Positions 1 to 64,000 of a stretch of 64,000 nt of DNA are shown piece after piece. The notes below the pieces were generated by a model, which saw only the letters and a list, made by a program, of their open reading frames with translations, was not told the origin of the DNA and made no database searches. This DNA comes from Agrococcus sp. Marseille-Q4369 (GTDB lineage: Bacteria > Actinomycetota > Actinomycetes > Actinomycetales > Microbacteriaceae), in NCBI RefSeq assembly GCF_018308945.1, contig NZ_CP070501.1, positions 1,922,001 through 1,986,000 of the forward strand, read 5' to 3'. The position numbers were made by a program, and so were the translations under genes. Position 1 is the first letter of the stretch, and the number at the start of each line of letters is the position of its first letter.

Positions 1-560
1 CGCTCGCGGCCCAGGCAGCTCATCGCGTACTCGCCGACGGGGGCGAGCGGCGAGCGCTCGGTCGGCGGGGGAGTGCGCTGGTCGGTGAGCGGGTACACGT
101 TGCCCGTCGAGAGCGCGGCGATCCGGGCGCCGCGGTAGCGCATCCCGACGGCCTGGGGCATGGCCGCGTTCGTCGTCCACGCCCGGTGCTCCTGCCCCGT
201 CACGCCGAACTTCGCGCCGACCATGAACACGACGCTGCCCGCGTCAGGCAGGGCGGCCAGCGCATCCGTGTCCGAGAGGTCGGCGACCACCGTGGCGACG
301 CCCGCGTCGTCGAGCTTCCGCCGCACGTCGGCGTCGCTCCAGCGCGAGACCGCCTGCACCGCGACGTCGTCGCGACCAGCGGCATCGAGCGCTCGGCGCG
401 CCATGCGCGAGAGCGTCGGTCCCATCTTGCCGCCCGCACCGAGGATGACGAGATCGCCCTCCATCGACGAGAGGTCGGCCACGAGCGCGTCGCTCGGCGC
501 GGAGAGTCGGGTCTCGAGGTCGTTCTCGTCGCCGAGGTCTGGGGTCGTGACGATGCTCAT
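1..560 (-). CDS. NAD(P)-binding epimerase/dehydratase-like protein (3' end outside window)
   Basis: The reading frame opens with ATG at 560 and stays open to base 1, so only the first 186 residues are visible. The N-terminal third carries LVILGAGGKMGPTLSRMARR, a glycine-rich NAD(P)-binding loop, followed by an Asp-rich segment (VVADLSDTDAL) and a later GNVYPLTD stretch, as in extended short-chain dehydrogenases and UDP-sugar epimerase relatives. The substrate cannot be read from the sequence. It is divergent from a second epimerase-like gene and close to Gfo/Idh and DapA-family genes, which suggests a step in the same sugar-like catabolic locus. That role is inference. Confidence 0.75.
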   Translation of the reverse strand, partial: MSIVTTPDLGDENDLETRLSAPSDALVADLSSMEGDLVILGAGGKMGPTLSRMARRALDAAGRDDVAVQAVSRWSDADVRRKLDDAGVATVVADLSDTDALAALPDAGSVVFMVGAKFGVTGQEHRAWTTNAAMPQAVGMRYRGARIAALSTGNVYPLTDQRTPPPTERSPLAPVGEYAMSCLGRE

Positions 561-673
561 GGCACTCCAGTTCGCCGCCACGCCGATCGCGGTGGATGCT
601 TCGATGGTTACGGCCCTGGCCGATATTGTCAAGGCCGAAGCGCATCGCGCCCCAACCGACGACGGAGGTCGAC

Positions 674-1519
674 ATGCGAGCCCTGCTGCTCGGCGGTGCC
701 GGCGTCGTCGGCTCGATGCTCGCCGACGCCTGGCGGCACCGGCACGAGGTCGCCGTGGCCGACCTGCCGAAGGCGCTCGAGCGGTGGTCGCGCAGCGACG
801 CCGGCCTCGAGCGTCGGCCGATCGACGTCACGGATCCGGAGCAGGTGCGCCACGCAGTCGAGGGGATGGATGCGGTGGTGCACCTGGCAGCGGTCGTCCC
901 GCGAGACGCGAGCGGCGCGGCCGGTGAGGCGGGCCAGGACCCGCGCGTGATCGACGCGAGCCTTCGCGTCAACGTCGTGAGCGTCGTGCACGCGCTGCGC
1001 TCGGCGCGAGAGGCGGGTGTCGGGCGATTCGTGCACATCAGCTCGCTCTCGGTGTTCCGCGACTTCGGGCGTCTGCCGATCGCTCGGGGCGCCGAACCCG
1101 ACGCCGACGCTCCCTACGGGCTCGGCAAGCGGCTCGCCGAGACGGCGTGCCGTGCGCTCGCGGGGGAGGATCTGCGCGTGACGTCGTTGCGGCTCGCCTT
1201 CCCGACGACGGCGGAGCTGTGGCCCGCGTGGCGATCACCGGGGGCGGATGCGTCGACCCCGGCACGCGTGCCCGAGCTGGCGGACGGCACAAGGTTCGGC
1301 GCGCTGCATCCCGACGACCTGGTACGGGCGCTCGACGCTGCGCTCGAGCGCCCCGGGCCGCCGTTCGCAGCATTGGCGGTCACCGGCGACACCCGCGGCG
1401 TGAGCATCGATGACGACCTCGCCGAGCGCCTGCTGAGGTGGCGGCCAGAGCGTCGCGAGCCGTGGCTCCCGGGAGGTGAGCGAGCCGTGGCGCCGCGCCG
1501 GCGGGAGAGCGGCGCTTAG
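674..1519 (+). CDS. NAD-dependent epimerase/dehydratase family protein
   Basis: A 281-residue Rossmann protein. The start is ATG 674, preceded by GGAGGT four bases upstream; an in-frame extension to 596 lacks both a ribosome site and family similarity. The N-terminus MRALLLGGAGVVGSMLAD holds the GxxGxxG nucleotide loop, DVTDPEQ and VVHLAAVVPRD match the acidic and substrate-side loops, and YGLGKRLAE is the YxxxK catalytic motif of extended SDRs. It probably acts on a nucleotide sugar or free sugar derivative; the exact substrate is unknown. It is divergent from the NAD-binding gene at 1-560 and its stop overlaps the end of the convergent oxidoreductase gene by four bases. Confidence 0.85.
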   Translation: MRALLLGGAGVVGSMLADAWRHRHEVAVADLPKALERWSRSDAGLERRPIDVTDPEQVRHAVEGMDAVVHLAAVVPRDASGAAGEAGQDPRVIDASLRVNVVSVVHALRSAREAGVGRFVHISSLSVFRDFGRLPIARGAEPDADAPYGLGKRLAETACRALAGEDLRVTSLRLAFPTTAELWPAWRSPGADASTPARVPELADGTRFGALHPDDLVRALDAALERPGPPFAALAVTGDTRGVSIDDDLAERLLRWRPERREPWLPGGERAVAPRRRESGA

Positions 1520-2445
1520 TGCTGAGCCGCCTGGGAGGCCCCGATGAGCGCGGCGAGGATCGCACGCGTCTCGGCCCACGGCACGGGTGACGGCGCGCCG
1601 TCCTCGACCATCGCGAGGAACCGCTCGACGGTACGGCGGTAGCCGAGCGGATCGTCGCCCGCGGTGTCGAGCCGCACCTCGTGGGTGCCGTGCTCGGTGT
1701 GCAAGCGCAGTGCGTAGCCCTCCTCGGCTGCGACGCCCAGCACATCCACCGTGCCGAGCGTGCCGTTCGACCAGCGCAGCGCGATGCTCGCGAGGTCGCC
1801 GCTGCGGAGTCCTCGGTAGCGCCGGCGGGAGACGATGCACGAGCCGAGCGCGACATCGGGCCCGAGCACGCTCACGAGCAGCTCGACGCCGTGGATGCCC
1901 ATCGTCACGACGAGGCCGCCGCCGACGGCGGGGTCGTCCTGCCACGGTGTCGAGCCGTGCTCCCACCGCCCGACGTCGTGGCGCACGAGCACGTGCGCCG
2001 CCAGCACGTCGGCGGGATCGATCGTCTCGCGCAGCCGCCGCACCGGCTCCGCGAAGCGCAGCACCGAGGTCGTCATGAGCCGCTCGGGCGCGCGTGACCA
2101 GATCGCCTCGAGCGCCGCGAGCTGCTCGCGCGTCGCTGCGGCCGGCTTGTTGACGAACACCGGCACGCCGAGCTCCGCGACCTCGGCGAGCAGCCCGGCG
2201 ATCCGGTCGGAGCGCGCGCTCAGCACGACTCCCTCGGCATCGGCGACCGCGGCAGCGAGGCTGTCGCACAGCGGCACGTCCGGCACCGCCTCGGCGAACG
2301 CCGTCCGGCGGTGCTCGTCGTCGTCCCAAGCGCGGAGGGATGCCTGGGGTCGGAGACGTGCGATCGTCGTCGCGTCCGAGAGCGGGTGGCTCGTAGCGAG
2401 GCCGACGAAGGCGATCGTGGGGCTCGCGCTCGACGTGTCGACCAT
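1516..2445 (-). CDS. Gfo/Idh/MocA-family oxidoreductase
   Basis: About 309 residues with the two-domain layout of Gfo/Idh/MocA dehydrogenases, which oxidise sugars, inositols and related compounds with NAD(P). The N-terminal Rossmann part reads TIAFVGLATSHPLSD, so the usual GxGxxG loop is not canonical. The family EKP motif appears as NKP (VPVFVNKPAAA, near residue 95). The C-terminal part has the WQDDPAVGGGLVVTMGIHG segment, which matches the catalytic D/H region. ATG 2445 is preferred over GTG 2451; neither has a clear ribosome site, so a leaderless start is possible. It is divergent from the DapA-family gene at 2522. Confidence 0.85.
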   Translation of the reverse strand: MVDTSSASPTIAFVGLATSHPLSDATTIARLRPQASLRAWDDDEHRRTAFAEAVPDVPLCDSLAAAVADAEGVVLSARSDRIAGLLAEVAELGVPVFVNKPAAATREQLAALEAIWSRAPERLMTTSVLRFAEPVRRLRETIDPADVLAAHVLVRHDVGRWEHGSTPWQDDPAVGGGLVVTMGIHGVELLVSVLGPDVALGSCIVSRRRYRGLRSGDLASIALRWSNGTLGTVDVLGVAAEEGYALRLHTEHGTHEVRLDTAGDDPLGYRRTVERFLAMVEDGAPSPVPWAETRAILAALIGASQAAQH

Positions 2446-2521
2446 GCGCACGAGTCAAGCACAGGCGTCATGCCGGGGTTGGTCCGCGCGCTTCGCGCAC
2501 CCCCGGTGGGAGGATGATTCC

Positions 2522-3421
2522 ATGCCGTCGACCCCGCTCGCCATGCCGGCGGATGCCCTCGTGGCCGCCGCGCTCACACCCATCACGACGAGCGGCGATC
2601 GCGACGAGCGGGTGACGGCCGGTTACCTCGAGAGCTTGCTCGCCGACGGTGCCCGCGGACTCGCGGTCGCGGTGCACACCGGGCGCGGCGCGGGCATGCC
2701 GATGGATGCGCGCGCTGGGCTCATCCGACGGGCAGCAACGCTGTCGCCCATCGTGGTCACCGGCATCTGGGCGGGCGACGACGTCGAGCGCGCTGCGGGT
2801 GCCGCTGCTGCCGCCGGGGCGACCGCGCTGCTCATGGAGGCCGCGCATCCGCACGACGCCGCCCGGGAAGTCGAGCGCCTCGATGTCGCGAGCGCTGCGA
2901 GCGGCTTGCCGCTCATCGCGTTCGACCTGTACGCGCGGCCATACGGCCGCCATGTGCGGCAGGCGGTGCTCGCCCACGCGGGAGTGCACGCATACAAGCC
3001 CGCCCTGCTGCACGACGCGATCGCCTGCCAGGAGGGCATCGACGACGCCGTCGCGGCGGCCGTGATCGTGCTGACGGGCGAGGATCGCATGTTCGTGCCT
3101 TCCCTCCTGTGGGGCGCGACCGGCGCGCTCGTGGGCATCGCGGCGGCCGCAACTCCCGTCACGGCGCGTGCGCTCGCGGCGGTGAGCGCTGGCGCCGACG
3201 ACGTGGCGGCAGCGAGCCGTGCCCTCGACGCACTCGCGCGCGTCACCTTCCGGCCGCCCTTCGACGGATACGTGCAGCGGATGGCCTGGGTCGCGGCCGA
3301 CGAGGGGCGCATCCCCTGGGCGTACGCGATCGACCCGGCACGGCCGAGCGGCCTGCGCGACGGCGAGCGCGACCACGTGCTCGCCGTGGCGCGCGCGCTG
3401 CGCGGGCGGGTGGATATATAG
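2522..3421 (+). CDS. Dihydrodipicolinate synthase (DapA) family aldolase/lyase
   Basis: A 299-residue class I aldolase-type TIM barrel. ATG 2522 follows GGGAGG with ideal spacing. ALTPITTSGDRD is the family N-terminal strand, FDLYARPYG takes the place of the YNVPxRTG tyrosine loop, and Lys159 in HAYKPALLHD is the expected Schiff-base lysine. Family members cleave or condense pyruvate with aldehydes or sugar acids, so a 2-keto-3-deoxy sugar acid or similar substrate is plausible. It is unlikely to be biosynthetic DapA because its motifs diverge and its neighbours are catabolic. It is followed after 66 bases by a regulator in the same direction. Confidence 0.85.
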   Translation: MPSTPLAMPADALVAAALTPITTSGDRDERVTAGYLESLLADGARGLAVAVHTGRGAGMPMDARAGLIRRAATLSPIVVTGIWAGDDVERAAGAAAAAGATALLMEAAHPHDAAREVERLDVASAASGLPLIAFDLYARPYGRHVRQAVLAHAGVHAYKPALLHDAIACQEGIDDAVAAAVIVLTGEDRMFVPSLLWGATGALVGIAAAATPVTARALAAVSAGADDVAAASRALDALARVTFRPPFDGYVQRMAWVAADEGRIPWAYAIDPARPSGLRDGERDHVLAVARALRGRVDI

Positions 3422-3447
3422 GTCGGGGCCGAATCGCTCGGGAACCC

Positions 3448-3453
3448 TATGCT
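3448..3453 (+). promoter_or_regulatory. Possible -10 element for the regulator gene
   Basis: TATGCT lies 35 bases before ATG 3488 in the only gap between the aldolase gene and the regulator gene. No convincing -35 box accompanies it. A purine-rich AAGGGGG ribosome site precedes the start codon. Confidence 0.3.
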
Positions 3454-3487
3454 GAACCCATCGGCGTGAAGACCAAGGGGGATCGCG

Positions 3488-4723
3488 ATGGACACGGTCG
3501 TCGGCGTCGTCGGACCGCGCGATCTGGTCGACCACGTCGCCGCGGTCTGCGGCTCGCAGCCGGGCGCGCGCATCGAGCGCTTCACCTACGCCCACGAGTC
3601 GGAAGCGCCGGGGATCGTGCAGGAGAGAGCCGGCGGGGTGGATGCCTGGCTCTTCACCGGCGTCATCCCGTACGCGCTCGCGACTCCCGGGCTCACCCGG
3701 CCGGCCGGCTACGTCGACTACACGGGGGCGACGCTGCTGCAGGCGCTCGTGCGCCTGCTGCGCGACGGCCACGAGGTCACGCGACTGAGCATCGACACGC
3801 TCGACGCGACGCAGGTGCGCTCGGTGCTCGAGGAGAGCGACGTACCCACCGAGGGCGTGCACACGCTGCCGTTCCGCGCGGGCGAGCACTCCGACGCGGC
3901 GGTCGGCTTCCACCAGCGCCACGCGGGTGAGGGCACCGTCGCGATCACGTGCGTCTCGTCCGTGCACCAGCGTCTGCAGGCGGACGGCATTGCGGTGCTG
4001 CGGCTCGTCCCCTCGCGCGACGCGATCCTCACAGCGCTGCACCAGCTGCTGCTGGTGACGACCAACCAGATCAACGAGGAGTCACAGGTCGCGCTCGGCC
4101 TGCTCGAGTCGGATGCGCCCTTCGACGAGCTCACGAAGGAGGGCAGGACCGCCGCGATGGCGTTCGCGGGCACGATCGCCGACGCGGGCGACGGGAGCCT
4201 GCTGCTCGTGTCGACCTACGGTCGCCTGTCGGAGGTGACGGGCGGCCTCTCGTCGGCGCCGTTCCTGCGCCGGCTCGGCGTGAGCCTCGGCTCGGTGCGC
4301 GTCGGGTTCGGTGTCGGGCGCAGCGCGGCGGAGGCGGAGACGCTTGCGCGGCGCGCGCTGAGCCGCGCGCGCAGCCACGGCCGCATCGCCGCCGTCGCGT
4401 CCTTCCGCGGTGACATCGACATCCTGCTCGATGCCGAGAGCGCCGGTGCGCACGTCGACGCGCTCGATCAGGCGAGCATCGGTGTCGTGGCGGCGCGCGT
4501 CGGCCTCTCGGTGCCGACCCTCGAGCGGCTGCACGAGCTCTCGATCCTGGCGGGTGGCGAGCCCGTGACGACACGCGACATCGCTGATCGCCTGGGCATC
4601 CAGCAGCGCACGGCACGCCGCATCGCGCAGCGGCTCGAGCTCGCGGGCGTCGCGCAACGCGACGGGAGCCGCCAGCCGACGGGCTCCGGCAGGCCGCTCA
4701 CGCTCTACCGACTGCACCTCTGA
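3488..4723 (+). CDS. Transcriptional regulator with C-terminal winged helix
   Basis: A 411-residue protein. The last 60 residues (TTRDIADRLGIQQRTARRIAQRLELAGVAQ) form a clear winged-helix DNA-binding region. The middle segment, VRVGFGVGRSAAEAETLARRALSRAR, resembles the diverged cyclase/GGDEF-like sensory fold seen in PucR-like activators. The N-terminal 200 residues (VVGPRDLVDHVAAVCG, WLFTGVIPYALATPGL) look like a ligand-sensing region and were not matched to a named family. It is the only regulator in this locus, so it is the best candidate controller of the transport operon. The ligand is unknown. Confidence 0.7.
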   Translation: MDTVVGVVGPRDLVDHVAAVCGSQPGARIERFTYAHESEAPGIVQERAGGVDAWLFTGVIPYALATPGLTRPAGYVDYTGATLLQALVRLLRDGHEVTRLSIDTLDATQVRSVLEESDVPTEGVHTLPFRAGEHSDAAVGFHQRHAGEGTVAITCVSSVHQRLQADGIAVLRLVPSRDAILTALHQLLLVTTNQINEESQVALGLLESDAPFDELTKEGRTAAMAFAGTIADAGDGSLLLVSTYGRLSEVTGGLSSAPFLRRLGVSLGSVRVGFGVGRSAAEAETLARRALSRARSHGRIAAVASFRGDIDILLDAESAGAHVDALDQASIGVVAARVGLSVPTLERLHELSILAGGEPVTTRDIADRLGIQQRTARRIAQRLELAGVAQRDGSRQPTGSGRPLTLYRLHL

Positions 4724-4759
4724 GCGCTGCTGGGTCTTGGCCGCTCGGCTGGCGGCTGC

Positions 4760-5941
4760 TCAGCTGAGCTGTCGGCGTGCGCGCGCATCGCCGAGCACTC
4801 GCTCGAAGGCCGTCGCGGCGCTCGCCGCGTCCGTCTCGCCCCCCATCAGCATGTGCTGGCGCAGCCAGACCACGCGTCCGGCTCGCGCATCGAGACCGGG
4901 CGTGGGAACAACGCGCGACTGGCTCGCCACCGCATCGATCGTGGCCAGCGACGGGTAGCCAAGGTCGACCGGCACGCCCTCGGCCGCCAACGCCTCCGCG
5001 ACCCAGCGTCGCTCGATGTCGGCACCCAGGTCGACCATGAGCAGGTGGCGGGAGTTGCGGGTAGTGCCTTCGGGATCGGGCACGATCGTCGCACCCGAGT
5101 CCCGTTCCGCGAGCCGCTCGCGGAACGCATCCACGAACCGCTCGCGCATCGCGATCTCGTCGTCGAGCCGCTCGAGCCACGGCAGCAGCAGTGCCGCCTG
5201 CAGCTCGGTCATGCGCAGGTTCCAACCCACTCGCGCATGGTGGTACCACGCGCCGTCGCGCTCGCGCCCGACGTTGCAGAGCGACCAGATGCGGTCGGAG
5301 AGCTCGGGATCGTCGGCGACGATCAGCCCGCCCTCCCCGGCCGTCATCGCCTTGCTCGACTGGAAGCTGAAGGTGCCGGCGTCGCCGAGCGCGCCGACCG
5401 GCTGATCCCGCCAGTGCGCCCCGTGGGCCTGTGCGGAGTCCTCGACGACGAAGAGGTCATGGCGCGATGCGACGCGCAGCAGCTCGTCCATCGGCGCGGG
5501 GCTGCCCGCCAGGTGCACGACCATCACCGCGCGGGTGCGCGGCCCGATCGCTGCCTCGAGCGTCTCGGCGCTCAGATGCAGGTGCTCGGGGTCGACGTCG
5601 GCGATCACGGGTGTGGCTCCCGCGAGCAGCACCGAGGTCGCGCAGGCGATGAACGTGTAGGAGGGAACGACCACCTCGTCGCCGGGCCCGATCCCCGCCG
5701 CGCGAAGGGCCACGAACAGGGCGATCGTGCCGTTCGTCATGGCGATGCCGTGCTCGGCTCCATGCCGTGCGGCGAAGCGATCGGCGAGCCGCTGGCACAG
5801 CGGGCCCGACGTCGAGCCCCACGCTCCGGACTCGACGACCTCCAGCAAGAGCGCGCGCTGCTCGGCGCTCGCCGCGGGCGGCCAGCTCGGCCAGCTGCCG
5901 GGGTGCGAGGGAGCGCCCCCGTCGATCGCAAGCATGCTCAT
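4760..5941 (-). CDS. DegT/DnrJ/EryC1/StrS-family PLP aminotransferase
   Basis: A 393-residue sugar-aminotransferase-type enzyme. FSFQSSKAMTAGEGG gives the PLP-binding lysine (Lys197) and VVEDSAQAHGA supplies the aspartate pairing with the PLP nitrogen (Asp168). MTNGTIALFVALRAAGIGPG is the usual cofactor-phosphate loop region. The family adds or removes amino groups on keto-sugars or cyclitols. ATG 5941 has GGAGG just upstream, and its ATGA overlaps the stop of the preceding amidohydrolase gene, so the two are translationally coupled. In this catabolic setting it may work in the deaminating direction; that is inference. Confidence 0.88.
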   Translation of the reverse strand: MSMLAIDGGAPSHPGSWPSWPPAASAEQRALLLEVVESGAWGSTSGPLCQRLADRFAARHGAEHGIAMTNGTIALFVALRAAGIGPGDEVVVPSYTFIACATSVLLAGATPVIADVDPEHLHLSAETLEAAIGPRTRAVMVVHLAGSPAPMDELLRVASRHDLFVVEDSAQAHGAHWRDQPVGALGDAGTFSFQSSKAMTAGEGGLIVADDPELSDRIWSLCNVGRERDGAWYHHARVGWNLRMTELQAALLLPWLERLDDEIAMRERFVDAFRERLAERDSGATIVPDPEGTTRNSRHLLMVDLGADIERRWVAEALAAEGVPVDLGYPSLATIDAVASQSRVVPTPGLDARAGRVVWLRQHMLMGGETDAASAATAFERVLGDARARRQLS

Positions 5942-6732
5942 CGTCCTCCCTCTCCCGCGGTCGATGCGGTGTCGTGCTCGAGCAGGCGGTCCCCGAGGAT
6001 CCGCCGCGCGTTGCCCCCGAGCAGCAGTGCTCGCTCGTCCGGCGTCAGGCGGGCGCCGAGCGCCTTGCCGAGCCCGACCCGGGGATCGAGGAAGCACGCA
6101 TCCGTGCCGAAGACGACCTTCTGCGCACCCGCGAGCTCGACGATGCGCTCGAGCCAGCGATCGGTGAGCCGCGATCCGCAGGTCTCCAGGTGCAGTCGGT
6201 CGTGCTCGCGGGCGAGGGCGGCCGCGCGATCGAAGCCGTCGACCCAGAGGCCCGAGTGCCCCATGAGCACATCGACGTCGGGATGGTGCGCCGCCGCGCG
6301 CGCGACGGCCTCGGGATCCGACCATGCCGACCTCGTCTGCCCGTGGGTGAGCACAGGTGCAGCGTGCTCGGCGGCGAGACGCAGGAACGGCTCGTAGCCA
6401 GGTCCGTCGATCGGATGCTCGTGGACGTCGGGGTGGAGCTTGAGGCCCCACACGCCCGGCAGCTCCAGCTGCTCGTCGAGCAGCGCGATCTCGTGCGGCC
6501 GGTGCGGGTGCGCGACGAGCCAGACACCGAGTCGCGCGGGATGCGCGCTCGCGGCGACCAGTGCCATCCGGTTGCCGACCGCGGTGTCGTGGCCGACCGC
6601 TGCCAGGTGCGAGACGCCGACCGCGTCGATGCCGATGCGGGTGTTGGTCGCCACGAGCCACTCGGCGGAGGGCTCGGCGATGAAGAAGTCGCCCCAGGTG
6701 CCGAGGTGGCCGTGCATGTCGACGACGCTCAT
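5938..6732 (-). CDS. Amidohydrolase family protein (metal sites intact)
   Basis: A 264-residue amidohydrolase of the amidohydrolase-2 (ACMSD-like) type. The N-terminal MSVVDMHGHLG holds the metal-binding HxH (His7, His9), VLMGHSGLW gives a further conserved histidine, and KVVFGTDACFLDP carries the metal-site aspartate. Such enzymes hydrolyse or decarboxylate small cyclic or acidic compounds. ATG 6732 overlaps the end of the upstream paralogue by four bases (ATGA), and its own end overlaps the aminotransferase start, so it sits mid-operon. The substrate is not deducible. Confidence 0.82.
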   Translation of the reverse strand: MSVVDMHGHLGTWGDFFIAEPSAEWLVATNTRIGIDAVGVSHLAAVGHDTAVGNRMALVAASAHPARLGVWLVAHPHRPHEIALLDEQLELPGVWGLKLHPDVHEHPIDGPGYEPFLRLAAEHAAPVLTHGQTRSAWSDPEAVARAAAHHPDVDVLMGHSGLWVDGFDRAAALAREHDRLHLETCGSRLTDRWLERIVELAGAQKVVFGTDACFLDPRVGLGKALGARLTPDERALLLGGNARRILGDRLLEHDTASTAGEGGR

Positions 6733-7472
6733 CCGGGATCCCCCACGAGCTCGAGCCAGGTGCCGCTCGCGATGCGCTCGACGTCGCGGGCCGGCAGCTC
6801 GAGGTGGTCGAGCTGGAATCGGGGACCGGCCGCATCCCACGCCGGGGCGCCGGTGCCGAACGCCAGCCTGTGCGCGCCCACGGCCCTCGCGAGCCACTCG
6901 AGCGCGCCCGCGCCGACGAGCGTGCCGGTCTCGACACGCAGCCGAGGCGCGTGCTCGAGCAGCTCGACGATCCTGCGCAGCTCTCGGTAGCCGGGGGAGA
7001 GCACGAGCACCGACAGCTGCGGCAGCCGCGACGCGAGCGCCGCGACGGCCCCGAGCCCGCACTCCGATGCATCGAGCGCGATCGGCACGCCGCGCGTCGC
7101 GAGCGCCTCCCACCAGGCGAGCGCGGTCGGCCCGAGCATCTCGAAGCGGTGACGCTCTGGGCACACGCGCACCATCGGCGCGACGACGTCATCCGGTGAC
7201 GCCGGCCAGCCGGCACCGGCGAGCGCAGGGATGATCACGGGCACCGGGGTGAGTCGCCCATCTGCTGCCCTCAGCTCGTCGTCGAAGGTGCGCCGGCGCG
7301 CGAGCTCGAACTCGTCCGCCGCCCGCGGGTCTGCATGCAGCATCCAGCTCGGCGTGACCCCCGCCGACGCGATCGAGAGCCGGTCGAGGTCGTCCAGCAG
7401 CTCCTCGGCGCTGCCGCTCTCGAGCCCCGTGGGGCGCGCGCCGAGCACGCGGTGCGCGTCGATGACCCGCAC
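6729..7472 (-). CDS. Amidohydrolase-like protein lacking key metal ligands
   Basis: A 247-residue protein in the same superfamily as its downstream neighbour, with GTG start 7472 one base after the permease stop. The N-terminus is MRVIDAHRVLG, so only one histidine of the HxH motif remains. The C-terminal FGTD motif of the partner is FGTGAPAWD here, which removes the metal-site aspartate. A TIM-barrel pattern of strands is still visible. It may be a catalytically silent partner, a regulatory subunit, or an enzyme with a different mechanism. The paired arrangement suggests the two proteins act together. Confidence 0.7.
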   Translation of the reverse strand: MRVIDAHRVLGARPTGLESGSAEELLDDLDRLSIASAGVTPSWMLHADPRAADEFELARRRTFDDELRAADGRLTPVPVIIPALAGAGWPASPDDVVAPMVRVCPERHRFEMLGPTALAWWEALATRGVPIALDASECGLGAVAALASRLPQLSVLVLSPGYRELRRIVELLEHAPRLRVETGTLVGAGALEWLARAVGAHRLAFGTGAPAWDAAGPRFQLDHLELPARDVERIASGTWLELVGDPG

Positions 7473-7473
7473 G

Positions 7474-8370
7474 TCAGCCCTTGATCCCGCTGGCGACGAT
7501 GCTGTTGACCAGGTAGCGCTGGAGGAGCGCGAAGATGAGCAGGCATGGGATGACGCTGATCGCGGCCGCCGCCATCAGGTCGGCGAGCACGACATTCTCA
7601 GAGCTGAGCGTCGCGAGGCCGACGGTGAGCGTGCGCATCTCGTCGGACTGAGCGATGATCAGCGGCCAGAGGAAGTCGTTCCAGTGCCACAGGAACACGA
7701 AGATGCCGAGGGTCGCGAGCACCGGCTTGGTGAGCGGCAGGACGATGCGCCAGAAGGTGGTCCACTCGCCCGCGCCGTCGATGCGCGCAGCGTCGAACAG
7801 CTCGTCCGGGAGCTCGCGGATGAACTGGCGCATCAGGAAGACCGCTTGCGAGTTCGCGAGCGTCGGCACGATGAGGCCCCAGAAGGTGTCGATGCCATCG
7901 AGCGACGCGACCAGCACGAACATAGGGATGATGGTCGCCTGCACTGGAACCATGAGCGTCGCGAGGAACGACCACATGAGCGCGTCGCGCCCTGGGAACC
8001 GCTTCTTCGCGAGCGCATAGCCGGCCATCGATGCCGTCAGCAGGATCACGACGACGGAGACGACCGAGTAGACGAGCGAGTTGATCGTCCATCGGACGAA
8101 GCTCTGCGCGCCCAGCACGCCGGCCATGTTGTCGAGCGTCAGGGACTCGGGCCACTGGAACGGGATCGTCGGCTCGCCCGCCGGGCTGAGCGCGAGGATG
8201 AAGACGGCGACGAACGGGCCGACGGTGAAGATCGAGGCCAGCGCGAGCAGCACCGTGATCCACACCTGGCCGCGCGTGCGCGGGCGGCGCCGTCGTGCCC
8301 TCGACGCGGGTGCGGTGGAGGTCGGCGGCTCGAGGGGCGCACCCGGGGCGACGGTCGGCGCGATGGTCAA
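7474..8370 (-). CDS. Carbohydrate ABC transporter permease (MalG type)
   Basis: A 298-residue inner-membrane permease of the MalG/CUT1 class with six predicted membrane segments and the EAA loop AARIDGAGEWTTFWRIVLP that contacts the ATPase. The start is TTG 8370, overlapping the previous permease stop as TTGA, with GGGAG upstream. A Pro/Arg-rich cytoplasmic N-terminus of about 35 residues precedes the first membrane helix. It pairs with the permease at 8367-9317 and the lipoprotein at 9382-10650. No ATPase gene is in the locus, so a shared MsiK-like ATPase elsewhere is likely. Confidence 0.92.
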   Translation of the reverse strand: MTIAPTVAPGAPLEPPTSTAPASRARRRRPRTRGQVWITVLLALASIFTVGPFVAVFILALSPAGEPTIPFQWPESLTLDNMAGVLGAQSFVRWTINSLVYSVVSVVVILLTASMAGYALAKKRFPGRDALMWSFLATLMVPVQATIIPMFVLVASLDGIDTFWGLIVPTLANSQAVFLMRQFIRELPDELFDAARIDGAGEWTTFWRIVLPLTKPVLATLGIFVFLWHWNDFLWPLIIAQSDEMRTLTVGLATLSSENVVLADLMAAAAISVIPCLLIFALLQRYLVNSIVASGIKG

Positions 8371-9317
8371 GAGGTCTCCCGATCGAGGAATCGCCGCTGG
8401 ATGAGCGAGATGACGAAGACGATGACGAACAGCGCCACCCCGACAGTGGCCGCGTAGCCGAAGTCGAAGAATCGGAAGCCCTGGTCGTAGAGCATGAACA
8501 CGAGCGAGTAGCTCGCGCGAGCCGGCCCGCCGCCGGTCATGACGTAGATGGTGTCGAACACCTGGAAGGCGGCGATCGTCTCGATGACGACGACGAAGAA
8601 CACCACCGGGCGCAGCAGCGGCAAAGTGATGCGGAAGAAGCGCTGCACCGGCCCCGCCCCGTCGATCATCGCGGCTTCCGTGAGCTCCTCCGGGATGTTC
8701 TTGAGCCCCGCGAGCAGGATGAGCATCGAGTAGCCGAAGCCGCGCCAGGCGGCGACGACGCTGAGCGAGCCGAGCACCATCAGCTGATCGCCCGAGAGGA
8801 AGGGGATCGGATCCTGCTCGAACGACTGCAGGATGCCGTTGATGAGTCCGTCGGACTGGTACACCCAGACCCAGATGATGCCGGCCAGCACGAACGAGGT
8901 CACGTACGGCAGGAACAGGGCACCGCGGAAGAACCCCTTGGCCCAGATGACGTGATGCAGCAGCAGCGCGGTCAGCATGGAGACGATGAACACCATCGGC
9001 ACGTAGATCGCGGCGTAGAGCAGGGTCGTGGTCAGGCTCTGGTGGAAGATGGGGTCGCTCAGCAGGCGCTGGTAGTTCTCGACGCCGACGAGGTCGAACT
9101 CGCCGCTGAGGCGATAGTCGGTGAAGCTCATCCCCGCGGCGCCGAGTGACGGCACGAAGCGGAAGATCACGAACAGCACGAGCATCGGCAGCACGAAGAG
9201 GACGCCGACGATCGGTTCGCGCAAGCGCGCGTGCAGCGGCATCCTGCGTCGGGCCGGATGCGTCGGGCTGCCCGATGCGGTCTCCGGCGCCTCGGACCCG
9301 TGCCTGGTGAGCGTCAT
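8367..9317 (-). CDS. Sugar ABC transporter permease (MalF type)
   Basis: A 316-residue membrane permease with a cytoplasmic N-terminus and six membrane segments beginning at IVGVLFVLPMLVLFVIFRFVP. The EAA loop is AAMIDGAGPVQRFFRITLP. The YDQGFRFFDFGYAATVGVALF C-terminal region is typical of CUT1 permeases. ATG 9317 follows AAGGA. It is the second gene of the transport operon, separated from the binding-protein gene by 64 bases containing a strong stem-loop, and it is coupled by overlap to the next permease. Confidence 0.92.
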   Translation of the reverse strand: MTLTRHGSEAPETASGSPTHPARRRMPLHARLREPIVGVLFVLPMLVLFVIFRFVPSLGAAGMSFTDYRLSGEFDLVGVENYQRLLSDPIFHQSLTTTLLYAAIYVPMVFIVSMLTALLLHHVIWAKGFFRGALFLPYVTSFVLAGIIWVWVYQSDGLINGILQSFEQDPIPFLSGDQLMVLGSLSVVAAWRGFGYSMLILLAGLKNIPEELTEAAMIDGAGPVQRFFRITLPLLRPVVFFVVVIETIAAFQVFDTIYVMTGGGPARASYSLVFMLYDQGFRFFDFGYAATVGVALFVIVFVISLIQRRFLDRETS

Positions 9318-9338
9318 GGGAGTCCTTCAAAGGTGAGC

Positions 9339-9371
9339 CGATGGCCGGCCGGATCAGCCGGCCGGCCATCG
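9339..9371 (-). promoter_or_regulatory. Intercistronic stem-loop between binding protein and permease genes
   Basis: A perfect 14-bp inverted repeat (arms 9339-9352 and 9358-9371, GC-rich) encloses the 5-base loop ATCAG. It lies immediately downstream of the solute-binding protein stop and has no T-run. In many ABC operons a hairpin at this place stabilises the upstream mRNA or attenuates the downstream membrane genes, giving excess binding protein. That function is inferred from position. Confidence 0.75.
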
Positions 9372-9381
9372 GGGAAGTCGG

Positions 9382-10650
9382 TCAGGGGGCGCGCTCGATG
9401 ACCTGCCGTGCCTCGGCGGCGGCGGCGGCGAGCGCCTCCTGTGCCGTGACCTGGCCCTGCAGGGCAGCCTGGAGGTGCGGGCTCAGCGCGGCCATGACCT
9501 GGCGGGCGTTCGGCACCACCTCGCCAGGGCGAGCGTGCTCGAGTGCCGCCACGAACTGCGCGACGTCCTCGTCGTCGCTCGACACCTCGGCGTCGACGAG
9601 CACCGGGTAGGTGCCCGACGCCTGGTGCAGCGCGCTCGAGACCTCTGCCGATCCGATGTACTGCGCGACCGTGCCCGCAGCTTCGGGGTTCTCGCTGATC
9701 GAGGTCAGCGCGAGCACGCCCGGAGTGCCGAACGTCGCTTGCTCCTCGCCGGTGAGCGGTTCGCCGACCGCGACCGTCTCCTCGCCGAGCGCGGTCTGCA
9801 TCTGGCGGACCTCGGCAAGCGTGACGGCGTAGCCCATGGCCGCACCGCCGGTGCCGAGCGGGCCGCCCTCGATCGCGTTCGCCTTCGTCGCGGCGTCGGC
9901 CGGCAGTCCGCCAGCCTCCTGCAGGTCCATCAGGAACTGCAGGGCGGCGACGCCCTCCTGGCTGTCGAACGCCACATCGGTGCCGTCCTCGGTGAAGACG
10001 GTACCGCCGGCCTGCCACAGCAGCGGGTAGAAGCTGAGGTTCAGCGTCATGTTCGGCGATCCCGAGTAGTCCATCACCGCGACGCCCTGCTCGGCGAGCA
10101 CCGGCGCTGCCGCGAGCACGTCGTCCCACGTCGTCGGCAGCTCGATGCCCGCCTGCTCGAACAGCTCGGTGTTGTAGGCCGTGGTCGTCGAGGTCTGGTA
10201 GATCGGATAGCCGTAGACGCTGCCGTCGTAGGTGACGGCGTCGATCGTCTGGGGGTAGAAGGCATCGGGTTCGATCGCGTCGTCCAGGGGCTGCAGGCCG
10301 CCGGTCCCGTAGTAGTTGAGCGTCTGATCGGCGGTGAGCAGCACGAGGTCGGGCCCACGGCCGGAGGCGAGTGCCGTCGCGATCTTCTCGTCGCGGTTGT
10401 CCCACGGCTGCAGCTCGATCTCGAGGTCGATGGTGTCGTTCTCAGCCTCGAAGTCCTCCTCGACTCCGCTCCAGTACTCCTGGCTGGCCGTCTCGTCGGG
10501 GATGACGGGATACATCCACACCGTGACGGTCGACCGCTCGCCGCTCGCGCCTTCGCTGGCGCCGCCGCCGGTGCCGCCTCCGCCCGAGCAGGCGGTCAGC
10601 GCGAGGAGCGCGACGGTCGCTGCGGCCGGAAGAGCGATTCTCTTGTCCAC
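9382..10650 (-). CDS. Extracellular solute-binding lipoprotein of the sugar ABC transporter
   Basis: A 422-residue precursor starting at GTG 10650, with GGAGGG upstream. VDKRIALPAAATVALLALTACSGG is a lipoprotein signal with lipobox LTAC; mature Cys is near residue 21 and is followed by a Gly/Ser-rich tether. The body (VTVWMYPVIPDE, LYGYPIYQTSTT-like segment, TYNTELFEQAG-type and PTTWDDVLAAA motifs) fits cluster B/family 1 sugar-binding proteins. It captures the substrate outside the cell for the two permeases downstream. It is the first gene of the operon, behind a good promoter and palindrome. Confidence 0.9.
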   Translation of the reverse strand: MDKRIALPAAATVALLALTACSGGGGTGGGASEGASGERSTVTVWMYPVIPDETASQEYWSGVEEDFEAENDTIDLEIELQPWDNRDEKIATALASGRGPDLVLLTADQTLNYYGTGGLQPLDDAIEPDAFYPQTIDAVTYDGSVYGYPIYQTSTTTAYNTELFEQAGIELPTTWDDVLAAAPVLAEQGVAVMDYSGSPNMTLNLSFYPLLWQAGGTVFTEDGTDVAFDSQEGVAALQFLMDLQEAGGLPADAATKANAIEGGPLGTGGAAMGYAVTLAEVRQMQTALGEETVAVGEPLTGEEQATFGTPGVLALTSISENPEAAGTVAQYIGSAEVSSALHQASGTYPVLVDAEVSSDDEDVAQFVAALEHARPGEVVPNARQVMAALSPHLQAALQGQVTAQEALAAAAAEARQVIERAP

Positions 10651-10678
10651 ATGGCCCTCCGAATGTTTCAACGGGAAC

Positions 10679-10728
10679 GTCCGATTTCGGACTACGCCGA
10701 AACTATCCGGCGCGCCTGCCGCTGTCAA
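10679..10728 (-). promoter_or_regulatory. Promoter and palindromic operator of the ABC operon
   Basis: On the minus strand a perfect TTGACA (-35, 10723-10728) is followed after 17 bases by TAGTTT (-10, 10700-10705). Just downstream, covering the expected transcription start, is the palindrome GTCCGATTTCGGAC (10679-10692; 6-bp perfect arms). This is a classic repressor position. The cognate regulator is unproven; the wHTH protein at 3488 or an outside LacI/GntR protein are candidates. Confidence 0.65.
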
Positions 10729-11047
10729 TGCTCCATCCCGCCGAGCGCCAACGGCAGCGCCGTCGCGGCGCAGAGGACGGTGTCCAGCGAACGATGACGT
10801 CCGAAGCAGCGCACGTCATCACCCGCCTCACCGCTGCAGCGACAGGCAGGTCGGCTGTCGTCGCCGGGGTCACGTGTGTGAGCGGCAACGCCGGCACTCG
10901 GAGCGATGACGGCCTCACGAACCGCTTCCTCCGACCGGTAGGCGGCCGGTGCGCCGTGCTGGTCGCGCCGTATCGCAGACGACCGTCGGTGTCGTCGACG
11001 CTCGAAGTGGCACGATCGTCCCGTCCACCGGCACGGTGGTCGGCTGG

Positions 11048-11424
11048 GCGGGCACGCCGCTCCACATGGCGTTCGACGAGCCTGCCTCGTCGTGGGCGTC
11101 TCGCACCAGGGTGAAGACGCCGACCGCGCAGACGCGCCGCGTCGGCGCACCCTTCTTCGGCGGGGATCCGAATGCGGTGCCGCGCCACTGCCTCACGCAG
11201 CGCCTCGGCGCGATCCTCGAGTCGCGGCGTGCGATTGTCATCGCCACGGGCGCGGCGGAGGCCGCTGCCGCTAGGCAGATGGTCGAGGGCGCGATCTCAG
11301 CGCGCTGGCCGTGGACCGCGCTCCAGCTGCACGCGCTGGCGACGGTGCTCATCGATGAGTCGGTGGCTGCGGACTTCGCGCTCGCCGACGACTACCACGA
11401 GGCCTCACTGCACCAGGATGCCGT
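11048..11424 (+). pseudogene. nagB: nagB remnant (glucosamine-6-phosphate deaminase, C-terminal part)
   Basis: This frame encodes AFDEPASSWASRTRVKT, GAPFFGGDPNAVPRHCLTQ, LGAILESRRAIVIATG, QMVEGAISARWPWTALQLH and ATVLIDESVAADF, which follow the C-terminal half of NagB in order. The active-site region GTDGHIGFNEP is degraded to GTPLHMAFDEP, and no intact N-terminal half with the FALDEY motif precedes it in any frame. A weak N-terminal echo may lie near 10795-10870 in another frame. The remnant begins about 400 bases from the divergent ABC operon start. It is a decayed or truncated gene, consistent with earlier amino-sugar use. Confidence 0.72.
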
Positions 11425-11584
11425 CGACGGAGTGTCGGCGGCCCGCCACGCGCGCACGGACGACGTCGTCGGCGGTTGCGGACGGCGGACCGAAATGCTG
11501 CGGATGCGGAGCACTCTCCCCGGCGGTGACGCTGATCGCTCAGGATCACCGCCAGGGAGCGGTGCAGCGCTCGTTGGGAACCAG

Positions 11585-11676
11585 GTGGCCGGTCAGCCTG
11601 CGGCGCACTGGCCGGTCAGCCTGCGGCGCACTGGCCGGTCAGCCTGCGGCGCACTGGCCGGTCAGCCTGCCTCGCA
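11585..11676. repeat. Four tandem 23-bp repeats copying the 3' end of a gene
   Basis: The unit CTGGCCGGTCAGCCTGCGGCGCA occurs at 11585, 11608, 11631 and 11654; the first copy differs at its first base and the last at two or three bases. Read on the minus strand the unit encodes the last residues and TGA stop of the secreted protein gene. Because 23 is not a multiple of three, the stop in the second copy from the gene side (11639-11641) ends translation and the other copies are untranslated. Confidence 0.9.
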
Positions 11677-14341
11677 CCCGGTTGTCGGCGAGCTGGGGCA
11701 CCGAGGCGTTCCCGGAGCAGGCGATGCTGCCGCGCACGTCGTTGCCCTGCACCACGGCGGCTGACCCGCTGCCCCGGTCGAGCCAGAGCGTGCCGCGGAT
11801 CTCGTTGCCCGAGAGCCTGGTGGCGCCGGCGGTCCTCGACAGCGATACCTCCCCGCGAACCGAGGTGCCGGTGATCGACACCAGGTCGGCTCCGGTCGCC
11901 TGGATCCCGCCGCGCACCTCGCTGTCGGTCACGACCACCGAGGCGCCCGTCGACACGGAGATGCCGCCGCGCACATCCGCGTCCGCCACGCACGTGACGC
12001 CGCTTCGCAGGGTCAGGATGCCACGCTGGTCGCCGGTCACGGTGCGGTCGCAGACGAGGTCGGTGACCTCGTAGTCGGTGCGCACGATGCTGCCGGTCAG
12101 CGGTCTCACGACCTCGAGCGCAGCACTGCCGACGGGCGCGTCGAGCGGCACGGGCATGCTCGCCCTGGCGACACCCGAGGCGTCGGCCCGCAGCTCCCCC
12201 AGCGGTGTCGCGTCGGGCCTGCTCCACAGCTCGACCGGCTCGTCAGCGCCGAGTCCGGAGATCTCGACGGTCAGCTGCCCGCCCCGCACGGCATCCGAGA
12301 CCGCGACGTCGACCGCCGGTCTGGCGTCCGGCTGCCACGCCCATGCCTGCGTGTCGCGGGCGACGTAGGCGAAGCCGTCCGACGCCATGAGCGAGAGCCC
12401 CCACGGCCGGAAGACGCGGGCGCGTTCGAGCGTGTCAGGGTCGATGCGCCAGATGGAGCCCTGTGCGCCCACGTAGACCTGGTCGTCGTATGGATCGACC
12501 CAGAGGTTGGATGCGACCCAGATGTACTCGACGGAGTCCCAGTCGTACGGTGCGTAGCGCTCGCTCGCCGTGACCGCCTGCGCCTCCACGTCCACGCGGA
12601 AGACCATCGTGGGGCTGGCGATCCACAGCTGGCCCGCCTTGTCGAAGGCGAGCTGGCCAAAGGCGTGCTCGCCGGCCTGCGGCTCGATCATCCACAGCAT
12701 CGCGCGCTGCTCGATGTCGTAGGCGAACAGCACCGCGTCGCGGTCGGTCGGCCGAGGCGCGCCGGAGCCGCCGAAGACCGAGGTCGTGCCATAGAGCACG
12801 CCGTCCCGGTAGGCGAGGCCGACGACGGAGTGCCCTCCGGCGACCTCCTCCGTCCAGTGCTCGCCGGTGGTGGTGTCGAGCAGCGCGAGCAGGCCGCCGG
12901 TGGCGCCGTTCTGCGGCACCGTCCCGATGGCGAGATGGCGCCCGGCCGACTCCATGGCCCACGGGCGCGACTGCCCCTGGTCGTACAGCGCGAGCTCGAC
13001 GGACGGGTTGACGCCCTGCTGCACGGGCTGGCTCGGGTCGTAGCGCTGGATCTCGGCTCGCGGATAGGTGCCGAGGTACACGGCGCCATCGTGCGTCGCC
13101 AGACTCTCGGCCTGCGGTGACTCCGCGATCCGATGCATGGTGTCGGTCGCGGGATCGTAGGCGGCCAGATCGCCGCCGAGGTACGAGCTGAAGTAGATCC
13201 GCCCGTCGGGCCCCTCGGTCATCGAACGCGTGTTCGCGGCCGCGCCGGCGACATCGGCGCCCAGCCGAGCCGAGCGGCCGGTGGCGGGCGAGTACAGCAC
13301 GTAGCCCCCCTGGTAGTCGGAGCCGACGAGGGTCTCGCCCGGCCAGTCAGACTCGCCGAGCTCGAGGAATCCGAATGCCCGCATGTCTCCGATGCCCGTG
13401 AACCCCGTCGCCTCCCAGGTGCGTGACGCCAGGTCGTAGCGGTGCAGCGTGCGGTCCTTGACGAAGTACACGCTGGTACCGTCAGCGGCCACCTCCGACA
13501 TGCGCAGCCCGTGCACGCCGGGGATCGTCTCGACATAGGTGCCCGCGGCGATGTCGTAGACGTGAAGCGGCTGCGGGCTGCCGCTCGTCGAGACGCGCAC
13601 GAACAGCAGCCCGGCCCGCAGATCCAGGTCGTAGACCGACTGCTGGCCAGCGACGTCAGGCAGCGGCAGCTCGGTGCGCTCGCCGGTCGCGATGTCGATC
13701 GCGTGCAACGACGGGGCGGGCGACGTGCCGACGTAGATCGTGCCGTTGCCGGCGGCGACGGCACGCACGAGCACGGGTACCTGCGCGCTGCCGAAGGCCC
13801 CGTAGTCGCGTGTCACCCCGGTACGGGGGTCGTAGCTGAAGATGTGTCCGCCGATCTGCCCGGTGCCGCCGTAGATCACGCCGTCCTCGTCATGGGTGAT
13901 CGACCAGATGAAGTTCTCGCCCGGCACCATGACGCCCAGGTCCTCGACGCTGTTCGTCGCGAGCACATAGCGGAAGAGGCGGCCGCTGCCATACGTGCCG
14001 ATGGCGATGTCGCCGTTCGGCAGGGCGTCGACCGCCCATGCGCCGCTGGCGTTGGGCAGGGGGAACCGCTCGATCGATTCGCCGGTGCGGACGTCTGTGA
14101 TGCTGAGCACCGCCTCGTTGCCCGAGGAGACCCAGTAGAGGCGGGGCTCGCCGTCCGGCCCCGGCGCCGTGGTCGAGCCCGGCGCGACCACCGCGTTGAG
14201 CGGGATGGGCGGAAGCGGGTCGACCACCTGCGCGGCCTGTGCGGCTGCGGGCTGCGCGACGAGCAGGAGGGACGCGGCCATCGCGAGTGCGAGGACGATC
14301 GCTCGCCCCTTCGCCATGACGGTGGATGTGGTGTGCTGCAT
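11639..14341 (-). CDS. Large secreted propeller-like protein with C-terminal RG repeats
   Basis: A 900-residue exported protein. The N-terminus is a Sec signal (MAKGRAIVLALAMAASLLLV, cleavage probably after AAAQA). Residues of roughly 60-690 hold repeated blade-like segments (GRLFRYVLATNSVEDLG, IFSYDPRTGVTRDYG, LAAYDPATDTMHRIAES, IWRIDPDTLERARVFRP) as in YVTN/SMP-30-type beta-propellers. A beta-sandwich-like stretch follows. The last about 130 residues contain six V/I-R-G turns spaced 19-21 residues apart, like a right-handed beta-helix. No sortase motif or membrane anchor is visible. Substrate or ligand is unknown. ATG 14341 is used; an internal ATG at 14317 is an alternative. Confidence 0.8.
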   Translation of the reverse strand: MQHTTSTVMAKGRAIVLALAMAASLLLVAQPAAAQAAQVVDPLPPIPLNAVVAPGSTTAPGPDGEPRLYWVSSGNEAVLSITDVRTGESIERFPLPNASGAWAVDALPNGDIAIGTYGSGRLFRYVLATNSVEDLGVMVPGENFIWSITHDEDGVIYGGTGQIGGHIFSYDPRTGVTRDYGAFGSAQVPVLVRAVAAGNGTIYVGTSPAPSLHAIDIATGERTELPLPDVAGQQSVYDLDLRAGLLFVRVSTSGSPQPLHVYDIAAGTYVETIPGVHGLRMSEVAADGTSVYFVKDRTLHRYDLASRTWEATGFTGIGDMRAFGFLELGESDWPGETLVGSDYQGGYVLYSPATGRSARLGADVAGAAANTRSMTEGPDGRIYFSSYLGGDLAAYDPATDTMHRIAESPQAESLATHDGAVYLGTYPRAEIQRYDPSQPVQQGVNPSVELALYDQGQSRPWAMESAGRHLAIGTVPQNGATGGLLALLDTTTGEHWTEEVAGGHSVVGLAYRDGVLYGTTSVFGGSGAPRPTDRDAVLFAYDIEQRAMLWMIEPQAGEHAFGQLAFDKAGQLWIASPTMVFRVDVEAQAVTASERYAPYDWDSVEYIWVASNLWVDPYDDQVYVGAQGSIWRIDPDTLERARVFRPWGLSLMASDGFAYVARDTQAWAWQPDARPAVDVAVSDAVRGGQLTVEISGLGADEPVELWSRPDATPLGELRADASGVARASMPVPLDAPVGSAALEVVRPLTGSIVRTDYEVTDLVCDRTVTGDQRGILTLRSGVTCVADADVRGGISVSTGASVVVTDSEVRGGIQATGADLVSITGTSVRGEVSLSRTAGATRLSGNEIRGTLWLDRGSGSAAVVQGNDVRGSIACSGNASVPQLADNRVRGRLTGQCAAG

Positions 14342-14559
14342 GGCCCAGGACCTTTCGTGGGAGAGCGTTGCGTGCACAGTAACGGTCCGGGCCGAAAACC
14401 GAAAGAGTTCATCGTGTCGGGGTCGCTCATGCGCCGCCGCTTGCGCGATCGCAGCCCGGCCCGGTATGGAGCGTGGCGGACGCTCGGCACCACAGGTGGC
14501 CTGTGTCCCGCACGGGTGATGGTCGGGCGCGCGACAGGGTCGCGGCGGCGGGGGATCCG

Positions 14560-14757
14560 ATGGCAGACGACGACACGCTCTTGAAGGCGGAACAGGATGC
14601 GCTCGAGCGGCGCACGCAGGAGCTGCGGGAGCAGGGCAAGCGCAGGGCGCACCGAAGGAGAACGAGCGGCGCGGTGATCGTCGCGTTGGCCGAAGCCGCC
14701 GTTCAGGCGATCGCCATGCGCGAACGGGAATGCGCATCGCCCAGCAGCGTTGTCTAA
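14560..14757 (+). CDS. Small basic hypothetical protein
   Basis: A 65-residue reading frame from ATG 14560, preceded by GGGGG seven bases upstream. It begins MADDDTLLKAEQDALERR, continues as a charged helical segment rich in Arg/Glu, then a short apolar stretch (SGAVIVALAEAAVQAIAM). No family was recognised. It ends two bases before the HspR box of the downstream ATPase gene and is not obviously cotranscribed with it. It could be a chance frame in GC-rich DNA. Confidence 0.4.
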   Translation: MADDDTLLKAEQDALERRTQELREQGKRRAHRRRTSGAVIVALAEAAVQAIAMRERECASPSSVV

Positions 14758-14779
14758 ACTTGAGTCGGGCACACTCAAG
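14755..14779 (+). promoter_or_regulatory. HspR box (HAIR) overlapping the Clp ATPase promoter
   Basis: CTTGAGT (14759-14765), seven bases, ACTCAAG (14773-14779) is an exact match to the HAIR consensus bound by HspR. The preceding TAAACT (14755-14760) is a fair -10 element whose start site would fall inside the box, so binding would block transcription. The ribosome site AGGGAG and ATG 14809 follow. The same operator type precedes dnaK at 52343. Confidence 0.88.
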
Positions 14780-14808
14780 TCCGACACGACGACTTCAGGG
14801 AGACGCAC

Positions 14809-17334
<2,526 letters not shown>

Positions 17335-17409
17335 CCCGCACCGCGGGCCGCAGGGGGCTTGCCACCGGCGTGTCCCCCCGCCATGCTCTCCTGACACGAA
17401 GGAGGCGCC

Positions 17410-17847
17410 ATGGCCGCTCTCTCCGCCCGGCTCGCCGCGGTGCTCGACGCGCTGCCGCTGCGCCCCGGCATGCGCGTGCTCGAGCTCGGCTGCGGCCCCG
17501 GCGCGCTCGCGCGCGCGATCGCGGAGCGCGTCGGGCCCGAGGGCTTCGTGCTCGGCGTCGACCGCTCGATGATGGCGGTGCAGGCGGCCGAGCGGCAGTC
17601 CGACGCCGGCAACCTCAAGTTCCGGGTCGTGAACGCGGAGGGCTTCCACCTCAAGGCGGGGGAGGAGCCGTTCGATCTCGTCGTCGCGATCCGCGTCGGC
17701 GCGCTCGACGGGCGCCACCCCGAGCTCGAAGCCGCGGCGCTGGAGCGGCTCCGCGCGGCGACGGTGCCCGGCGCATCCCTCTTCATCGACCGCGGCGACC
17801 CGCTCGAGGAGATCGGGCTCCACAGCGAGCCCGCTCCGGCCGCGTGA
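17410..17847 (+). CDS. Class I SAM-dependent methyltransferase
   Basis: A 145-residue protein with the SAM-binding motif VLELGCGPGALARAIAE (residues 23-39) and the acidic motif II VLGVDRSMMAVQAA. It ends soon after FIDRGDPLEEIG, so it is shorter than most methyltransferases and may be a minimal form. ATG 17410 is preceded by GAAGGAGG. It stands alone between the Clp gene and a D-amino-acid oxidase; the substrate is unknown. Confidence 0.8.
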   Translation: MAALSARLAAVLDALPLRPGMRVLELGCGPGALARAIAERVGPEGFVLGVDRSMMAVQAAERQSDAGNLKFRVVNAEGFHLKAGEEPFDLVVAIRVGALDGRHPELEAAALERLRAATVPGASLFIDRGDPLEEIGLHSEPAPAA

Positions 17848-17905
17848 GGCTTCGCGGCCGAGGTATCGTCGAGCCGAATCCGTCGGCGGGCCTCGGGAGC
17901 GCAGC

Positions 17906-18862
17906 ATGAGCGATCGTGTCGCGGTGATCGGCGCGGGCGTCATCGGCCTCTCGATCGCCCACCAGCTCGCGGCCGAGGGACGCGACGTGACGGTGCTCGC
18001 CGATGCCGACCCGCTCGAGACGACCTCCGCGGTCGCCGGCGCCGTCTGGTTCCCCTACGCGGCAGAGCGCTCGGCGACGGTCGACGCGATGCTCGCCGTT
18101 ACCCTCGAGCGCTTCCTCGCGATCGCTGCCGATCACCCGGCGGCGGGCATCGACCTCCGCTCCGGCGTCATCGTCGAGCGCTCGCCCGAGAGCGACCGCT
18201 CCTGGACCGCCTGGGTCGACGCGACCGAGGTCGACGCATCCGAGCTTCCCGTGTTCCGGCTGCCCGATGGCGTGACGAGCCTCCGCACCACCGTCCCGCT
18301 CGCGACGATGTCGCTCTACCTGCCGTGGCTGCGCGAGCGCTGCGTCGGGCTCGGCGTGCGGTTCGAGCGGCGCGCGATCGACGACGTGGATGCGCTCGCG
18401 CGCGCCTTCGACGTCGCCGTCGTCGCCGCGGGGGTGCGGTCGGGCTCGCTGCTCGGCGACGATGCGAGCGTCGTGCCGATCCGCGGGCAGGTCGTGCGGG
18501 TCGAGAACCCCGGGGTGACGGAGTTCGTGATCGACGACGAGGACCCCGCGGGGCTCACGTACGTGCTGCCGCGCCGCGACTGCCTCGTGCTCGGCGGCAC
18601 GCACGAGGCCGGGGCGACGTCGCTCGAGCCCGACCCCGCGACGGAGGCGGCGATCCTCGAGCGCTGCGCGCGGCTCGTGCCCGCCGTCGCGGGGCAGCGG
18701 ATCGTGTCGCGCGGCGTCGGCCTGAGGCCGGGCCGGGAGCGGCTCCGCATCGAGGATGTGCGCGGCCGCGCGCTGCGCACCATCGCGGCCTACGGCCACG
18801 GCGGCTCAGGCATGACGCTCTCGTGGGGTACCGCTGAGCGCGTCGCGGCGCTGCTCGCGTGA
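17906..18862 (+). CDS. D-amino-acid oxidase family FAD flavoprotein
   Basis: A 318-residue FAD enzyme that oxidatively deaminates D-amino acids to 2-oxo acids with hydrogen peroxide release. The N-terminus VAVIGAGVIGLSIAHQLA is the dinucleotide-binding GxGxxG loop, AGAVWFPYAAE matches the DAO family AGAxWxP segment, PIRGQVVRVENPG and YVLPRRDCLVLGGTHEAG are conserved substrate-domain pieces, and YGHGGSGMTLSWGTA is the C-terminal FAD/active-site signature. Length is normal for actinobacterial DAO. It is convergent with the DUF805 gene, with about 30 bases between the DAO stop and the old tail of that gene. Confidence 0.92.
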   Translation: MSDRVAVIGAGVIGLSIAHQLAAEGRDVTVLADADPLETTSAVAGAVWFPYAAERSATVDAMLAVTLERFLAIAADHPAAGIDLRSGVIVERSPESDRSWTAWVDATEVDASELPVFRLPDGVTSLRTTVPLATMSLYLPWLRERCVGLGVRFERRAIDDVDALARAFDVAVVAAGVRSGSLLGDDASVVPIRGQVVRVENPGVTEFVIDDEDPAGLTYVLPRRDCLVLGGTHEAGATSLEPDPATEAAILERCARLVPAVAGQRIVSRGVGLRPGRERLRIEDVRGRALRTIAAYGHGGSGMTLSWGTAERVAALLA

Positions 18863-18895
18863 GCGCAGTTCGGCTCAGGGCTGCGGCGGTCTGCG

Positions 18896-18967
18896 CTATC
18901 CCTGCGCCGGCGGCGGGCCGTAGCCCCGATCCGGCTGCTGATGTCCGTACTGAGCCTGTCCGTACAG
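18896..18967 (-). other. In-frame continuation of the DUF805 tail after a nonsense codon
   Basis: Directly after the TAG at 18968-18970 the same frame reads LYGQAQYGHQQPDRGYGPPP and three more residues before a second TAG at 18896-18898. This Gln/Tyr/Gly/Pro repeat continues the YGQ pattern of the protein before the stop. A CAG to TAG change is the simplest explanation, since the neighbouring repeat unit has CAG at the same place. Confidence 0.85.
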
Positions 18968-19525
18968 CTACTGTCCGTACAGCTGCTGTCCGTTCGGCTG
19001 CCCGGGCTGGGCGTAGCCGTGCCCGTACATCGCCCGGTAGACCGGGTCGTACTGCACGCCCGCCGGGTTGGACGGCAGGATGCACATGATGAGCGGCACG
19101 ATGCCGAAGCCGACGATGCTCAGCAGCGCGAACGCGCCGTGGAAGTTCGCGTCCTGCAGCCGCCGCCACATGGCCGCGTAGGTCGGCAGCAGCAGCGCAA
19201 GCCCGACGACGAGCAGGAGGGCGAGCCAGCCGAGCATCGCGCCGAGCGGTCCCGCGACCTGGTCCGCGCTCGCGGTCACGCCGCGCTCCTGCAGCTCGAT
19301 CGTGCGGACGATGAGCTGCACGTACGCGATCCAGAAGGGGATCTGCGCGACGAGCGAGACGAGGCCCGTGAACAGCATCGCCCACCAGAACTCGCTGCGG
19401 CTCGCACGGCCCGAGAAGTGCACGTAGCCCTGGAAGAAGCGCTTGAGCGCCTGGCCGAAGGAGGCGCCGTGCAGCGGCTGGCCGACCGGCGGGAGGCCCG
19501 CGGTGCGCGTGGTGGTGCTCGTCAC
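18968..19525 (-). CDS. DUF805 family membrane protein
   Basis: A 185-residue protein starting at GTG 19525. FFQGYVHFSGRASRSEFWWA is the DUF805 entry motif, followed by membrane segments (LFTGLVSLVAQIPFWIAYV, LLVVGLALLLPTYAAMWRRL with the conserved RRLQD, FALLSIVGFGIVPLIMCIL). The C-terminus is a cytoplasmic Gln/Gly/Tyr tail, GHGYAQPGQPNGQQLYGQ, cut short by a TAG; 23 more residues of the same repeat lie in frame beyond it. The function of DUF805 proteins is not established. The core is intact, so the shortened protein may still work. Confidence 0.85.
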   Translation of the reverse strand: MTSTTTRTAGLPPVGQPLHGASFGQALKRFFQGYVHFSGRASRSEFWWAMLFTGLVSLVAQIPFWIAYVQLIVRTIELQERGVTASADQVAGPLGAMLGWLALLLVVGLALLLPTYAAMWRRLQDANFHGAFALLSIVGFGIVPLIMCILPSNPAGVQYDPVYRAMYGHGYAQPGQPNGQQLYGQ

Positions 19526-19560
19526 GCAGCCATCATGGCGCACGAGGGCTGCCGTCGCGC

Positions 19561-20286
19561 CTACGGCGTGAGCCCTTGCCCGAGCACGGCCGCGGCGAGC
19601 GAGCGGTCGCCGCGCAGGCCGATGCCCGGTGCGTCGAGCGGGAGGCGGCCCCACGCGAGCAGCGCGAGCGACTTCGACGACCCGGCGATCGTGACCGCCT
19701 CGGCGCCCTCGGGCGCTCCCGCGAGCGCGAGGGATGCCCCCGCGCCCTCGGGTCGGAAGGCGATCGCCGCCGAGGGCGGCGCGACGCGCTCGAGGCGCAC
19801 CTGCCGGGGATGCATGACGGTCACGACCTCGTGCAGGCAGTCGAGCCAGCGCTCCGGCGGCGCCGCGACGTCCTCGCCGATCGCGGCGCGCAGGTCCCAG
19901 AGGTGCACGAGCGTCTCGTGCGCCTGCCGGCGGTGCCAGAACCGCACGGTGCTGCCGGGCTGCGGCCCGGTGCGCTCGTCGCGCGGCCCCCCGTCGTCGA
20001 GGAGCGTCCACGCCGGCGCGGCGGGGTCGAGGTCGGCAAGCGTCTCGCGCAGCTCCGCCGCGCACTCGGCGTAGAGCGCGGGCGCGTCGAAGGGGCCGCG
20101 GCCGAGCGGGGTCTCCTGCTGTCGCCGCGCCTGGCCCGCGGCCCAGTGGTGGATGCGCGCGAGGTGGACGACGAGCTTCTCCACCGTCCACCGGCCGAGC
20201 CACGGCACCGGCGTCGCGGGATCCGCGCGCCGCGCCGTCTCGAGGAACTGCCCCTGCAGGTCGGCGAGGGCGCTCACGTGGTCCAT
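19561..20286 (-). CDS. Maleylpyruvate-isomerase-family (mycothiol-dependent, DinB-fold) protein
   Basis: A 241-residue four-helix-bundle protein. GRWTVEKLVVHLARIHHWA supplies the first conserved histidine and WHRRQAHETLVHLWDLRAA gives the HxxxH metal pair, as in mycothiol-dependent maleylpyruvate isomerases. A C-terminal alpha/beta domain (ITIAGSSKSLALLAWGRLPL-like, with LALAGAPEGAEAVTIAGS) is also typical. In actinobacteria many members are mycothiol S-transferases of unknown substrate. It is next to, but not overlapping, the paa genes; a role in aromatic detoxification is possible but unproven. Confidence 0.85.
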   Translation of the reverse strand: MDHVSALADLQGQFLETARRADPATPVPWLGRWTVEKLVVHLARIHHWAAGQARRQQETPLGRGPFDAPALYAECAAELRETLADLDPAAPAWTLLDDGGPRDERTGPQPGSTVRFWHRRQAHETLVHLWDLRAAIGEDVAAPPERWLDCLHEVVTVMHPRQVRLERVAPPSAAIAFRPEGAGASLALAGAPEGAEAVTIAGSSKSLALLAWGRLPLDAPGIGLRGDRSLAAAVLGQGLTP

Positions 20287-20331
20287 GGCCGCACGCTACG
20301 CCACCCAGCGCGCCTCGAGCGGCGAGAACGC

Positions 20332-21105
20332 TCAGTCGCGACCGGTGAACGTCGGGGTGCGCTTCTGCTGGAACGCCGCGAAGCCCTCGCGGTAATCGGC
20401 CGTCTGCGAGAGCGCCGCTTGCGCCGCGCTCTCGCCGCCCATCGACTGCCAGAGGCCCAGCCGCTCGTCGCGGAGGCCCCGGATGAGCTCCTTCGAGGCG
20501 ATGTAGGCGAGCGTCGGTCCCTGCGCGGCGTGCGCGGCCGCCGCGCGCGTCGCCTCGAGCACGGCGTCGTCGGGGAAGACCTGCGAGAAGAGGCCCGCGG
20601 CGACCGCCTCGGTGCCGGTCATGAGCCGGCCGGAGTAGATGAGGTCGAGCGTGCGGTGCGCGCCGAGCCGCTCGAAGAGCAGCGCGTGCCCGCCCGAGTC
20701 GAGCGTCGCGCCGAGCGCCGCGAAAGGGCTGCCGACCTTCGTCGACTCGGCGACGTAGACGACGTCGGTCGCGACGAGGAGGCCGAGGCCGACGCCGAGC
20801 GCGGCGCCGTGCGCGGCCGCGAACGTGGGCGCGGGGAACGCCGACATCCGCTGCAGCAGCGGCTGCACCTGCCGGTGCAGGAACCCTTCGACGTCGTCGG
20901 TGCGCGGGTCGACGCCCGAGATGTCGCGGCCGGCGCAGAAGACCTTCCCCTCGCCGCGGAGGACGAGCGCTCGCACGCCCGCGCGCTCGGCCTCGGCGTA
21001 CGCATCCGAGAGCTCCGAGAGCGCGGATGGGTCGAGGGCGTTGCGCTTCGCGGGCGCGTTCAGCACGACCTCGGCGATGTCGTCGGCGATGGTCAGCTCG
21101 ATCAT
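20332..21105 (-). CDS. paaG: Enoyl-CoA hydratase/isomerase PaaG
   Basis: A 257-residue crotonase-fold protein. FCAGRDISGVD and GAALGVGLGLLVATD form the oxyanion-hole regions. The C-terminal ALSQTADYREGFAAFQQKR matches PaaG, which isomerises epoxyphenylacetyl-CoA to the oxepin. ATG 21105 has GGAGG eight bases upstream. It is last in the operon that starts at paaA, 17 bases after paaE, which fits substrate flow from the epoxidase PaaABCDE. Confidence 0.85.
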   Translation of the reverse strand: MIELTIADDIAEVVLNAPAKRNALDPSALSELSDAYAEAERAGVRALVLRGEGKVFCAGRDISGVDPRTDDVEGFLHRQVQPLLQRMSAFPAPTFAAAHGAALGVGLGLLVATDVVYVAESTKVGSPFAALGATLDSGGHALLFERLGAHRTLDLIYSGRLMTGTEAVAAGLFSQVFPDDAVLEATRAAAAHAAQGPTLAYIASKELIRGLRDERLGLWQSMGGESAAQAALSQTADYREGFAAFQQKRTPTFTGRD

Positions 21106-21122
21106 GTGGCGATCCTCCCCGG

Positions 21123-22265
21123 TCACACGTCGTAGTCGACCACGACGCGGGCGGTATCCGGCTGCGGGTGCGACTGGCACGTGAGCACGTAGCCGCGCTC
21201 GAGCTCGTCCGGCTCGAGCGCGTAGTTCTCCGTCATCTGCACGCTGCCCGAGACGACCTTCGCGCGGCACGTGCCGCACACGCCGCCCGCGCACGCGAAC
21301 GGCACGTCGGGTCGCACGCGCAGCGCCGCGTTGAGGATCGACTCGCGCGCGGCGATCGGGCTCTCCACTTGCGTCGACTGCCCGTCGAGCGTGAAGTCGA
21401 GCGTCCACGTCTGCTCGCCTGCCTCGACCTGCACGGGCCGGCCGCGGTCGCCGCCGGCGTCGTCCGGGCGACCGGTCGTGAAGAGCTCGAAGCGCACGTG
21501 CGCCGCATCGACCCCCTTCGCCTCGAGCACGTCGCGGCACAGCTGCACGAGCTCGAACGGCCCGCACAGGAACCACTCGTCGACGCTCTCGGGTCGGATG
21601 AGGTCGGTGAGGATGCGCTCGAGCCGCTCCTGGTCGATGCGGCCCGACATGAGCGGCGCCGCGCGCTGCTCGCGCGAGAGCACGTGGTGCAGCGCGAGCC
21701 GAGCGGGATAGCGATCCTTGAGGTCGGCGAGCTCCTCGATGAACATGACGTCGAGCGTCGACCGGTTCGAGAAGACGAGCGAGAACGTCGACGTCTCGGA
21801 GCGCGCGAGCACCTCGTGGGCGAGGGCCATCATCGGCGTGATGCCCGAGCCGGCCGCGATGCCGACGACGTGCGCGCCGTCGACGCGCTCGAGCGCCGAG
21901 GTGAACGTGCCCTGCGGCACCATGACGTCGACGCGATCGCCCGGGCGCAGCTCGCTGTTGGCCCAGGTCGAGAAGCGGCCGCCCAGGTCGCGCTTGATCG
22001 CCACCGCGATCGAGCCGGGGGTCGGCGGGCGGCAGATCGAGTACGAGCGGCGCAGCTCCTGCCCGTCGATCGTCTTGCGCAGCGCGAGGTGCTGGCCGGC
22101 GACGTAGCCGAAGTCGTCGTGCAGCGCGTCGGGCACCGCGAACGTCACCTCGACCGAGTCGGCGGTGAGCGGTCGCACCTCGGCGACCTCGAGCTCGTGG
22201 AAGCGGGCGCGCTTGCGCGAGGTCGACGAGCCCAGCCCCGTCGAGCCCAGGTTGATCGCCGCCAC
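21123..22265 (-). CDS. paaE: Phenylacetyl-CoA epoxidase reductase subunit PaaE
   Basis: A 380-residue ferredoxin-NADP reductase fused to a plant-type ferredoxin. RRSYSICRPP binds FAD, GIAAGSGITPMMALAHE binds NAD(P), and the C-terminal CAGGVCGTCRAKV with a later Cys (VLTCQSHP) ligates a 2Fe-2S cluster. It passes electrons to the PaaA di-iron centre. The start is GTG 22265, one base after the paaD stop. Length and order match the family. Confidence 0.95.
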   Translation of the reverse strand: MAAINLGSTGLGSSTSRKRARFHELEVAEVRPLTADSVEVTFAVPDALHDDFGYVAGQHLALRKTIDGQELRRSYSICRPPTPGSIAVAIKRDLGGRFSTWANSELRPGDRVDVMVPQGTFTSALERVDGAHVVGIAAGSGITPMMALAHEVLARSETSTFSLVFSNRSTLDVMFIEELADLKDRYPARLALHHVLSREQRAAPLMSGRIDQERLERILTDLIRPESVDEWFLCGPFELVQLCRDVLEAKGVDAAHVRFELFTTGRPDDAGGDRGRPVQVEAGEQTWTLDFTLDGQSTQVESPIAARESILNAALRVRPDVPFACAGGVCGTCRAKVVSGSVQMTENYALEPDELERGYVLTCQSHPQPDTARVVVDYDV

Positions 22266-22266
22266 G

Positions 22267-22851
22267 TCAGTGCACCTTGAAGTGGTCGAAGGGCTCGAGG
22301 CACGCGAGGCACTCGAAGTGGCTCTTGCACGCGGTCGAGCCGAAGCGCGATACCTCGCGCGTGCGCAAGCTGCGGCAGCGCGGGCACTGCACCCCGAGCG
22401 AGAGCGGGATCGGGCCGGAGCGCTCGCCCGCGCGGTGCGTCGGCGGCGCGATGCCGTACTCCTCGAGCTTCGCCTTGCCGGCCTCGCTCATCCAGTCGGT
22501 GGTCCAGGCGGGGGAGAGCGTGAAGTCGACCCGCACGTCGCCGAAGCCCTCCGCGGTGAGCGAGAGCAGCACGTCGTCGCGCATCTGGTCGATCGCGGGG
22601 CAGCCGGAGTAGGTGGGCGTGAGGGTGACGACGATCGTGCCGCGCTCGAGTCGCACGTCGCGCAGCACGCCGAGGTCGTCGATCGTGAGCACGGGCACCT
22701 CGGGGTCGACGACGGCGGCCGCGACCTCGCGTGCGCGCTGGAGCTGAGGGCGGAGACCCTTTCGGGTCTCCGCCGCGACGCCAGCGCCGGGGCCCGTCTC
22801 GGGCCCCGGGTTCGGCTGCGTCGGCGGAAGCTTCGGAGCAGCCACGATCAC
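22267..22851 (-). CDS. paaD: Phenylacetyl-CoA epoxidase assembly protein PaaD
   Basis: A 194-residue MIP18/SufT-like protein needed to mature the epoxidase. VVDPEVPVLTIDDLGVLRDV and YSGCPAIDQMRDDV are the conserved core, and a C-terminal zinc-ribbon-like section has CPRCRSL and CLACLEPFDHFKVH. GTG 22851 overlaps the paaC stop (GTGA). The first 35 residues are an unusual Pro/Gly-rich extension encoded by two adjacent DNA palindromes; the usual family start would be near the VDPEVPV block. Confidence 0.92.
   Translation of the reverse strand: MIVAAPKLPPTQPNPGPETGPGAGVAAETRKGLRPQLQRAREVAAAVVDPEVPVLTIDDLGVLRDVRLERGTIVVTLTPTYSGCPAIDQMRDDVLLSLTAEGFGDVRVDFTLSPAWTTDWMSEAGKAKLEEYGIAPPTHRAGERSGPIPLSLGVQCPRCRSLRTREVSRFGSTACKSHFECLACLEPFDHFKVH
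22751..22809 (-). repeat. Two consecutive palindromes inside the 5' coding part of paaD
   Basis: Hairpin A has 9-bp arms CGGAGACCC/GGGTCTCCG (22751-22759, 22764-22772). Hairpin B has 9-bp arms CCGGGGCCC/GGGCCCCGG (22787-22795, 22801-22809). They encode the extra NPGPETGPGAGVAAETRKG stretch that other PaaD proteins normally lack, which looks like an in-frame insertion of a palindromic element. Confidence 0.75.
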
Positions 22852-23789
22852 CACGTCGCTCCCGGGTGGCGGCGGGCGAGCACCTGCATCTCGGCGAGGA
22901 TCGGGCCGAGGTGCGTCGAGTGGTTGCCGAAGCGGCCGCCGCCCGAGGAGTGCCCGATCTTCGGGTTGACGTAGTCGCTCTCGGCGATCTCGGCTTCGGC
23001 GAGCACGGCGCTCCACACCTCGTCGAAGCCCGCGCGCAGGCTCGAGGGCAGCGGGGCGACGTCGCCGAGCCGCTCGTGCAGCTCGTCGTCGCGGAAGAGC
23101 TCATCGATGTAGGGCCACGTGTCGGTGAGCGCGACGAGCATCCGCGCGCGCGACTCCTCCGTGCCGCCCGCGAGCCGCAGCGTCCACTGCACCGCGTGGT
23201 CGCGGTGGTAGGCGACCTCCTTGACCGACTTCGCCGCGATCGCCGCGAGCGACGCGTCCGTCGACGCCGAGAGCGCGGTGTAGAGCTCCTGCATGTAGAT
23301 CGCGGCGATGAGGCCGCGCGCGATCGTGTGGGCGAAGTCGCCGTTCGGCTGCTCGAAGAGCCACGCGCAGCGGAACTCGTGCTCGTCGCGCCAGTAGGCG
23401 AGGTCGTCCTCGGAGCGACCGGTCGCGGTGCCGGCGTAGTGCAGGAGGCTGCGGGCGTGGCCGAGCAGGTCGAGCGCGATGTTGCCGAGCGCCATGTCCT
23501 CCTCGAGCTCGGGGGCGCGCGAGATCCACCAGCCGAGGCGCTGGGAGAGGATGAGCGCGTCGTCGCCGAGCCGCATCGCGTACTCCGCGACGTCCGGGCT
23601 CGCCTGCGTGGACGCATCCGCCCCCGTCAGCTCGGCCGTGAGGTCGACGTCGTCGACGGAGACGTGCACGTCGGCCGCCTCGGCCTCGTGCAGGGCCGCG
23701 ATCGACGCGGCATCGCGGCGCGTCGCCGGTGCGGCTTCGGGCGCCTTCGCGGATTCGGCGAGCTCCGCGTCGTTCAGCTGGGCGTTCAC
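22848..23789 (-). CDS. paaC: Phenylacetyl-CoA epoxidase subunit PaaC
   Basis: A 313-residue ferritin-like structural subunit that pairs with PaaA. LGWWISRAPELEEDMALGNIALDLLGHARSL, DEHEFRCAWLFEQPNGDFAHT and VKEVAYHRDHAVQW are family segments. The start is GTG 23789, overlapping the paaB stop by four bases. The first about 60 residues are a low-complexity Ala-rich leader (AKAPEAAPATRRDAASIAAL), longer than in enterobacterial PaaC. It belongs to the paaABCDE-G operon. Confidence 0.95.
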   Translation of the reverse strand: MNAQLNDAELAESAKAPEAAPATRRDAASIAALHEAEAADVHVSVDDVDLTAELTGADASTQASPDVAEYAMRLGDDALILSQRLGWWISRAPELEEDMALGNIALDLLGHARSLLHYAGTATGRSEDDLAYWRDEHEFRCAWLFEQPNGDFAHTIARGLIAAIYMQELYTALSASTDASLAAIAAKSVKEVAYHRDHAVQWTLRLAGGTEESRARMLVALTDTWPYIDELFRDDELHERLGDVAPLPSSLRAGFDEVWSAVLAEAEIAESDYVNPKIGHSSGGGRFGNHSTHLGPILAEMQVLARRHPGATW

Positions 23790-24091
23790 AGGTGCGGCAC
23801 CTCCGCGCTCTTCTCGTAGTACTTCGCGTGGCGGTAGTTCTTGCCGGCGGGGCTCTCGAAGAACGCGCCCTTCATGTCGGGGTCGCTCGTCGTGATCGCG
23901 CTCGAGCGCACGACCCACACCGAGACGCCCTCGTTGCGGCGGGTGTAGAGGTCGCGCGCGTTGCGCAGCGCCATGTCGTCGTCGGGCGCGTGCAGCGAGC
24001 CGACGTGCACGTGGCTCAGGCCTCGGTTGGCGCGCACGAACACCTCGTACAGCGGCCAGCCCTCGCCTGCCACATCTCCGGGGGTGGACAT
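23786..24091 (-). CDS. paaB: Phenylacetyl-CoA epoxidase subunit PaaB
   Basis: A 101-residue protein matching PaaB throughout: WPLYEVFVRANRGLSHVHVGSLHA, ALRNARDLYTRRNEGVSVWVV and a C-terminal KNYRHAKYY. It bridges PaaA-PaaC heterodimers in the epoxidase. It is separated from paaA by 112 bases that contain a long inverted repeat and overlaps paaC by four bases. Confidence 0.96.
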   Translation of the reverse strand: MSTPGDVAGEGWPLYEVFVRANRGLSHVHVGSLHAPDDDMALRNARDLYTRRNEGVSVWVVRSSAITTSDPDMKGAFFESPAGKNYRHAKYYEKSAEVPHL

Positions 24092-24116
24092 CGTCGTCTC
24101 CTCGTTGCTCTCTCCA

Positions 24117-24175
24117 TCGAACTTCCCCGAAGTCCGGGATTCCTCGGTCGAAGTCCCCGGTTCGGGGAAGTTCGA
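24117..24175. repeat. Long-loop inverted repeat between paaA and paaB
   Basis: Perfect 15-bp arms TCGAACTTCCCCGAA (24117-24131) and its complement (24161-24175) enclose 29 bases. The outer arm sequence is nearly the same as that of the repeat at 30921-30983. It lies inside an operon, so it could act as an mRNA processing or attenuation signal, or be a copy of a small palindromic element. Confidence 0.85.
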
Positions 24176-24180
24176 CGCTT

Positions 24181-24205
24181 GGGTCGGGTCGGGTCGGGTC
24201 GGGTC
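24181..24205. repeat. Five tandem GGGTC units at the end of paaA
   Basis: GGGTC is repeated five times without interruption and runs into the paaA stop codon (24204-24206). It lies just beyond the long inverted repeat. Slippage here could alter the intercistronic distance but not the protein except at its last base. Confidence 0.9.
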
Positions 24206-25193
24206 AGGCGGCCTGGCGCTCGCGCGCGGCCTGCTTCTCGGCGTAGGCCGCGGCGGCCTCGCGCACCCACGCGCCCTCCTCGTGGGCGTCGCGGCGGTGC
24301 TGGATGCGCTGCGCGTTCGCCGGGCCGCGGCCCGCGAGCACCTCGTTGAACTCGGTCCAGTCGATCTCGGACATGTCCCACTGGCCCGACTCCTCGTTCC
24401 AGCGCAGGTTCGGGTCGGGCAGCGTGAGCCCGAGCACCTCGGCCTGCGGCACGAGCATGCCGACGAAGCGCTGGCGCAGCTCGTCGTTCGAGAAGCGCTT
24501 GATCTTCCACGCCATCGACTGCGCCGAGTTGGGCGACTCGTCGTCGGGCGGGCCGAACATCATGAGCGACGGCCAGTACCAGCGGTTCACGGCGTCCTGC
24601 GCCATCTGGTGCTGCTCGGGCGTGCCCTGGCTCAGCTCGAGCAGGATCTCGAAGCCCTGCCGCTGGTGGAACGACTCCTCCTTGCAGATGCGCACCATCG
24701 CGCGGCCGTAGGGGCCGTAGGAGGCGCGGCACAGCGGCACCTGGTTGCAGATCGCGGCGCCGTCGACGAGCCAGCCGATCGCGCCCATGTCGGCCCACGT
24801 CGGCGTCGGGTAGTTGAAGATCGAGGAGTAGCGGGCGCGCGAGGTGATGAGCTGCTCGGTCATCTCGTCTCGGCTGATGCCGAGCGTCTGCGCGGCGGAG
24901 TAGAGGTAGAGCCCGTGCCCGGCCTCGTCCTGCACCTTCGCCATCAGGATGGCCTTGCGCTTGAGGCTCGGCGCGCGCGAGATCCAGTTGCCCTCGGGCT
25001 GCATGCCGATGATCTCGGAGTGCGCGTGCTGCGATATCTGGCGGATGAGCGTCTTGCGGTACGCCTCGGGCATCCAGTCGCGCGGCTCGATGCGCTGATC
25101 GGCCTCGATGATCGCGTCGAAGCGAGCCTGCAGCTCGGCGACGTCGTCGCCGTCGGGGTGCAGGGCGGATGCGTCGGGTGCGGTGAGCGTCAT
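24204..25193 (-). CDS. paaA: Phenylacetyl-CoA epoxidase catalytic subunit PaaA
   Basis: A 329-residue di-iron oxygenase subunit that epoxidises the aromatic ring of phenylacetyl-CoA. [33 protein letters not shown] and [12 protein letters not shown] carry the carboxylate and histidine metal ligands. [22 protein letters not shown] is a family signature. It is the first gene of the minus-strand operon, transcribed from a promoter overlapping a PaaR-type operator. Confidence 0.97.
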
Positions 25194-25245
25194 CGTCGAC
25201 TCCGTCTCGTCAGTGCTTGATCCCGGCCGGTCGGATCCGAATTAA

Positions 25246-25292
25246 TGACCGAACGTTCAGTAAGTATAGACTCGGGTGCGGCGGACCTGCAA
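25246..25292 (-). promoter_or_regulatory. paaA promoter and PaaR-type operator in the paaA/paaI divergent region
   Basis: For paaA the minus strand shows TTGCAG (25287-25292), an 18-base spacer and TATACT (25263-25268). The near-palindrome TGACCGAACGTTCA (25246-25259) covers the expected start site. The same 14-mer with one base changed (TGACCGATCGTTCA) lies at the paaJ promoter (34036). A plus-strand promoter for paaI probably overlaps it. The TetR-family gene at 27118 is the likely binder. Confidence 0.8.
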
Positions 25293-25332
25293 CGGTGCGC
25301 CCGACAGTGCCGGACGACGCAACGGAGCGCGC

Positions 25333-25780
25333 ATGCTGGAGACGCGGAACCCCGAGATCACGCGGGACGAGACGTGGCTCGCCACGATCATGGCCGAGAC
25401 CGATCGCGCCAAGGAGGCGTTCGGCATCGAGATCGTCGAGCTCGAGCGCGGCCGCGCGGTGCTGACGATGGAGGTCACCGACGCGATGGTGAACGGCTTC
25501 GGCATCACCCACGGCGGGCTCGTCTTCACGCTCGCCGACACCGCCTTCGCCTACGCGTGCAACGAGGACGCGACGGTCACGGTCGCCTCGGGCGCCGACA
25601 TCACGTTCGCGAAGGCGACGCACGCGGGCCAGACTCTCACCGCGACCGCCGAGCGCCGCTGGCGCTCCGGCCGCAACGGCCTCTACGACGTCTCGATCGT
25701 CGACGAGACCGGCGAGACGGTCGCGGAGTTCCGCGGCCGATCGTTCGGCACCTCCCGACCGCACGAGAACAGGAGCAACG
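25333..25780 (+). CDS. paaI: Hydroxyphenylacetyl-CoA thioesterase PaaI (no stop codon before paaK)
   Basis: The first about 146 residues from ATG 25333 are a hotdog thioesterase: DAMVNGFGITHGGLVFTLADTAFAYACN contains the catalytic loop, followed by SGADITFAKATHAGQTLTA. It rescues CoA from dead-end phenylacetate intermediates. After GRSFGTSRPHEN the frame has no stop and stays open through the out-of-frame paaK region to 27096, giving a 587-residue product with an implausible Arg/Ala-rich tail. The given end is the base before paaK, not a stop. Insertion of one T between 25770 and 25771 would create TAG just ahead of the paaK ribosome site, so a one-base deletion (real or sequencing) is likely. 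Confidence 0.75.
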
Positions 25781-27121
25781 ATGCTCAGCCAGACCACCGC
25801 ATCCGCCGACCTCCGCGACGCGGGCGAGCGCCTCTCGCTCGACGAGCTGCGTGCCCTGCAGCTCGAGCGGCTGCAGCACACCGTGCGCCATGCGTACGCG
25901 AACGTGCCGACGTACCGGCGGAAGCTCGATGCGGCCGGCGTGACGCCCGACGACATCCGCTCGCTCGACGACCTCCAGCGGCTGCCCTTCACGACGAAGG
26001 AGGACCTGCGCGAGTCCTACCCGTTCGGCATGTTCGCGGTGCCGATGGAGCGCGTCGCACGCATCCACGCATCCTCCGGCACGACCGGCCGGCCGACCGT
26101 GGTCGGCTACACCAAGGAGGACCTCGACAACTGGGCCGATGTCGTCGCGCGCTCGCTGCGCGCTGCGGGGGTGCGGCCGGGCATGAAGGTGCACAACGCC
26201 TACGGCTACGGCCTGTTCACCGGCGGCCAGGGCGCGCACGGGGGCATCGAGCGGCTCGGCGCGACCGTCATCCCCGTCTCGGGCGGGCAGACGACGCGGC
26301 AAGTGCAGCTCATCCGCGACTTCGAGCCCGACGCGATCATGTGCACGCCGTCGTACCTGCTGACGATCGCCGATGCGTTCGAGGACGCCGGCTTCGACCC
26401 GCGCGGCACGTCGCTCAAGGTCGCGATCTGCGGCGCCGAGCCGTGGACGAACGAGATGCGGCACGAGCTCGAGCAGCGCATGGGCATCGATGCGGTCGAC
26501 ATCTACGGGCTCTCGGAGGTCATGGGCCCGGGGGTCGGCAGCGAGTTCGCCTCGACCAAGGACGGGCCCACGATCTGGGAGGACCACTTCCTGCCCGAGA
26601 TCATCGACGGCGAGACGGGCGAGCCGCTGCCCGACGGCGAGGTGGGCGAGCTGGTCTTCACGTCGCTGACGAAGGCGGCGTTCCCGGTGGTGCGCTACCG
26701 CACGCGCGATCTCACGCGGCTGCTGCCGGGCTCGGCGCAGCCGACCATGCGGCGGATCGAGAAGATCACCGGGCGCAACGACGACATGATCATCCTGCGC
26801 GGCGTGAACCTCTTCCCCACGCAGATCGAGGAGCTCGTGCTCGCGATCGAGCACCTCACGCCGCACTTCATCCTCGAGCTCACGCGCTCGGGCCGCATGG
26901 ACGACCTCACGGTCAAGATCGAGCCGACGCCGCACGTGCCGCACGAGGTGTCGGAGGCGGCTGCGCACATCCTGCGGGTGCGCATCAAGGAGCAGATCGG
27001 CACCTCAGTGCGCGTGCAGATCGTGCCGTGCGGCTCGCTGCCGCGCTCGGAGGGAAAGTACAAGCGCGTCTACGACTTGCGCGGTGGAGCTGCTGAAGAG
27101 GCTGGGAGACTGGTGAGATGA
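25781..27121 (+). CDS. paaK: Phenylacetate-CoA ligase PaaK
   Basis: A 446-residue adenylate-forming enzyme that activates phenylacetate to its CoA ester, the pathway's first step. ASSGTTGRPTVVGYT is the P-loop-like motif, VDIYGLSEVMGPG the A5 motif, and TGRNDDMIILRGVNLFPTQIEE the C-terminal hinge. ATG 25781 has AGGAG upstream. The C-terminus (LPRSEGKYKRVYDLRGG) keeps the late lysine but ends with a longer tail than usual. It is followed by paaR with a four-base overlap. Confidence 0.96.
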   Translation: MLSQTTASADLRDAGERLSLDELRALQLERLQHTVRHAYANVPTYRRKLDAAGVTPDDIRSLDDLQRLPFTTKEDLRESYPFGMFAVPMERVARIHASSGTTGRPTVVGYTKEDLDNWADVVARSLRAAGVRPGMKVHNAYGYGLFTGGQGAHGGIERLGATVIPVSGGQTTRQVQLIRDFEPDAIMCTPSYLLTIADAFEDAGFDPRGTSLKVAICGAEPWTNEMRHELEQRMGIDAVDIYGLSEVMGPGVGSEFASTKDGPTIWEDHFLPEIIDGETGEPLPDGEVGELVFTSLTKAAFPVVRYRTRDLTRLLPGSAQPTMRRIEKITGRNDDMIILRGVNLFPTQIEELVLAIEHLTPHFILELTRSGRMDDLTVKIEPTPHVPHEVSEAAAHILRVRIKEQIGTSVRVQIVPCGSLPRSEGKYKRVYDLRGGAAEEAGRLVR

Positions 27122-27729
27122 CGACCGCCACCGAGCCCGCCCGCCGCGGCCGCCCCGGCTACGACCGCGACTCGATGCTCGAGGTCGTCGTCGAGGTCTT
27201 CAACGAGCGCGGCTACGACGCGGCGTCGCTCGGCTCGATCGCCGACAAGCTCGGGCTCTCGAAGTCGGCGATCTACCACCACTTCGCGTCGAAGGAGCAG
27301 ATGCTCGAGGTCGCGCTCGGGCGGGCGCTCGACGCGCTCGAGGCCGTCTTCGAGTCCCCGGGGGCGACGACGGGGCCGGTCGTCAGCCGCATCCGTCACG
27401 TCGTCCGCGGCGCGGTGCTCGTGCTGTGCGAGGAGATGCCGTTCGTGACGCTGCTGCTGCGGCTGCGCGGCAACACGCCCATCGAGCTCGAGGCGATGCG
27501 CCGCCGGCGCGAGTTCGACCGGAAGCTCCGCGCGCTGTTCGAGCTCTCGCGCGACGAGGGCACCCTGCGCGCCGACATGGATCCGCGGATCGCTGAGCGG
27601 CTCACGTTCGGCATGGTCAACTCGATCGTCGAGTGGTACCGCCCTGACGGGACGATCACGCCCGAGCAGCTCGCCGACTCGGTGCTCGAGCTCGTGCGCA
27701 CGGGCCTGCACGACCCGGCTTCGCTCTAG
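27118..27729 (+). CDS. paaR: TetR-family regulator of the paa genes (PaaR)
   Basis: A 203-residue repressor. The N-terminal GYDAASLGSIADKLGLSKSAIYHHFASKEQML is the TetR helix-turn-helix, and the C-terminal helical domain probably binds phenylacetyl-CoA, as known for PaaR. ATG 27118 overlaps the paaK stop (ATGA), so it is made with the ligase it would control. Two near-identical palindromes in the cluster (25246 and 34036) are its probable targets. Confidence 0.9.
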   Translation: MTTATEPARRGRPGYDRDSMLEVVVEVFNERGYDAASLGSIADKLGLSKSAIYHHFASKEQMLEVALGRALDALEAVFESPGATTGPVVSRIRHVVRGAVLVLCEEMPFVTLLLRLRGNTPIELEAMRRRREFDRKLRALFELSRDEGTLRADMDPRIAERLTFGMVNSIVEWYRPDGTITPEQLADSVLELVRTGLHDPASL

Positions 27730-27732
27730 CAA

Positions 27733-27780
27733 GCGCCTCGATAAGTTTATCAAGGCGCTCACCGCTCGGTAAATTTATCG
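27733..27780. promoter_or_regulatory. Pair of GATAA/TTATC palindromes between paaR and rpf
   Basis: GCGCCTCGATAAGT followed by TTATCAAGGCGC (27733-27758) is a 12-bp-arm inverted repeat with one mismatch. A second, GGTAAATTTATCG (27768-27780), has the same AT-rich core. They share the form GRTAA-nn-TTATC and are 20-odd bases apart, which suggests a tandem operator for an unidentified regulator. The first could also be a weak terminator for paaR, but there is no T-run. Confidence 0.55.
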
Positions 27781-27848
27781 CCCACCGCGCAAGACCCGAG
27801 CGCGGCGACGGGAGCTCGAGTCCGCGCGTTCGCGCTCAGCGGAATTCG

Positions 27849-27876
27849 TTACCAAACCGTGATCTTCGCGTAGTGT
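27849..27876 (+). promoter_or_regulatory. Probable rpf promoter
   Basis: TTACCA (27849-27854), a 16-base spacer and TAGTGT (27871-27876) form a plausible housekeeping promoter. Transcription would start near 27883, leaving a 5' leader of about 120 bases before the GTG at 28004. Confidence 0.45.
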
Positions 27877-27879
27877 CGT

Positions 27880-28684
<805 letters not shown>

Positions 28685-28690
28685 CAGCGA

Positions 28691-28733
28691 CGCGAGAGCG
28701 CCCCAGCACGCGACGTGCTGGGGCGCTCTCGCG
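28691..28733. terminator. Bidirectional hairpin terminator between rpf and paaZ
   Basis: Perfect 20-bp arms, CGCGAGAGCGCCCCAGCACG (28691-28710) and its complement (28714-28733), with a three-base loop. It is placed between two convergent genes (rpf stop at 28684, paaZ stop at 28745) and can serve both. No T-run follows, as is common in high-GC actinobacteria. Confidence 0.9.
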
Positions 28734-28744
28734 ACCGCGACCGA

Positions 28745-30865
28745 TCAGGCCGAGGCGACCGGCGGGTTCGAGGCGTCCTCCTGCGTCTTCGCGACGTAGG
28801 TGAGCAGGTCGTACTGCGCGACGACCTCGTCGTCCTGGTTCGTGAGCACCGCATCCCACCGCACCTCGCCGTAGGGGTCGGTCTCGCGGGGCGTGATCTG
28901 CTTCGCCGTGAGCGTCACCCGCAGCGAGTCGCCGGGCGAGACCGGCGTCATGAAGCGCAGGTTGTCGAGACCGGTGTTGGCGAGCACCGGGCCCGGCGCC
29001 GGCTCGACGAACAGGCCCGCCGCGAACGACAGCAGCAGGTAGCCGTGCGCGACCCGGCCCGGGAAGAACGGGTTCGCCTCGGCGGCGGCCTGATCCATGT
29101 GCGCGTAGAACTTGTCGCCCGTGAACTCGGCGAAGTGCTCGATGTCCTCGAGCGAGATCTCGCGCCGTTCCGAGACGACCTGATCGCCGATCGCGAGATC
29201 GGCGAGCGACTTCCGGAACGGATGCGGTGCCTCCGTCGACGACGGAGCACCGGGGTGCCAGACGCCCGTGAGCGCCGTGAGCATGGTCGGCGAGCCCTGG
29301 ATCGCGGTGCGCTGCATGTAGTGGAGCACCGAGCGGATGCCGCCGAGCTCCTCGCCGCCGCCAGCGCGACCGGGGCCGCCGTGCACGAGCATCGGCAGCG
29401 GCGAGCCGTGGCCGGTCGAGGCGCGCATGTCGTCGCGGTCGAGCAGCAGCACGCGGCCGTTGTGCGGCGCGATCCGTCGCGTGAGCTCGGCGACGAAGAC
29501 CGGATCGTGCGAGGCGACGGAGGTGACGAGCGAGCCGCCGCCGCGCGCGACGATCTCGGCGGCCTGCTCGGGCGAGCCGTACTCGACGAGCGACGAGACG
29601 GGGCCGAACGCCTCGATCTCGTGCAGCGCATCCGCCTCGGCGTCGCGGAACGCGAGCAGCGTCGGCGCGACGAACGCGCCGCCCTCGGCGACGCCCCCAA
29701 GGACGGATGTCACCGTGCCGTCGGCGAGTCGCAGCTCGACGTCGCCGCCGACGACGATCTGCCCGCCGCCCTCGCGCAGCTTCATGACCTGCCCGAGCAC
29801 TTCGTCGCGCTGCTCGATCGAGGCGAGCGGCCCCATCGTCACGCCCTCGGCGCGCGGGTCGCCGACGACCACCTTCGCGACGATCCGCTCGCGCACCGCG
29901 TCGGTCACCGCCTCCGTGAGCCCTGAGGGCACGAGCGCGCGGCGGATGGCCGTGCACTTCTGGCCCGCCTTCGACGTCATCTCGCTCACCAGGCCGCGCA
30001 CGAACGCGTCGAACTCGGGGGTGCCGGGCTCGGCGTCCGGGCCGAGCACGGATGCGTTGATCGAGTCGGTCTCGACCGTGAAGCGCACGCCGCCCGTCTG
30101 CACGGCATCGTGGAGCCGCAGGCTCGCGGCCGTCGACGCGGAGCCGGTGAAGCTCACGGTGTCGCCGAGCCGCAAGTGGTCGAGGATGTCGCGCGCCGAG
30201 CCGGAGACGAGCTGGAGGCCGCCTGCCGGGAGGAGCCCCGACTCGACGAGGATCCGCACCATGTGCTCGGTCACGTAGCCCGTCGGGGTGGCGGGCTTGA
30301 TGATCGTCGGCATCCCGGCGAGGAACGCCGGCGCGAGCTTCTCGAGCGCGCCCCAGACGGGGAAGTTGAACGCGTTGATCTGCACCGCAACGCCCGGAAG
30401 GGTCGTGCAGATGTGGCGGGCGAGGAAGGAGCCGTCCTTCGAGAGCTGCTCGACCGGCCCGTCGAGGTAGATCGTCGACTGCGGCATCTCGCGGCGGCCC
30501 TTCGACGAGTAGGTGAAGAGCACGCCGATGCCGCCGTCGATGTCGACCCACGAGTCCTGCTTCGTCGCGCCCGTGCGGCTCGAGAGCTCGTAGAGCTCGC
30601 CCTTCCGCTCGGTGAGCGCGAGCGCCATCTGCTTCAGCAGGATCGCCCGCTCGTGGAAGGTGAGCGGCGCGAGCGAGTGCTGGCCGACGGAGCGAGCGTG
30701 CTCGAGCGCGGCGGGCAGGTCGAGGCCGCTCGTCGAGACGCGCGCGACCTCCTCGCCGGTGGAGGCGTCGCGCACGACGGCGGCGCCCTCGTCGCTCGCG
30801 GGCTCCCACCAGGCGTCCTGCACGTAGCTCGGCAGCAGTCGGGTGCGGGTCATCGTGTCGGTCAT
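28745..30865 (-). CDS. paaZ: Oxepin-CoA hydrolase / semialdehyde dehydrogenase PaaZ
   Basis: A 706-residue bifunctional enzyme. Residues 1 to about 520 are an aldehyde dehydrogenase (VETDSINASVLG with general-base Glu; KAGQKCTAIRRAL with catalytic Cys). The C-terminal about 150 residues are an R-specific MaoC hydratase (FAEFTGDKFYAHMD ... RVAHGYLLLSFAAGLF) that opens the oxepin ring. It converts oxepin-CoA to 3-oxo-5,6-dehydrosuberyl-CoA. ATG 30865 is chosen because GGAG lies upstream; earlier starts at 30877-30880 exist. It stands alone between a terminator hairpin and a long inverted repeat. Confidence 0.94.
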   Translation of the reverse strand: MTDTMTRTRLLPSYVQDAWWEPASDEGAAVVRDASTGEEVARVSTSGLDLPAALEHARSVGQHSLAPLTFHERAILLKQMALALTERKGELYELSSRTGATKQDSWVDIDGGIGVLFTYSSKGRREMPQSTIYLDGPVEQLSKDGSFLARHICTTLPGVAVQINAFNFPVWGALEKLAPAFLAGMPTIIKPATPTGYVTEHMVRILVESGLLPAGGLQLVSGSARDILDHLRLGDTVSFTGSASTAASLRLHDAVQTGGVRFTVETDSINASVLGPDAEPGTPEFDAFVRGLVSEMTSKAGQKCTAIRRALVPSGLTEAVTDAVRERIVAKVVVGDPRAEGVTMGPLASIEQRDEVLGQVMKLREGGGQIVVGGDVELRLADGTVTSVLGGVAEGGAFVAPTLLAFRDAEADALHEIEAFGPVSSLVEYGSPEQAAEIVARGGGSLVTSVASHDPVFVAELTRRIAPHNGRVLLLDRDDMRASTGHGSPLPMLVHGGPGRAGGGEELGGIRSVLHYMQRTAIQGSPTMLTALTGVWHPGAPSSTEAPHPFRKSLADLAIGDQVVSERREISLEDIEHFAEFTGDKFYAHMDQAAAEANPFFPGRVAHGYLLLSFAAGLFVEPAPGPVLANTGLDNLRFMTPVSPGDSLRVTLTAKQITPRETDPYGEVRWDAVLTNQDDEVVAQYDLLTYVAKTQEDASNPPVASA

Positions 30866-30920
30866 CGTCGTCTCCATCACTCGTCGGGGTGCATGTGCGG
30901 AACGCCGGCCGGTCGCGCTC

Positions 30921-30983
30921 CGTCGAACTTCCCTCTCCGGCGGGCTCGGGCGCCGGAGAGCCTCGGTTTCGGGAAGTTCGACG
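30921..30983. repeat. Nested inverted repeat upstream of paaZ
   Basis: Outer 13-bp arms CGTCGAACTTCCC (30921-30933) and complement (30971-30983) enclose an inner hairpin with 10-bp arms CTCTCCGGCG/CGCCGGAGAG (30933-30942, 30951-30960). The outer arms match those of the paaA-paaB repeat at 24117, and both also contain CCTCGGT near the right arm. It lies between the paaH stop and the paaZ start. Confidence 0.85.
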
Positions 30984-31000
30984 GCATCGGGGGCGGGGGA

Positions 31001-31921
31001 TCAGTCGTTCCAGTCGTAGAAGCCGCGGCCGCTCTTCTTGCCGAGCCGGCCCTCGGCGACCATGTCGCGCAGCAGCTGCGGCGGCGCGAAGCGGGGGCCC
31101 AGCTCGCGGTGCAGCTGCTCGGCGATGCCGAGGCGCACGTCGAGGCCGACGATGTCGGTCGTGCGCAGCGGCCCCACGGGGTGCTTGTAGCCGAGCTCCA
31201 TCGCGAGGTCGATGTCGCCGGGGCTCGCGACGCCCTCCTCGACCATGCGGATCGCCTCGAGCCCGATCGCGACGCCGAGCCGGCTCGAGGCGAAGCCGGG
31301 CGCGTCGTGCACAGTCACGGGCGTCTTGCCGATCGCCTCGACCCACGCGCGGGCGTCGTTCGCGAGCGCGGGGTCGGTGCGCTGGCCCAGCACGATCTCG
31401 ACGAGGGCGGATGCGGGCACCGGGTTGAAGAAGTGGAGGCCGAGGAAGCGCTCGGGGCGCGAGAGCGCCGCGGCGAGCCGGTCGATCGAGATCGACGACG
31501 TGTTGCTCGCGAGCGACGCGGACGGTGACACGACCGCCTCGACGCGTGCGAGCGCATCCGCCTTGAGCCCCTCGTCCTCGGGCACGGCCTCGATCACGAG
31601 GTCGCAGTCGACGAACGCGCTCGCGTCGAGCGCGACGCGCAAGCGCCCCTCGAGCTCGGCGAGCGGCTCGGCCCAGCCGCGCTCGACGCTCTTGCGCAGG
31701 CTCTGGGCGACGCGGTCCTGGGCGGCGCTCGCGGCGGCGGGGTCGCGCTCGACGACGACGACGCCGCTGCCGGCGAGCACGAAGGCGTGCGCGATGCCCG
31801 CCCCCATGCGGCCGCCGCCGAGCACGCCGACGCGCTCGGGGGCGCCGGCGCCGACCTGCGCGTCGGTGTCGTCGGCCTGCGGCCGCTCGTCGGGGGCGAC
31901 CGCCTCGGTCACGTCGGTCAT
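31001..31921 (-). CDS. paaH: 3-hydroxyacyl-CoA dehydrogenase PaaH
   Basis: A 306-residue NAD-dependent dehydrogenase. VGVLGGGRMGAGIAHAFVLAG binds NAD, HFFNPVPASALVEIV holds the catalytic histidine, and PGFASSRLGVAIGLEAIRMVEEGVAS is the C-terminal dimer domain. It oxidises 3-hydroxyadipyl-CoA to 3-oxoadipyl-CoA in lower phenylacetate degradation. A roughly 30-residue acidic extension precedes the Rossmann domain. Its ATG overlaps the paaF stop (ATGA). Confidence 0.93.
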   Translation of the reverse strand: MTDVTEAVAPDERPQADDTDAQVGAGAPERVGVLGGGRMGAGIAHAFVLAGSGVVVVERDPAAASAAQDRVAQSLRKSVERGWAEPLAELEGRLRVALDASAFVDCDLVIEAVPEDEGLKADALARVEAVVSPSASLASNTSSISIDRLAAALSRPERFLGLHFFNPVPASALVEIVLGQRTDPALANDARAWVEAIGKTPVTVHDAPGFASSRLGVAIGLEAIRMVEEGVASPGDIDLAMELGYKHPVGPLRTTDIVGLDVRLGIAEQLHRELGPRFAPPQLLRDMVAEGRLGKKSGRGFYDWND

Positions 31922-32679
31922 CGGGACTCCTTCATCGCTCGCTGCTCGCCGCGGCGCTCGAGGAACTCGGTCATGCGCCGCTGCTTCTCGGGGCTCTCGA
32001 ACAGCACCGCCTGCTCGGCGAGCTCGATCTCGGGGTGCGCGCTCGCGGGCGCGATCAGCGCGCGCTTCGTCGCCTGCGTCGCGGCGGGGTCGAGCGCCGC
32101 GATGCGCTCGGCGAGCGATGCGGCGTGCTCGAGCGCCGCGTGCGACTCGACGACCGTGCTCACGAGCCCGGCGGCGAGCGCCTCGTCGGCGCCGAGGATG
32201 CGGCCCGTCAGCAGCATCTCGGCCGCGAGCGCGTCGCCGACGATCTCCTTGAGCCGCCACGTCGCGCCGGCGGCGGCGATGATGCCGAGCCCGGTCTCCG
32301 GGTTGCCGATCTTGAGGCTCGAGGTGCCGATGCGGATGTCCGCGGCGTAGGCGAGCTCGGCGCCGCCGCCGAGCGCGTAGCCGTCGAGCACGGCGATCAC
32401 GGGCATCGGCAGGGCGCGGATGCGCTGGAAGCAGCGGGTGTTGATGCCCTTGAGCGCGTCGGTCGCGCGCCGCTCGCGCAGCTGCGCGATGTCGGCGCCG
32501 GCCGCGAACGTGCCCCCCGAGCCGGTGATCACGAGGGTGCGGCGCTCGACCTCGAGCCGCGCGCACAGCGCGTGGAGCGCATCCACCAGGTCCTGGTCGA
32601 TCGCGTTGCGCTTCTCGGGCCGGTCGAGGGTCGCGAGCACGAAGGCACCGCGGTCCTCGACGCGCAGGGACTCGCTCAT
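31918..32679 (-). CDS. paaF: Enoyl-CoA hydratase PaaF
   Basis: A 253-residue crotonase. FAAGADIAQLRER and LDGYALGGGAELAYAADIRIG are oxyanion-hole segments, and PETGLGIIAAAGATWRL lies over the active site. It most likely hydrates 2,3-dehydroadipyl-CoA. It sits between the paaJ thiolase and paaH in a three-gene run, which supports PaaF over PaaG; the paaG role is filled by the gene at 20332. Confidence 0.85.
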   Translation of the reverse strand: MSESLRVEDRGAFVLATLDRPEKRNAIDQDLVDALHALCARLEVERRTLVITGSGGTFAAGADIAQLRERRATDALKGINTRCFQRIRALPMPVIAVLDGYALGGGAELAYAADIRIGTSSLKIGNPETGLGIIAAAGATWRLKEIVGDALAAEMLLTGRILGADEALAAGLVSTVVESHAALEHAASLAERIAALDPAATQATKRALIAPASAHPEIELAEQAVLFESPEKQRRMTEFLERRGEQRAMKESR

Positions 32680-32711
32680 CGCTGCACCTCCCCGCCCGCG
32701 CCACCCGAGGG

Positions 32712-32780
32712 ATCTTCAACCGGATAGCCGGTAGGGCGCGACAGATATCGGCTCGCCGCACCGGTCATCCGGTTGAAGAT
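32712..32780. repeat. Long-loop inverted repeat between paaJ and paaF
   Basis: Perfect 14-bp arms ATCTTCAACCGGAT (32712-32725) and complement (32767-32780) enclose 41 bases, with a smaller CCGGT/ACCGG pair just inside. It follows the same pattern as the other long-loop repeats but with different arm sequence. It lies in the 121-base gap inside the paaJFH run. Confidence 0.85.
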
Positions 32781-32800
32781 GGCTCGAGTCGCGGGCCCGC

Positions 32801-33985
<1,185 letters not shown>

Positions 33986-34035
33986 TGGGGGCTCCTGACT
34001 CCGTCGTCGTGACACCGGATGCGGTCGTGAATTAG

Positions 34036-34083
34036 TGACCGATCGTTCAGGAATACCTTACGGGGCGGCTCGAGGCCCCGCAA
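34036..34083 (-). promoter_or_regulatory. paaJ promoter with PaaR-type operator
   Basis: On the minus strand TTGCGG (34078-34083), a 17-base spacer and TAAGGT (34055-34060) form the promoter, and TGACCGATCGTTCA (34036-34049) covers the start site. The flanks match the paaA/paaI site too (TTAGTGACC... versus TTAATGACC...). This links the distant paaJFH genes to the paaA and paaI operons under one regulator. Confidence 0.82.
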
Positions 34084-34098
34084 CATGCGTGCGTCGCG

Positions 34099-34248
34099 TC
34101 AGTGGCGCCGCGTGCGGCGCACGAGCTCGCCGGCGCCCCACGCCGTCACGATGACGGCGCCGCCGACCGCGAGGATCGTGGCGGCGGCGATCGCGAGGGC
34201 GGCGAGCGCGAGGTCGGCGGCGACGAACAGCAGGTCGAAGATCTCCAT
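34099..34248 (-). CDS. Small membrane protein (49 residues)
   Basis: A short frame from ATG 34248 to TGA 34099 encodes MEIFDLLFVAADLALAALAI, a second apolar run AAATILAVGGAVIVTAWGAG, and a basic end ELVRRTRRH. Two membrane helices with a positively charged cytoplasmic tail are likely. GGAG lies very close to the start. No family was recognised. It is between the paaJ promoter and the toxin-like gene. Confidence 0.5.
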   Translation of the reverse strand: MEIFDLLFVAADLALAALAIAAATILAVGGAVIVTAWGAGELVRRTRRH

Positions 34249-34368
34249 GCTCCGACGGTAGGAATCGGCGCGCATCCGCCGCGTCCGCCCGAGGTCGACG
34301 GATCGTCATCCTTCGGGATGATCCCGTCGGGAAGCGGCTGGGACTGCCGCCGACGCCGCCGCGTCGCC

Positions 34369-34409
34369 GTCAAGTTGGTCTTGACAGCAGCGATGCTCCA
34401 CGAGATGGT
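34369..34409 (+). promoter_or_regulatory. Promoter with palindrome for the toxin-antitoxin-like pair
   Basis: TTGACA (34381-34386) with a 17-base spacer and GATGGT (34404-34409). The palindrome GTCAAG-TTGGT-CTTGAC (34369-34385) overlaps the -35 box, a common autoregulation site. The expected start is at or next to GTG 34416, so the first gene may be read from a leaderless transcript. Confidence 0.5.
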
Positions 34410-34415
34410 GGACGA

Positions 34416-34631
34416 GTGGAGATCCGACCGTCGGCTCGCAAGCACGGGGTCGACGACGCGGACATCGAACACGCGTGGAGGAACGCGATTCGCCTGGTCG
34501 AGTACGACTACCAGGGTGAGGCCCGACTGCTGGCGATCGGCCCCGAGCTTGTCGCGCTCCCCGTGGAGGCGCCCGCACGCATCATCCATGCCGACAGGCT
34601 CCGGCCGAAGTTCTACGACTGCTTGAGATGA
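34416..34631 (+). CDS. Toxin-like small protein
   Basis: A 71-residue protein starting at GTG 34416. It reads MEIRPSARKHGVDDADIEHA, then RLVEYDYQGEARLLAIGP and a C-terminal IHADRLRPKFYD. The K-H-G-V/D-I-x-H-A start and R-P-K-F end recur in small actinobacterial proteins found next to HTH partners and resemble the BrnT-like toxin fold. No catalytic proof is visible. It is 11 bases upstream of a small DNA-binding-like protein, an arrangement typical of type II modules. Confidence 0.6.
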   Translation: MEIRPSARKHGVDDADIEHAWRNAIRLVEYDYQGEARLLAIGPELVALPVEAPARIIHADRLRPKFYDCLR

Positions 34632-34642
34632 GGTGACCGGCG

Positions 34643-34882
34643 ATGAGCACCCGAACCGACCCCGACCGATCCGGACTGAACGCGCTGGATCCGGACGAGA
34701 CGACCGCCCGCGACGCCGTCCACTTCCGGCGGATCCTGGCCGCGCGTGCCAAGCTTGCCGCGGCCGAAGCCGAGCTGCGCGAAGCCGTCAGTGCCGCTCG
34801 CGAAGCCGGTGACTCCTGGACCATCATCGGTGCAGCGCTCGACACGAGTCGACAGGCTGCACAGCAGCGATTCGGGGGCTGA
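34643..34882 (+). CDS. Small helix-turn-helix protein, probable antitoxin
   Basis: A 79-residue protein. Residues about 25-50 form an Ala/Glu-rich helix (AKLAAAEAELREAVSAAREA) and the end, GDSWTIIGAALDTSRQAAQQ, is a helix-turn-helix of the kind seen in actinobacterial WxxIGxALGxSRQAA proteins. GAGGTG precedes ATG 34643. It may bind the palindrome at 34369 and neutralise the upstream protein; both are inferences. Confidence 0.6.
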   Translation: MSTRTDPDRSGLNALDPDETTARDAVHFRRILAARAKLAAAEAELREAVSAAREAGDSWTIIGAALDTSRQAAQQRFGG

Positions 34883-34909
34883 ACGACCGCCAGGTGGCAT
34901 GCTCGACCC

Positions 34910-35428
34910 ATGCCGATCGAGCCCGACACGAAGGACTGGACCTGGGTGCTGCGCGAGCGGTGCCCCGAGTGCGGCTTCGACCCCGCGCTCGCCGAGCGGG
35001 GCGAGCTCGGCCCGCGCATCCGCGATGCCGCCGCCGCGATGCACGCGCGGCTGCACGGCGACGCCGTGACCGAGCGGCCCGACGACTCCACGTGGTCGCC
35101 GCTCGAGTACGCCGCGCACGTCCGCGACGTCTGCACCGTGATGCGCTCGCGGCTCGACCAGATGCTCACCGATGACGACCCCGAGTTCGCGAACTGGGAT
35201 CAGGACCGGGTCGCGATCGACGGCGACTACGCGAGCCAGGAGCCCGAGCACGTCGCGGTCGAGCTCGACCTGGCGGCAGCGGAGCTCGCGAACGCGGCGG
35301 ATGCGGTGCCCTCCGACGCGTGGGACCGCGCCGGCACGCGCTCCAACGGCTCGTCGTTCACCGTCGAGACGCTGCTCGTGTACGCCCTGCACGATCTGGA
35401 GCACCACGTGCAGGACGTGCAGCGCTGA
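34910..35428 (+). CDS. DinB-superfamily protein
   Basis: A 172-residue four-helix protein. WTWVLRERCPECGFDPA opens it, SPLEYAAHVRDVCTVMRSRL gives the first conserved histidine, and YALHDLEHHVQDVQR the second and third (HxxxH metal site). Members are metal-dependent, often thiol-using enzymes with few assigned substrates. The CxxC near residue 20 is common in this subfamily. Its stop overlaps the apparent start of the next gene. Confidence 0.82.
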   Translation: MPIEPDTKDWTWVLRERCPECGFDPALAERGELGPRIRDAAAAMHARLHGDAVTERPDDSTWSPLEYAAHVRDVCTVMRSRLDQMLTDDDPEFANWDQDRVAIDGDYASQEPEHVAVELDLAAAELANAADAVPSDAWDRAGTRSNGSSFTVETLLVYALHDLEHHVQDVQR

Positions 35429-35688
35429 GCGAGGAGCATCCGGGGCACGACGCCTCGGGGGAGAGCGCGATCGCGCTCGGAGTCGTCGCGGTCGCGTGCC
35501 TCGCGCTGCCGATGGTGGGCGACGTCGTCTCGCTGCTCGTGGCGCTCGCGGCGGTCGGCGTCGGCCTGCTCGGCATCCGGCGGCACGCGCGCGGCCGCGC
35601 GAAGCGCGTGTGGCCCGCGCTGCTCGGCACGATCGCCGGCGGCCTCGTCGCGCTCGTCGCGGCGGTGCTCCTCATCGCGTCGCTCTGA
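35425..35688 (+). CDS. Small two-helix membrane protein, start codon uncertain
   Basis: About 87 residues: a short polar N-terminus (SEEHPGHDASGESAI), a helix ALGVVAVACLALPMVGDVVS LL-type, a basic loop IRRHARGRAKRVW and a second helix LGTIAGGLVALVAAVLLIAS. The only start codon near the expected position is CTG 35425, overlapping the DinB stop as CTGA; the next ATG (35512) would remove the first helix's N-terminal half. The pattern resembles DUF4190-like proteins. Confidence 0.5.
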   Translation: MSEEHPGHDASGESAIALGVVAVACLALPMVGDVVSLLVALAAVGVGLLGIRRHARGRAKRVWPALLGTIAGGLVALVAAVLLIASL

Positions 35689-35704
35689 CCCTGCGACGAG
35701 GGCG

Positions 35705-36862
35705 TCAGCCGCGGAAGGCGCTGATGCCCGTGAGTGCCTGGCCGATCACGAGCGTGTGCACCTCGTCGGTGCCCTCGTAGGTGCGCACGCTCTCGAGGTT
35801 CGCGGCGTGCCGCATGGGCGAGTACTGGAGCGAGACGCCGTTGCCGCCGAGGAGCGCGCGTGCCTCCCGCGCGACGTCGATCGCCGCGCGCACCGAGGCG
35901 AGCTTGCCCATCGAGATCTCGTGCGGGCGCAGCACCCCGGCCTCCTTGCGCCGCCCGAGGTGCAGCGCGAGCAGCTGCGCCTGCTGCAGCGCGAGCGCCA
36001 TCTCGGCGAGCCTCGCTTGCGTCAGCTGCATCGCCGCGAGCGGCTTGCCGAACACCTCGCGCTCGGCGGCGTAGGCGAGCGCCTGCTCGAGCGCGTCGCG
36101 GCCCGCGCCGAGCGCGCCCCACGCGATGCCGAACCGCGCCTCGTTCAGGCACTCGAACGGCGCCCGCAGCCCGCGCGCCTCGGGCAGCCGCATCGACTCC
36201 GGCACCCGCACCCCCTCGAGCGCGATGTCGCACTGGATCGACGCGCGCATCGAGAGCTTCGGCTCGATCGGCGTCGCCGTGAAGCCGGGCGAGGAGGTCT
36301 CGACGAGGAAGCCGCGCACGCCCTCCTCCGTCTGCGCCCAGATGACGGCGACGTCGGCGATCGAGGCGAGCCCGATCCACCGCTTCGCGCCGTCGATGAC
36401 CCAGTCGTCGCCGTCGCGCCTCGCGAACGTGCGCATCGCACCCGGGTCGCTCCCCGCATCCGGCTCGGTGAGGCCGAAGCAGCCGATCGCCTCCCCGCGC
36501 GCCATGCGCGGCAGCCACGCCTCGCGCTGCGCCTCCGAGCCGTGCTTCGCGATCGCCGACATCGCGAGCGAGCCCTGCACCGACACGAAGGTGCGGATGC
36601 CGCTGTCGCCCGCCTCGAGCTCCTGCATCGCGATGCCGTACTCGACCGCCCCGCGGCCCGCGCAGCCGTAGCCGGTCAGGTGCATGCCGAGCAGGCCCGC
36701 CTCGCCGAACACCGGCACGAGCTCGCGCGGGAAGACGCCGCGCTCGAACCACTCGGCGATGTGCGGGCGCACCTCGCGGTCGACGAGCGCCCGCACCCGT
36801 GCGCGGGTCGCGCGCTCCTCGTCGGTCAGCAGCGACTCGATGTCGAGCAGGTCGGTCGTCAT
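35705..36862 (-). CDS. Acyl-CoA dehydrogenase, glutaryl-CoA dehydrogenase type
   Basis: A 385-residue FAD enzyme. CFGLTEPDAGSDPGAMRTFA and WIGLASIADVAVIWAQ are the flavin and substrate loops, and VRTYEGTDEVHTLVIG carries the catalytic glutamate in the position used by glutaryl-CoA dehydrogenases. It probably oxidises glutaryl-CoA or a related dicarboxylyl-CoA to crotonyl-CoA. ATG 36862 has GGAG upstream. It lies near the paa cluster but no PaaR site was seen at it. Confidence 0.85.
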   Translation of the reverse strand: MTTDLLDIESLLTDEERATRARVRALVDREVRPHIAEWFERGVFPRELVPVFGEAGLLGMHLTGYGCAGRGAVEYGIAMQELEAGDSGIRTFVSVQGSLAMSAIAKHGSEAQREAWLPRMARGEAIGCFGLTEPDAGSDPGAMRTFARRDGDDWVIDGAKRWIGLASIADVAVIWAQTEEGVRGFLVETSSPGFTATPIEPKLSMRASIQCDIALEGVRVPESMRLPEARGLRAPFECLNEARFGIAWGALGAGRDALEQALAYAAEREVFGKPLAAMQLTQARLAEMALALQQAQLLALHLGRRKEAGVLRPHEISMGKLASVRAAIDVAREARALLGGNGVSLQYSPMRHAANLESVRTYEGTDEVHTLVIGQALTGISAFRG

Positions 36863-36955
36863 GGGGCTCCTTCGTCGGTCGCGGGGTGCGAGAGCCAGGC
36901 TCGCACGGATGCGTCGTGCAGGGCGGGAGCGAAGAGCGGTGATCGAGACGGCGGC

Positions 36956-39436
36956 TCAGCCAGCGGTGGGATTCAGGTCGGCGAGCGCCTTGTCCGGCCG
37001 CAGCCCCTTCCACACCGGGTGCCGCAGCGCGCCCGACGTCGTCTGCTCCGTGTGCTCGACCTCGGCGACCGCTGCGCGCACCCACCGCACCTTCCGCGCG
37101 ACGTCGCTCGGGAGCCCCTCGAGCGCCGGCGCCGTCCGCCGCGGGCGCAGCTCGTCGCGCAAGCGGTCGCGCTCCTTGCTCGAGAGGCCCGTGCCCACCC
37201 GGCCGGCGTAGCGCATCCGCCCGCCTTCTCCGGGGAGCGCGAGCACGAGCGAGCCGACCGTGCCCGAGAGCGACCCGTTGCCCTCGAGCCAGCCGACCAC
37301 GACGACCTCCTGCGACTGCTGGTGCTTGAGCTTGCGCCAGTCGTCGCTGCGCTTGCCGGGCCGGTAGCGGCTGTCGTGCCGCTTCGCCATGACGCCCTCG
37401 AGGCCGCGCTCCCGCGTGACCTCGAGGATGCGCGCGAGCGAGCCGCGGAGCGGCTTCGAGACCTTCACTCGCCGGCTCTCGTGCACGAGCTCGTCGAGCC
37501 GCGACTGCCGGTCGTCGAGGCGCTCGTCGACGAGCCGCTCGCCGTCCTCCTCGAGCAGGTCGAACAGCACGAGCGTCGCCGGGCTCGCCTTCGCCGCCCG
37601 CGCCGCCTGGCGCCCTGAGAGCCCGCCGCGATCCTGCAGCGCCTCGAAGTCTGCGACCCCGCGCTTCAGCATCACCACTTCGCCGTCGAGCACGGCGTCC
37701 GCCTCGATCGCGGCCGGCACCGCCTCGACGAGCTCGGGGAACGCGCCAGAGAGGTCGCGGCCGTTGCGGCTCAGCAGCCGCACCGCGTCGCCACGGCGCT
37801 CGACGAGCACGCGCCAGCCGTCCCACTTCACCTCGAACGACCACTCGCGCTCGTCGTCGATCGCGGATGCGTCGCTCTGCGTCGCGAGCATCGGGCGGAG
37901 GTCGGTCGGGCGGTCGCCCTTGTCGCGGGCGGTGGCGCCGCCGAGCCGCTTGCCGAGCCGCCGCTTCGGCGCCGCCGCGGGCGCGGCCGGTGCCTCGTCG
38001 TCGCCCTCGCCCCGCGCCGCCCGCGCGGCGGCAGCCTTCGAGGGCGCGTAGCCCTTGAGCCGCGCGTCGCGCTCGGCGTCCTGCTCCTTCATGCGGTGCA
38101 CGAGCCACTGCCGCTTCTCGGCGTCGGTGCGGATGAGCGCGAAGCGGTACGGCTCCCCGCCGAGCCCACCGTCGGGCCGCCCGTGGAGCGTCGCGATCAC
38201 CTCGTCGTCGCGCCACTTCTCGAGCTCGTACGTGCCCGCGTCCCAGATCTCGACGACGCCCGCGCCGTACTCGCCCTTCGGGATCGTGCCCTCGAACGAG
38301 CCGTACTCGAGCGGGTGGTCCTCGGTCTGCACGCCGAGCCGGTTCTGCTTCGGCGTCGACGGCAGCCCCTTCGGCACCGCCCACGAGACGAGCACGCCGT
38401 CCTGCTCGAGCCGGAAGTCGTAGTGCAGCCGGCTCGCCCGGTGCTTCTGGATGACGAACGAGCGGCCGTCGGTCGACGTCGGCGGCTCGGCCGGCACGGG
38501 CTCGGGCGTGCGCGCGGCCGAGCGCATGCCGCGGTACTTCGCGAGCCGGTCGGGCGGCGGGTCGAGCGAGGCGATGAGGTCGCCGTCGCGCTCGAGCCGC
38601 TCGAGCACCTCGGTGTACTCGAGCTGCTCGAGCCCGCCGGCCTCGATCTCGTCCCACGTGCGCGGCGCGGCGACGGTCGGCCGCAGCCGCCCGCGCAGCG
38701 AGTAGGGCGCGACGGTCGTCTTCGAGCCGGAGTTCTGGCTCCAGTCGAGCAGCACCTTGTTCGTGCGCAGCGCCTTCTTCATGTCGCTCACGATGAGCTC
38801 CGGATGCATCTGCTCGAGCGATCGCGCGAGCGTGTGCGCGACCTCGCTCGCCTGCTCGCTCGTGACGGTGCCGTCGAGCCGCGCGTAGAGGTGGATGCCC
38901 TTCGACCCGCTCGTGAGCGGCACGGGGTGCAGGCCGATGTCCTCGAGCAGCTCGCGCACCCACAGCGCGACGCGCGCGCAGTCGTCCAGGTCGGCGCCGG
39001 GCCCCGGGTCGAGGTCGAGCACGAGCCGGTCCGGGTTCTGGCGGTCGCCGTCGAGCATCCGCCACTGCGGCACGTGCAGCTCGAGCGCCCCCATCTGCGC
39101 CATCCACGCGAGCACCGCGGGCTCGGTCAGCACGGGGTACTGCTTCGGCCCCGTCGAGTGCTGCAGCTCGACGGTCTGCACCCACTCGGGCGCGCCCTTC
39201 TCGAGCGTCTTCTGGAAGAACACCTGCCCCGGCTTCTTCTCGGTGCCGACGCCCTCGGTCCAGCGCTTGCGCGTGACGGGGCGGCCGCCCGCGTGGGCGA
39301 TGATGGGCTCGGATGCGCGCAGCACGTACTCGAGCACGTCGCGCTTCGTCGTCCCGGTCGACGGGTACAGCACCTTGTCGGGGTTCGAGAAGCGCAGCGA
39401 CCGCCCGCCGACGACGATCCGATCGGCCGCCGCCAC
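36956..39436 (-). CDS. ligD: Multifunctional DNA ligase D (polymerase-phosphoesterase-ligase)
   Basis: An 826-residue end-joining enzyme with three domains. Residues about 1-285 are the primase-like polymerase (VLDLDPGPGADLDDC with catalytic aspartates; LTSGSKGIHLY). Residues about 330-490 are the 3'-phosphoesterase (FVIQKHRASRLHYDFRLEQD). The C-terminal half is an ATP-dependent ligase (FEVKWDGWRVLVERRG, adenylated Lys in KWDG; EGVMAKRHDSRYRPGKRS). The start is GTG 39436, one base after the ku stop; the longer upstream frame is an Arg/Pro-rich shadow of ku. It repairs double-strand breaks with Ku. Confidence 0.95.
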   Translation of the reverse strand: MAAADRIVVGGRSLRFSNPDKVLYPSTGTTKRDVLEYVLRASEPIIAHAGGRPVTRKRWTEGVGTEKKPGQVFFQKTLEKGAPEWVQTVELQHSTGPKQYPVLTEPAVLAWMAQMGALELHVPQWRMLDGDRQNPDRLVLDLDPGPGADLDDCARVALWVRELLEDIGLHPVPLTSGSKGIHLYARLDGTVTSEQASEVAHTLARSLEQMHPELIVSDMKKALRTNKVLLDWSQNSGSKTTVAPYSLRGRLRPTVAAPRTWDEIEAGGLEQLEYTEVLERLERDGDLIASLDPPPDRLAKYRGMRSAARTPEPVPAEPPTSTDGRSFVIQKHRASRLHYDFRLEQDGVLVSWAVPKGLPSTPKQNRLGVQTEDHPLEYGSFEGTIPKGEYGAGVVEIWDAGTYELEKWRDDEVIATLHGRPDGGLGGEPYRFALIRTDAEKRQWLVHRMKEQDAERDARLKGYAPSKAAAARAARGEGDDEAPAAPAAAPKRRLGKRLGGATARDKGDRPTDLRPMLATQSDASAIDDEREWSFEVKWDGWRVLVERRGDAVRLLSRNGRDLSGAFPELVEAVPAAIEADAVLDGEVVMLKRGVADFEALQDRGGLSGRQAARAAKASPATLVLFDLLEEDGERLVDERLDDRQSRLDELVHESRRVKVSKPLRGSLARILEVTRERGLEGVMAKRHDSRYRPGKRSDDWRKLKHQQSQEVVVVGWLEGNGSLSGTVGSLVLALPGEGGRMRYAGRVGTGLSSKERDRLRDELRPRRTAPALEGLPSDVARKVRWVRAAVAEVEHTEQTTSGALRHPVWKGLRPDKALADLNPTAG

Positions 39437-39437
39437 G

Positions 39438-40463
39438 TCAGGCGGACTTCCGCTTGCTCGCCGCGGTCGCCGTCGTCTTCGCCTTCGTGCTCGTGCCGGT
39501 CGACTTCTTCGCAGCGGGCTTCTTCTCCGCAGGCTTCCGCTCGGCCGGCTTCTTCGCGGCAGCGCCGCTCTTGGCCGTCCGCTTCGCCGTGCTCCTCGCG
39601 TCGGAGGCGGCGGCCTTCGAGCCGGTCGCCTTCGACCCCGACGGCTTCCCGCCCGAGTCCTCCGACGCATCCGACCCCGACCCCTTCCGCTTCTCGACCG
39701 AGCGCTGCAGCGCCTCGAGCAGGTCGATGACCTCGGCGCCCTCGTCGTCGTCGGTCTCGCCGAAGGTCGCAGCCGTGTCGAGCGCGTCGCCCTGCTCGAG
39801 CTTCGCCTCGACGAGCTTGTGCAGCTGCTCCTGGTACTCGTCGACGTACTGCTCGGGGTCGAAGTCGGCCTCGAGGTCGCGCACGATCGAGCGCGCGAGG
39901 TCCATCTCGCGCTTGCCGACTGTGACGTCGTCGCCGAGCGAGTCGAACTCGGCCGCGCGCACCTCGTCCGACCAGCGGATCGTCTGCACGAGCAGCACGT
40001 CGTCGCGCACGCGCATCGTCGCGAGCCGCGTGCGCTGCCGCAGCGAGATGCGCACGATCGCGGTGCGCTCGGTCTCCTCGAGCACGCGCCGCAGCAGCAC
40101 GTAGGCCTTCGGGCTCTTCGAGTCGGGCTCGAGGTAGTAGGAGCGCTCGAACAGGATGGGGTCGATCTGCTCGTTCGGCACGAACTCGAGCACCTCGATC
40201 TCGCGCGAGCGCTCGGCCGGCAGCGCCTCGAGGTCCTCGCCCGTGAGCACGACCGTCTGGTCGCCGTCGTCGTAGGCCTTGTCGATGTGCGCGAACTCGA
40301 CCTTCTTGCCGCACACCTCGCACTTGCGCTGGTAGCGGATGCGGCCGCCGTCGGCGTCGTGCACCTGGTGCAGCTGCAGGTCGTGCTCCTCCGTCGCCGA
40401 GTAGAGCTTCACCGGGACGTTCACCAGCCCGAAGGTGATCGAGCCCTTCCAGATCGCGCGCAT
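39438..40463 (-). CDS. ku: Non-homologous end-joining protein Ku
   Basis: A 341-residue homodimeric end-binding protein. MRAIWKGSITFGLVNVPVKLYSAT is the hallmark N-terminus and fixes the start at ATG 40463; CEVCGKKVEF and VLTGEDLEALPAERSREIEV are core pieces. The last about 80 residues are a Lys/Ala/Thr/Pro-rich tail (KKPAERKPAEKKPAAKKSTG), a histone-H1-like DNA-binding extension found in many actinobacterial Ku proteins. It is directly upstream of ligD. Confidence 0.96.
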   Translation of the reverse strand: MRAIWKGSITFGLVNVPVKLYSATEEHDLQLHQVHDADGGRIRYQRKCEVCGKKVEFAHIDKAYDDGDQTVVLTGEDLEALPAERSREIEVLEFVPNEQIDPILFERSYYLEPDSKSPKAYVLLRRVLEETERTAIVRISLRQRTRLATMRVRDDVLLVQTIRWSDEVRAAEFDSLGDDVTVGKREMDLARSIVRDLEADFDPEQYVDEYQEQLHKLVEAKLEQGDALDTAATFGETDDDEGAEVIDLLEALQRSVEKRKGSGSDASEDSGGKPSGSKATGSKAAASDARSTAKRTAKSGAAAKKPAERKPAEKKPAAKKSTGTSTKAKTTATAASKRKSA

Positions 40464-40572
40464 GGCGACACTCTCCACCATGGGTGCGCGCTCCACCATC
40501 TGCGACCTCTCAGGGAATGAGGGATGCGTCAGGCACGACGGTGCCGGCGCGGCGCGTGCGAGAATCCCGGCC

Positions 40573-40938
40573 ATGACGGCATCGCGGCCGGCAGGACCGC
40601 CTCCTCTCACCTTCGGGGTCGAGGAGGAGGTCGTGCTGCTCGACCCCGCGACCCCTGACCCCGTCGACGACGCCGGCGAGGTCGTCGCCGAGGTGCGCGC
40701 GGCCGATCCGGCGGCGCGCGTCGGCCACGAGTTCCTGCAGGCGCAGCTCGAGTTCGCCCCGCCCGTGCTCGAGGCTGCCGATCGCGCCGTGCGCGGCTTC
40801 CGGCTCGGCGAGGCCCGCGACGACGCCGCCGTTCGACCGCTGGCACATCGCGCTCCACAGCGCGAAGAACCACGCGACGGCGCGCGTGTGCGGCGTGATC
40901 GGCTGCTGCGCGCCGAGCAGCTGGGATGCGCGCGATGA
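40573..40938 (+). pseudogene. Remnant of a glutamate-cysteine-ligase-like (carboxylate-amine ligase) gene
   Basis: From ATG 40573 about 75 residues (PPLTFGVEEEVVLLDPATPD, EFLQAQLEFAPPVLEAADRA) match the N-terminus of the GCS2/YbdK ATP-grasp-like family, normally about 370 residues. After residue 75 the similarity stops and the frame becomes Arg-rich. In another frame from about 40825 there is a different protein-like stretch (PPFDRWHIALHSAKNHATAR) that was not recognised and ends at non-coding-looking DNA. A deletion fusing two gene pieces, or decay, is likely. Confidence 0.6.
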
Positions 40939-41019
40939 GCTCGCGCAGCCGCGGCTAGCGCGACTCCGACGGCTAGGACATCATGAGCATCGATCAGCGC
41001 AAGATCGGCTCAGGCCCGA

Positions 41020-41676
41020 TCAGGGCTCCCGGTTCAGGCGCGAGCGGAGGAACTGCTTCGTCTCCGCCCAGGCCGCCTCCGACGCATCCCGGCTGTACTT
41101 CGGCACATCCGCGTTCTGGAAGCCGTGGATCGAGGCCGGGTAGGAGCGCACGTGCACGTCGTCGTAGCCCTCGGCTTCGAGCCGCGCGCGGTAGTCCTCG
41201 GGCGCCTCGCGGCCGCTCCAGTCGTCGCTCTCGGCGAGCTGGAAGAGCACCGGCACGCGCGGGCCCGACTCGATGCCGGGGAAGGGCGCGCCGTAGTAGG
41301 CGACGATCGCGTCGAGCGTCGGCTGCTGCGCGGCGTACATGAGCGCGATCGTCGAGCCCATCGAGAAGCCCACGACGCCCGCGCGGCGGCTGCCGCCCGC
41401 GCGCGCCTCGCCGAGCGTCTCGCTCAGGATGTGGAGCGCGCCCTCGAGGTCGGCGTAGCGCTCCTGCAGCAGCTCGCCCGCCTCGGCGTCCTCGCGCGTC
41501 GACCGGCCGGCGTAGAAGTCGGGCACGGCGACGCGGAAGCCCTCGTCGGCCAGGCGCCGGCCGAACGCATCGATCCACGGCAGCCGGCCGTTCCAGTCGT
41601 GCGCGAGCACCACCACGGGGTCGCCCTCCGCGCCGTACCAGCGGGTCGCGGTGTCGTCGGTCGTCTCGATCGCCAT
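41020..41676 (-). CDS. Dienelactone hydrolase family protein
   Basis: A 218-residue alpha/beta hydrolase. VVVLAHDWNGRLPWIDAF opens the fold, GVVGFSMGSTIALM would be the nucleophile elbow but has Ser where DLH enzymes have Cys, and YPASIHGFQN supplies the catalytic histidine. An aspartate lies in FQLAESDDW. It likely hydrolyses small esters or lactones. ATG 41676 has GGAG upstream. It is divergent from the DUF1206 gene. Confidence 0.87.
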   Translation of the reverse strand: MAIETTDDTATRWYGAEGDPVVVLAHDWNGRLPWIDAFGRRLADEGFRVAVPDFYAGRSTREDAEAGELLQERYADLEGALHILSETLGEARAGGSRRAGVVGFSMGSTIALMYAAQQPTLDAIVAYYGAPFPGIESGPRVPVLFQLAESDDWSGREAPEDYRARLEAEGYDDVHVRSYPASIHGFQNADVPKYSRDASEAAWAETKQFLRSRLNREP

Positions 41677-41733
41677 GCTGCGCTCCTTCGCTCTCTCCAG
41701 GGAAACGGTAGCCCAGCCACGTACGGTGCCCCC

Positions 41734-42579
41734 ATGGCAGACGGAGAGAGCTCGCGCATCCATCCATCGAGGGCAGCGGATGCGGCGGGTCGCGCAGGCG
41801 ACAGGGCGCAGGACGCGGCGGGGCGGGCGAAGCGCCACCCGGCCGCGTCGATCGCGCAGGGCGTCGGCCAGGTCGCGAACGGCATCGTGCACCTCATCAT
41901 CGGCGGCATCGCGCTCGGGATCGCGTTCGGCGCCGGCGGCTCGGCCGACCAGTCGGGGGCGATGCGGGCGCTGCAGGACACCCCGGTCGGCGCGATCGCC
42001 ATCTGGTTCGTCGGCATCGCGCTCGCGGCGCTCGCGGTGCACTCGGCGGTCACCGCGATCGCCGAGTCGCGCGAGGGCTGGAAGGAGGCGGTGCGGCCGG
42101 GCGGTCGCGCGGTCGCGTACGCGGCCGTGTCGGTCACCGCGCTCAGCTTCGCGCTCGGCAGCGGCAGCGACAGCGAGGAGGGCGCGCAGTCGGTCTCGGC
42201 GCAGCTGCTCGCGACTCCCTTCGGGCCCTGGCTCGTGGGCCTGCTCGGCCTCGCTATCGTCGCGGTCGGCGTCGCCTTCGTCGTCCGCGGCGCGAAGCGC
42301 GAGTTCCGCGAGGACGTGTCGCCGCCCGCGCGCTACCGGAAGGCCGTCGACGTGCTCGGCACCGCCGGCTACATCGCGAAGGGCGGCGCGGTCGCGATCG
42401 TCGGCGTGCTGTTCGTCACCGCGGCCTCCCAGCAGGACCCCGAGGAGGCGGGCGGTCTCGACGGAGCGCTGCAGTCGCTCACGACCGTGCCCGGCGGCGT
42501 GATCGTGCTCGTGGCGATCGCGCTCGGCCTGATGCTCTACGGCGTCTACTGCTTCGCGCGGGGTGCCTGGTCGCGCTGA
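41734..42579 (+). CDS. DUF1206 membrane protein
   Basis: A 281-residue integral membrane protein with six predicted helices arranged as three repeats of a two-helix unit ([58 protein letters not shown] each start with a G-x-x-A/G-Y/N pattern). This triplicated form defines DUF1206; its function is unknown. The first about 40 residues are charged and cytoplasmic. Confidence 0.85.
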
Positions 42580-42598
42580 CCGCCGGGCGCGCTCGCCG

Positions 42599-42670
42599 CG
42601 CGACTCGACCGGTTCGCGCCGACCGGAGCCCTTGCAGCGGGTCGCCTCGGCGAGAACCGGTCGAGTCGCG
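42599..42670. repeat. Long-loop inverted repeat and flanking direct repeats after DUF1206 gene
   Basis: Perfect 17-bp arms CGCGACTCGACCGGTTC (42599-42615) and complement (42654-42670) enclose 38 bases. GGGTCGCCTCGGCGAA-like sequence occurs within the loop and again near 42718, and GGTCGGCTCG plus GAGCAGGGG is repeated in between. This intergenic stretch (42580-42763) has no gene. The arms may act as a terminator for both flanking convergent genes. Confidence 0.8.
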
Positions 42671-42763
42671 GCTGCAAGCGGTCGGCTCGACGAGCAGGGG
42701 TCGGCTCGGGGAGCAGGGGTCGCCTCGGCGAACTCCGCGACCGCTGCCGCGCGGCCTGACGGC

Positions 42764-43258
42764 TCAGCGTGGCCCCGGCCGCGTGCGCGGGTGCGGCAGG
42801 ATCGGGTTCCGCAGCCGCAGCAGCTCCTTCGCGAGCTCCGCGGGGGTCTTGCCGCCGCGCTCGCGCACCGGCAGGTCGTCGAGGGTCGGCTCGGGGTTCC
42901 GGCCGGATGCGTCGTCGTCGTCGAGCGCAAAGCCGGGCTTCGCGCGTGGCGCGCGCGACGCATCCGCCGCCTCGCGCTCCGCGCGCCCGGCGTCCTCCGG
43001 CGCTTCGGGCACGTGCGGGTGCGGCTCGACGTGGCCGCGCAGCCGCGCGTCGAGCACCGAGAGGTCGGGGCTCGTCGCCTGCAGGTCGCGACCCATCGTG
43101 CGCAGCACGCGCACGGTCGTCTCGTAGTCCTCGTCGGAGACGGAGCGCTCGACGCGGCGCGAGACCTCCTCGTCGCCGAGGGAGCGGCGGGCTCGCTCGA
43201 CGGCTGCTGCGGCGAGCTCGACCCAGTCCTCGAGCCGGCGACCCCGGTGCACGGCCAT
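42764..43258 (-). CDS. Hypothetical protein, charged and helical
   Basis: A 164-residue cytoplasmic protein. The N-terminal half is helical ([20 protein letters not shown] ... [19 protein letters not shown]), then a disordered acidic/Ala region, and a C-terminal [20 protein letters not shown]. The middle helix loosely resembles the last helix of MarR proteins, not enough for assignment. ATG 43258 has GGAGG upstream. It is divergent from dcd. Confidence 0.6.
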
Positions 43259-43354
43259 GGCGACCTCCTTCCCCCCATCGTGCTCCCTCCGGCTGTGAAC
43301 CGCACGCCCCGACGCGGCGCGGCGCGGCGCGCGACGGGCGATACGCTCGGGCTC

Positions 43355-43933
43355 GTGCTGCTCAGCGATCGCGACATCCGCGCCCGGCTCGCATCGGGCG
43401 ACCTCGGCCTCCACCCGCTCGATGTGCAGATGGTGCAGCCCTCGAGCGTCGACGTGCGGCTCGACCGCGCCTTCCGGCTCTTCGACAACCACAAGTACCC
43501 GTTCATCGATCCCGCCGAGGACCAGCCCGAGCTCACCCGGCTCGTCGAGGTCGGTCCCGACGAGGCGTTCATCCTGCACCCCGGCGAGTTCGTGCTCGGC
43601 GCGACCTACGAGCGCATCACGCTGCCCGACGACGTCGCCGCGCGGCTCGAGGGCAAGTCGTCGCTCGGCCGCCTCGGCCTCCTCACGCACTCGACGGCGG
43701 GCTTCATCGACCCGGGCTTCTCGGGCCACGTGACGCTCGAGCTCTCGAACGTCTCGACGCTGCCGATCAAGCTGTGGCCGGGCATGAAAATCGGGCAGGT
43801 CTGCTACTTCCAGCTCTCGTCGCCCGCCGAGACGCCCTACGGCAAGGGCGGCAACCTCAACCGCTACCAGGGCCAGCGCGGACCGACCGCGTCGCGCTCG
43901 GCGCAGTCGTTCCACCGCACGCGCATCGACTGA
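43355..43933 (+). CDS. dcd: dCTP deaminase
   Basis: A 192-residue dUTPase-fold enzyme that deaminates dCTP, probably forming dUMP directly as in mycobacterial relatives. [11 protein letters not shown] is the N-terminal signature, [15 protein letters not shown] and [25 protein letters not shown] hold the nucleotide site and catalytic glutamate. The start is GTG 43355, since no ATG fits. Its TGA shares one base with the ATG of the next gene. Confidence 0.95.
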
Positions 43934-44823
43934 TGGCAGGTCCCCTGCGGGTCGAGCGCGACGTCTCCGTCGCGGCCTGGCTCCCGGACGCGCTCGCGTG
44001 GGGCGGCACGACCGCGACGGTCGTGCCGCCGATCTTCGATGCCTACGCGCGCATCCTGCACCCCGCGACGCTCGAGACACCCACGGGCGAGGCGGATGCG
44101 TGGGGCGCTCCGCAGTACGCCGACCGCCCACTGCGATGGGACGAGGCGGCGCAGCTGCTCGGCGAGCGCACCCCGAAGCCGACCGACGCCGCGTTCGCGG
44201 TGTGGGAGGCGCGGTTCGGTCAGTCGCCGTTCGAGCTGCGCGACGGCCGCCGCATCATCGAGCCGCAGCTGGGCGACATCCCTGTCGCGACGCTCGCCGC
44301 GCTCGCGACGCTGCTGCTCGACGAGCACGGCGACGCCGAGGTGCTCGCCGCCGTGTGGGAGGGCAGCGGCCTCGACACGAGCGGCGTCGGCTTCATGTTC
44401 TGGGCCGGCCCCGGCGAGCCGCCCCTCACCGACGCCGACCACCGTCGCCTCGAGCGCGAGCGGCGGGCGGAGCTCGACGCGTCGATCGACCCCGAGGTGC
44501 GCGCGGCGATGGCGGATCGCGCGCTGCTGCCGCTGCCGGAGGGCACCGGCCGCGACCACGTGCTGCTGCGCGGCCGGCTCGAGGCCTTCGCCGACCCGGC
44601 GTGGGAGTGCGCGGCCGGTCTCGGCTGGCAGCCCGGCGGTCGGGGCCGCACGCCGAACGCGCTCTGGCCGACGGAGCCGCCGGGCGCCCCGGCGTGGTTC
44701 GTCGCGACCGACATCGACCTCGACGTGACGCACGTCGGCGGCAGCGCGCACCTCATCGGCCGCGTGCTCGGGCATCCCGCGCTCGAGGCCGAGCGCATCC
44801 GCCCCACCGACCCGCTGCTCTGA
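43933..44823 (+). CDS. Hypothetical protein coupled to dcd
   Basis: A 296-residue soluble protein starting at ATG 43933, overlapping dcd (TGATG). It begins VSVAAWLPDALAWGGTTATV and contains RPLRWDEAAQLLGERTPKP, MFWAGPGEPPLTDADHRRLE and WFVATDIDLDVTHVGGSAHL. It is rich in Trp and Pro and has no signal or membrane helix. The general layout is like conserved actinobacterial proteins of unknown function. Coupling to dcd does not by itself define a role. Confidence 0.7.
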   Translation: MAGPLRVERDVSVAAWLPDALAWGGTTATVVPPIFDAYARILHPATLETPTGEADAWGAPQYADRPLRWDEAAQLLGERTPKPTDAAFAVWEARFGQSPFELRDGRRIIEPQLGDIPVATLAALATLLLDEHGDAEVLAAVWEGSGLDTSGVGFMFWAGPGEPPLTDADHRRLERERRAELDASIDPEVRAAMADRALLPLPEGTGRDHVLLRGRLEAFADPAWECAAGLGWQPGGRGRTPNALWPTEPPGAPAWFVATDIDLDVTHVGGSAHLIGRVLGHPALEAERIRPTDPLL

Positions 44824-44831
44824 CGCCCGCG

Positions 44832-45365
44832 TCACGGGGCGACGTGCGTGACGACCCGGGTCGACGCATCCCATCGCCGCACCGCGACGCCGCGGGCCTC
44901 GATCGCCGGACCGAGCAGCGCGAGCGCCGCCGCGAGGTCGACGACGCGCAGCCGGCGCGCGAGGGTGACGTGCGGCAACCAGCGGCCCGGCAGCAGGTGC
45001 GGGGGGTCGTCGCCCTCGCCCGCCGCGCGCAGCACGGCGGCATGCAGCGCGAGGAGCGCTGCCGAGGGAACGACGGCGCGCGCGAGCACGCGCCGCTCGC
45101 CCGAGCCGAACAGCAGCGGCGGCCCGAGCTCGATCGGGATCGGCAGGCCGGCGTCGATCGAGAGCGGATGCGGCACAGGGCTCGAGCGCATCGCGAGCGT
45201 GACGTGCGGGCGGTTGCTCGCCGCGGTGTGCCCGGCGAGGCTCGAGAAGCCCGCCGCGGCGAGCGCGTCCCACTCGCGGCGCACGGCCTCCTCGGCGGCC
45301 TCGTCGAGCAGCAGCTCGAGGCTCGTGATCGCCTTCGTCCCGTCGCCCGGCTCGCGCGGCTCCAT
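44832..45365 (-). CDS. 2'-5' RNA ligase (2H phosphoesterase) family protein
   Basis: About 177 residues with two H-x-T-x motifs (RPHVTLAMR and LPHVTLARR) about 90 residues apart, the catalytic pair of 2H phosphoesterases such as LigT/ThpR. Members hydrolyse or ligate 2'-phosphodiester bonds. ATG 45365 is preferred with GAGG upstream; 45383 is possible. It is convergent with the dcd-linked gene. Confidence 0.85.
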   Translation of the reverse strand: MEPREPGDGTKAITSLELLLDEAAEEAVRREWDALAAAGFSSLAGHTAASNRPHVTLAMRSSPVPHPLSIDAGLPIPIELGPPLLFGSGERRVLARAVVPSAALLALHAAVLRAAGEGDDPPHLLPGRWLPHVTLARRLRVVDLAAALALLGPAIEARGVAVRRWDASTRVVTHVAP

Positions 45366-45461
45366 GCGGCCATCCTCGCGCATCCGCTCCGAGCACGGCC
45401 GAGGGGCGGCCGGGACGACCGGTCACTGGAGCCAGCGGCTCCGCGGCGGGATCGATCCGGC

Positions 45462-46268
45462 TCAGGCCGTCGCGCGCTCGGGCGCCATCGTGGCGGCGAG
45501 CTCGCCGAGCCGCGCGGCGCGCGCGCGGCGCGCCTCGGCCGCGTCGATCGCGCCTGCCCGCTCGAGGGTGTCGATCGCCGCGCGGACGTCGAGCGCGATC
45601 TCCTCGCGGCGCCCCAGCGGCAGCGCGCCGACCGCGTCGGCGAGCCGAGCCACGGAGCGCTCGCTGCGCAGCGTCGGCGCGGAGCGGGCGCCGCGGCGGG
45701 CGAGCAGCACGAGCGCGACGCTCAGCACCGCGTCGGCGACCATCGGGATGACCCACGCGCCCGAGACGGGGATGCCCGACCCGACGAGCGAGTCGTCGAC
45801 CTCGGCGCCGGAGGAGAGCCACGCGATCGCGCCGATCGCGCCGAGCACCGCCGGCACGCCGCGCACGATCCAGACGCCGGCGCCGGCGCGATCGGCGCCG
45901 CGCGAGCGCAGCTCGCCGACGAGGCCAGGGATCCCGAGCAGCAGCGAGACGGTCGCGATGATGCCGAAGCTCGCGACCGCGAGGCCGCCGCCGTCGCCGA
46001 GGAAGATCCACGCGAAGACCGGCAGCCCCCAGACGAACGTGAGGGCGAGCCCGCCGATGATGAGCGCGACCTTGGGGACGCTGAGGGCGCGCTGCCACGC
46101 GGGCGCGCCGCGCCGCTCGCCGCGCAGCATGAGCGCGAGGTGGCCCGGCGCGGTCAGCGCGAGCGCGTCGCGCACGCGATCCTCGCCGCGGAACGCTGCC
46201 GCCTCCATCCGCCACCAGTCATCGGCCGTGAAGCTCGAGCGGTGGGCGGCGTAGCCGGCGGCGCTCAC
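45462..46268 (-). CDS. Four-helix membrane protein, last gene of the WXG100-type operon
   Basis: A 268-residue protein. After a cytoplasmic N-terminus (DDWWRMEAAAFRGEDRVRDA) come four membrane helices (VALIIGGLALTFVWGLPVFA, FGIIATVSLLLGIPGLVG, GVPAVLGAIGAIAWL, MVADAVLSVALVLLA), then a C-terminal coiled, charged domain (LGRREEIALDVRAAIDTLER ... DAAEARRARAARLGELAAT) similar to short SHOCT-like regions. GTG 46268 overlaps the upstream stop. Function unknown. Confidence 0.7.
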   Translation of the reverse strand: MSAAGYAAHRSSFTADDWWRMEAAAFRGEDRVRDALALTAPGHLALMLRGERRGAPAWQRALSVPKVALIIGGLALTFVWGLPVFAWIFLGDGGGLAVASFGIIATVSLLLGIPGLVGELRSRGADRAGAGVWIVRGVPAVLGAIGAIAWLSSGAEVDDSLVGSGIPVSGAWVIPMVADAVLSVALVLLARRGARSAPTLRSERSVARLADAVGALPLGRREEIALDVRAAIDTLERAGAIDAAEARRARAARLGELAATMAPERATA

Positions 46269-46876
46269 GGGTTCCAGCTCTCGACCGGCGGCACGACCTC
46301 CACGAGCCGCGAGCGCTGCTCGAGCCACGGCCTGCCGTCGAGCTCGAGCCCGATGGGGCGGGCGCTGCCGACGACGGCCTCGGCGTAGGGCCGGAACGCC
46401 GCGATGCCCTGGGGCGGGAGCGGGCCGAGCGAGACGATCACCGAGCCGCCCTCCCGCACCGCGAGCCACTGCACGAGCGAGTACGGCTCGCCGGCGCGCT
46501 CGGCGAGCACCTGCATGCGCAGCGCCTCGCCGAGGCCCGCGAGCTCGACGACGTCGAAGCGGGGCGGGAGCGTCGCGGGGGGCTCGAGGATCGTGCGCTG
46601 CACCTCGTCCGGCAGCGCTCCCTCGATCACGTCGAAGCGCAGCACCGCGAGCGCGCTCAGCTGCGGCGAGCGCACGGCGAGCGTGTAGGTCGCGGTCGGG
46701 GCGACGCCGCCGCGCACGGCGTCGAGCCAGCGCACGACGCCCGCGCGGTCGTCGAGCAGCCCGGGGTCGTGCGCGCCGAGGCGCTCGAGCTCGGCCTGCG
46801 CCCAGCCGGGGAAGGGCTCCTCGCGCGGCACCTCGACGGTCAGCGTCGGGTCGAAGTCGACTTCGATGCCGTGCAT
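46265..46876 (-). CDS. Hypothetical protein, paralogue of its upstream neighbour
   Basis: A 203-residue soluble protein from ATG 46876, sharing one base with the preceding TGA. VVRWLDAVRGGVAPTATYTL and the C-terminal GIAAFRPYAEAVVGSARPIG align by eye with IVRWLERRDVALDGESSATT and the end region of the gene upstream. The two look like a duplicated LpqN/Mtc28-like or immunity-type fold. It is encoded mid-operon with WXG100-type proteins, so a chaperone or immunity role is possible. Confidence 0.65.
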   Translation of the reverse strand: MHGIEVDFDPTLTVEVPREEPFPGWAQAELERLGAHDPGLLDDRAGVVRWLDAVRGGVAPTATYTLAVRSPQLSALAVLRFDVIEGALPDEVQRTILEPPATLPPRFDVVELAGLGEALRMQVLAERAGEPYSLVQWLAVREGGSVIVSLGPLPPQGIAAFRPYAEAVVGSARPIGLELDGRPWLEQRSRLVEVVPPVESWNP

Positions 46877-47484
46877 CAGGGCTCCCAGGCGAAGGTCGCG
46901 ACGTGCGCGTCGATGAGCGCGATCCACTGCTCGAGCACCTCGTCGTCGGCGGGCAGGTCGGTCGGATGCGTGATGACGGCCGTGAGCTGCAGGGCACGGC
47001 GCCGCCCGGTGCCCGGCACGGCGATGAGGTAGACGATCGAGGTCGTCGCGCTCGACTCGCCGTCGAGCGCGACGTCGCGGCGCTCGAGCCAGCGGACGAT
47101 GGCGCCCTTGTCGTCGAGCGGCTTCGCGCCCTTGCGGCGGATGGCGTCGATGACGACCTCGCGCACCGGCGCGTCGGGCGTGCTGACGCGCTCGACCGCG
47201 GTGATCGTCGCGGGGAGGAAGAGCGACTGGGGCGTCCCCTCGCCGGGCATCATGATGAGGATCGCGCGCTGCTCGCGCAGCTGGCTGAAGGCGGTCGCGG
47301 CGTGCCGGCGGAGCTGCACGAGCAGGTCCGGTCGGCCGGCCGTCGCGAGCCGCTTCGCGGCTGCGCCGAGGAGCTCCTCCTGCGTCTGCTCATCGGGCCG
47401 GTGCGAGGTCCAGCCCTGTGGCAGCAGCATGCGGAACGCGGGCACCTTGCCGTCGCCGCGCAGCAGCGTGCGCAGATCACTCAT
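46876..47484 (-). CDS. Hypothetical protein of the WXG100-type operon (LpqN-like)
   Basis: A 202-residue protein starting ATG 47484. FRMLLPQGWTSHRPDEQTQEEL at the N-terminus, then RAILIMMPGEGTPQSLFLPA and VYLIAVPGTGRRRALQLTAV, and a closing DDEVLEQWIALIDAHVATFA. The PxGW start and late hydrophobic helix are typical of the PsbP/LpqN-like fold often coded beside type VII secretion substrates. No signal peptide is evident. Function is inferred only from context. Confidence 0.65.
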   Translation of the reverse strand: MSDLRTLLRGDGKVPAFRMLLPQGWTSHRPDEQTQEELLGAAAKRLATAGRPDLLVQLRRHAATAFSQLREQRAILIMMPGEGTPQSLFLPATITAVERVSTPDAPVREVVIDAIRRKGAKPLDDKGAIVRWLERRDVALDGESSATTSIVYLIAVPGTGRRRALQLTAVITHPTDLPADDEVLEQWIALIDAHVATFAWEP

Positions 47485-47514
47485 CCGGCCACCTCCGCGG
47501 CCAGGCTATCGGGG

Positions 47515-48759
47515 TCAATACGTCGGCCAGCGCAGCTGCTCGTAGGTGCCAGGGATGCCGGTGAAGAGGCCGACCGTGTCGCGCACGACGCCGGGGAGGA
47601 CGCCGAAGTAGTTGCCCATCGTGTCGCCGATGTGCGCCAGGGTCCACGGCAGGTGGTCGATGCTGCCGAGCGCCTCCCACGTGTCGTCGCCGTGCGTCGA
47701 CAGGAACTCCCCGACGATCTCGAAGCTCTCGCCGGCCAGGTACCCGGCCTCGGGCGCGAGGCCGCGCATGTTGGCGACCCAGGCCTTCGGGTTCAACCCG
47801 GAACCGGTCGCCGACAGGCTCCAGCGCGCCGCGTCGTCGCCGAACGACATGCCGCCCGACATGCCGACCCAGCTCTTCATGCCGGTCTTGAAGCCGCCCG
47901 AGGCGAAGTCGCCGAGCGAGCCGATCGGCAGCACGCCGACGATCGCGAAGCCGAGGTCCCAGCCGCTCGCGTCGCCGCGCGCGAACTGGTAGATCGTCAG
48001 GCCGAGCGCGACGACGCCCACGATGAGCGCGAGGAGGCCGACGATCGGGCCGCCGACGATGAGCGCGAGCGCGGCGAGCACGAGCCCGGCGACCGAGAGC
48101 ACGGTCTGCACGAACTCGACGAGCCCGTCGAGGTTGTCGAGCCAGCTGTCCTCGAGGCCCTTGCCGTTCTGCGTCTCGATGCCCTTGTACGCATCCTCGA
48201 ACTCGCCCCACCACGTGTCGTAGGCGGTGTCGTAGTCCTTCGCCTCGGCCTCCCAGTTCTCGTACGCGGTGTCCTTCGCCTGCCGCGCCGTCTCGACGGC
48301 GGTCTCCTTGGCCGACTCCGCCTGCGAACGCGCGGTCGGATCGTCGGCGTCCTCGCCCGTCGGGTAGGCGACCGGCACCGCGAGCGCGTCGTGGTAGGCC
48401 TCGAGCTTCGTCTCGTAGATGCCCCAGAGCCGCTCGCACTCGGGCACGATGCGCTTCATGGTCGACTGGGCGGTCGACAGGGCGGTGCCGTAGTCGCGCA
48501 CGTACGGGCCGACGCGCATGTAGAATGTGCCGGCCTTGTCGAGCTCCTGATAGACCTCCTTCGAGACCTCCGTGAGCTTGTCGACCCACTGGCCCTCCTG
48601 CTCGGCGCCATCGGTGACGAGCGTCTCCATCGTCGAGGCGGCGAGGGTCATCTTGACGCCGAGGCTCACGATGTCGCTGCCGCGCTGCCAGATGTCGGAC
48701 GCGTTGCCCTCCAGCACGTGGATGTCGTGCTTCCCGGGGGACTGCTCCATCGCGGCCAC
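47515..48759 (-). CDS. Type VII secretion-like large protein with central membrane region
   Basis: A 414-residue protein. GTG 48759 shares a base with the upstream TAG and has GAGGAG five bases before it. Residues about 1-180 are alpha-helical and T7SS-signal-like (HDIHVLEGNASDIWQRGSDI, STAQSTMKRIVPECERLWGI). Residues about 205-260 contain two adjacent membrane helices (VQTVLSVAGLVLAALALIVG, LLALIVGVVALGLTIYQFA). The C-terminal 150 residues (FASGGFKTGMKSW ... GVVRDTVGLFTGIP) could be an effector or structural domain and match no toxin I can name. It follows a WXG100-like gene, as LXG/WXG effectors do. Confidence 0.7.
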   Translation of the reverse strand: MAAMEQSPGKHDIHVLEGNASDIWQRGSDIVSLGVKMTLAASTMETLVTDGAEQEGQWVDKLTEVSKEVYQELDKAGTFYMRVGPYVRDYGTALSTAQSTMKRIVPECERLWGIYETKLEAYHDALAVPVAYPTGEDADDPTARSQAESAKETAVETARQAKDTAYENWEAEAKDYDTAYDTWWGEFEDAYKGIETQNGKGLEDSWLDNLDGLVEFVQTVLSVAGLVLAALALIVGGPIVGLLALIVGVVALGLTIYQFARGDASGWDLGFAIVGVLPIGSLGDFASGGFKTGMKSWVGMSGGMSFGDDAARWSLSATGSGLNPKAWVANMRGLAPEAGYLAGESFEIVGEFLSTHGDDTWEALGSIDHLPWTLAHIGDTMGNYFGVLPGVVRDTVGLFTGIPGTYEQLRWPTY

Positions 48760-49058
48760 TACTGCTCCTCGCTCTGCATGCCCTCGGCGAGCTCCTTGTC
48801 GCCGGTCTGCCATCCCTCGCGCAGCTTCGTCGCGCTCTCCAGCACCGCGTCGAGGCCCTCGCGCAGCTGCTTGCGGCGGTCGTCCCACTGAGACTCGAAG
48901 TCGTGCACGCGGCTCTGGAGCTCGCCGTGCCCGTCGGGGCGGCCGGCGGCTGCGGCGAGGTCCTCGCGGCGCGCGGAGGCCTGCTCGAACTCCTCGATGA
49001 TCTCGGCGACGCGCGACTCGAGCCGCTCGAGCATCGCGTAGTTGACCTTGATGTCCAT
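48759..49058 (-). CDS. WXG100-like (ESX) small helical protein
   Basis: A 99-residue helical hairpin protein: MDIKVNYAMLERLESRVAEI, a turn near GRPDGHGELQ, then VHDFESQWDDRRKQLREGLD. Size and helix-turn-helix form match WXG100 proteins, but the WXG tripeptide is replaced by a different turn. It is the first gene of a five-gene minus-strand operon and is translationally coupled to the large protein that follows. It is probably a secretion partner or chaperone. Confidence 0.65.
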   Translation of the reverse strand: MDIKVNYAMLERLESRVAEIIEEFEQASARREDLAAAAGRPDGHGELQSRVHDFESQWDDRRKQLREGLDAVLESATKLREGWQTGDKELAEGMQSEEQ

Positions 49059-49162
49059 GGGGCTTCCGGGTCGGGGAACGGGGACGCCTCAGACGATAAT
49101 CACTCAGCTCTGAGCCCGCGATGGGGACTACTCCCCGCCGGGCGCCGTGAGCGCGGTCGGGC

Positions 49163-50605
49163 TCAGTCGCGGTCGTCGATCGTCGTGGGCTTCGGGTGCA
49201 CCGGCAGCACGAGCAGCAGGCCCGCGAGCAGCACGAGGATGATGCCGAGGATGCCGAAGCGGGTGTCGCCCGTGAGCGAGACGAAGACGCCGAAGAGGGT
49301 CGCGGTGAGGAAGGAGACCGAGCGGCCCGTCGTGGCGTAGAGCCCGAACATCTCGCCCTCGCGCCCCTCGGGCGTGATGCGGGCCATGAAGCTGCGCGAC
49401 GCCGATTGCACGGGGCCGACGAAGGTCGCGAGCGCGAGCCCGCAGAGCCAGAACATGTGCTTGCCGTCGACGAAGATGACCGCCGATCCCGAGGCCACGA
49501 GCACCGCGAGCGAGATGATGATGACGAGCTTCGGCCCGAAGCGGTCGTCGGCCCAGCCGCCCACGAACGTGCCGATGCCCGCCGTCACGTTCGCGGCGAT
49601 CGCGAAGAGGATGACCTCGGTCGGGCTGAAGCCGAACACCTGCGCCGCGATGATCGCGCCGAAGGTGAAGACGCCCGAGAGCCCGTCGCGGAAGATCGCG
49701 GAGGCGAGCAGGAACAGCAGCGTCTTGGGCGCGCGGCGGCCGATGCGGCCGATCGTGCGGAAGAGGATGCGGTACGACTCGAGGATCCCGACGCGCTTCG
49801 GTGCGGCGCCGGTCGGCGGCACCTCCGGCACGCGCACGAGCAGCGGGATCGCGAAGGCGAGGAACCACACGGCGCTCGCGAGCACCGCGAGGCGGACGTC
49901 GAGGCCGCCGCCGTCGCGGCCCGCGGGCACGTCCAGGATGCCGTTGCCCTCACGGCCCATGTCGAAGATGAACAGCACGAGCAGCAGGCCGAGCAGCACG
50001 ATGCCGCCGACGTAGCCCATGCCCCAGCCGAAGCCCGACGTGCGGCCGAGCGCCTCTTTCGTCGACACCTGGTGGAGCATCGCGTTGTAGTTGACGCTCG
50101 CGAACTCGAAGAAGAGGTTGCCGGCGGCGAGCAGCGCCGCGCCGAGCCAGATGCCGCCCGGCACCGGGGTGACGAAGAACATCCCGAGCATCGCCAGGAT
50201 CGTGAGCCCCGTGTTGACCGCGACCCACAGCTTGCGGCGGCCGCCACCGTCGGAGCGCTGCCCGACGATCGGCGCGAGCAGCGCGACGAGCACGCCGGCG
50301 ATCGCGACGGCCCACGCGACGATCGAGGCGTTGTCGGCGAGCGCGCGCGTGAGCGGGGCGCCGCCGGCCTCGGCGACGTCGGCGTCGACGAAGAGGCTCG
50401 AGGCGAGGTAGGTGCTGAAGATGAACGTCGTGACGACCGCGTTGAACGAGGCGGAGCCCCAGTCCCACAGCGCCCACGCGCGGGCGCGGCGCTTGAGCTC
50501 GCGGCGCGGGACGGGCGCGAGCCCCGCTTGCGACGGCTGCACGAGGTCGTCGGGCGACGGCTTGCGGGTGACGGATGCCTCCATGGGCTCCTGCGAGACG
50601 CTCAT
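49163..50605 (-). CDS. MFS transporter, UMF1 (Atg22-like) family
   Basis: About 480 residues with 12 membrane helices. ALWDWGSASFNAVVTTFIFSTYL is the UMF1 signature in helix 1, SDGGGRRKLW is the family's version of the helix 2-3 loop, and SFMARITPEGREGEMFGLYA is a second conserved stretch. It probably exports or imports small metabolites by ion coupling; the substrate is unknown. ATG 50605 is the longest reasonable start; ATG 50584 has AGGAG upstream and may be the true one. Confidence 0.88.
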   Translation of the reverse strand: MSVSQEPMEASVTRKPSPDDLVQPSQAGLAPVPRRELKRRARAWALWDWGSASFNAVVTTFIFSTYLASSLFVDADVAEAGGAPLTRALADNASIVAWAVAIAGVLVALLAPIVGQRSDGGGRRKLWVAVNTGLTILAMLGMFFVTPVPGGIWLGAALLAAGNLFFEFASVNYNAMLHQVSTKEALGRTSGFGWGMGYVGGIVLLGLLLVLFIFDMGREGNGILDVPAGRDGGGLDVRLAVLASAVWFLAFAIPLLVRVPEVPPTGAAPKRVGILESYRILFRTIGRIGRRAPKTLLFLLASAIFRDGLSGVFTFGAIIAAQVFGFSPTEVILFAIAANVTAGIGTFVGGWADDRFGPKLVIIISLAVLVASGSAVIFVDGKHMFWLCGLALATFVGPVQSASRSFMARITPEGREGEMFGLYATTGRSVSFLTATLFGVFVSLTGDTRFGILGIILVLLAGLLLVLPVHPKPTTIDDRD

Positions 50606-50662
50606 GGGCTGAGCGTATGGCCGCGAGGCGAACGGCGGGTGCCGCGCCACGGTCGCGGTCGA

Positions 50663-50718
50663 GGGTGGTACCGATTCGTCGCCTGGAGCCCGTCCCGAGC
50701 GACCATTCGGTACCACCC
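50663..50718. repeat. Long-loop inverted repeat upstream of the MFS gene
   Basis: Perfect 12-bp arms GGGTGGTACCGA (50663-50674) and complement (50707-50718) enclose 32 bases. The right arm ends four bases before the DUF559 stop. The loop shares GGAGCCCGT/C-type sequence with the loop at 42599. It may terminate the DUF559 transcript. Confidence 0.8.
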
Positions 50719-50721
50719 ACG

Positions 50722-51552
50722 TCAGGCGGCGCCGAGTCGTCGCGCCCGAGCGGCGCGCACTCGCGTCACGAGCGAGCGCCCGCCGTCGCGCAGGTCCGCC
50801 TTCGTCGCCCGGATCACGATCCAGCCGAGTGCCTCGAGTCGCTCCTGGCGCCGGATGTCCTTCGCCCACCGCGCGCTGTCGGTGCGGTGGTGGTCACCCT
50901 CGTACTCGATCGCGATCCGCAGCTCGGGGTAGGCGAGGTCGAGCTCGGCGACGAGCCCGCCCTCGTGCCAGACCTGGTGCTGCACGACCGGCTCCGGCAG
51001 CCCTGCCGCGACGATCGCCAGGCGCGAGCGCGACTCACGGGGCGAGTCGACGCCGAGCCGCCCAGCCGCGATCGCGGCGAGCAGCGCGGCGGCGCCGGGC
51101 GCGCGCCGGTACTGCTCGACCGCCGCCGAGAGCTCGTCGAGCGTCGCGTATGGCCGCTCGAAGCGCAGGTCGCGGTAGCGCTGGGAGGGCGTGACGAGCG
51201 CATCCACGAGCATCACGAGCTGCTCGTGCTCGGCGCTCCGACCCATCGTCACGAAGGCGCCGATCGGCCCGAGCGTCGGCAGCCCGTCGATCTCGCCGAC
51301 GCTGAGCCTCGAGCTGGCGAACTGCAGGGATCGCACCCCAGCGGCTCGAGTCCGCGCCATGCCGTCGGGCACGCCGATGACGAGCGGCTCGCCGAGCTCC
51401 CACGCCGGATCGACCGGCAGCCCCCACAGCCGAGCCGCAGCGCCGCTGCGGTCGAGAAGGCGCCGCTCGCGAGCGGCTCGGGCAGCGGTGCGGGACGCGG
51501 CATGCGTGCATGGTGCGCCGTCCCGGGTGCCGACGCAGACGCATCCGCCCAC
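50722..51552 (-). CDS. DUF559 (restriction-endonuclease-like) protein, start uncertain
   Basis: The C-terminal 110 residues (LVAELDLAYPELRIAIEYEG DHHRT, then RRQERLEALGWIVIRAT) are the DUF559 nuclease-like domain with D-E-x-K-type residues. The middle (AAARLWGLPVDPAWELGEPL) matches the linker of actinobacterial DUF559 proteins. These usually start with an AbiEi-like winged helix of about 60 residues, which is missing or decayed; the frame upstream contains only GTG 51552 and ATG 51362 as candidates. The gene may be truncated at its 5' end. Function of this family is uncertain. Confidence 0.7.
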   Translation of the reverse strand: MGGCVCVGTRDGAPCTHAASRTAARAARERRLLDRSGAAARLWGLPVDPAWELGEPLVIGVPDGMARTRAAGVRSLQFASSRLSVGEIDGLPTLGPIGAFVTMGRSAEHEQLVMLVDALVTPSQRYRDLRFERPYATLDELSAAVEQYRRAPGAAALLAAIAAGRLGVDSPRESRSRLAIVAAGLPEPVVQHQVWHEGGLVAELDLAYPELRIAIEYEGDHHRTDSARWAKDIRRQERLEALGWIVIRATKADLRDGGRSLVTRVRAARARRLGAA

Positions 51553-51568
51553 CGGTGTGGAGAGCGCG

Positions 51569-52258
51569 TCAGGCGGCGAGCGAGATGAGCAGCGACGCGA
51601 AGACGGCGATGATGACCGTGCTGTAGGCGAAGCCGACGATCGACTGCACCGTGACGAGGCGCCGAGCCGGCCGGGTGGTGAGGGCGACGTCGGCCGATGA
51701 GAACGTCGCGGAGAGCTGCACCGAGAGGTAGACGAAGTCGGAGAAGTCGCGCTCCTCCTCGCCGGGGAACTCGAGCCCGCCGCGCTCTGCCCAGCCGCGC
51801 ATGTGCTCGACGGCGAACACCGCGACGAGCAGCACCCACGTGCCCCCGACACCCAGCACGCACGACGCGATGAGCCAGAGGTCGATCGAGTCGCCGCTCG
51901 TCGCGAGCAGCACGACCGAGATGACCCCGACCACGACGATGAGCACCGCCCACGACGTCGGCCCGCCGCCGTAGAGCACGCGCACGATCGCGCTCAGCTC
52001 CTCCGAGCGGCGCAGCCGCGCGCGGAGCCGATCGCCCGAGAGCGAGCGGAAGGCGAGGTGCGAGAGCCACAGGAACGCCGGCCCGTAGGCGCCGAACGCG
52101 AGCGTCAGCACGCTCGCGAGCGACGACCGCATCGAGAGGTCGACGCCGCCGAGCGCGCTCATGCCGAGCACCGCGAGCGCGGCGGAGGCGCCCGCGATGA
52201 GCGACGCCAGGGTGTGCCGGGTGCTCTCGCGGTGGAGCCGCCGATTGCCTCTCGCCAC
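51569..52258 (-). CDS. DUF1345 membrane protein
   Basis: A 229-residue protein with about five membrane helices ([92 protein letters not shown]). [26 protein letters not shown] is the DUF1345 signature just before the last helix, which resembles the pore region of two-helix ion channels. GTG 52258 is used because an extension would run into the dnaK promoter. Function unknown. Confidence 0.8.
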
Positions 52259-52314
52259 GGCGTCAACGCTACCCGCGAGCGGCGAGACTCTCGGCCGATG
52301 CACAGGTGCGAAAG

Positions 52315-52363
52315 TTGACACGGTTCGACTCAAGATGAGAAAATTGAGCCATTGCGACTCAAG
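52315..52363 (+). promoter_or_regulatory. dnaK operon promoter with HspR boxes
   Basis: TTGACA (52315-52320), 18 bases, GAAAAT (52339-52344). ATTGAGC-N7-ACTCAAG (52343-52363) is a HAIR element with two mismatches in its left arm, and an additional half site ACTCAAG lies at 52328-52334 inside the promoter spacer. HspR from the last gene of the operon would bind here. A leader of about 140 bases precedes the dnaK ribosome site AGGAGG. Confidence 0.85.
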
Positions 52364-52461
52364 TCAGCAGCGCCCGCCGGGCGCGGTCGCAGCCGGGGTT
52401 CCGGGAGACGGACTCACCGCCATGCACGTCGGCGGGCTCGTCTGCCGGAATCAGGCAATGA

Positions 52462-54354
<1,893 letters not shown>

Positions 54355-54356
54355 TC

Positions 54357-55025
54357 ATGACGGGTCACGAGGACGACAAGCGCGACGAGACCGAGGGCCG
54401 CGAAGAGCCCAGGGTGCACGACAAGCGCCGCATCGACCCCGTGACGGGGGAGCCCCGCGAGGCGGCAGCCGACGCTGCCGCCTCCGGGGCCGCCCCGTCG
54501 GAGGGCGCGGCGCCCGAGGGTGCCGCGAGCGACGACATGAGCGAGGCCGACCGCGCCCTGCTCGCGGGCGAGGCCGCGGCCATCGAGGCGGAGCGCGCGG
54601 CGCTGCAGGCGAAGTCCGAGCAGCAGCAGGACGAGCTCGCGCGGCTCAAGGCCGAGTACGTCAACTACCGCAGCCGCACCGAGCGGGAGCGCGCGGGCGA
54701 CCGCGACGCGACCATCGCATCCGTCATCGCCTCGATGCTGCCGGCGCTCGACGACCTCGATCTCGCCGACAAGCACGGCGATCTCGTCGAGGGCCCGCTC
54801 GCGATCGTGGCGCAGAAGCTGCGCGCCTCGTTCGAGCAGCTCGGCGTCGTGAAGCTCGGCGAGGTCGGCGAGGCGTTCGACATCGACAAGCACGAGGCCG
54901 TCGCCCAGCTGCCGAACCCGGAGGTGACCGAGATGGTCGTCGCCGACGTCGTGCAGGCGGGCTACCGCGTGGGCGACCGCGTGCTGCGCGCGGCCAAGGT
55001 CGCGGTGTTCGTCCCGGCGGAGTGA
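54357..55025 (+). CDS. grpE: Nucleotide exchange factor GrpE
   Basis: A 222-residue protein two bases after dnaK. A long acidic/Ala-rich N-terminus (about 60 residues) leads into the coiled-coil helix (ALQAKSEQQQDELARLKAEY, VNYRSRTERER) and the beta-wing domain (GEAFDIDKHEAVAQLPNPEV, VLRAAKVAVFVPAE). It exchanges ADP for ATP on DnaK. Length is normal for actinobacteria. Confidence 0.97.
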   Translation: MTGHEDDKRDETEGREEPRVHDKRRIDPVTGEPREAAADAAASGAAPSEGAAPEGAASDDMSEADRALLAGEAAAIEAERAALQAKSEQQQDELARLKAEYVNYRSRTERERAGDRDATIASVIASMLPALDDLDLADKHGDLVEGPLAIVAQKLRASFEQLGVVKLGEVGEAFDIDKHEAVAQLPNPEVTEMVVADVVQAGYRVGDRVLRAAKVAVFVPAE

Positions 55026-55079
55026 TGCCGGCGCGAGAGGGGAGCGGCGTGAGCCGCGGGTGGCCGAGGGAGGTGGAAC

Positions 55080-56045
55080 ATGGCTAGCAACGACTGGTTC
55101 GACAAGGACTTCTACGCCGTGCTCGGCGTGCCCAAGGACGTCTCCGAGGCCGACCTCAAGAAGACCTACCGGAAGCTCGCGCGGCAGTACCACCCGGACT
55201 CCAACCCGGGTGACGCATCCGCCGAGGCGAAGTTCAAGGAGATCTCCGAGGCGCACGCCGTGCTCTCGGACCCGAAGCAGCGGCAGGAGTACGACGCCGT
55301 CCGCGCGATGGCGGGCGGCAGGCCGCGCTTCGCGCCCGGCGGCTCCGGCGGCTTCGAGGACATCTTCGGCGGCTTCGGCGGCGGTGGCGGCGGCCCGCGC
55401 GTGCAGTACTCGCAAGGCGACTTCGAGGACCTGCTCGGCGGCATGTTCGGCGGCCAGAGCGGGTTCGGCGGGGGCTTCGGTGCCCGTCGGCCCGCGAAGG
55501 GCCGCGACGTCACCGCGCGCGCGGCGCTCGACTTCACCTCGGCGGTGCAGGGCGACACGCTCAAGCTCACCGTCGGCGGGAAGACCATGACCGTCAAGAT
55601 CCCGGCGGGCGTGCACGACGGGCAGAAGATCAAGCTGCGCGGCAAGGGCGACCCCTCGCCCTCCGGCGGCGAGCCGGGCGACCTCATCCTCACGGTGCAG
55701 GTGCGCCCGCACCCGGTCTTCACGATGGACGGCCTCAACCTGCGCGTCGACGTGCCGGTGACGTTCGCCGAGGCGGCGCTCGGCGCGACGATCGAGGTGC
55801 CGACGCTCGGCGGCAACCCCGTGCGGCTCAAGGTCGCCCCCGGCACCCCCTCGGGTCGCGTGCTGCGCGTGAAGGGGCGCGGCGTCGCCGGCAAGCAGGG
55901 CACGGGCGATCTGCTCGCGACCATCCAGGTCGTGGTGCCGAGCCACCTCACGAAGGCGCAGGTCGAGCACCTCGAGGCGTTCGTCGAGGCGGGCCCGAAG
56001 GAGTCGCCGCGCGCCGAGCTGCTCGCGAAGGCGAAGGCGTCGTGA
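55080..56045 (+). CDS. dnaJ: DnaJ-type co-chaperone without zinc finger (CbpA-like)
   Basis: A 321-residue J protein. The J domain (residues 5-75) has HPD at 38-40 in RQYHPDSNPG. A Gly/Phe-rich region follows (GGFEDIFGGFGGGGGGP), then directly the two beta-barrel substrate domains (ARAALDFTSAVQGDTLKLTV, VDVPVTFAEAALGATIEVPT). The four CxxCxGxG zinc motifs of type A DnaJ are absent, as is usual for the DnaJ1/CbpA form coded in actinobacterial dnaK operons. GGGAGG precedes ATG 55080. Confidence 0.96.
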   Translation: MASNDWFDKDFYAVLGVPKDVSEADLKKTYRKLARQYHPDSNPGDASAEAKFKEISEAHAVLSDPKQRQEYDAVRAMAGGRPRFAPGGSGGFEDIFGGFGGGGGGPRVQYSQGDFEDLLGGMFGGQSGFGGGFGARRPAKGRDVTARAALDFTSAVQGDTLKLTVGGKTMTVKIPAGVHDGQKIKLRGKGDPSPSGGEPGDLILTVQVRPHPVFTMDGLNLRVDVPVTFAEAALGATIEVPTLGGNPVRLKVAPGTPSGRVLRVKGRGVAGKQGTGDLLATIQVVVPSHLTKAQVEHLEAFVEAGPKESPRAELLAKAKAS

Positions 56046-56479
56046 TGCGTGCAGCGCCGTCGGGCCTCGACGAGACGTCGCCGATCTTCTCGATCGCGGC
56101 GGCCGCCGAGCTCGCCGGCCTGCACGCGCAGACGCTGCGCCAGTACGACCGGCTCGGGCTCGTCGAGCCCGCCCGCACCGCGCGCAACACGCGCCGCTAC
56201 TCGATGCGCGACGTCGGGCGGCTCAAGCAGGTGCAGCTGCTCTCGAGCGAGGGCGTCTCGCTCGAGGGCATCCGCCGCATCCTCGCGATGAGCGACGAGA
56301 ACCGCGAGCTGCGCGCGCGGGTGCGGGAGCTCGAGGCGGCACTGGCGGATGCGGTGATGCAGCAGCAGGGACGCCGCGTGTTCGCGGCGGGCTCGGCGGG
56401 CATCACGACGCTCCGCGCGGGCGCACGCCCCTCGAAGCCCGGCTCCGTCGTGCTCTGGGGCACGCAGCCGCGCGACTGA
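56045..56479 (+). CDS. hspR: Heat-shock repressor HspR (MerR family)
   Basis: A 144-residue MerR-type regulator. FSIAAAAELAGLHAQTLRQYDRLGLV is the winged-helix motif, ARNTRRYSMRDVGRLKQVQL the wing, and EGIRRILAMSDENRELRARV the coiled-coil dimer helix. HspR with DnaK represses HAIR-bearing promoters; such boxes precede dnaK (52343) and the Clp ATPase (14759). ATG 56045 shares a base with the dnaJ stop; GTG 56042 is an alternative. Confidence 0.96.
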   Translation: MRAAPSGLDETSPIFSIAAAAELAGLHAQTLRQYDRLGLVEPARTARNTRRYSMRDVGRLKQVQLLSSEGVSLEGIRRILAMSDENRELRARVRELEAALADAVMQQQGRRVFAAGSAGITTLRAGARPSKPGSVVLWGTQPRD

Positions 56480-56535
56480 GCGGCAACCCCGGGTCGGTCG
56501 CGCCGCCGCAGCCGACGCATCGAGACACCGATGCG

Positions 56536-57774
56536 ATGATGGTGCCCGTGGACGACCCGGCACGCCGCGACAGCGCAGAGCGCGGCGCTCGCGACGAGCC
56601 CGGGCCCGCCCGGCCGGATCCCGCCGCGCCGCCGCTGCCCGGCACGGCGACGCCCGTCCCGGTCGACGCGGCGGCGCGGGCGGCCGCTGCCGGCAGAGCA
56701 CACGCTGTGCGCGCCGAATCCGCGCCGGCTCGCGATGCGCTCGTCCCGACGACCGCGCTGCAGACCCGCGCGGCCGAGCGGGAGCGCCGCCGCCGCGAGC
56801 GCGAGCGCGAGCTCCAGCTCGCCGCGATGCCCGCGTACGCGCCGCCGCCCATCCTCCAGCCCCCGCACGCCGCCGCGCCGCCGGTCGCCCCTTCCCTCCC
56901 GCCGCGGAGTGTCGGCACTCTGCTGTCCGGCGGCCCCGCAGCAGCAGAGTTCCGGCACTCTGCGCCGGTCGCGGCGGCGCTGCCCGGCTATGCGCCCGCG
57001 CCGGGCTACGGTGCGCCCGCGGGCTACGCCGTGCCGATGCACCCGGCGGCGCCGTACGCATCCGCAGCCCCGTACGCCTCTGCGGCCTACCCGCCACCGC
57101 CACCGCCGCGGCTGCCGTGGTCGCGCCGGCAGACGCGCGCCGCGGTGCTCAGCTCGTGGCTCGGGCAGACCGTCATGGCGCTCGCGACGCACTTCCTCGT
57201 GACCTACTTCTCGATCGTCGGGTTCGCGTGGCTGCTGCACGCCACCGGCGAGCCGATCGGCACGATCGAGGCCGACTCGCTCACCTCGACCGTCGCGCTC
57301 TGGACGATGCCCGACCGCGTCGTGGCCACCGCGATCATCGGGGCGATCGTCGGCGGCGGGCTGCTCGCGCTCGGCGCGATCCTCAGCCGCCAGTGGGGCA
57401 GGGCCGCCGGGCTCGCGAAGCCGCACCGCTCGGCGTGGCTCGCGTGGCTGTGCACGACCGCCGTGACGGGGCTGTTCGGCTTCGCCTACTGGCCGGGCGC
57501 GATCGTGTTCGCGTTCGTCGCGACCGTCGCGAGCTCCTCGGCCTCGCTCACGCTCGGCTCGATGTGGGCGACGCTCTTCGGGCTGCTGGGGATGGCGGTC
57601 GTGCTCACGGGCGGCGTCGGGCTGCTGTTCGGCTGGCTCTTCCTCTCGACGTCGCGGCCGCGCGTCGACCCGCGCGCGATCGCCGCCGCGCAGGAGGCCG
57701 CCGCCGAGGCGGCGGCTCGAGCGCGCGACGAGGCCGAGCTCACCGAGGTGCGGCTGCGCGGAGCGCGCGCGTGA
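56536..57774 (+). CDS. Membrane protein with long proline-rich cytoplasmic N-terminus
   Basis: A 412-residue protein. The first about 190 residues are low-complexity Ala/Pro/Arg with a charged helix (TRAAERERRRRERERELQL) and Tyr/Pro repeats (YAPAPGYGAPAGYA). The C-terminal half has about five membrane helices (LGQTVMALATHFLVTYFSIV, VATAIIGAIVGGGLLALGAI, AWLCTTAVTGLFGFAYWPG, IVFAFVATVASSSASLTLG, GMAVVLTGGVGLLFGWLFL). A palindrome is embedded in the coding DNA at 56909. It is translationally coupled (GTGA) to the next membrane gene. Function unknown. Confidence 0.72.
   Translation: MMVPVDDPARRDSAERGARDEPGPARPDPAAPPLPGTATPVPVDAAARAAAAGRAHAVRAESAPARDALVPTTALQTRAAERERRRRERERELQLAAMPAYAPPPILQPPHAAAPPVAPSLPPRSVGTLLSGGPAAAEFRHSAPVAAALPGYAPAPGYGAPAGYAVPMHPAAPYASAAPYASAAYPPPPPPRLPWSRRQTRAAVLSSWLGQTVMALATHFLVTYFSIVGFAWLLHATGEPIGTIEADSLTSTVALWTMPDRVVATAIIGAIVGGGLLALGAILSRQWGRAAGLAKPHRSAWLAWLCTTAVTGLFGFAYWPGAIVFAFVATVASSSASLTLGSMWATLFGLLGMAVVLTGGVGLLFGWLFLSTSRPRVDPRAIAAAQEAAAEAAARARDEAELTEVRLRGARA
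56909..56958. repeat. Palindrome inside a coding region
   Basis: GTGTCGGCACTCTGCTG (56909-56925) and CAGCAGAGTTCCGGCAC (56942-56958) are inverted copies with two mismatches over 17 bases, separated by 16 bases. They encode PRSVGTLLSGGPAAAEFRHS within the low-complexity part of the membrane protein. The structure resembles the intergenic inverted repeats of this window. Confidence 0.75.
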
Positions 57775-58367
57775 GCCGAGCCGCTCGCGCGCCGCGACCC
57801 GATGTGCTCGACGAGGCGCAGCGCGCGGCGGTGCGGTCGGCGGGCGCGGTCGGGCTCTCGCTCGTCGCCGCGGGCGCCTCGCTCGTGTGGGGCATGCTCG
57901 CCGCCGCGCTCGTCGTCATCGTGCTGCGCGCCGCGATCATCGACCTCTTCGACGACGCCGAGTGGGGGCTCGCGGTCGTCGACTGGATCGAGCGGCTCGA
58001 CGCCTCGTGGCTCGTGCCCGTCGTGCTCGTGCTCGTCGTGCTCGCCGTCGCCGCCGGCGCGCTCGGCTGCTGGCTCTCCACCCGCCGCATGCGGCGGGCC
58101 GGCGTCGTCGCCGCGGCAGCCGTGACGTTCCGCGGCGCGGCCCTCGGCACGGCGCTGCAAGCGGCGCTCTCGACGCTCTCGAGCTGGCTGCTCGGGCTGC
58201 TGACGCTCCTGACCGGCACGCTCGGCTTCTGGATCGTCGCCGGCATCTGGGTGCTCGCCTCCATCGCCCTCTCGACGCTCATCGGCTGGCTCGCCGGCCC
58301 GCGCACGTGGCTCGCGATCGCGCGCCGCGAGGCGCGGCGAGCGCAGGAGGCCAGCGCGCTCTCCTGA
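57771..58367 (+). CDS. Membrane protein coupled to the upstream membrane gene
   Basis: A 198-residue protein starting at GTG 57771 (GTGA overlap). It has four helices (AGAVGLSLVAAGASLVWGML, LVPVVLVLVVLAVAAGALGC, SSWLLGLLTLLTGTLGFWIV, GIWVLASIALSTLIGWLAG) and a basic C-terminus. The two proteins may form one complex. No family was recognised. Confidence 0.7.
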   Translation: MSRAARAPRPDVLDEAQRAAVRSAGAVGLSLVAAGASLVWGMLAAALVVIVLRAAIIDLFDDAEWGLAVVDWIERLDASWLVPVVLVLVVLAVAAGALGCWLSTRRMRRAGVVAAAAVTFRGAALGTALQAALSTLSSWLLGLLTLLTGTLGFWIVAGIWVLASIALSTLIGWLAGPRTWLAIARREARRAQEASALS

Positions 58368-58444
58368 CCCTTGCGCGCCCGCACGCCGCCGAGCATGCTC
58401 GGAGCCGCGGCGGCGCGCGCGTCGCCAGGAGCGAGGAGGCACGG

Positions 58445-59110
58445 ATGCGACTGGTCGCGCACGAGTTCATGACCCTCGACGGCGTCATGCAGGGCCCCGG
58501 CGGCCGCGACGAGGACACCGAGGGCGGCTTCCGCTGGGGCGGCTGGGTCGGGTTCGGCTTCGACGAGGCGGTCGGCGAGGCCGTCTCGGGCTGGTTCGAG
58601 CGCACCGATGCGCTGCTCTTCGGCCGCCGCACCTACGACATGATGGCCGGCTACTGGCCGCGGGTGACCGACGACGGCGATCCCGTCGCGCAGCGGCTCA
58701 ACTCCGCGCCGAAGCACGTCGTCTCGACGACGCTGCGGCTCGACGAGGCGCCCTGGGCCGGCACCGAGTCGGTCATCGCCGACGACGTGCCCGAGCGCAT
58801 CCGCGCGCTCAAGTCGGCGGGCGACGGCGAGCTGCAGGTGCACGGCTCCTGGCTGCTGCTGCAGACCCTGATCGCCGAGCACCTGCTCGACGAGCTGCGG
58901 CTCATCGTCTTCCCCGTCGTCGTGGGCGCGGGCAAGCGCGTCTTCGACCGCGTCCCGCAGCCGACCGGGTTCGAGGTGGCGGATGCGCGAGTCGCGCCGA
59001 GCGGTGCCGTGGCGATGTCGCTCACCCCGGCGCCGTTCCGCACCGCGACCTACGAGGTCGTCGACGGCCGCGAGGTGATGGTCGAGGAGGAGCGCGACGA
59101 CCTCGACTGA
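58445..59110 (+). CDS. RibD C-terminal / dihydrofolate-reductase-like protein
   Basis: A 221-residue reductase-fold protein. HEFMTLDGVMQGPGGRDED opens it, LLFGRRTYDMMAGYWP is the conserved G-R-x-T-Y loop, and VHGSWLLLQTLIAEHLLDEL with RLIVFPVVVGAGKRVFDR the C-terminal half. Such stand-alone RibD_C proteins are common in actinobacteria with unknown substrates. GAGGAGG precedes ATG 58445. Confidence 0.88.
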   Translation: MRLVAHEFMTLDGVMQGPGGRDEDTEGGFRWGGWVGFGFDEAVGEAVSGWFERTDALLFGRRTYDMMAGYWPRVTDDGDPVAQRLNSAPKHVVSTTLRLDEAPWAGTESVIADDVPERIRALKSAGDGELQVHGSWLLLQTLIAEHLLDELRLIVFPVVVGAGKRVFDRVPQPTGFEVADARVAPSGAVAMSLTPAPFRTATYEVVDGREVMVEEERDDLD

Positions 59111-59116
59111 CGCGGT

Positions 59117-59734
59117 TCAGCGGGCCGCGACGGCCTTCGCGAGCATGCGCCTGGCCGCGCGCACGCGCACGGGCCGGCAGCCCGCATCCGTGAGCCTCGC
59201 GATGATCTCGGGCTCGCGGCCGGCGAGGATGAGGCCCCGCTTGACGAGGAACGCCGGGCTCTTGCGCCGCTCGCGCAGGTCGCGGGCGAAGCGCAGCGTC
59301 ATCGTGAGCCATCGCGAGCGGTGCACGCACAGCGCGTCGGCGAGGATGCCGCGCCGCTCGGCCTCGGCGACGACCTCGGCGACGAAGACCCCCTCGGCGA
59401 CGAACAGGCGCGCGCCGTCGAGCGCGACGGGATGCTCGCCCACGGTCGCGCTGCGGGAGATGTCGTAGACGGGCGCGGTCGTGCGGCCGGTGCGGGCGAG
59501 CTGCTCGAGGGCGTCGAGCGCCCGCTCGCGGTGCCACGAGCCGGGGTGGTCCCAGTCGACCTCGCCAGTCTCGAGCCGAGGGAGCGCGGGGTCGTCGCCC
59601 TCGCGGTAGAAGTCGTCGAGCCGCAGCACCGGGAGCCCGGAGCGCTCGGCGATGCGCGACTTGCCGGAGCCGGAGGCCCCGCCGATGAGCACGACGCGCG
59701 CGAGGGGCTCGTCGGCGGCGGGCATGGGCTCCAT
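59117..59734 (-). CDS. Uridine-kinase-like P-loop NTPase
   Basis: A 205-residue kinase-like protein. VVLIGGASGSGKSRIAERSG is the Walker A loop, LRLDDFYREGDDPALP matches the uridine kinase substrate loop (DDFY), and DWDHPGSW the next conserved turn. LFVAEGVFVAEVVAEAE is the Walker B region. It probably phosphorylates a nucleoside or similar alcohol. It is divergent from the response regulator. Confidence 0.85.
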   Translation of the reverse strand: MEPMPAADEPLARVVLIGGASGSGKSRIAERSGLPVLRLDDFYREGDDPALPRLETGEVDWDHPGSWHRERALDALEQLARTGRTTAPVYDISRSATVGEHPVALDGARLFVAEGVFVAEVVAEAERRGILADALCVHRSRWLTMTLRFARDLRERRKSPAFLVKRGLILAGREPEIIARLTDAGCRPVRVRAARRMLAKAVAAR

Positions 59735-59793
59735 CTTCTCACGGCGCCCTCGAGGCCCTGGTCGCGGCGCCGCCGTCGGCGAGCGCGCGTGCC

Positions 59794-59810
59794 GTTCAGC
59801 CGCGCGTCAG
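59794..59810 (+). promoter_or_regulatory. Direct-repeat site before the response regulator gene
   Basis: GTTCAG-N5-CGTCAG, two half sites 11 bases apart, 24 bases ahead of ATG 59834. The same pair (GTTCAG-N5-CGTCAG) occurs at 61864-61880 before the PepSY-like gene. OmpR-type regulators bind direct repeats with this spacing, so autoregulation is likely. Confidence 0.6.
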
Positions 59811-59833
59811 TGGCGAGCCGCCATGCTCGAGGC

Positions 59834-60511
59834 ATGCGCGTGCTCCTGGTCGACGACGAGGTGCGCCTCGCCGACGGGATCCGGCGCGGCCTGCTCGCCG
59901 AGGGGATGACGGTCGACGTCGCGCACGACGGCGTCGACGGGCTGTGGCGCGCGCGAGAGTTCGCCTACGACGTCGTGCTGCTCGACGTGATGATGCCCGG
60001 CATGAGCGGCTATCGCGTGTGCCAGGCGATGCGCGCCGAGGGCATCTGGACGCCGGTGCTCTTCCTCACCGCCAAGGACGGCGAGTGGGATGAGGTCGAG
60101 GGGCTCGATACCGGCGGCGACGACTGGCTGACGAAGCCGTTCTCCTTCCCCGTGCTCGTCGCGCGCATCCGCGCCCTCGCGCGTCGCGGGGGCCGCGAGC
60201 GGCCGGTCGTGCTGGAGGCGGGCGACCTGCGGCTCGACCCGGCGGCGCGCACCGCGCATCGCGGCGACGAGCGGCTCGAGCTGAGCGCTCGCGAGTTCGC
60301 GGTGCTCGAGCTGCTGATGCGGCGGCGCGGCGAGGCGGTGACGAAGCGCGAGCTGCTCGACGACGTGTGGTCGGAGGACTTCGAGGGGGATCCGAACATC
60401 GTCGAGGTGTACGTCGGCCGGCTGCGGCGGAAGATCGACCGGCCGTTCGGGCGCGAGGCGATCCAGACCGTGCGCGCCGCGGGCTACCGGCTGGCGGCCG
60501 ACGGTGGCTGA
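59834..60511 (+). CDS. OmpR-family response regulator
   Basis: A 225-residue regulator. The receiver domain has VLLVDDEVRLADG, the phospho-acceptor in VVLLDVMMPGMSGY and the lysine in WLTKPFSFPVL. The C-terminal winged helix (ELSAREFAVLELLMRRRGEA, VEVYVGRLRRKID) binds DNA. It overlaps the kinase gene by eight bases and probably controls itself and the PepSY-like gene downstream. Confidence 0.95.
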   Translation: MRVLLVDDEVRLADGIRRGLLAEGMTVDVAHDGVDGLWRAREFAYDVVLLDVMMPGMSGYRVCQAMRAEGIWTPVLFLTAKDGEWDEVEGLDTGGDDWLTKPFSFPVLVARIRALARRGGRERPVVLEAGDLRLDPAARTAHRGDERLELSAREFAVLELLMRRRGEAVTKRELLDDVWSEDFEGDPNIVEVYVGRLRRKIDRPFGREAIQTVRAAGYRLAADGG

Positions 60512-61847
60512 CGACGCGGCCGAGCGGCGACCGCGCCGCCGCCCGTCCATCCGGCTGCGCATCGTCGCCGCCGCCGTCGCGGTCGTCACCGCCGCGCTCG
60601 GGGTCGGCGCCGCGACGCTCGTCTGGACGCTCGAGCGCATGCTGCAGGCATCCGTCGCCGAGCAGCTCGCCGACGAGCTCGACGCCCTCGCGCAAGGCAT
60701 CGACGAGGGCACCATCCAGACCGCGGCGCTCGTGCAGCGCGACGACGACGTGCTCGTCGCGCTGCGCTCGCCGACCGGGGTCGTCGTCAACACCGACGCG
60801 GCTGCCGCGCTGCCGGTGCCGGAGGGGCGGGCACCGATGACCGCGACGGTCGACGGGGAGCGCTTCGTCGTGGTCGCGGCGGAGGCGGAGGCCGGCACGA
60901 TCGTCGTCGCGCGATCGCTCGCATCGGTCGACGACGCCGCGCGCTCGGCGACCGCGCTGCTCGCGGTCGCGGTGCCGCTCGCCGTCATCCTCGTGGCGAC
61001 GGTGGTGTGGATCGTCGTCGACCGCGCGCTCGCGCACGTCGACCGGATGCGGGCGCAAGTGGACGACATCGACGCGACCGGGCTCGACCGCCGCATCGAG
61101 GCGTCGAGCCGCGGCGATGAGCTCGACCGGCTCGCGGCGACCATGAACCGCATGCTCGACCGCATCGAGGCCGACGCGCGGTCGCGCCGCCGCTTCGTCT
61201 CGGATGCGTCGCACGAGCTGCGGTCGCCGCTCGCCTCGATGCGGCAGTTCGCCGAGCTCGCGCGCGCCCACCCGGACGCGGTCGCGCCGGGCGAGCTGTC
61301 GGAGGTCGTGCTGCACGAGGGCGAGCGGATGCACGGCATCGTCGAGGCGCTGCTGCTGCTCGCGAGGCTCGACGAGCGTGGCCGCGGGAAGCTGCAGCCG
61401 GTCGACCTCGACGGCCTCGCGCTCGAGGAGCTCGAGCGCACCCGCGCCCTCGGGCTCGCCGTGGACGGCGCCGCACTGCGCGCCGCGCCGGTCGAGGGCG
61501 ACCCGCGGCTGCTCGCCCGGGCGACCCGCAACCTCGTCGACAACGCGCTGCGCCACGCGCGCGAGCGGGTCGCGCTCGGCTCGGTCGTGCGCGACGGCCG
61601 GGCGATGCTCTGGGTCGACGACGACGGCGCGGGCGTGCCGATCGAGGACCGGGAGCGCGTCTTCGAGCGCTTCGTGCGGCTCGACGAGGGGAGGGCCCGC
61701 GACGACGGCGGATCCGGGCTCGGCCTCGCGATCGTGCGGCAGGTGGCGCGGACCCACGGCGGTGACGCCTGGGTGACGGGCGCACCGCTCGGCGGGGCGC
61801 GGTTCGTGCTCGAGCTGCCGGCAGCGCCCGAGCCGCGCGGCGCCTGA
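60504..61847 (+). CDS. Sensor histidine kinase
   Basis: A 447-residue membrane kinase starting GTG 60504 within the end of the regulator gene. Two membrane helices (LRIVAAAVAVVTAALGVGAA; LLAVAVPLAVILVATVVWIV) flank a periplasmic sensor of about 100 residues. A HAMP linker follows, then FVSDASHELRSPLASMRQF (phosphorylated His), NLVDNALRHARERV, DDDGAGVPIED and GGSGLGLAIVRQVA (ATPase). It phosphorylates the OmpR partner. The signal is unknown. Confidence 0.95.
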   Translation: MADDAAERRPRRRPSIRLRIVAAAVAVVTAALGVGAATLVWTLERMLQASVAEQLADELDALAQGIDEGTIQTAALVQRDDDVLVALRSPTGVVVNTDAAAALPVPEGRAPMTATVDGERFVVVAAEAEAGTIVVARSLASVDDAARSATALLAVAVPLAVILVATVVWIVVDRALAHVDRMRAQVDDIDATGLDRRIEASSRGDELDRLAATMNRMLDRIEADARSRRRFVSDASHELRSPLASMRQFAELARAHPDAVAPGELSEVVLHEGERMHGIVEALLLLARLDERGRGKLQPVDLDGLALEELERTRALGLAVDGAALRAAPVEGDPRLLARATRNLVDNALRHARERVALGSVVRDGRAMLWVDDDGAGVPIEDRERVFERFVRLDEGRARDDGGSGLGLAIVRQVARTHGGDAWVTGAPLGGARFVLELPAAPEPRGA

Positions 61848-61853
61848 CACCGC

Positions 61854-61880
61854 GTTCAGCATCGTTCAGTCGTGCGTCAG
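61854..61880 (+). promoter_or_regulatory. Direct-repeat site before the PepSY-like gene
   Basis: GTTCAG at 61854 and 61864 and CGTCAG at 61875 form three half sites, including the exact GTTCAG-N5-CGTCAG spacing found at 59794. ATG 61904 follows after GGAGG-type purines. The arrangement marks the downstream gene as a target of the two-component system. Confidence 0.65.
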
Positions 61881-61903
61881 CGCCGGCCGAGGAGGGTGGA
61901 GCC

Positions 61904-62641
61904 ATGAACGAGCACCAGCACCCAGAGGACCAGACGCGCGACGCCATCGGCGCCGACGACCCGACGCCCCGGCACCCCGACGCGCCCGCCGAGGCCGACA
62001 CTCCCGACATCATCCTGGACGACGCGGCCGAGCCGACGGCGCGCCGTCGGGGCCGCGGCATCCTGCGGCCCATCCTCATCGGCACCGGCGCCGCCGCGGT
62101 CGTCCTCGCGGTCGCGGGCGTCGGCCTCTCGATCGCCGACGCGATGGACGACGACGATCCCGCGCCCGCCGCGTCGTCCTCGGCCTCCGCCGAGCCCGGC
62201 GACGACCGCGACGACGACGTCGCCGCAGTCGCGGACGGCACGGTGCCCGCCGAGCCCGCCGACCTCGAGGCCGCGATCGAGGCCGCCGTCGTCGCCGCGG
62301 GCGGCGGCGACGCGACGAGCGTCGAGGTCGAGCGCGACGGCTGGAAGGTCGACGTGCGGCTCGCCGACGGCAGCGAGGTCGAGGTGCGAGTGCCCATCTC
62401 GGGCGAGCCGGTCGTGCGCGCCGACGACGACGGCGACGACTCGAGCGACCTGCCGCTCGACCCCGCGCGCGTCGCGGAGATCAGCGAGGCGGCGATCGCG
62501 GCCGCGGGCGGCGGCGTCGTGGTCTCGATCGAGACCGAGGACGACGTCGACGTGCGCTTCGAGGTCGAGGTCGTCCTTGGCGGCGAGGATGTCGACGTCG
62601 AGCTCGCGGAGGACCTGTCGGTGCTCTCGGTCGAGCCCTGA
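61904..62641 (+). CDS. Acidic single-pass membrane protein with PepSY-like repeats
   Basis: A 245-residue protein. An acidic cytoplasmic N-terminus (about 50 residues) precedes one helix (ILIGTGAAAVVLAVAGVGLS), then an Asp/Ala-rich linker. Two similar modules follow, AAIEAAVVAAGGGDATSVEVE and EISEAAIAAAGGGVVVSIETE, each with VDVRxxxxxEVEV-type strands, like PepSY domains. Such proteins often sit beside two-component systems. It is likely regulated by the upstream pair. Confidence 0.7.
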   Translation: MNEHQHPEDQTRDAIGADDPTPRHPDAPAEADTPDIILDDAAEPTARRRGRGILRPILIGTGAAAVVLAVAGVGLSIADAMDDDDPAPAASSSASAEPGDDRDDDVAAVADGTVPAEPADLEAAIEAAVVAAGGGDATSVEVERDGWKVDVRLADGSEVEVRVPISGEPVVRADDDGDDSSDLPLDPARVAEISEAAIAAAGGGVVVSIETEDDVDVRFEVEVVLGGEDVDVELAEDLSVLSVEP

Positions 62642-62646
62642 CACGT

Positions 62647-62685
62647 CCGGAGCGCCCGGCGAGCCCCGCTCGTCGGGCGCTCCGG
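62647..62685 (+). terminator. Hairpin terminator after the PepSY-like gene
   Basis: An 18-bp stem (CCGGAGCGCCCGGCGAGC and its complement, one mismatch) with a CCC loop starts five bases after the TGA. No T-run follows. It would end the two-component operon transcript. Confidence 0.75.
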
Positions 62686-62794
62686 CTGTGTCGGGGGCGC
62701 CGGATCACCGGGACGACACGCCGAGGCGCGTGGAATCGGGGGCGCAGGATGCGCGTTCCCGATGCCGTGCGCGCAGTCCTGGCGCGCGCAGCGC

Positions 62795-64000
62795 ATGGGG
62801 GAGAGCAGGCTGCAGATCGAGCACGAGCCGGCGCCGGAGTACGCGTCCGGCACGCCCGCGTCGGGCGCACGACGCCGACGGATGAAGCAGGATCCTCGGA
62901 TCGCCGTCGCGGCCCTCGCCGCCGCGGTCATCGCGATCGCCGGCGTCGGCGGCACCGCCGTCGCGAGTGCGGTGCCCCCGACCGCGCCGCTGAGCGTCGC
63001 TGACGTGCACCCCGAGGTGGGCGCGGCCGAGGTCGACTGGCCGGCGGGCGTCGCCGCAGCGGCCTTCCGGGTCGAGGGCGTCGACGGTGCTGTCGGCAGC
63101 GCGGGCGAGGCTGGACCGCTCCCCATGGCGAGCATCGCGAAGCTGCTGTTCGGCCTCGTGCTCCTCGACGCGCAGCCGTTGGCGGCCGGCGAGGAGGGGG
63201 CGTCGATCACGCTCGACGACAGCGACGTCGCCCACCTCGTCGATGGCGTGCGCGACGGCGCCTCGGTGCTGCCGGTCGCGGTGGGCGACGTGCTCACGCA
63301 GCGCCAGCTGCTCGAGGCCGCGATGCTCATGAGCGCGTCGAACGCCGCGATGACGCTCGCCGACTGGGCCTTCGGCAGCCACGACGGCTACCTCGCAGCC
63401 GCCGAGCGCTATCTGGCCGAGCGCGGCATCGAGGGCATCCAGGTCGCCGACGCGAGCGGCTTGAGCGACCGGGGGGTCGCCAGCGCCGCCGGCCTCCTGC
63501 AGCTCATGGGCGCTGCCGATCGCGAGCCCGCGCTGCTCGAGATCACCGGCACCGCCACGACGACGCTGCCGCGCGTCGGGCAGGTGAGCAACACCAACGA
63601 GGCGCTCGGCCGCGCCGGGATCGACAGCGGCAAGACCGGCAATCTGCACGCGCACGGACGCACGGTGCTCGCGGGCGCGACGCGCACCGTCGACGGAGCG
63701 CCCGTGCGCATCCACGTCGCCCTGCTCGGCATCCAGCCGGGCGTCGACCGGGGTGCGGCGGCCGCCGCGCTCGTCGACAGCGTGGTCGCGAACGTGCACT
63801 GGCTGACCGTGCTGCCCGCTGGCGCCGCGGTGGCGCAGTATGACGTGCCGTGGGACGACCCGGTCGCGCTCACGACGACCTCGCCCATCCGCTTCCTCCA
63901 TTGGCGCGGAGCGACGGTGACGGTGACGGTGGATGCGCCGCCCGAGTGGCGATCGGAGGGCGCGGCGGCGCTCCGGGTCGACTCGAGCGCGACCTCCTGG
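62795..64000 (+). CDS. D-alanyl-D-alanine carboxypeptidase-like serine hydrolase (3' end outside window)
   Basis: The frame runs open to the window end (402 codons from ATG 62795). A short cytoplasmic start (MGESRLQIEHEPAPEYASG), one membrane/signal helix (IAVAALAAAVIAIAGVGG), then the penicillin-binding fold: SIAK (SxxK nucleophile) in PLPMASIAKLLFG, SASN (SxN) and SGKTG (KTG). It would trim the terminal D-Ala of peptidoglycan stem peptides outside the membrane. ATG 62882 is an alternative start. No catalytic residue is missing in the visible part. Confidence 0.85.
   Translation, partial: MGESRLQIEHEPAPEYASGTPASGARRRRMKQDPRIAVAALAAAVIAIAGVGGTAVASAVPPTAPLSVADVHPEVGAAEVDWPAGVAAAAFRVEGVDGAVGSAGEAGPLPMASIAKLLFGLVLLDAQPLAAGEEGASITLDDSDVAHLVDGVRDGASVLPVAVGDVLTQRQLLEAAMLMSASNAAMTLADWAFGSHDGYLAAAERYLAERGIEGIQVADASGLSDRGVASAAGLLQLMGAADREPALLEITGTATTTLPRVGQVSNTNEALGRAGIDSGKTGNLHAHGRTVLAGATRTVDGAPVRIHVALLGIQPGVDRGAAAAALVDSVVANVHWLTVLPAGAAVAQYDVPWDDPVALTTTSPIRFLHWRGATVTVTVDAPPEWRSEGAAALRVDSSATSW

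Follow-up and report, generated by a model that had tools for sequence, protein, structure and literature searches.

Two adjacent genes of the window, the whole 64,000-nucleotide stretch of DNA analysed here, encode amidohydrolase paralogues, of which the downstream one (B) has a full metal site and the upstream one (A) has none. Comparison of their sequences suggests, with a probability of roughly two in three, that A is a non-catalytic subunit devoid of metal within an A/B heteromer, in which B would be the catalytic partner and A would act on it in trans. Gene A (6729–7472, minus strand) has a GTG start and encodes 247 aa; gene B (5938–6732, minus strand) has an ATG start and encodes 264 aa. 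Both products pass the Pfam gathering score of PF04909 (Amidohydro_2; 26.4 bits), A with 29.8 and B with 96.3 bits, and neither is assigned to an NCBIfam family. The preliminary description of this DNA, which had reported adjacent amidohydrolase paralogues, is borne out in position, strand and family. The genes share a 4-bp ATGA overlap (6729–6732, minus strand), composed of the TGA of A (6731–6729) and the ATG of B (6732–6730), and they are likely to be translationally coupled through it, as had been proposed. A 4-bp overlap recurs in an Isoptericola MAG (L002) and, as GTGA, in Nonomuraea (L012). At the other end of A, its GTG follows the stop codon of the upstream permease one base later. 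The window's genome contains a single A and a single B. B was found at E ≤ 1e-10 in none of 23 other genomes of the window's genus, and the A/B cluster therefore appears to be accessory in the genus. The nearest relative found is the Isoptericola MAG, which has the same cluster with an A 70% and a B 75% identical to those of the window and the same losses in A.

The losses affect the metal ligands. All five are present in B (H7, H9, H130, H159 and D211), with the motifs DMHGH and FGTD; A displays DAHRV and FGTG. These motifs had been read correctly before (HGH and FGTD downstream, HRV and FGTG upstream), but the change in A was understated as the loss of a histidine and the aspartate: aligned at the five ligand positions, B reads HHHHD and A reads HVDSG, so that four of the five ligands are gone. 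The A of the Isoptericola MAG reads H, L, D, S and G at the ligand positions of B, in the same gene order. Between the window and this MAG, dN/dS is about 0.25 for A (0.211/0.829) and about 0.20 for B (0.177/0.871), and in two other species pairs it is 0.14 and 0.09 for A and 0.12 and 0.12 for B, dS being near saturation in the third pair. A is thus under purifying selection, like B. Since an A of 70% identity shares the losses and dN/dS is low in both genes, neither chance nor decay accounts for the missing ligands of A.

Pairing of A and B was assessed in a survey of 161 loci, as the preliminary description had suggested. An A-type domain was defined by an A-profile score above its B-profile score and of at least 85 bits, with adjacency to B playing no part in the definition. 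The survey yielded 70 distinct A-type domains, 65 of which are accompanied by a B, either encoded on the same strand no more than 4.5 kb away or contained in the same open frame; many survey rows are close relatives, and the counts do not represent independent events. The 65 pairs comprise 52 with separate genes in the order A then B, one with B preceding A, and single open frames in the order A-B (seven) or B-A (five). The remaining five A-type domains include three at sequence ends and two that stand alone. Solitary occurrence of each gene, named in the preliminary description as evidence against a partnership, was found for A in 2 of 67 domains with enough flanking sequence (L093 and L094, both of genus g117). 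It was found for B in none of the 29 checkable strong matches in 394 genomes of the window's class, the 30th match starting at a contig end. These 394 genomes were searched in both directions (A at E ≤ 1e-35, B at E ≤ 1e-60), which returned 30 matches to A and 30 to B, making 29 adjacent pairs by coordinates. The leftover A and the leftover B both lie at contig ends of one genome (G823, contigs C111 and C150), and neither gene is therefore seen alone at these thresholds.

Relatives matching the A profile occur in the window's order, phylum and class. Records of a plasmid collection add A/B cases from Nonomuraea, Subdoligranulum, Klebsiella and haloarchaea. In the Klebsiella plasmid pair, B precedes A at a distance of 2.4 kb, with phosphotransferase genes between them; the region of this pair had no match in E. 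coli genomes, and viral contigs held no relatives of A or B. The pairing of A and B is near-obligate across distantly related bacteria and some archaea.

In several genomes the two barrels are joined in one protein. Two genomes of the window's order encode A and B as a single 541–543-aa protein with A first, the 543-aa version being that of L004. Halomontanus rarus, whose natural fusions include WP_276256065.1, carries two adjacent fused proteins, one in the order A-B and the other B-A, and the B-A fusion is present in four more haloarchaea at 56–68% identity. No stop codon interrupts the fused frames between the barrels, and the six haloarchaeal fusions are each annotated as a single CDS. Fusion in both orders argues for a physical association of A and B, and co-inheritance together with fusion suggests that the two form a complex.

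The depth of ligand loss sets A apart from B. Among 68 readable A-type domains, all of which have lost ligands, 47 keep none of the five and 21 keep one, although this count is biased by an A-type profile built from such domains, a bias which the adjacency count does not share. The single kept ligand is the first histidine in 19 of the 21. No homologue of A with a full metal site, the other kind of evidence that had been named against the pair, was found among these 68, one ligand being the maximum. The readable B partners have HHHHD in 61 of 62 cases and HHHYD in one. Similar proportions come from 33 hand-picked pairs, in which A keeps no ligand in 24 cases, one in eight and four in one, and B keeps five in 31 and four in two. 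The earlier suggestion of an active enzyme beside a silent partner is supported by these ligand patterns and by the rarity of either gene alone, and the missing metal site suggests that A is catalytically inert.

Solo PF04909-type domains of the same loci served as a control. Thirty of 40 were fully readable; 23 of these have HHHHD and seven have at least one ligand substitution, with three or more in L158 (HRVHE) and L016 (RDNHE). Solo domains thus also vary at ligand positions, and ligand loss alone is no proof of partnership. It is not confined to pairs, yet the A-type domains show it to a far greater depth and far more consistently than the solos. Over 54 pairs, the most conserved columns of B contain all five ligands; those of A consist of structural residues and strand 4 (R102 in 42 of 54, P105 in 54 of 54, H108 in 41 of 54), contain no ligand position and, beyond strand 4, display no new polar set among the 28 most conserved. 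At the former active-site positions, the residues vary by A group (HVDSG, NWSGY, DLEDR, NYVNK). Two arginines of A, R163 and R166, are invariant in six aligned sequences and absent from the 28 most conserved columns over the 54. A trans-acting arginine after strand 6 was accordingly rejected as the sole mechanism, being conserved only in part of the A's, and kept as a possibility.

A and B appear to have evolved in concert. Their identity distances correlate with r = 0.965 over 32 pairs, a value reached in none of 9999 permutations (G452c, L071, being left out of this mirror test). In five genomes with two pairs, the closest relatives of each A mostly match those of the B beside it. In a tree of 76 rows, from which ligand columns were removed and the pairs G674, G200 and G484 excluded, 21 A rows from the window's phylum, Subdoligranulum and Halomontanus form one group (support 100/94). 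Another group (95/89) comprises 22 B rows, with an inner order that is largely that of the A group. The pairs of Klebsiella and G573 and the haloarchaeal B-A type branch outside the main groups, which suggests more than one origin, with long branches leaving these placements unsure. A single origin of all A's is not favoured: the tree gives four changes, at least two of them forced by well-supported branches. The data are compatible with a single group of 24, made of the main A group and the DLEDR type (p-AU 0.675).

The window places A and B in what we infer to be a sugar-uptake operon. The gene order runs from an ABC extracellular solute-binding protein (SBP_bac_1/SBP_bac_8; 9382–10728, minus strand, start codon not fixed) through two ABC transporter permeases (BPD_transp_1; 8367–9317, minus strand, and 7474–8397, minus strand, the latter with start codon not fixed) to A, B and a DegT/DnrJ/EryC1/StrS-type aminotransferase (4760–5935, minus strand). 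Nearby lie a probable regulator of 411 aa with a weak C-terminal helix-turn-helix match (3488–4723, plus strand), a Gfo/Idh/MocA-type oxidoreductase recognised by Pfam (1516–2451, minus strand) and an NAD-dependent epimerase/dehydratase family protein (596–1519, plus strand, start codon not fixed). A frame at 1835–3418, considered as a DapA-type barrel, was dropped for want of a Pfam match at 1e-4. In 40 A/B loci 6.5 kb or longer, the ABC components of the window have homologues in 16 cases, its aminotransferase in 15, its regulator in 10 and its propeller protein in seven. Other pair loci contain genes of the class II aldolase, xylose-isomerase-like barrel and glucosamine-6-phosphate isomerase families, heparinase-like, sulfatase and phosphotransferase genes, and ribose-type transporter genes as judged from translations. 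This setting points to sugar-type catabolism. As the operon also encodes an ABC transporter with its solute-binding protein as well as a sugar-type aminotransferase, the substrate of A and B is probably an imported sugar-like compound, perhaps an amino- or keto-sugar.

Dead paralogues or relatives kept as essential subunits are known from the trypanosome AdoMetDC–prozyme pair and from ATCase with a pseudo-dihydroorotase, which involve other protein families or partner types than A and B. Within PF04909, published accounts describe the 2-aminoisobutyrate hydroxylase AibH1H2 of Rhodococcus wratislaviensis as a heterotetramer of catalytic AibH2 and non-catalytic but essential AibH1 (PMC7782822, PMC10401708, PMC12141560), and a review proposes that AibH1 holds AibH2 in shape (PMC12141560). 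In 2-amino-3-carboxymuconate-6-semialdehyde decarboxylase (ACMSD), with metal ligands H9, H11, H177 and D294, Arg239 from the adjacent subunit of the dimer is described as completing the other's active site and as crucial for catalysis (PMC11650718). ACMSD resembles A and B in its PF04909-type barrels, and its subunits are described there as equivalent, whereas in A/B one partner is without a metal site. By analogy, B would be a metal-dependent catalytic barrel, and A its sister, a product of duplication that no longer has a metal site and is retained as a non-catalytic partner dedicated to B. A would probably replace one B subunit in the dimer usual for the family, and might let B fold or close its active site properly, as AibH1 may do for AibH2 and Arg239 does in ACMSD.

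Structure models bear on the fold of B. AlphaFold with a two-row alignment gave a model of A too poor to use (pLDDT 47, pTM 0.43) and a moderate one of B (pLDDT 66, pTM 0.71), sufficient for a barrel match only. As modelled, B matches PF04909 structures, including CAC3332, resorcylate-type decarboxylases, ACMSD and AibH1H2. The best match is CAC3332 of Clostridium acetobutylicum (3cjp; Z 18.3 over 206 residues), an uncharacterised amidohydrolase that also ranks first among the PDB matches of the B profile (E 6.8e-21). ACMSD chains match the B model with Z of about 15, and the AibH1H2 entry 8ful is among the 50 entries of the comparison with Z 14.5. No chain named AibH1 or AibH2 is among the 21 listed PDB matches of the A profile (E ≤ 1) or the best 60 of 63 matches of the B profile (E ≤ 10).

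A might instead be a second enzyme with a metal-free chemistry, catalysing the step before or after B, with pairing and fusions serving channelling. We consider this unlikely, in spite of several observations in its favour: purifying selection on A is as strong as on B, A keeps the strand-4 motif of R102, P105 and H108, and fusions are frequent between consecutive enzymes too. Some characterised PF04909 enzymes are also described as working without a cofactor (PMC10811679). Against it stand the differences among A groups in the old active-site residues and the lack of a new polar set among the best-conserved columns beyond strand 4. Several separate origins, each beside an intact paralogue, likewise suit the role of a subunit better. 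Less probable still is a sensor, in which the vacated pocket of A would bind a pathway metabolite and tune B. The best-kept polar residues of A, those of strand 4, would face the old pocket, and the pairs recur next to transporter and regulator genes; the model of A is too poor for pocket geometry to speak for this role.

AibH1H2 itself raises the alternative that A/B might be a similar amidohydrolase-related oxygenase, which we regard as very improbable. Both systems are made of two adjacent PF04909 paralogues, one of which is taken as non-catalytic. An acidic residue five positions after the ligand aspartate is described as typical of binuclear centres (PMC7782822), and the corresponding D216 is present in 51 of 65 B partners. 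However, the dinuclear centre described for AibH2 uses D-x-H (D25 and H27), H, E, D, a histidine at +3 and an aspartate at +5, as opposed to HxH/H/H/D in B. The histidine three after the ligand aspartate (H340 in AibH2) is replaced by F214 in B and occurs in none of the 65 partners. AibH1 still binds metal, through D24, H26, H201, E255 and D328 as described (PMC7782822), whereas A lacks this D/H/H/E/D set at the aligned positions. The subunits differ in size as well, with 373–378 aa in AibH and 247–264 aa in A and B. AibH2 is described as functioning with a ferredoxin and a reductase (PMC7782822, PMC10401708, PMC12141560), and neither was found among the nine window neighbours of A and B scanned with Pfam, of which the frame at 1835–3418 gave no match at all. 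Moreover, A and B are nearly always found together, unlike AibH2 homologues, which according to the review are not always accompanied by AibH1-like proteins. That A is a decaying duplicate without function, as its lost ligands might suggest, is hardly tenable, given a dN/dS like that of B in three species pairs and the retention of A beside B across bacteria and archaea.

The preferred reading of A as a non-catalytic subunit therefore has a precedent, and the heteromer is less unusual than the preliminary description held: a PF04909 heteromer of catalytic and non-catalytic subunits is already known from AibH1H2, and what sets A apart is a partner without a metal site. Among open-licence papers, we found none on metal-less PF04909 partners besides those on AibH1H2. 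Also new are the near-obligate pairing, the existence of both A-B and B-A fusions, the occurrence in several bacterial lineages as well as in haloarchaea, and a setting of transporter and sugar genes, not that of an oxygenase. Such proteins are now annotated singly as "amidohydrolase family protein". Should A and B constitute one enzyme, any such B assayed alone may appear dead or insoluble, and every such A bears a wrong enzyme name. Separate genes, overlaps, fusions both ways and several apparent origins provide a natural series for the question of how a duplicated enzyme subunit turns into a helper. With the natural fusions, the complex can be modelled and expressed as a single chain.

A broader proposal is tentative, and we hold it somewhat short of an even chance. 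PF04909 may have repeatedly yielded obligate enzyme–pseudoenzyme heteromers: one old pair in several bacterial lineages and a haloarchaeon, and separately placed pairs represented by the haloarchaeal reversed fusions, the phosphotransferase-linked Klebsiella plasmid pair and a pair from a different family within the window's phylum. The metal-free barrel would contribute residues to, or help to shape, the active site of its active sister, and would be an overlooked general subunit of sugar-catabolic amidohydrolases.

The 70 A-type domains leave out those scoring below 85 bits or higher with the B profile, and five further tandem pairs were observed among the domains so omitted. The pair of L071 reads HHHHD and HHCHD, with the second member nearly intact. 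Those of L079 and L080 combine an intact B with LMAHM, the B of L080 being read in part. A Burkholderia pair (L087) reads SYHHD and HHHHD, and the second tandem pair of L152 reads DHVRD and HHHHD.

Five residues downstream of the ligand aspartate D211, B, the PF04909 protein carrying the full metal ligand set (window 5938-6732, reverse strand), has a second aspartate, D216, which is retained in 51 of 65 B partners. PMC7782822 links binuclear centres to an acidic residue at the matching place in AibH2 (337 to 342), the catalytic subunit of the PF04909 heteromer AibH1H2.

Further tandem PF04909 pairs, distinct from the counted A type, occur in four of the compared loci (L079, L080, L087 and, at 16465-18920, L152). 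One member of each is intact, in L080 as judged from part of its sequence, and the other is more or less degraded: at the five ligand positions of B the degraded member reads LMAHM in both L079 and L080, SYHHD in L087 and DHVRD in L152. Four other loci (L142, L143, L144 and L155) each carry two types of A/B pair, HxDxG and DLxDR, within a few kilobases of each other.

A-type domains, related to the ligand-poor paralogue A, also occur with no B adjoining, in L093 (4863-5711) and L094 (4609-5460). From their translations, the neighbouring genes appear to be those of a class II aldolase, a methyltransferase and a corrinoid protein, together with SurE. On the Klebsiella pneumoniae plasmid CP067510.1 (L014, 4992-8911), mannose-family phosphotransferase genes sit between the B-type and the A-type gene, and the whole is followed by an ADP-ribosylglycohydrolase-family gene and a GntR regulator. 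A search of this pair region against E. coli genomes returned no match.

Two further genes of the window recur near A/B pairs. A 411-aa protein (window 3488-4723, forward strand), with homologues in 10 of the 40 pair loci of at least 6.5 kb, has a weak helix-turn-helix match at its C-terminal end as its only Pfam match; its N-terminal part is conserved and assigned to no family, and the protein possibly represents an undescribed type of regulator. A 1032-aa propeller-type protein (window 11639-14737, reverse strand), weakly matching Reg_prop and DUF6923, recurs in 7 of these 40 loci.
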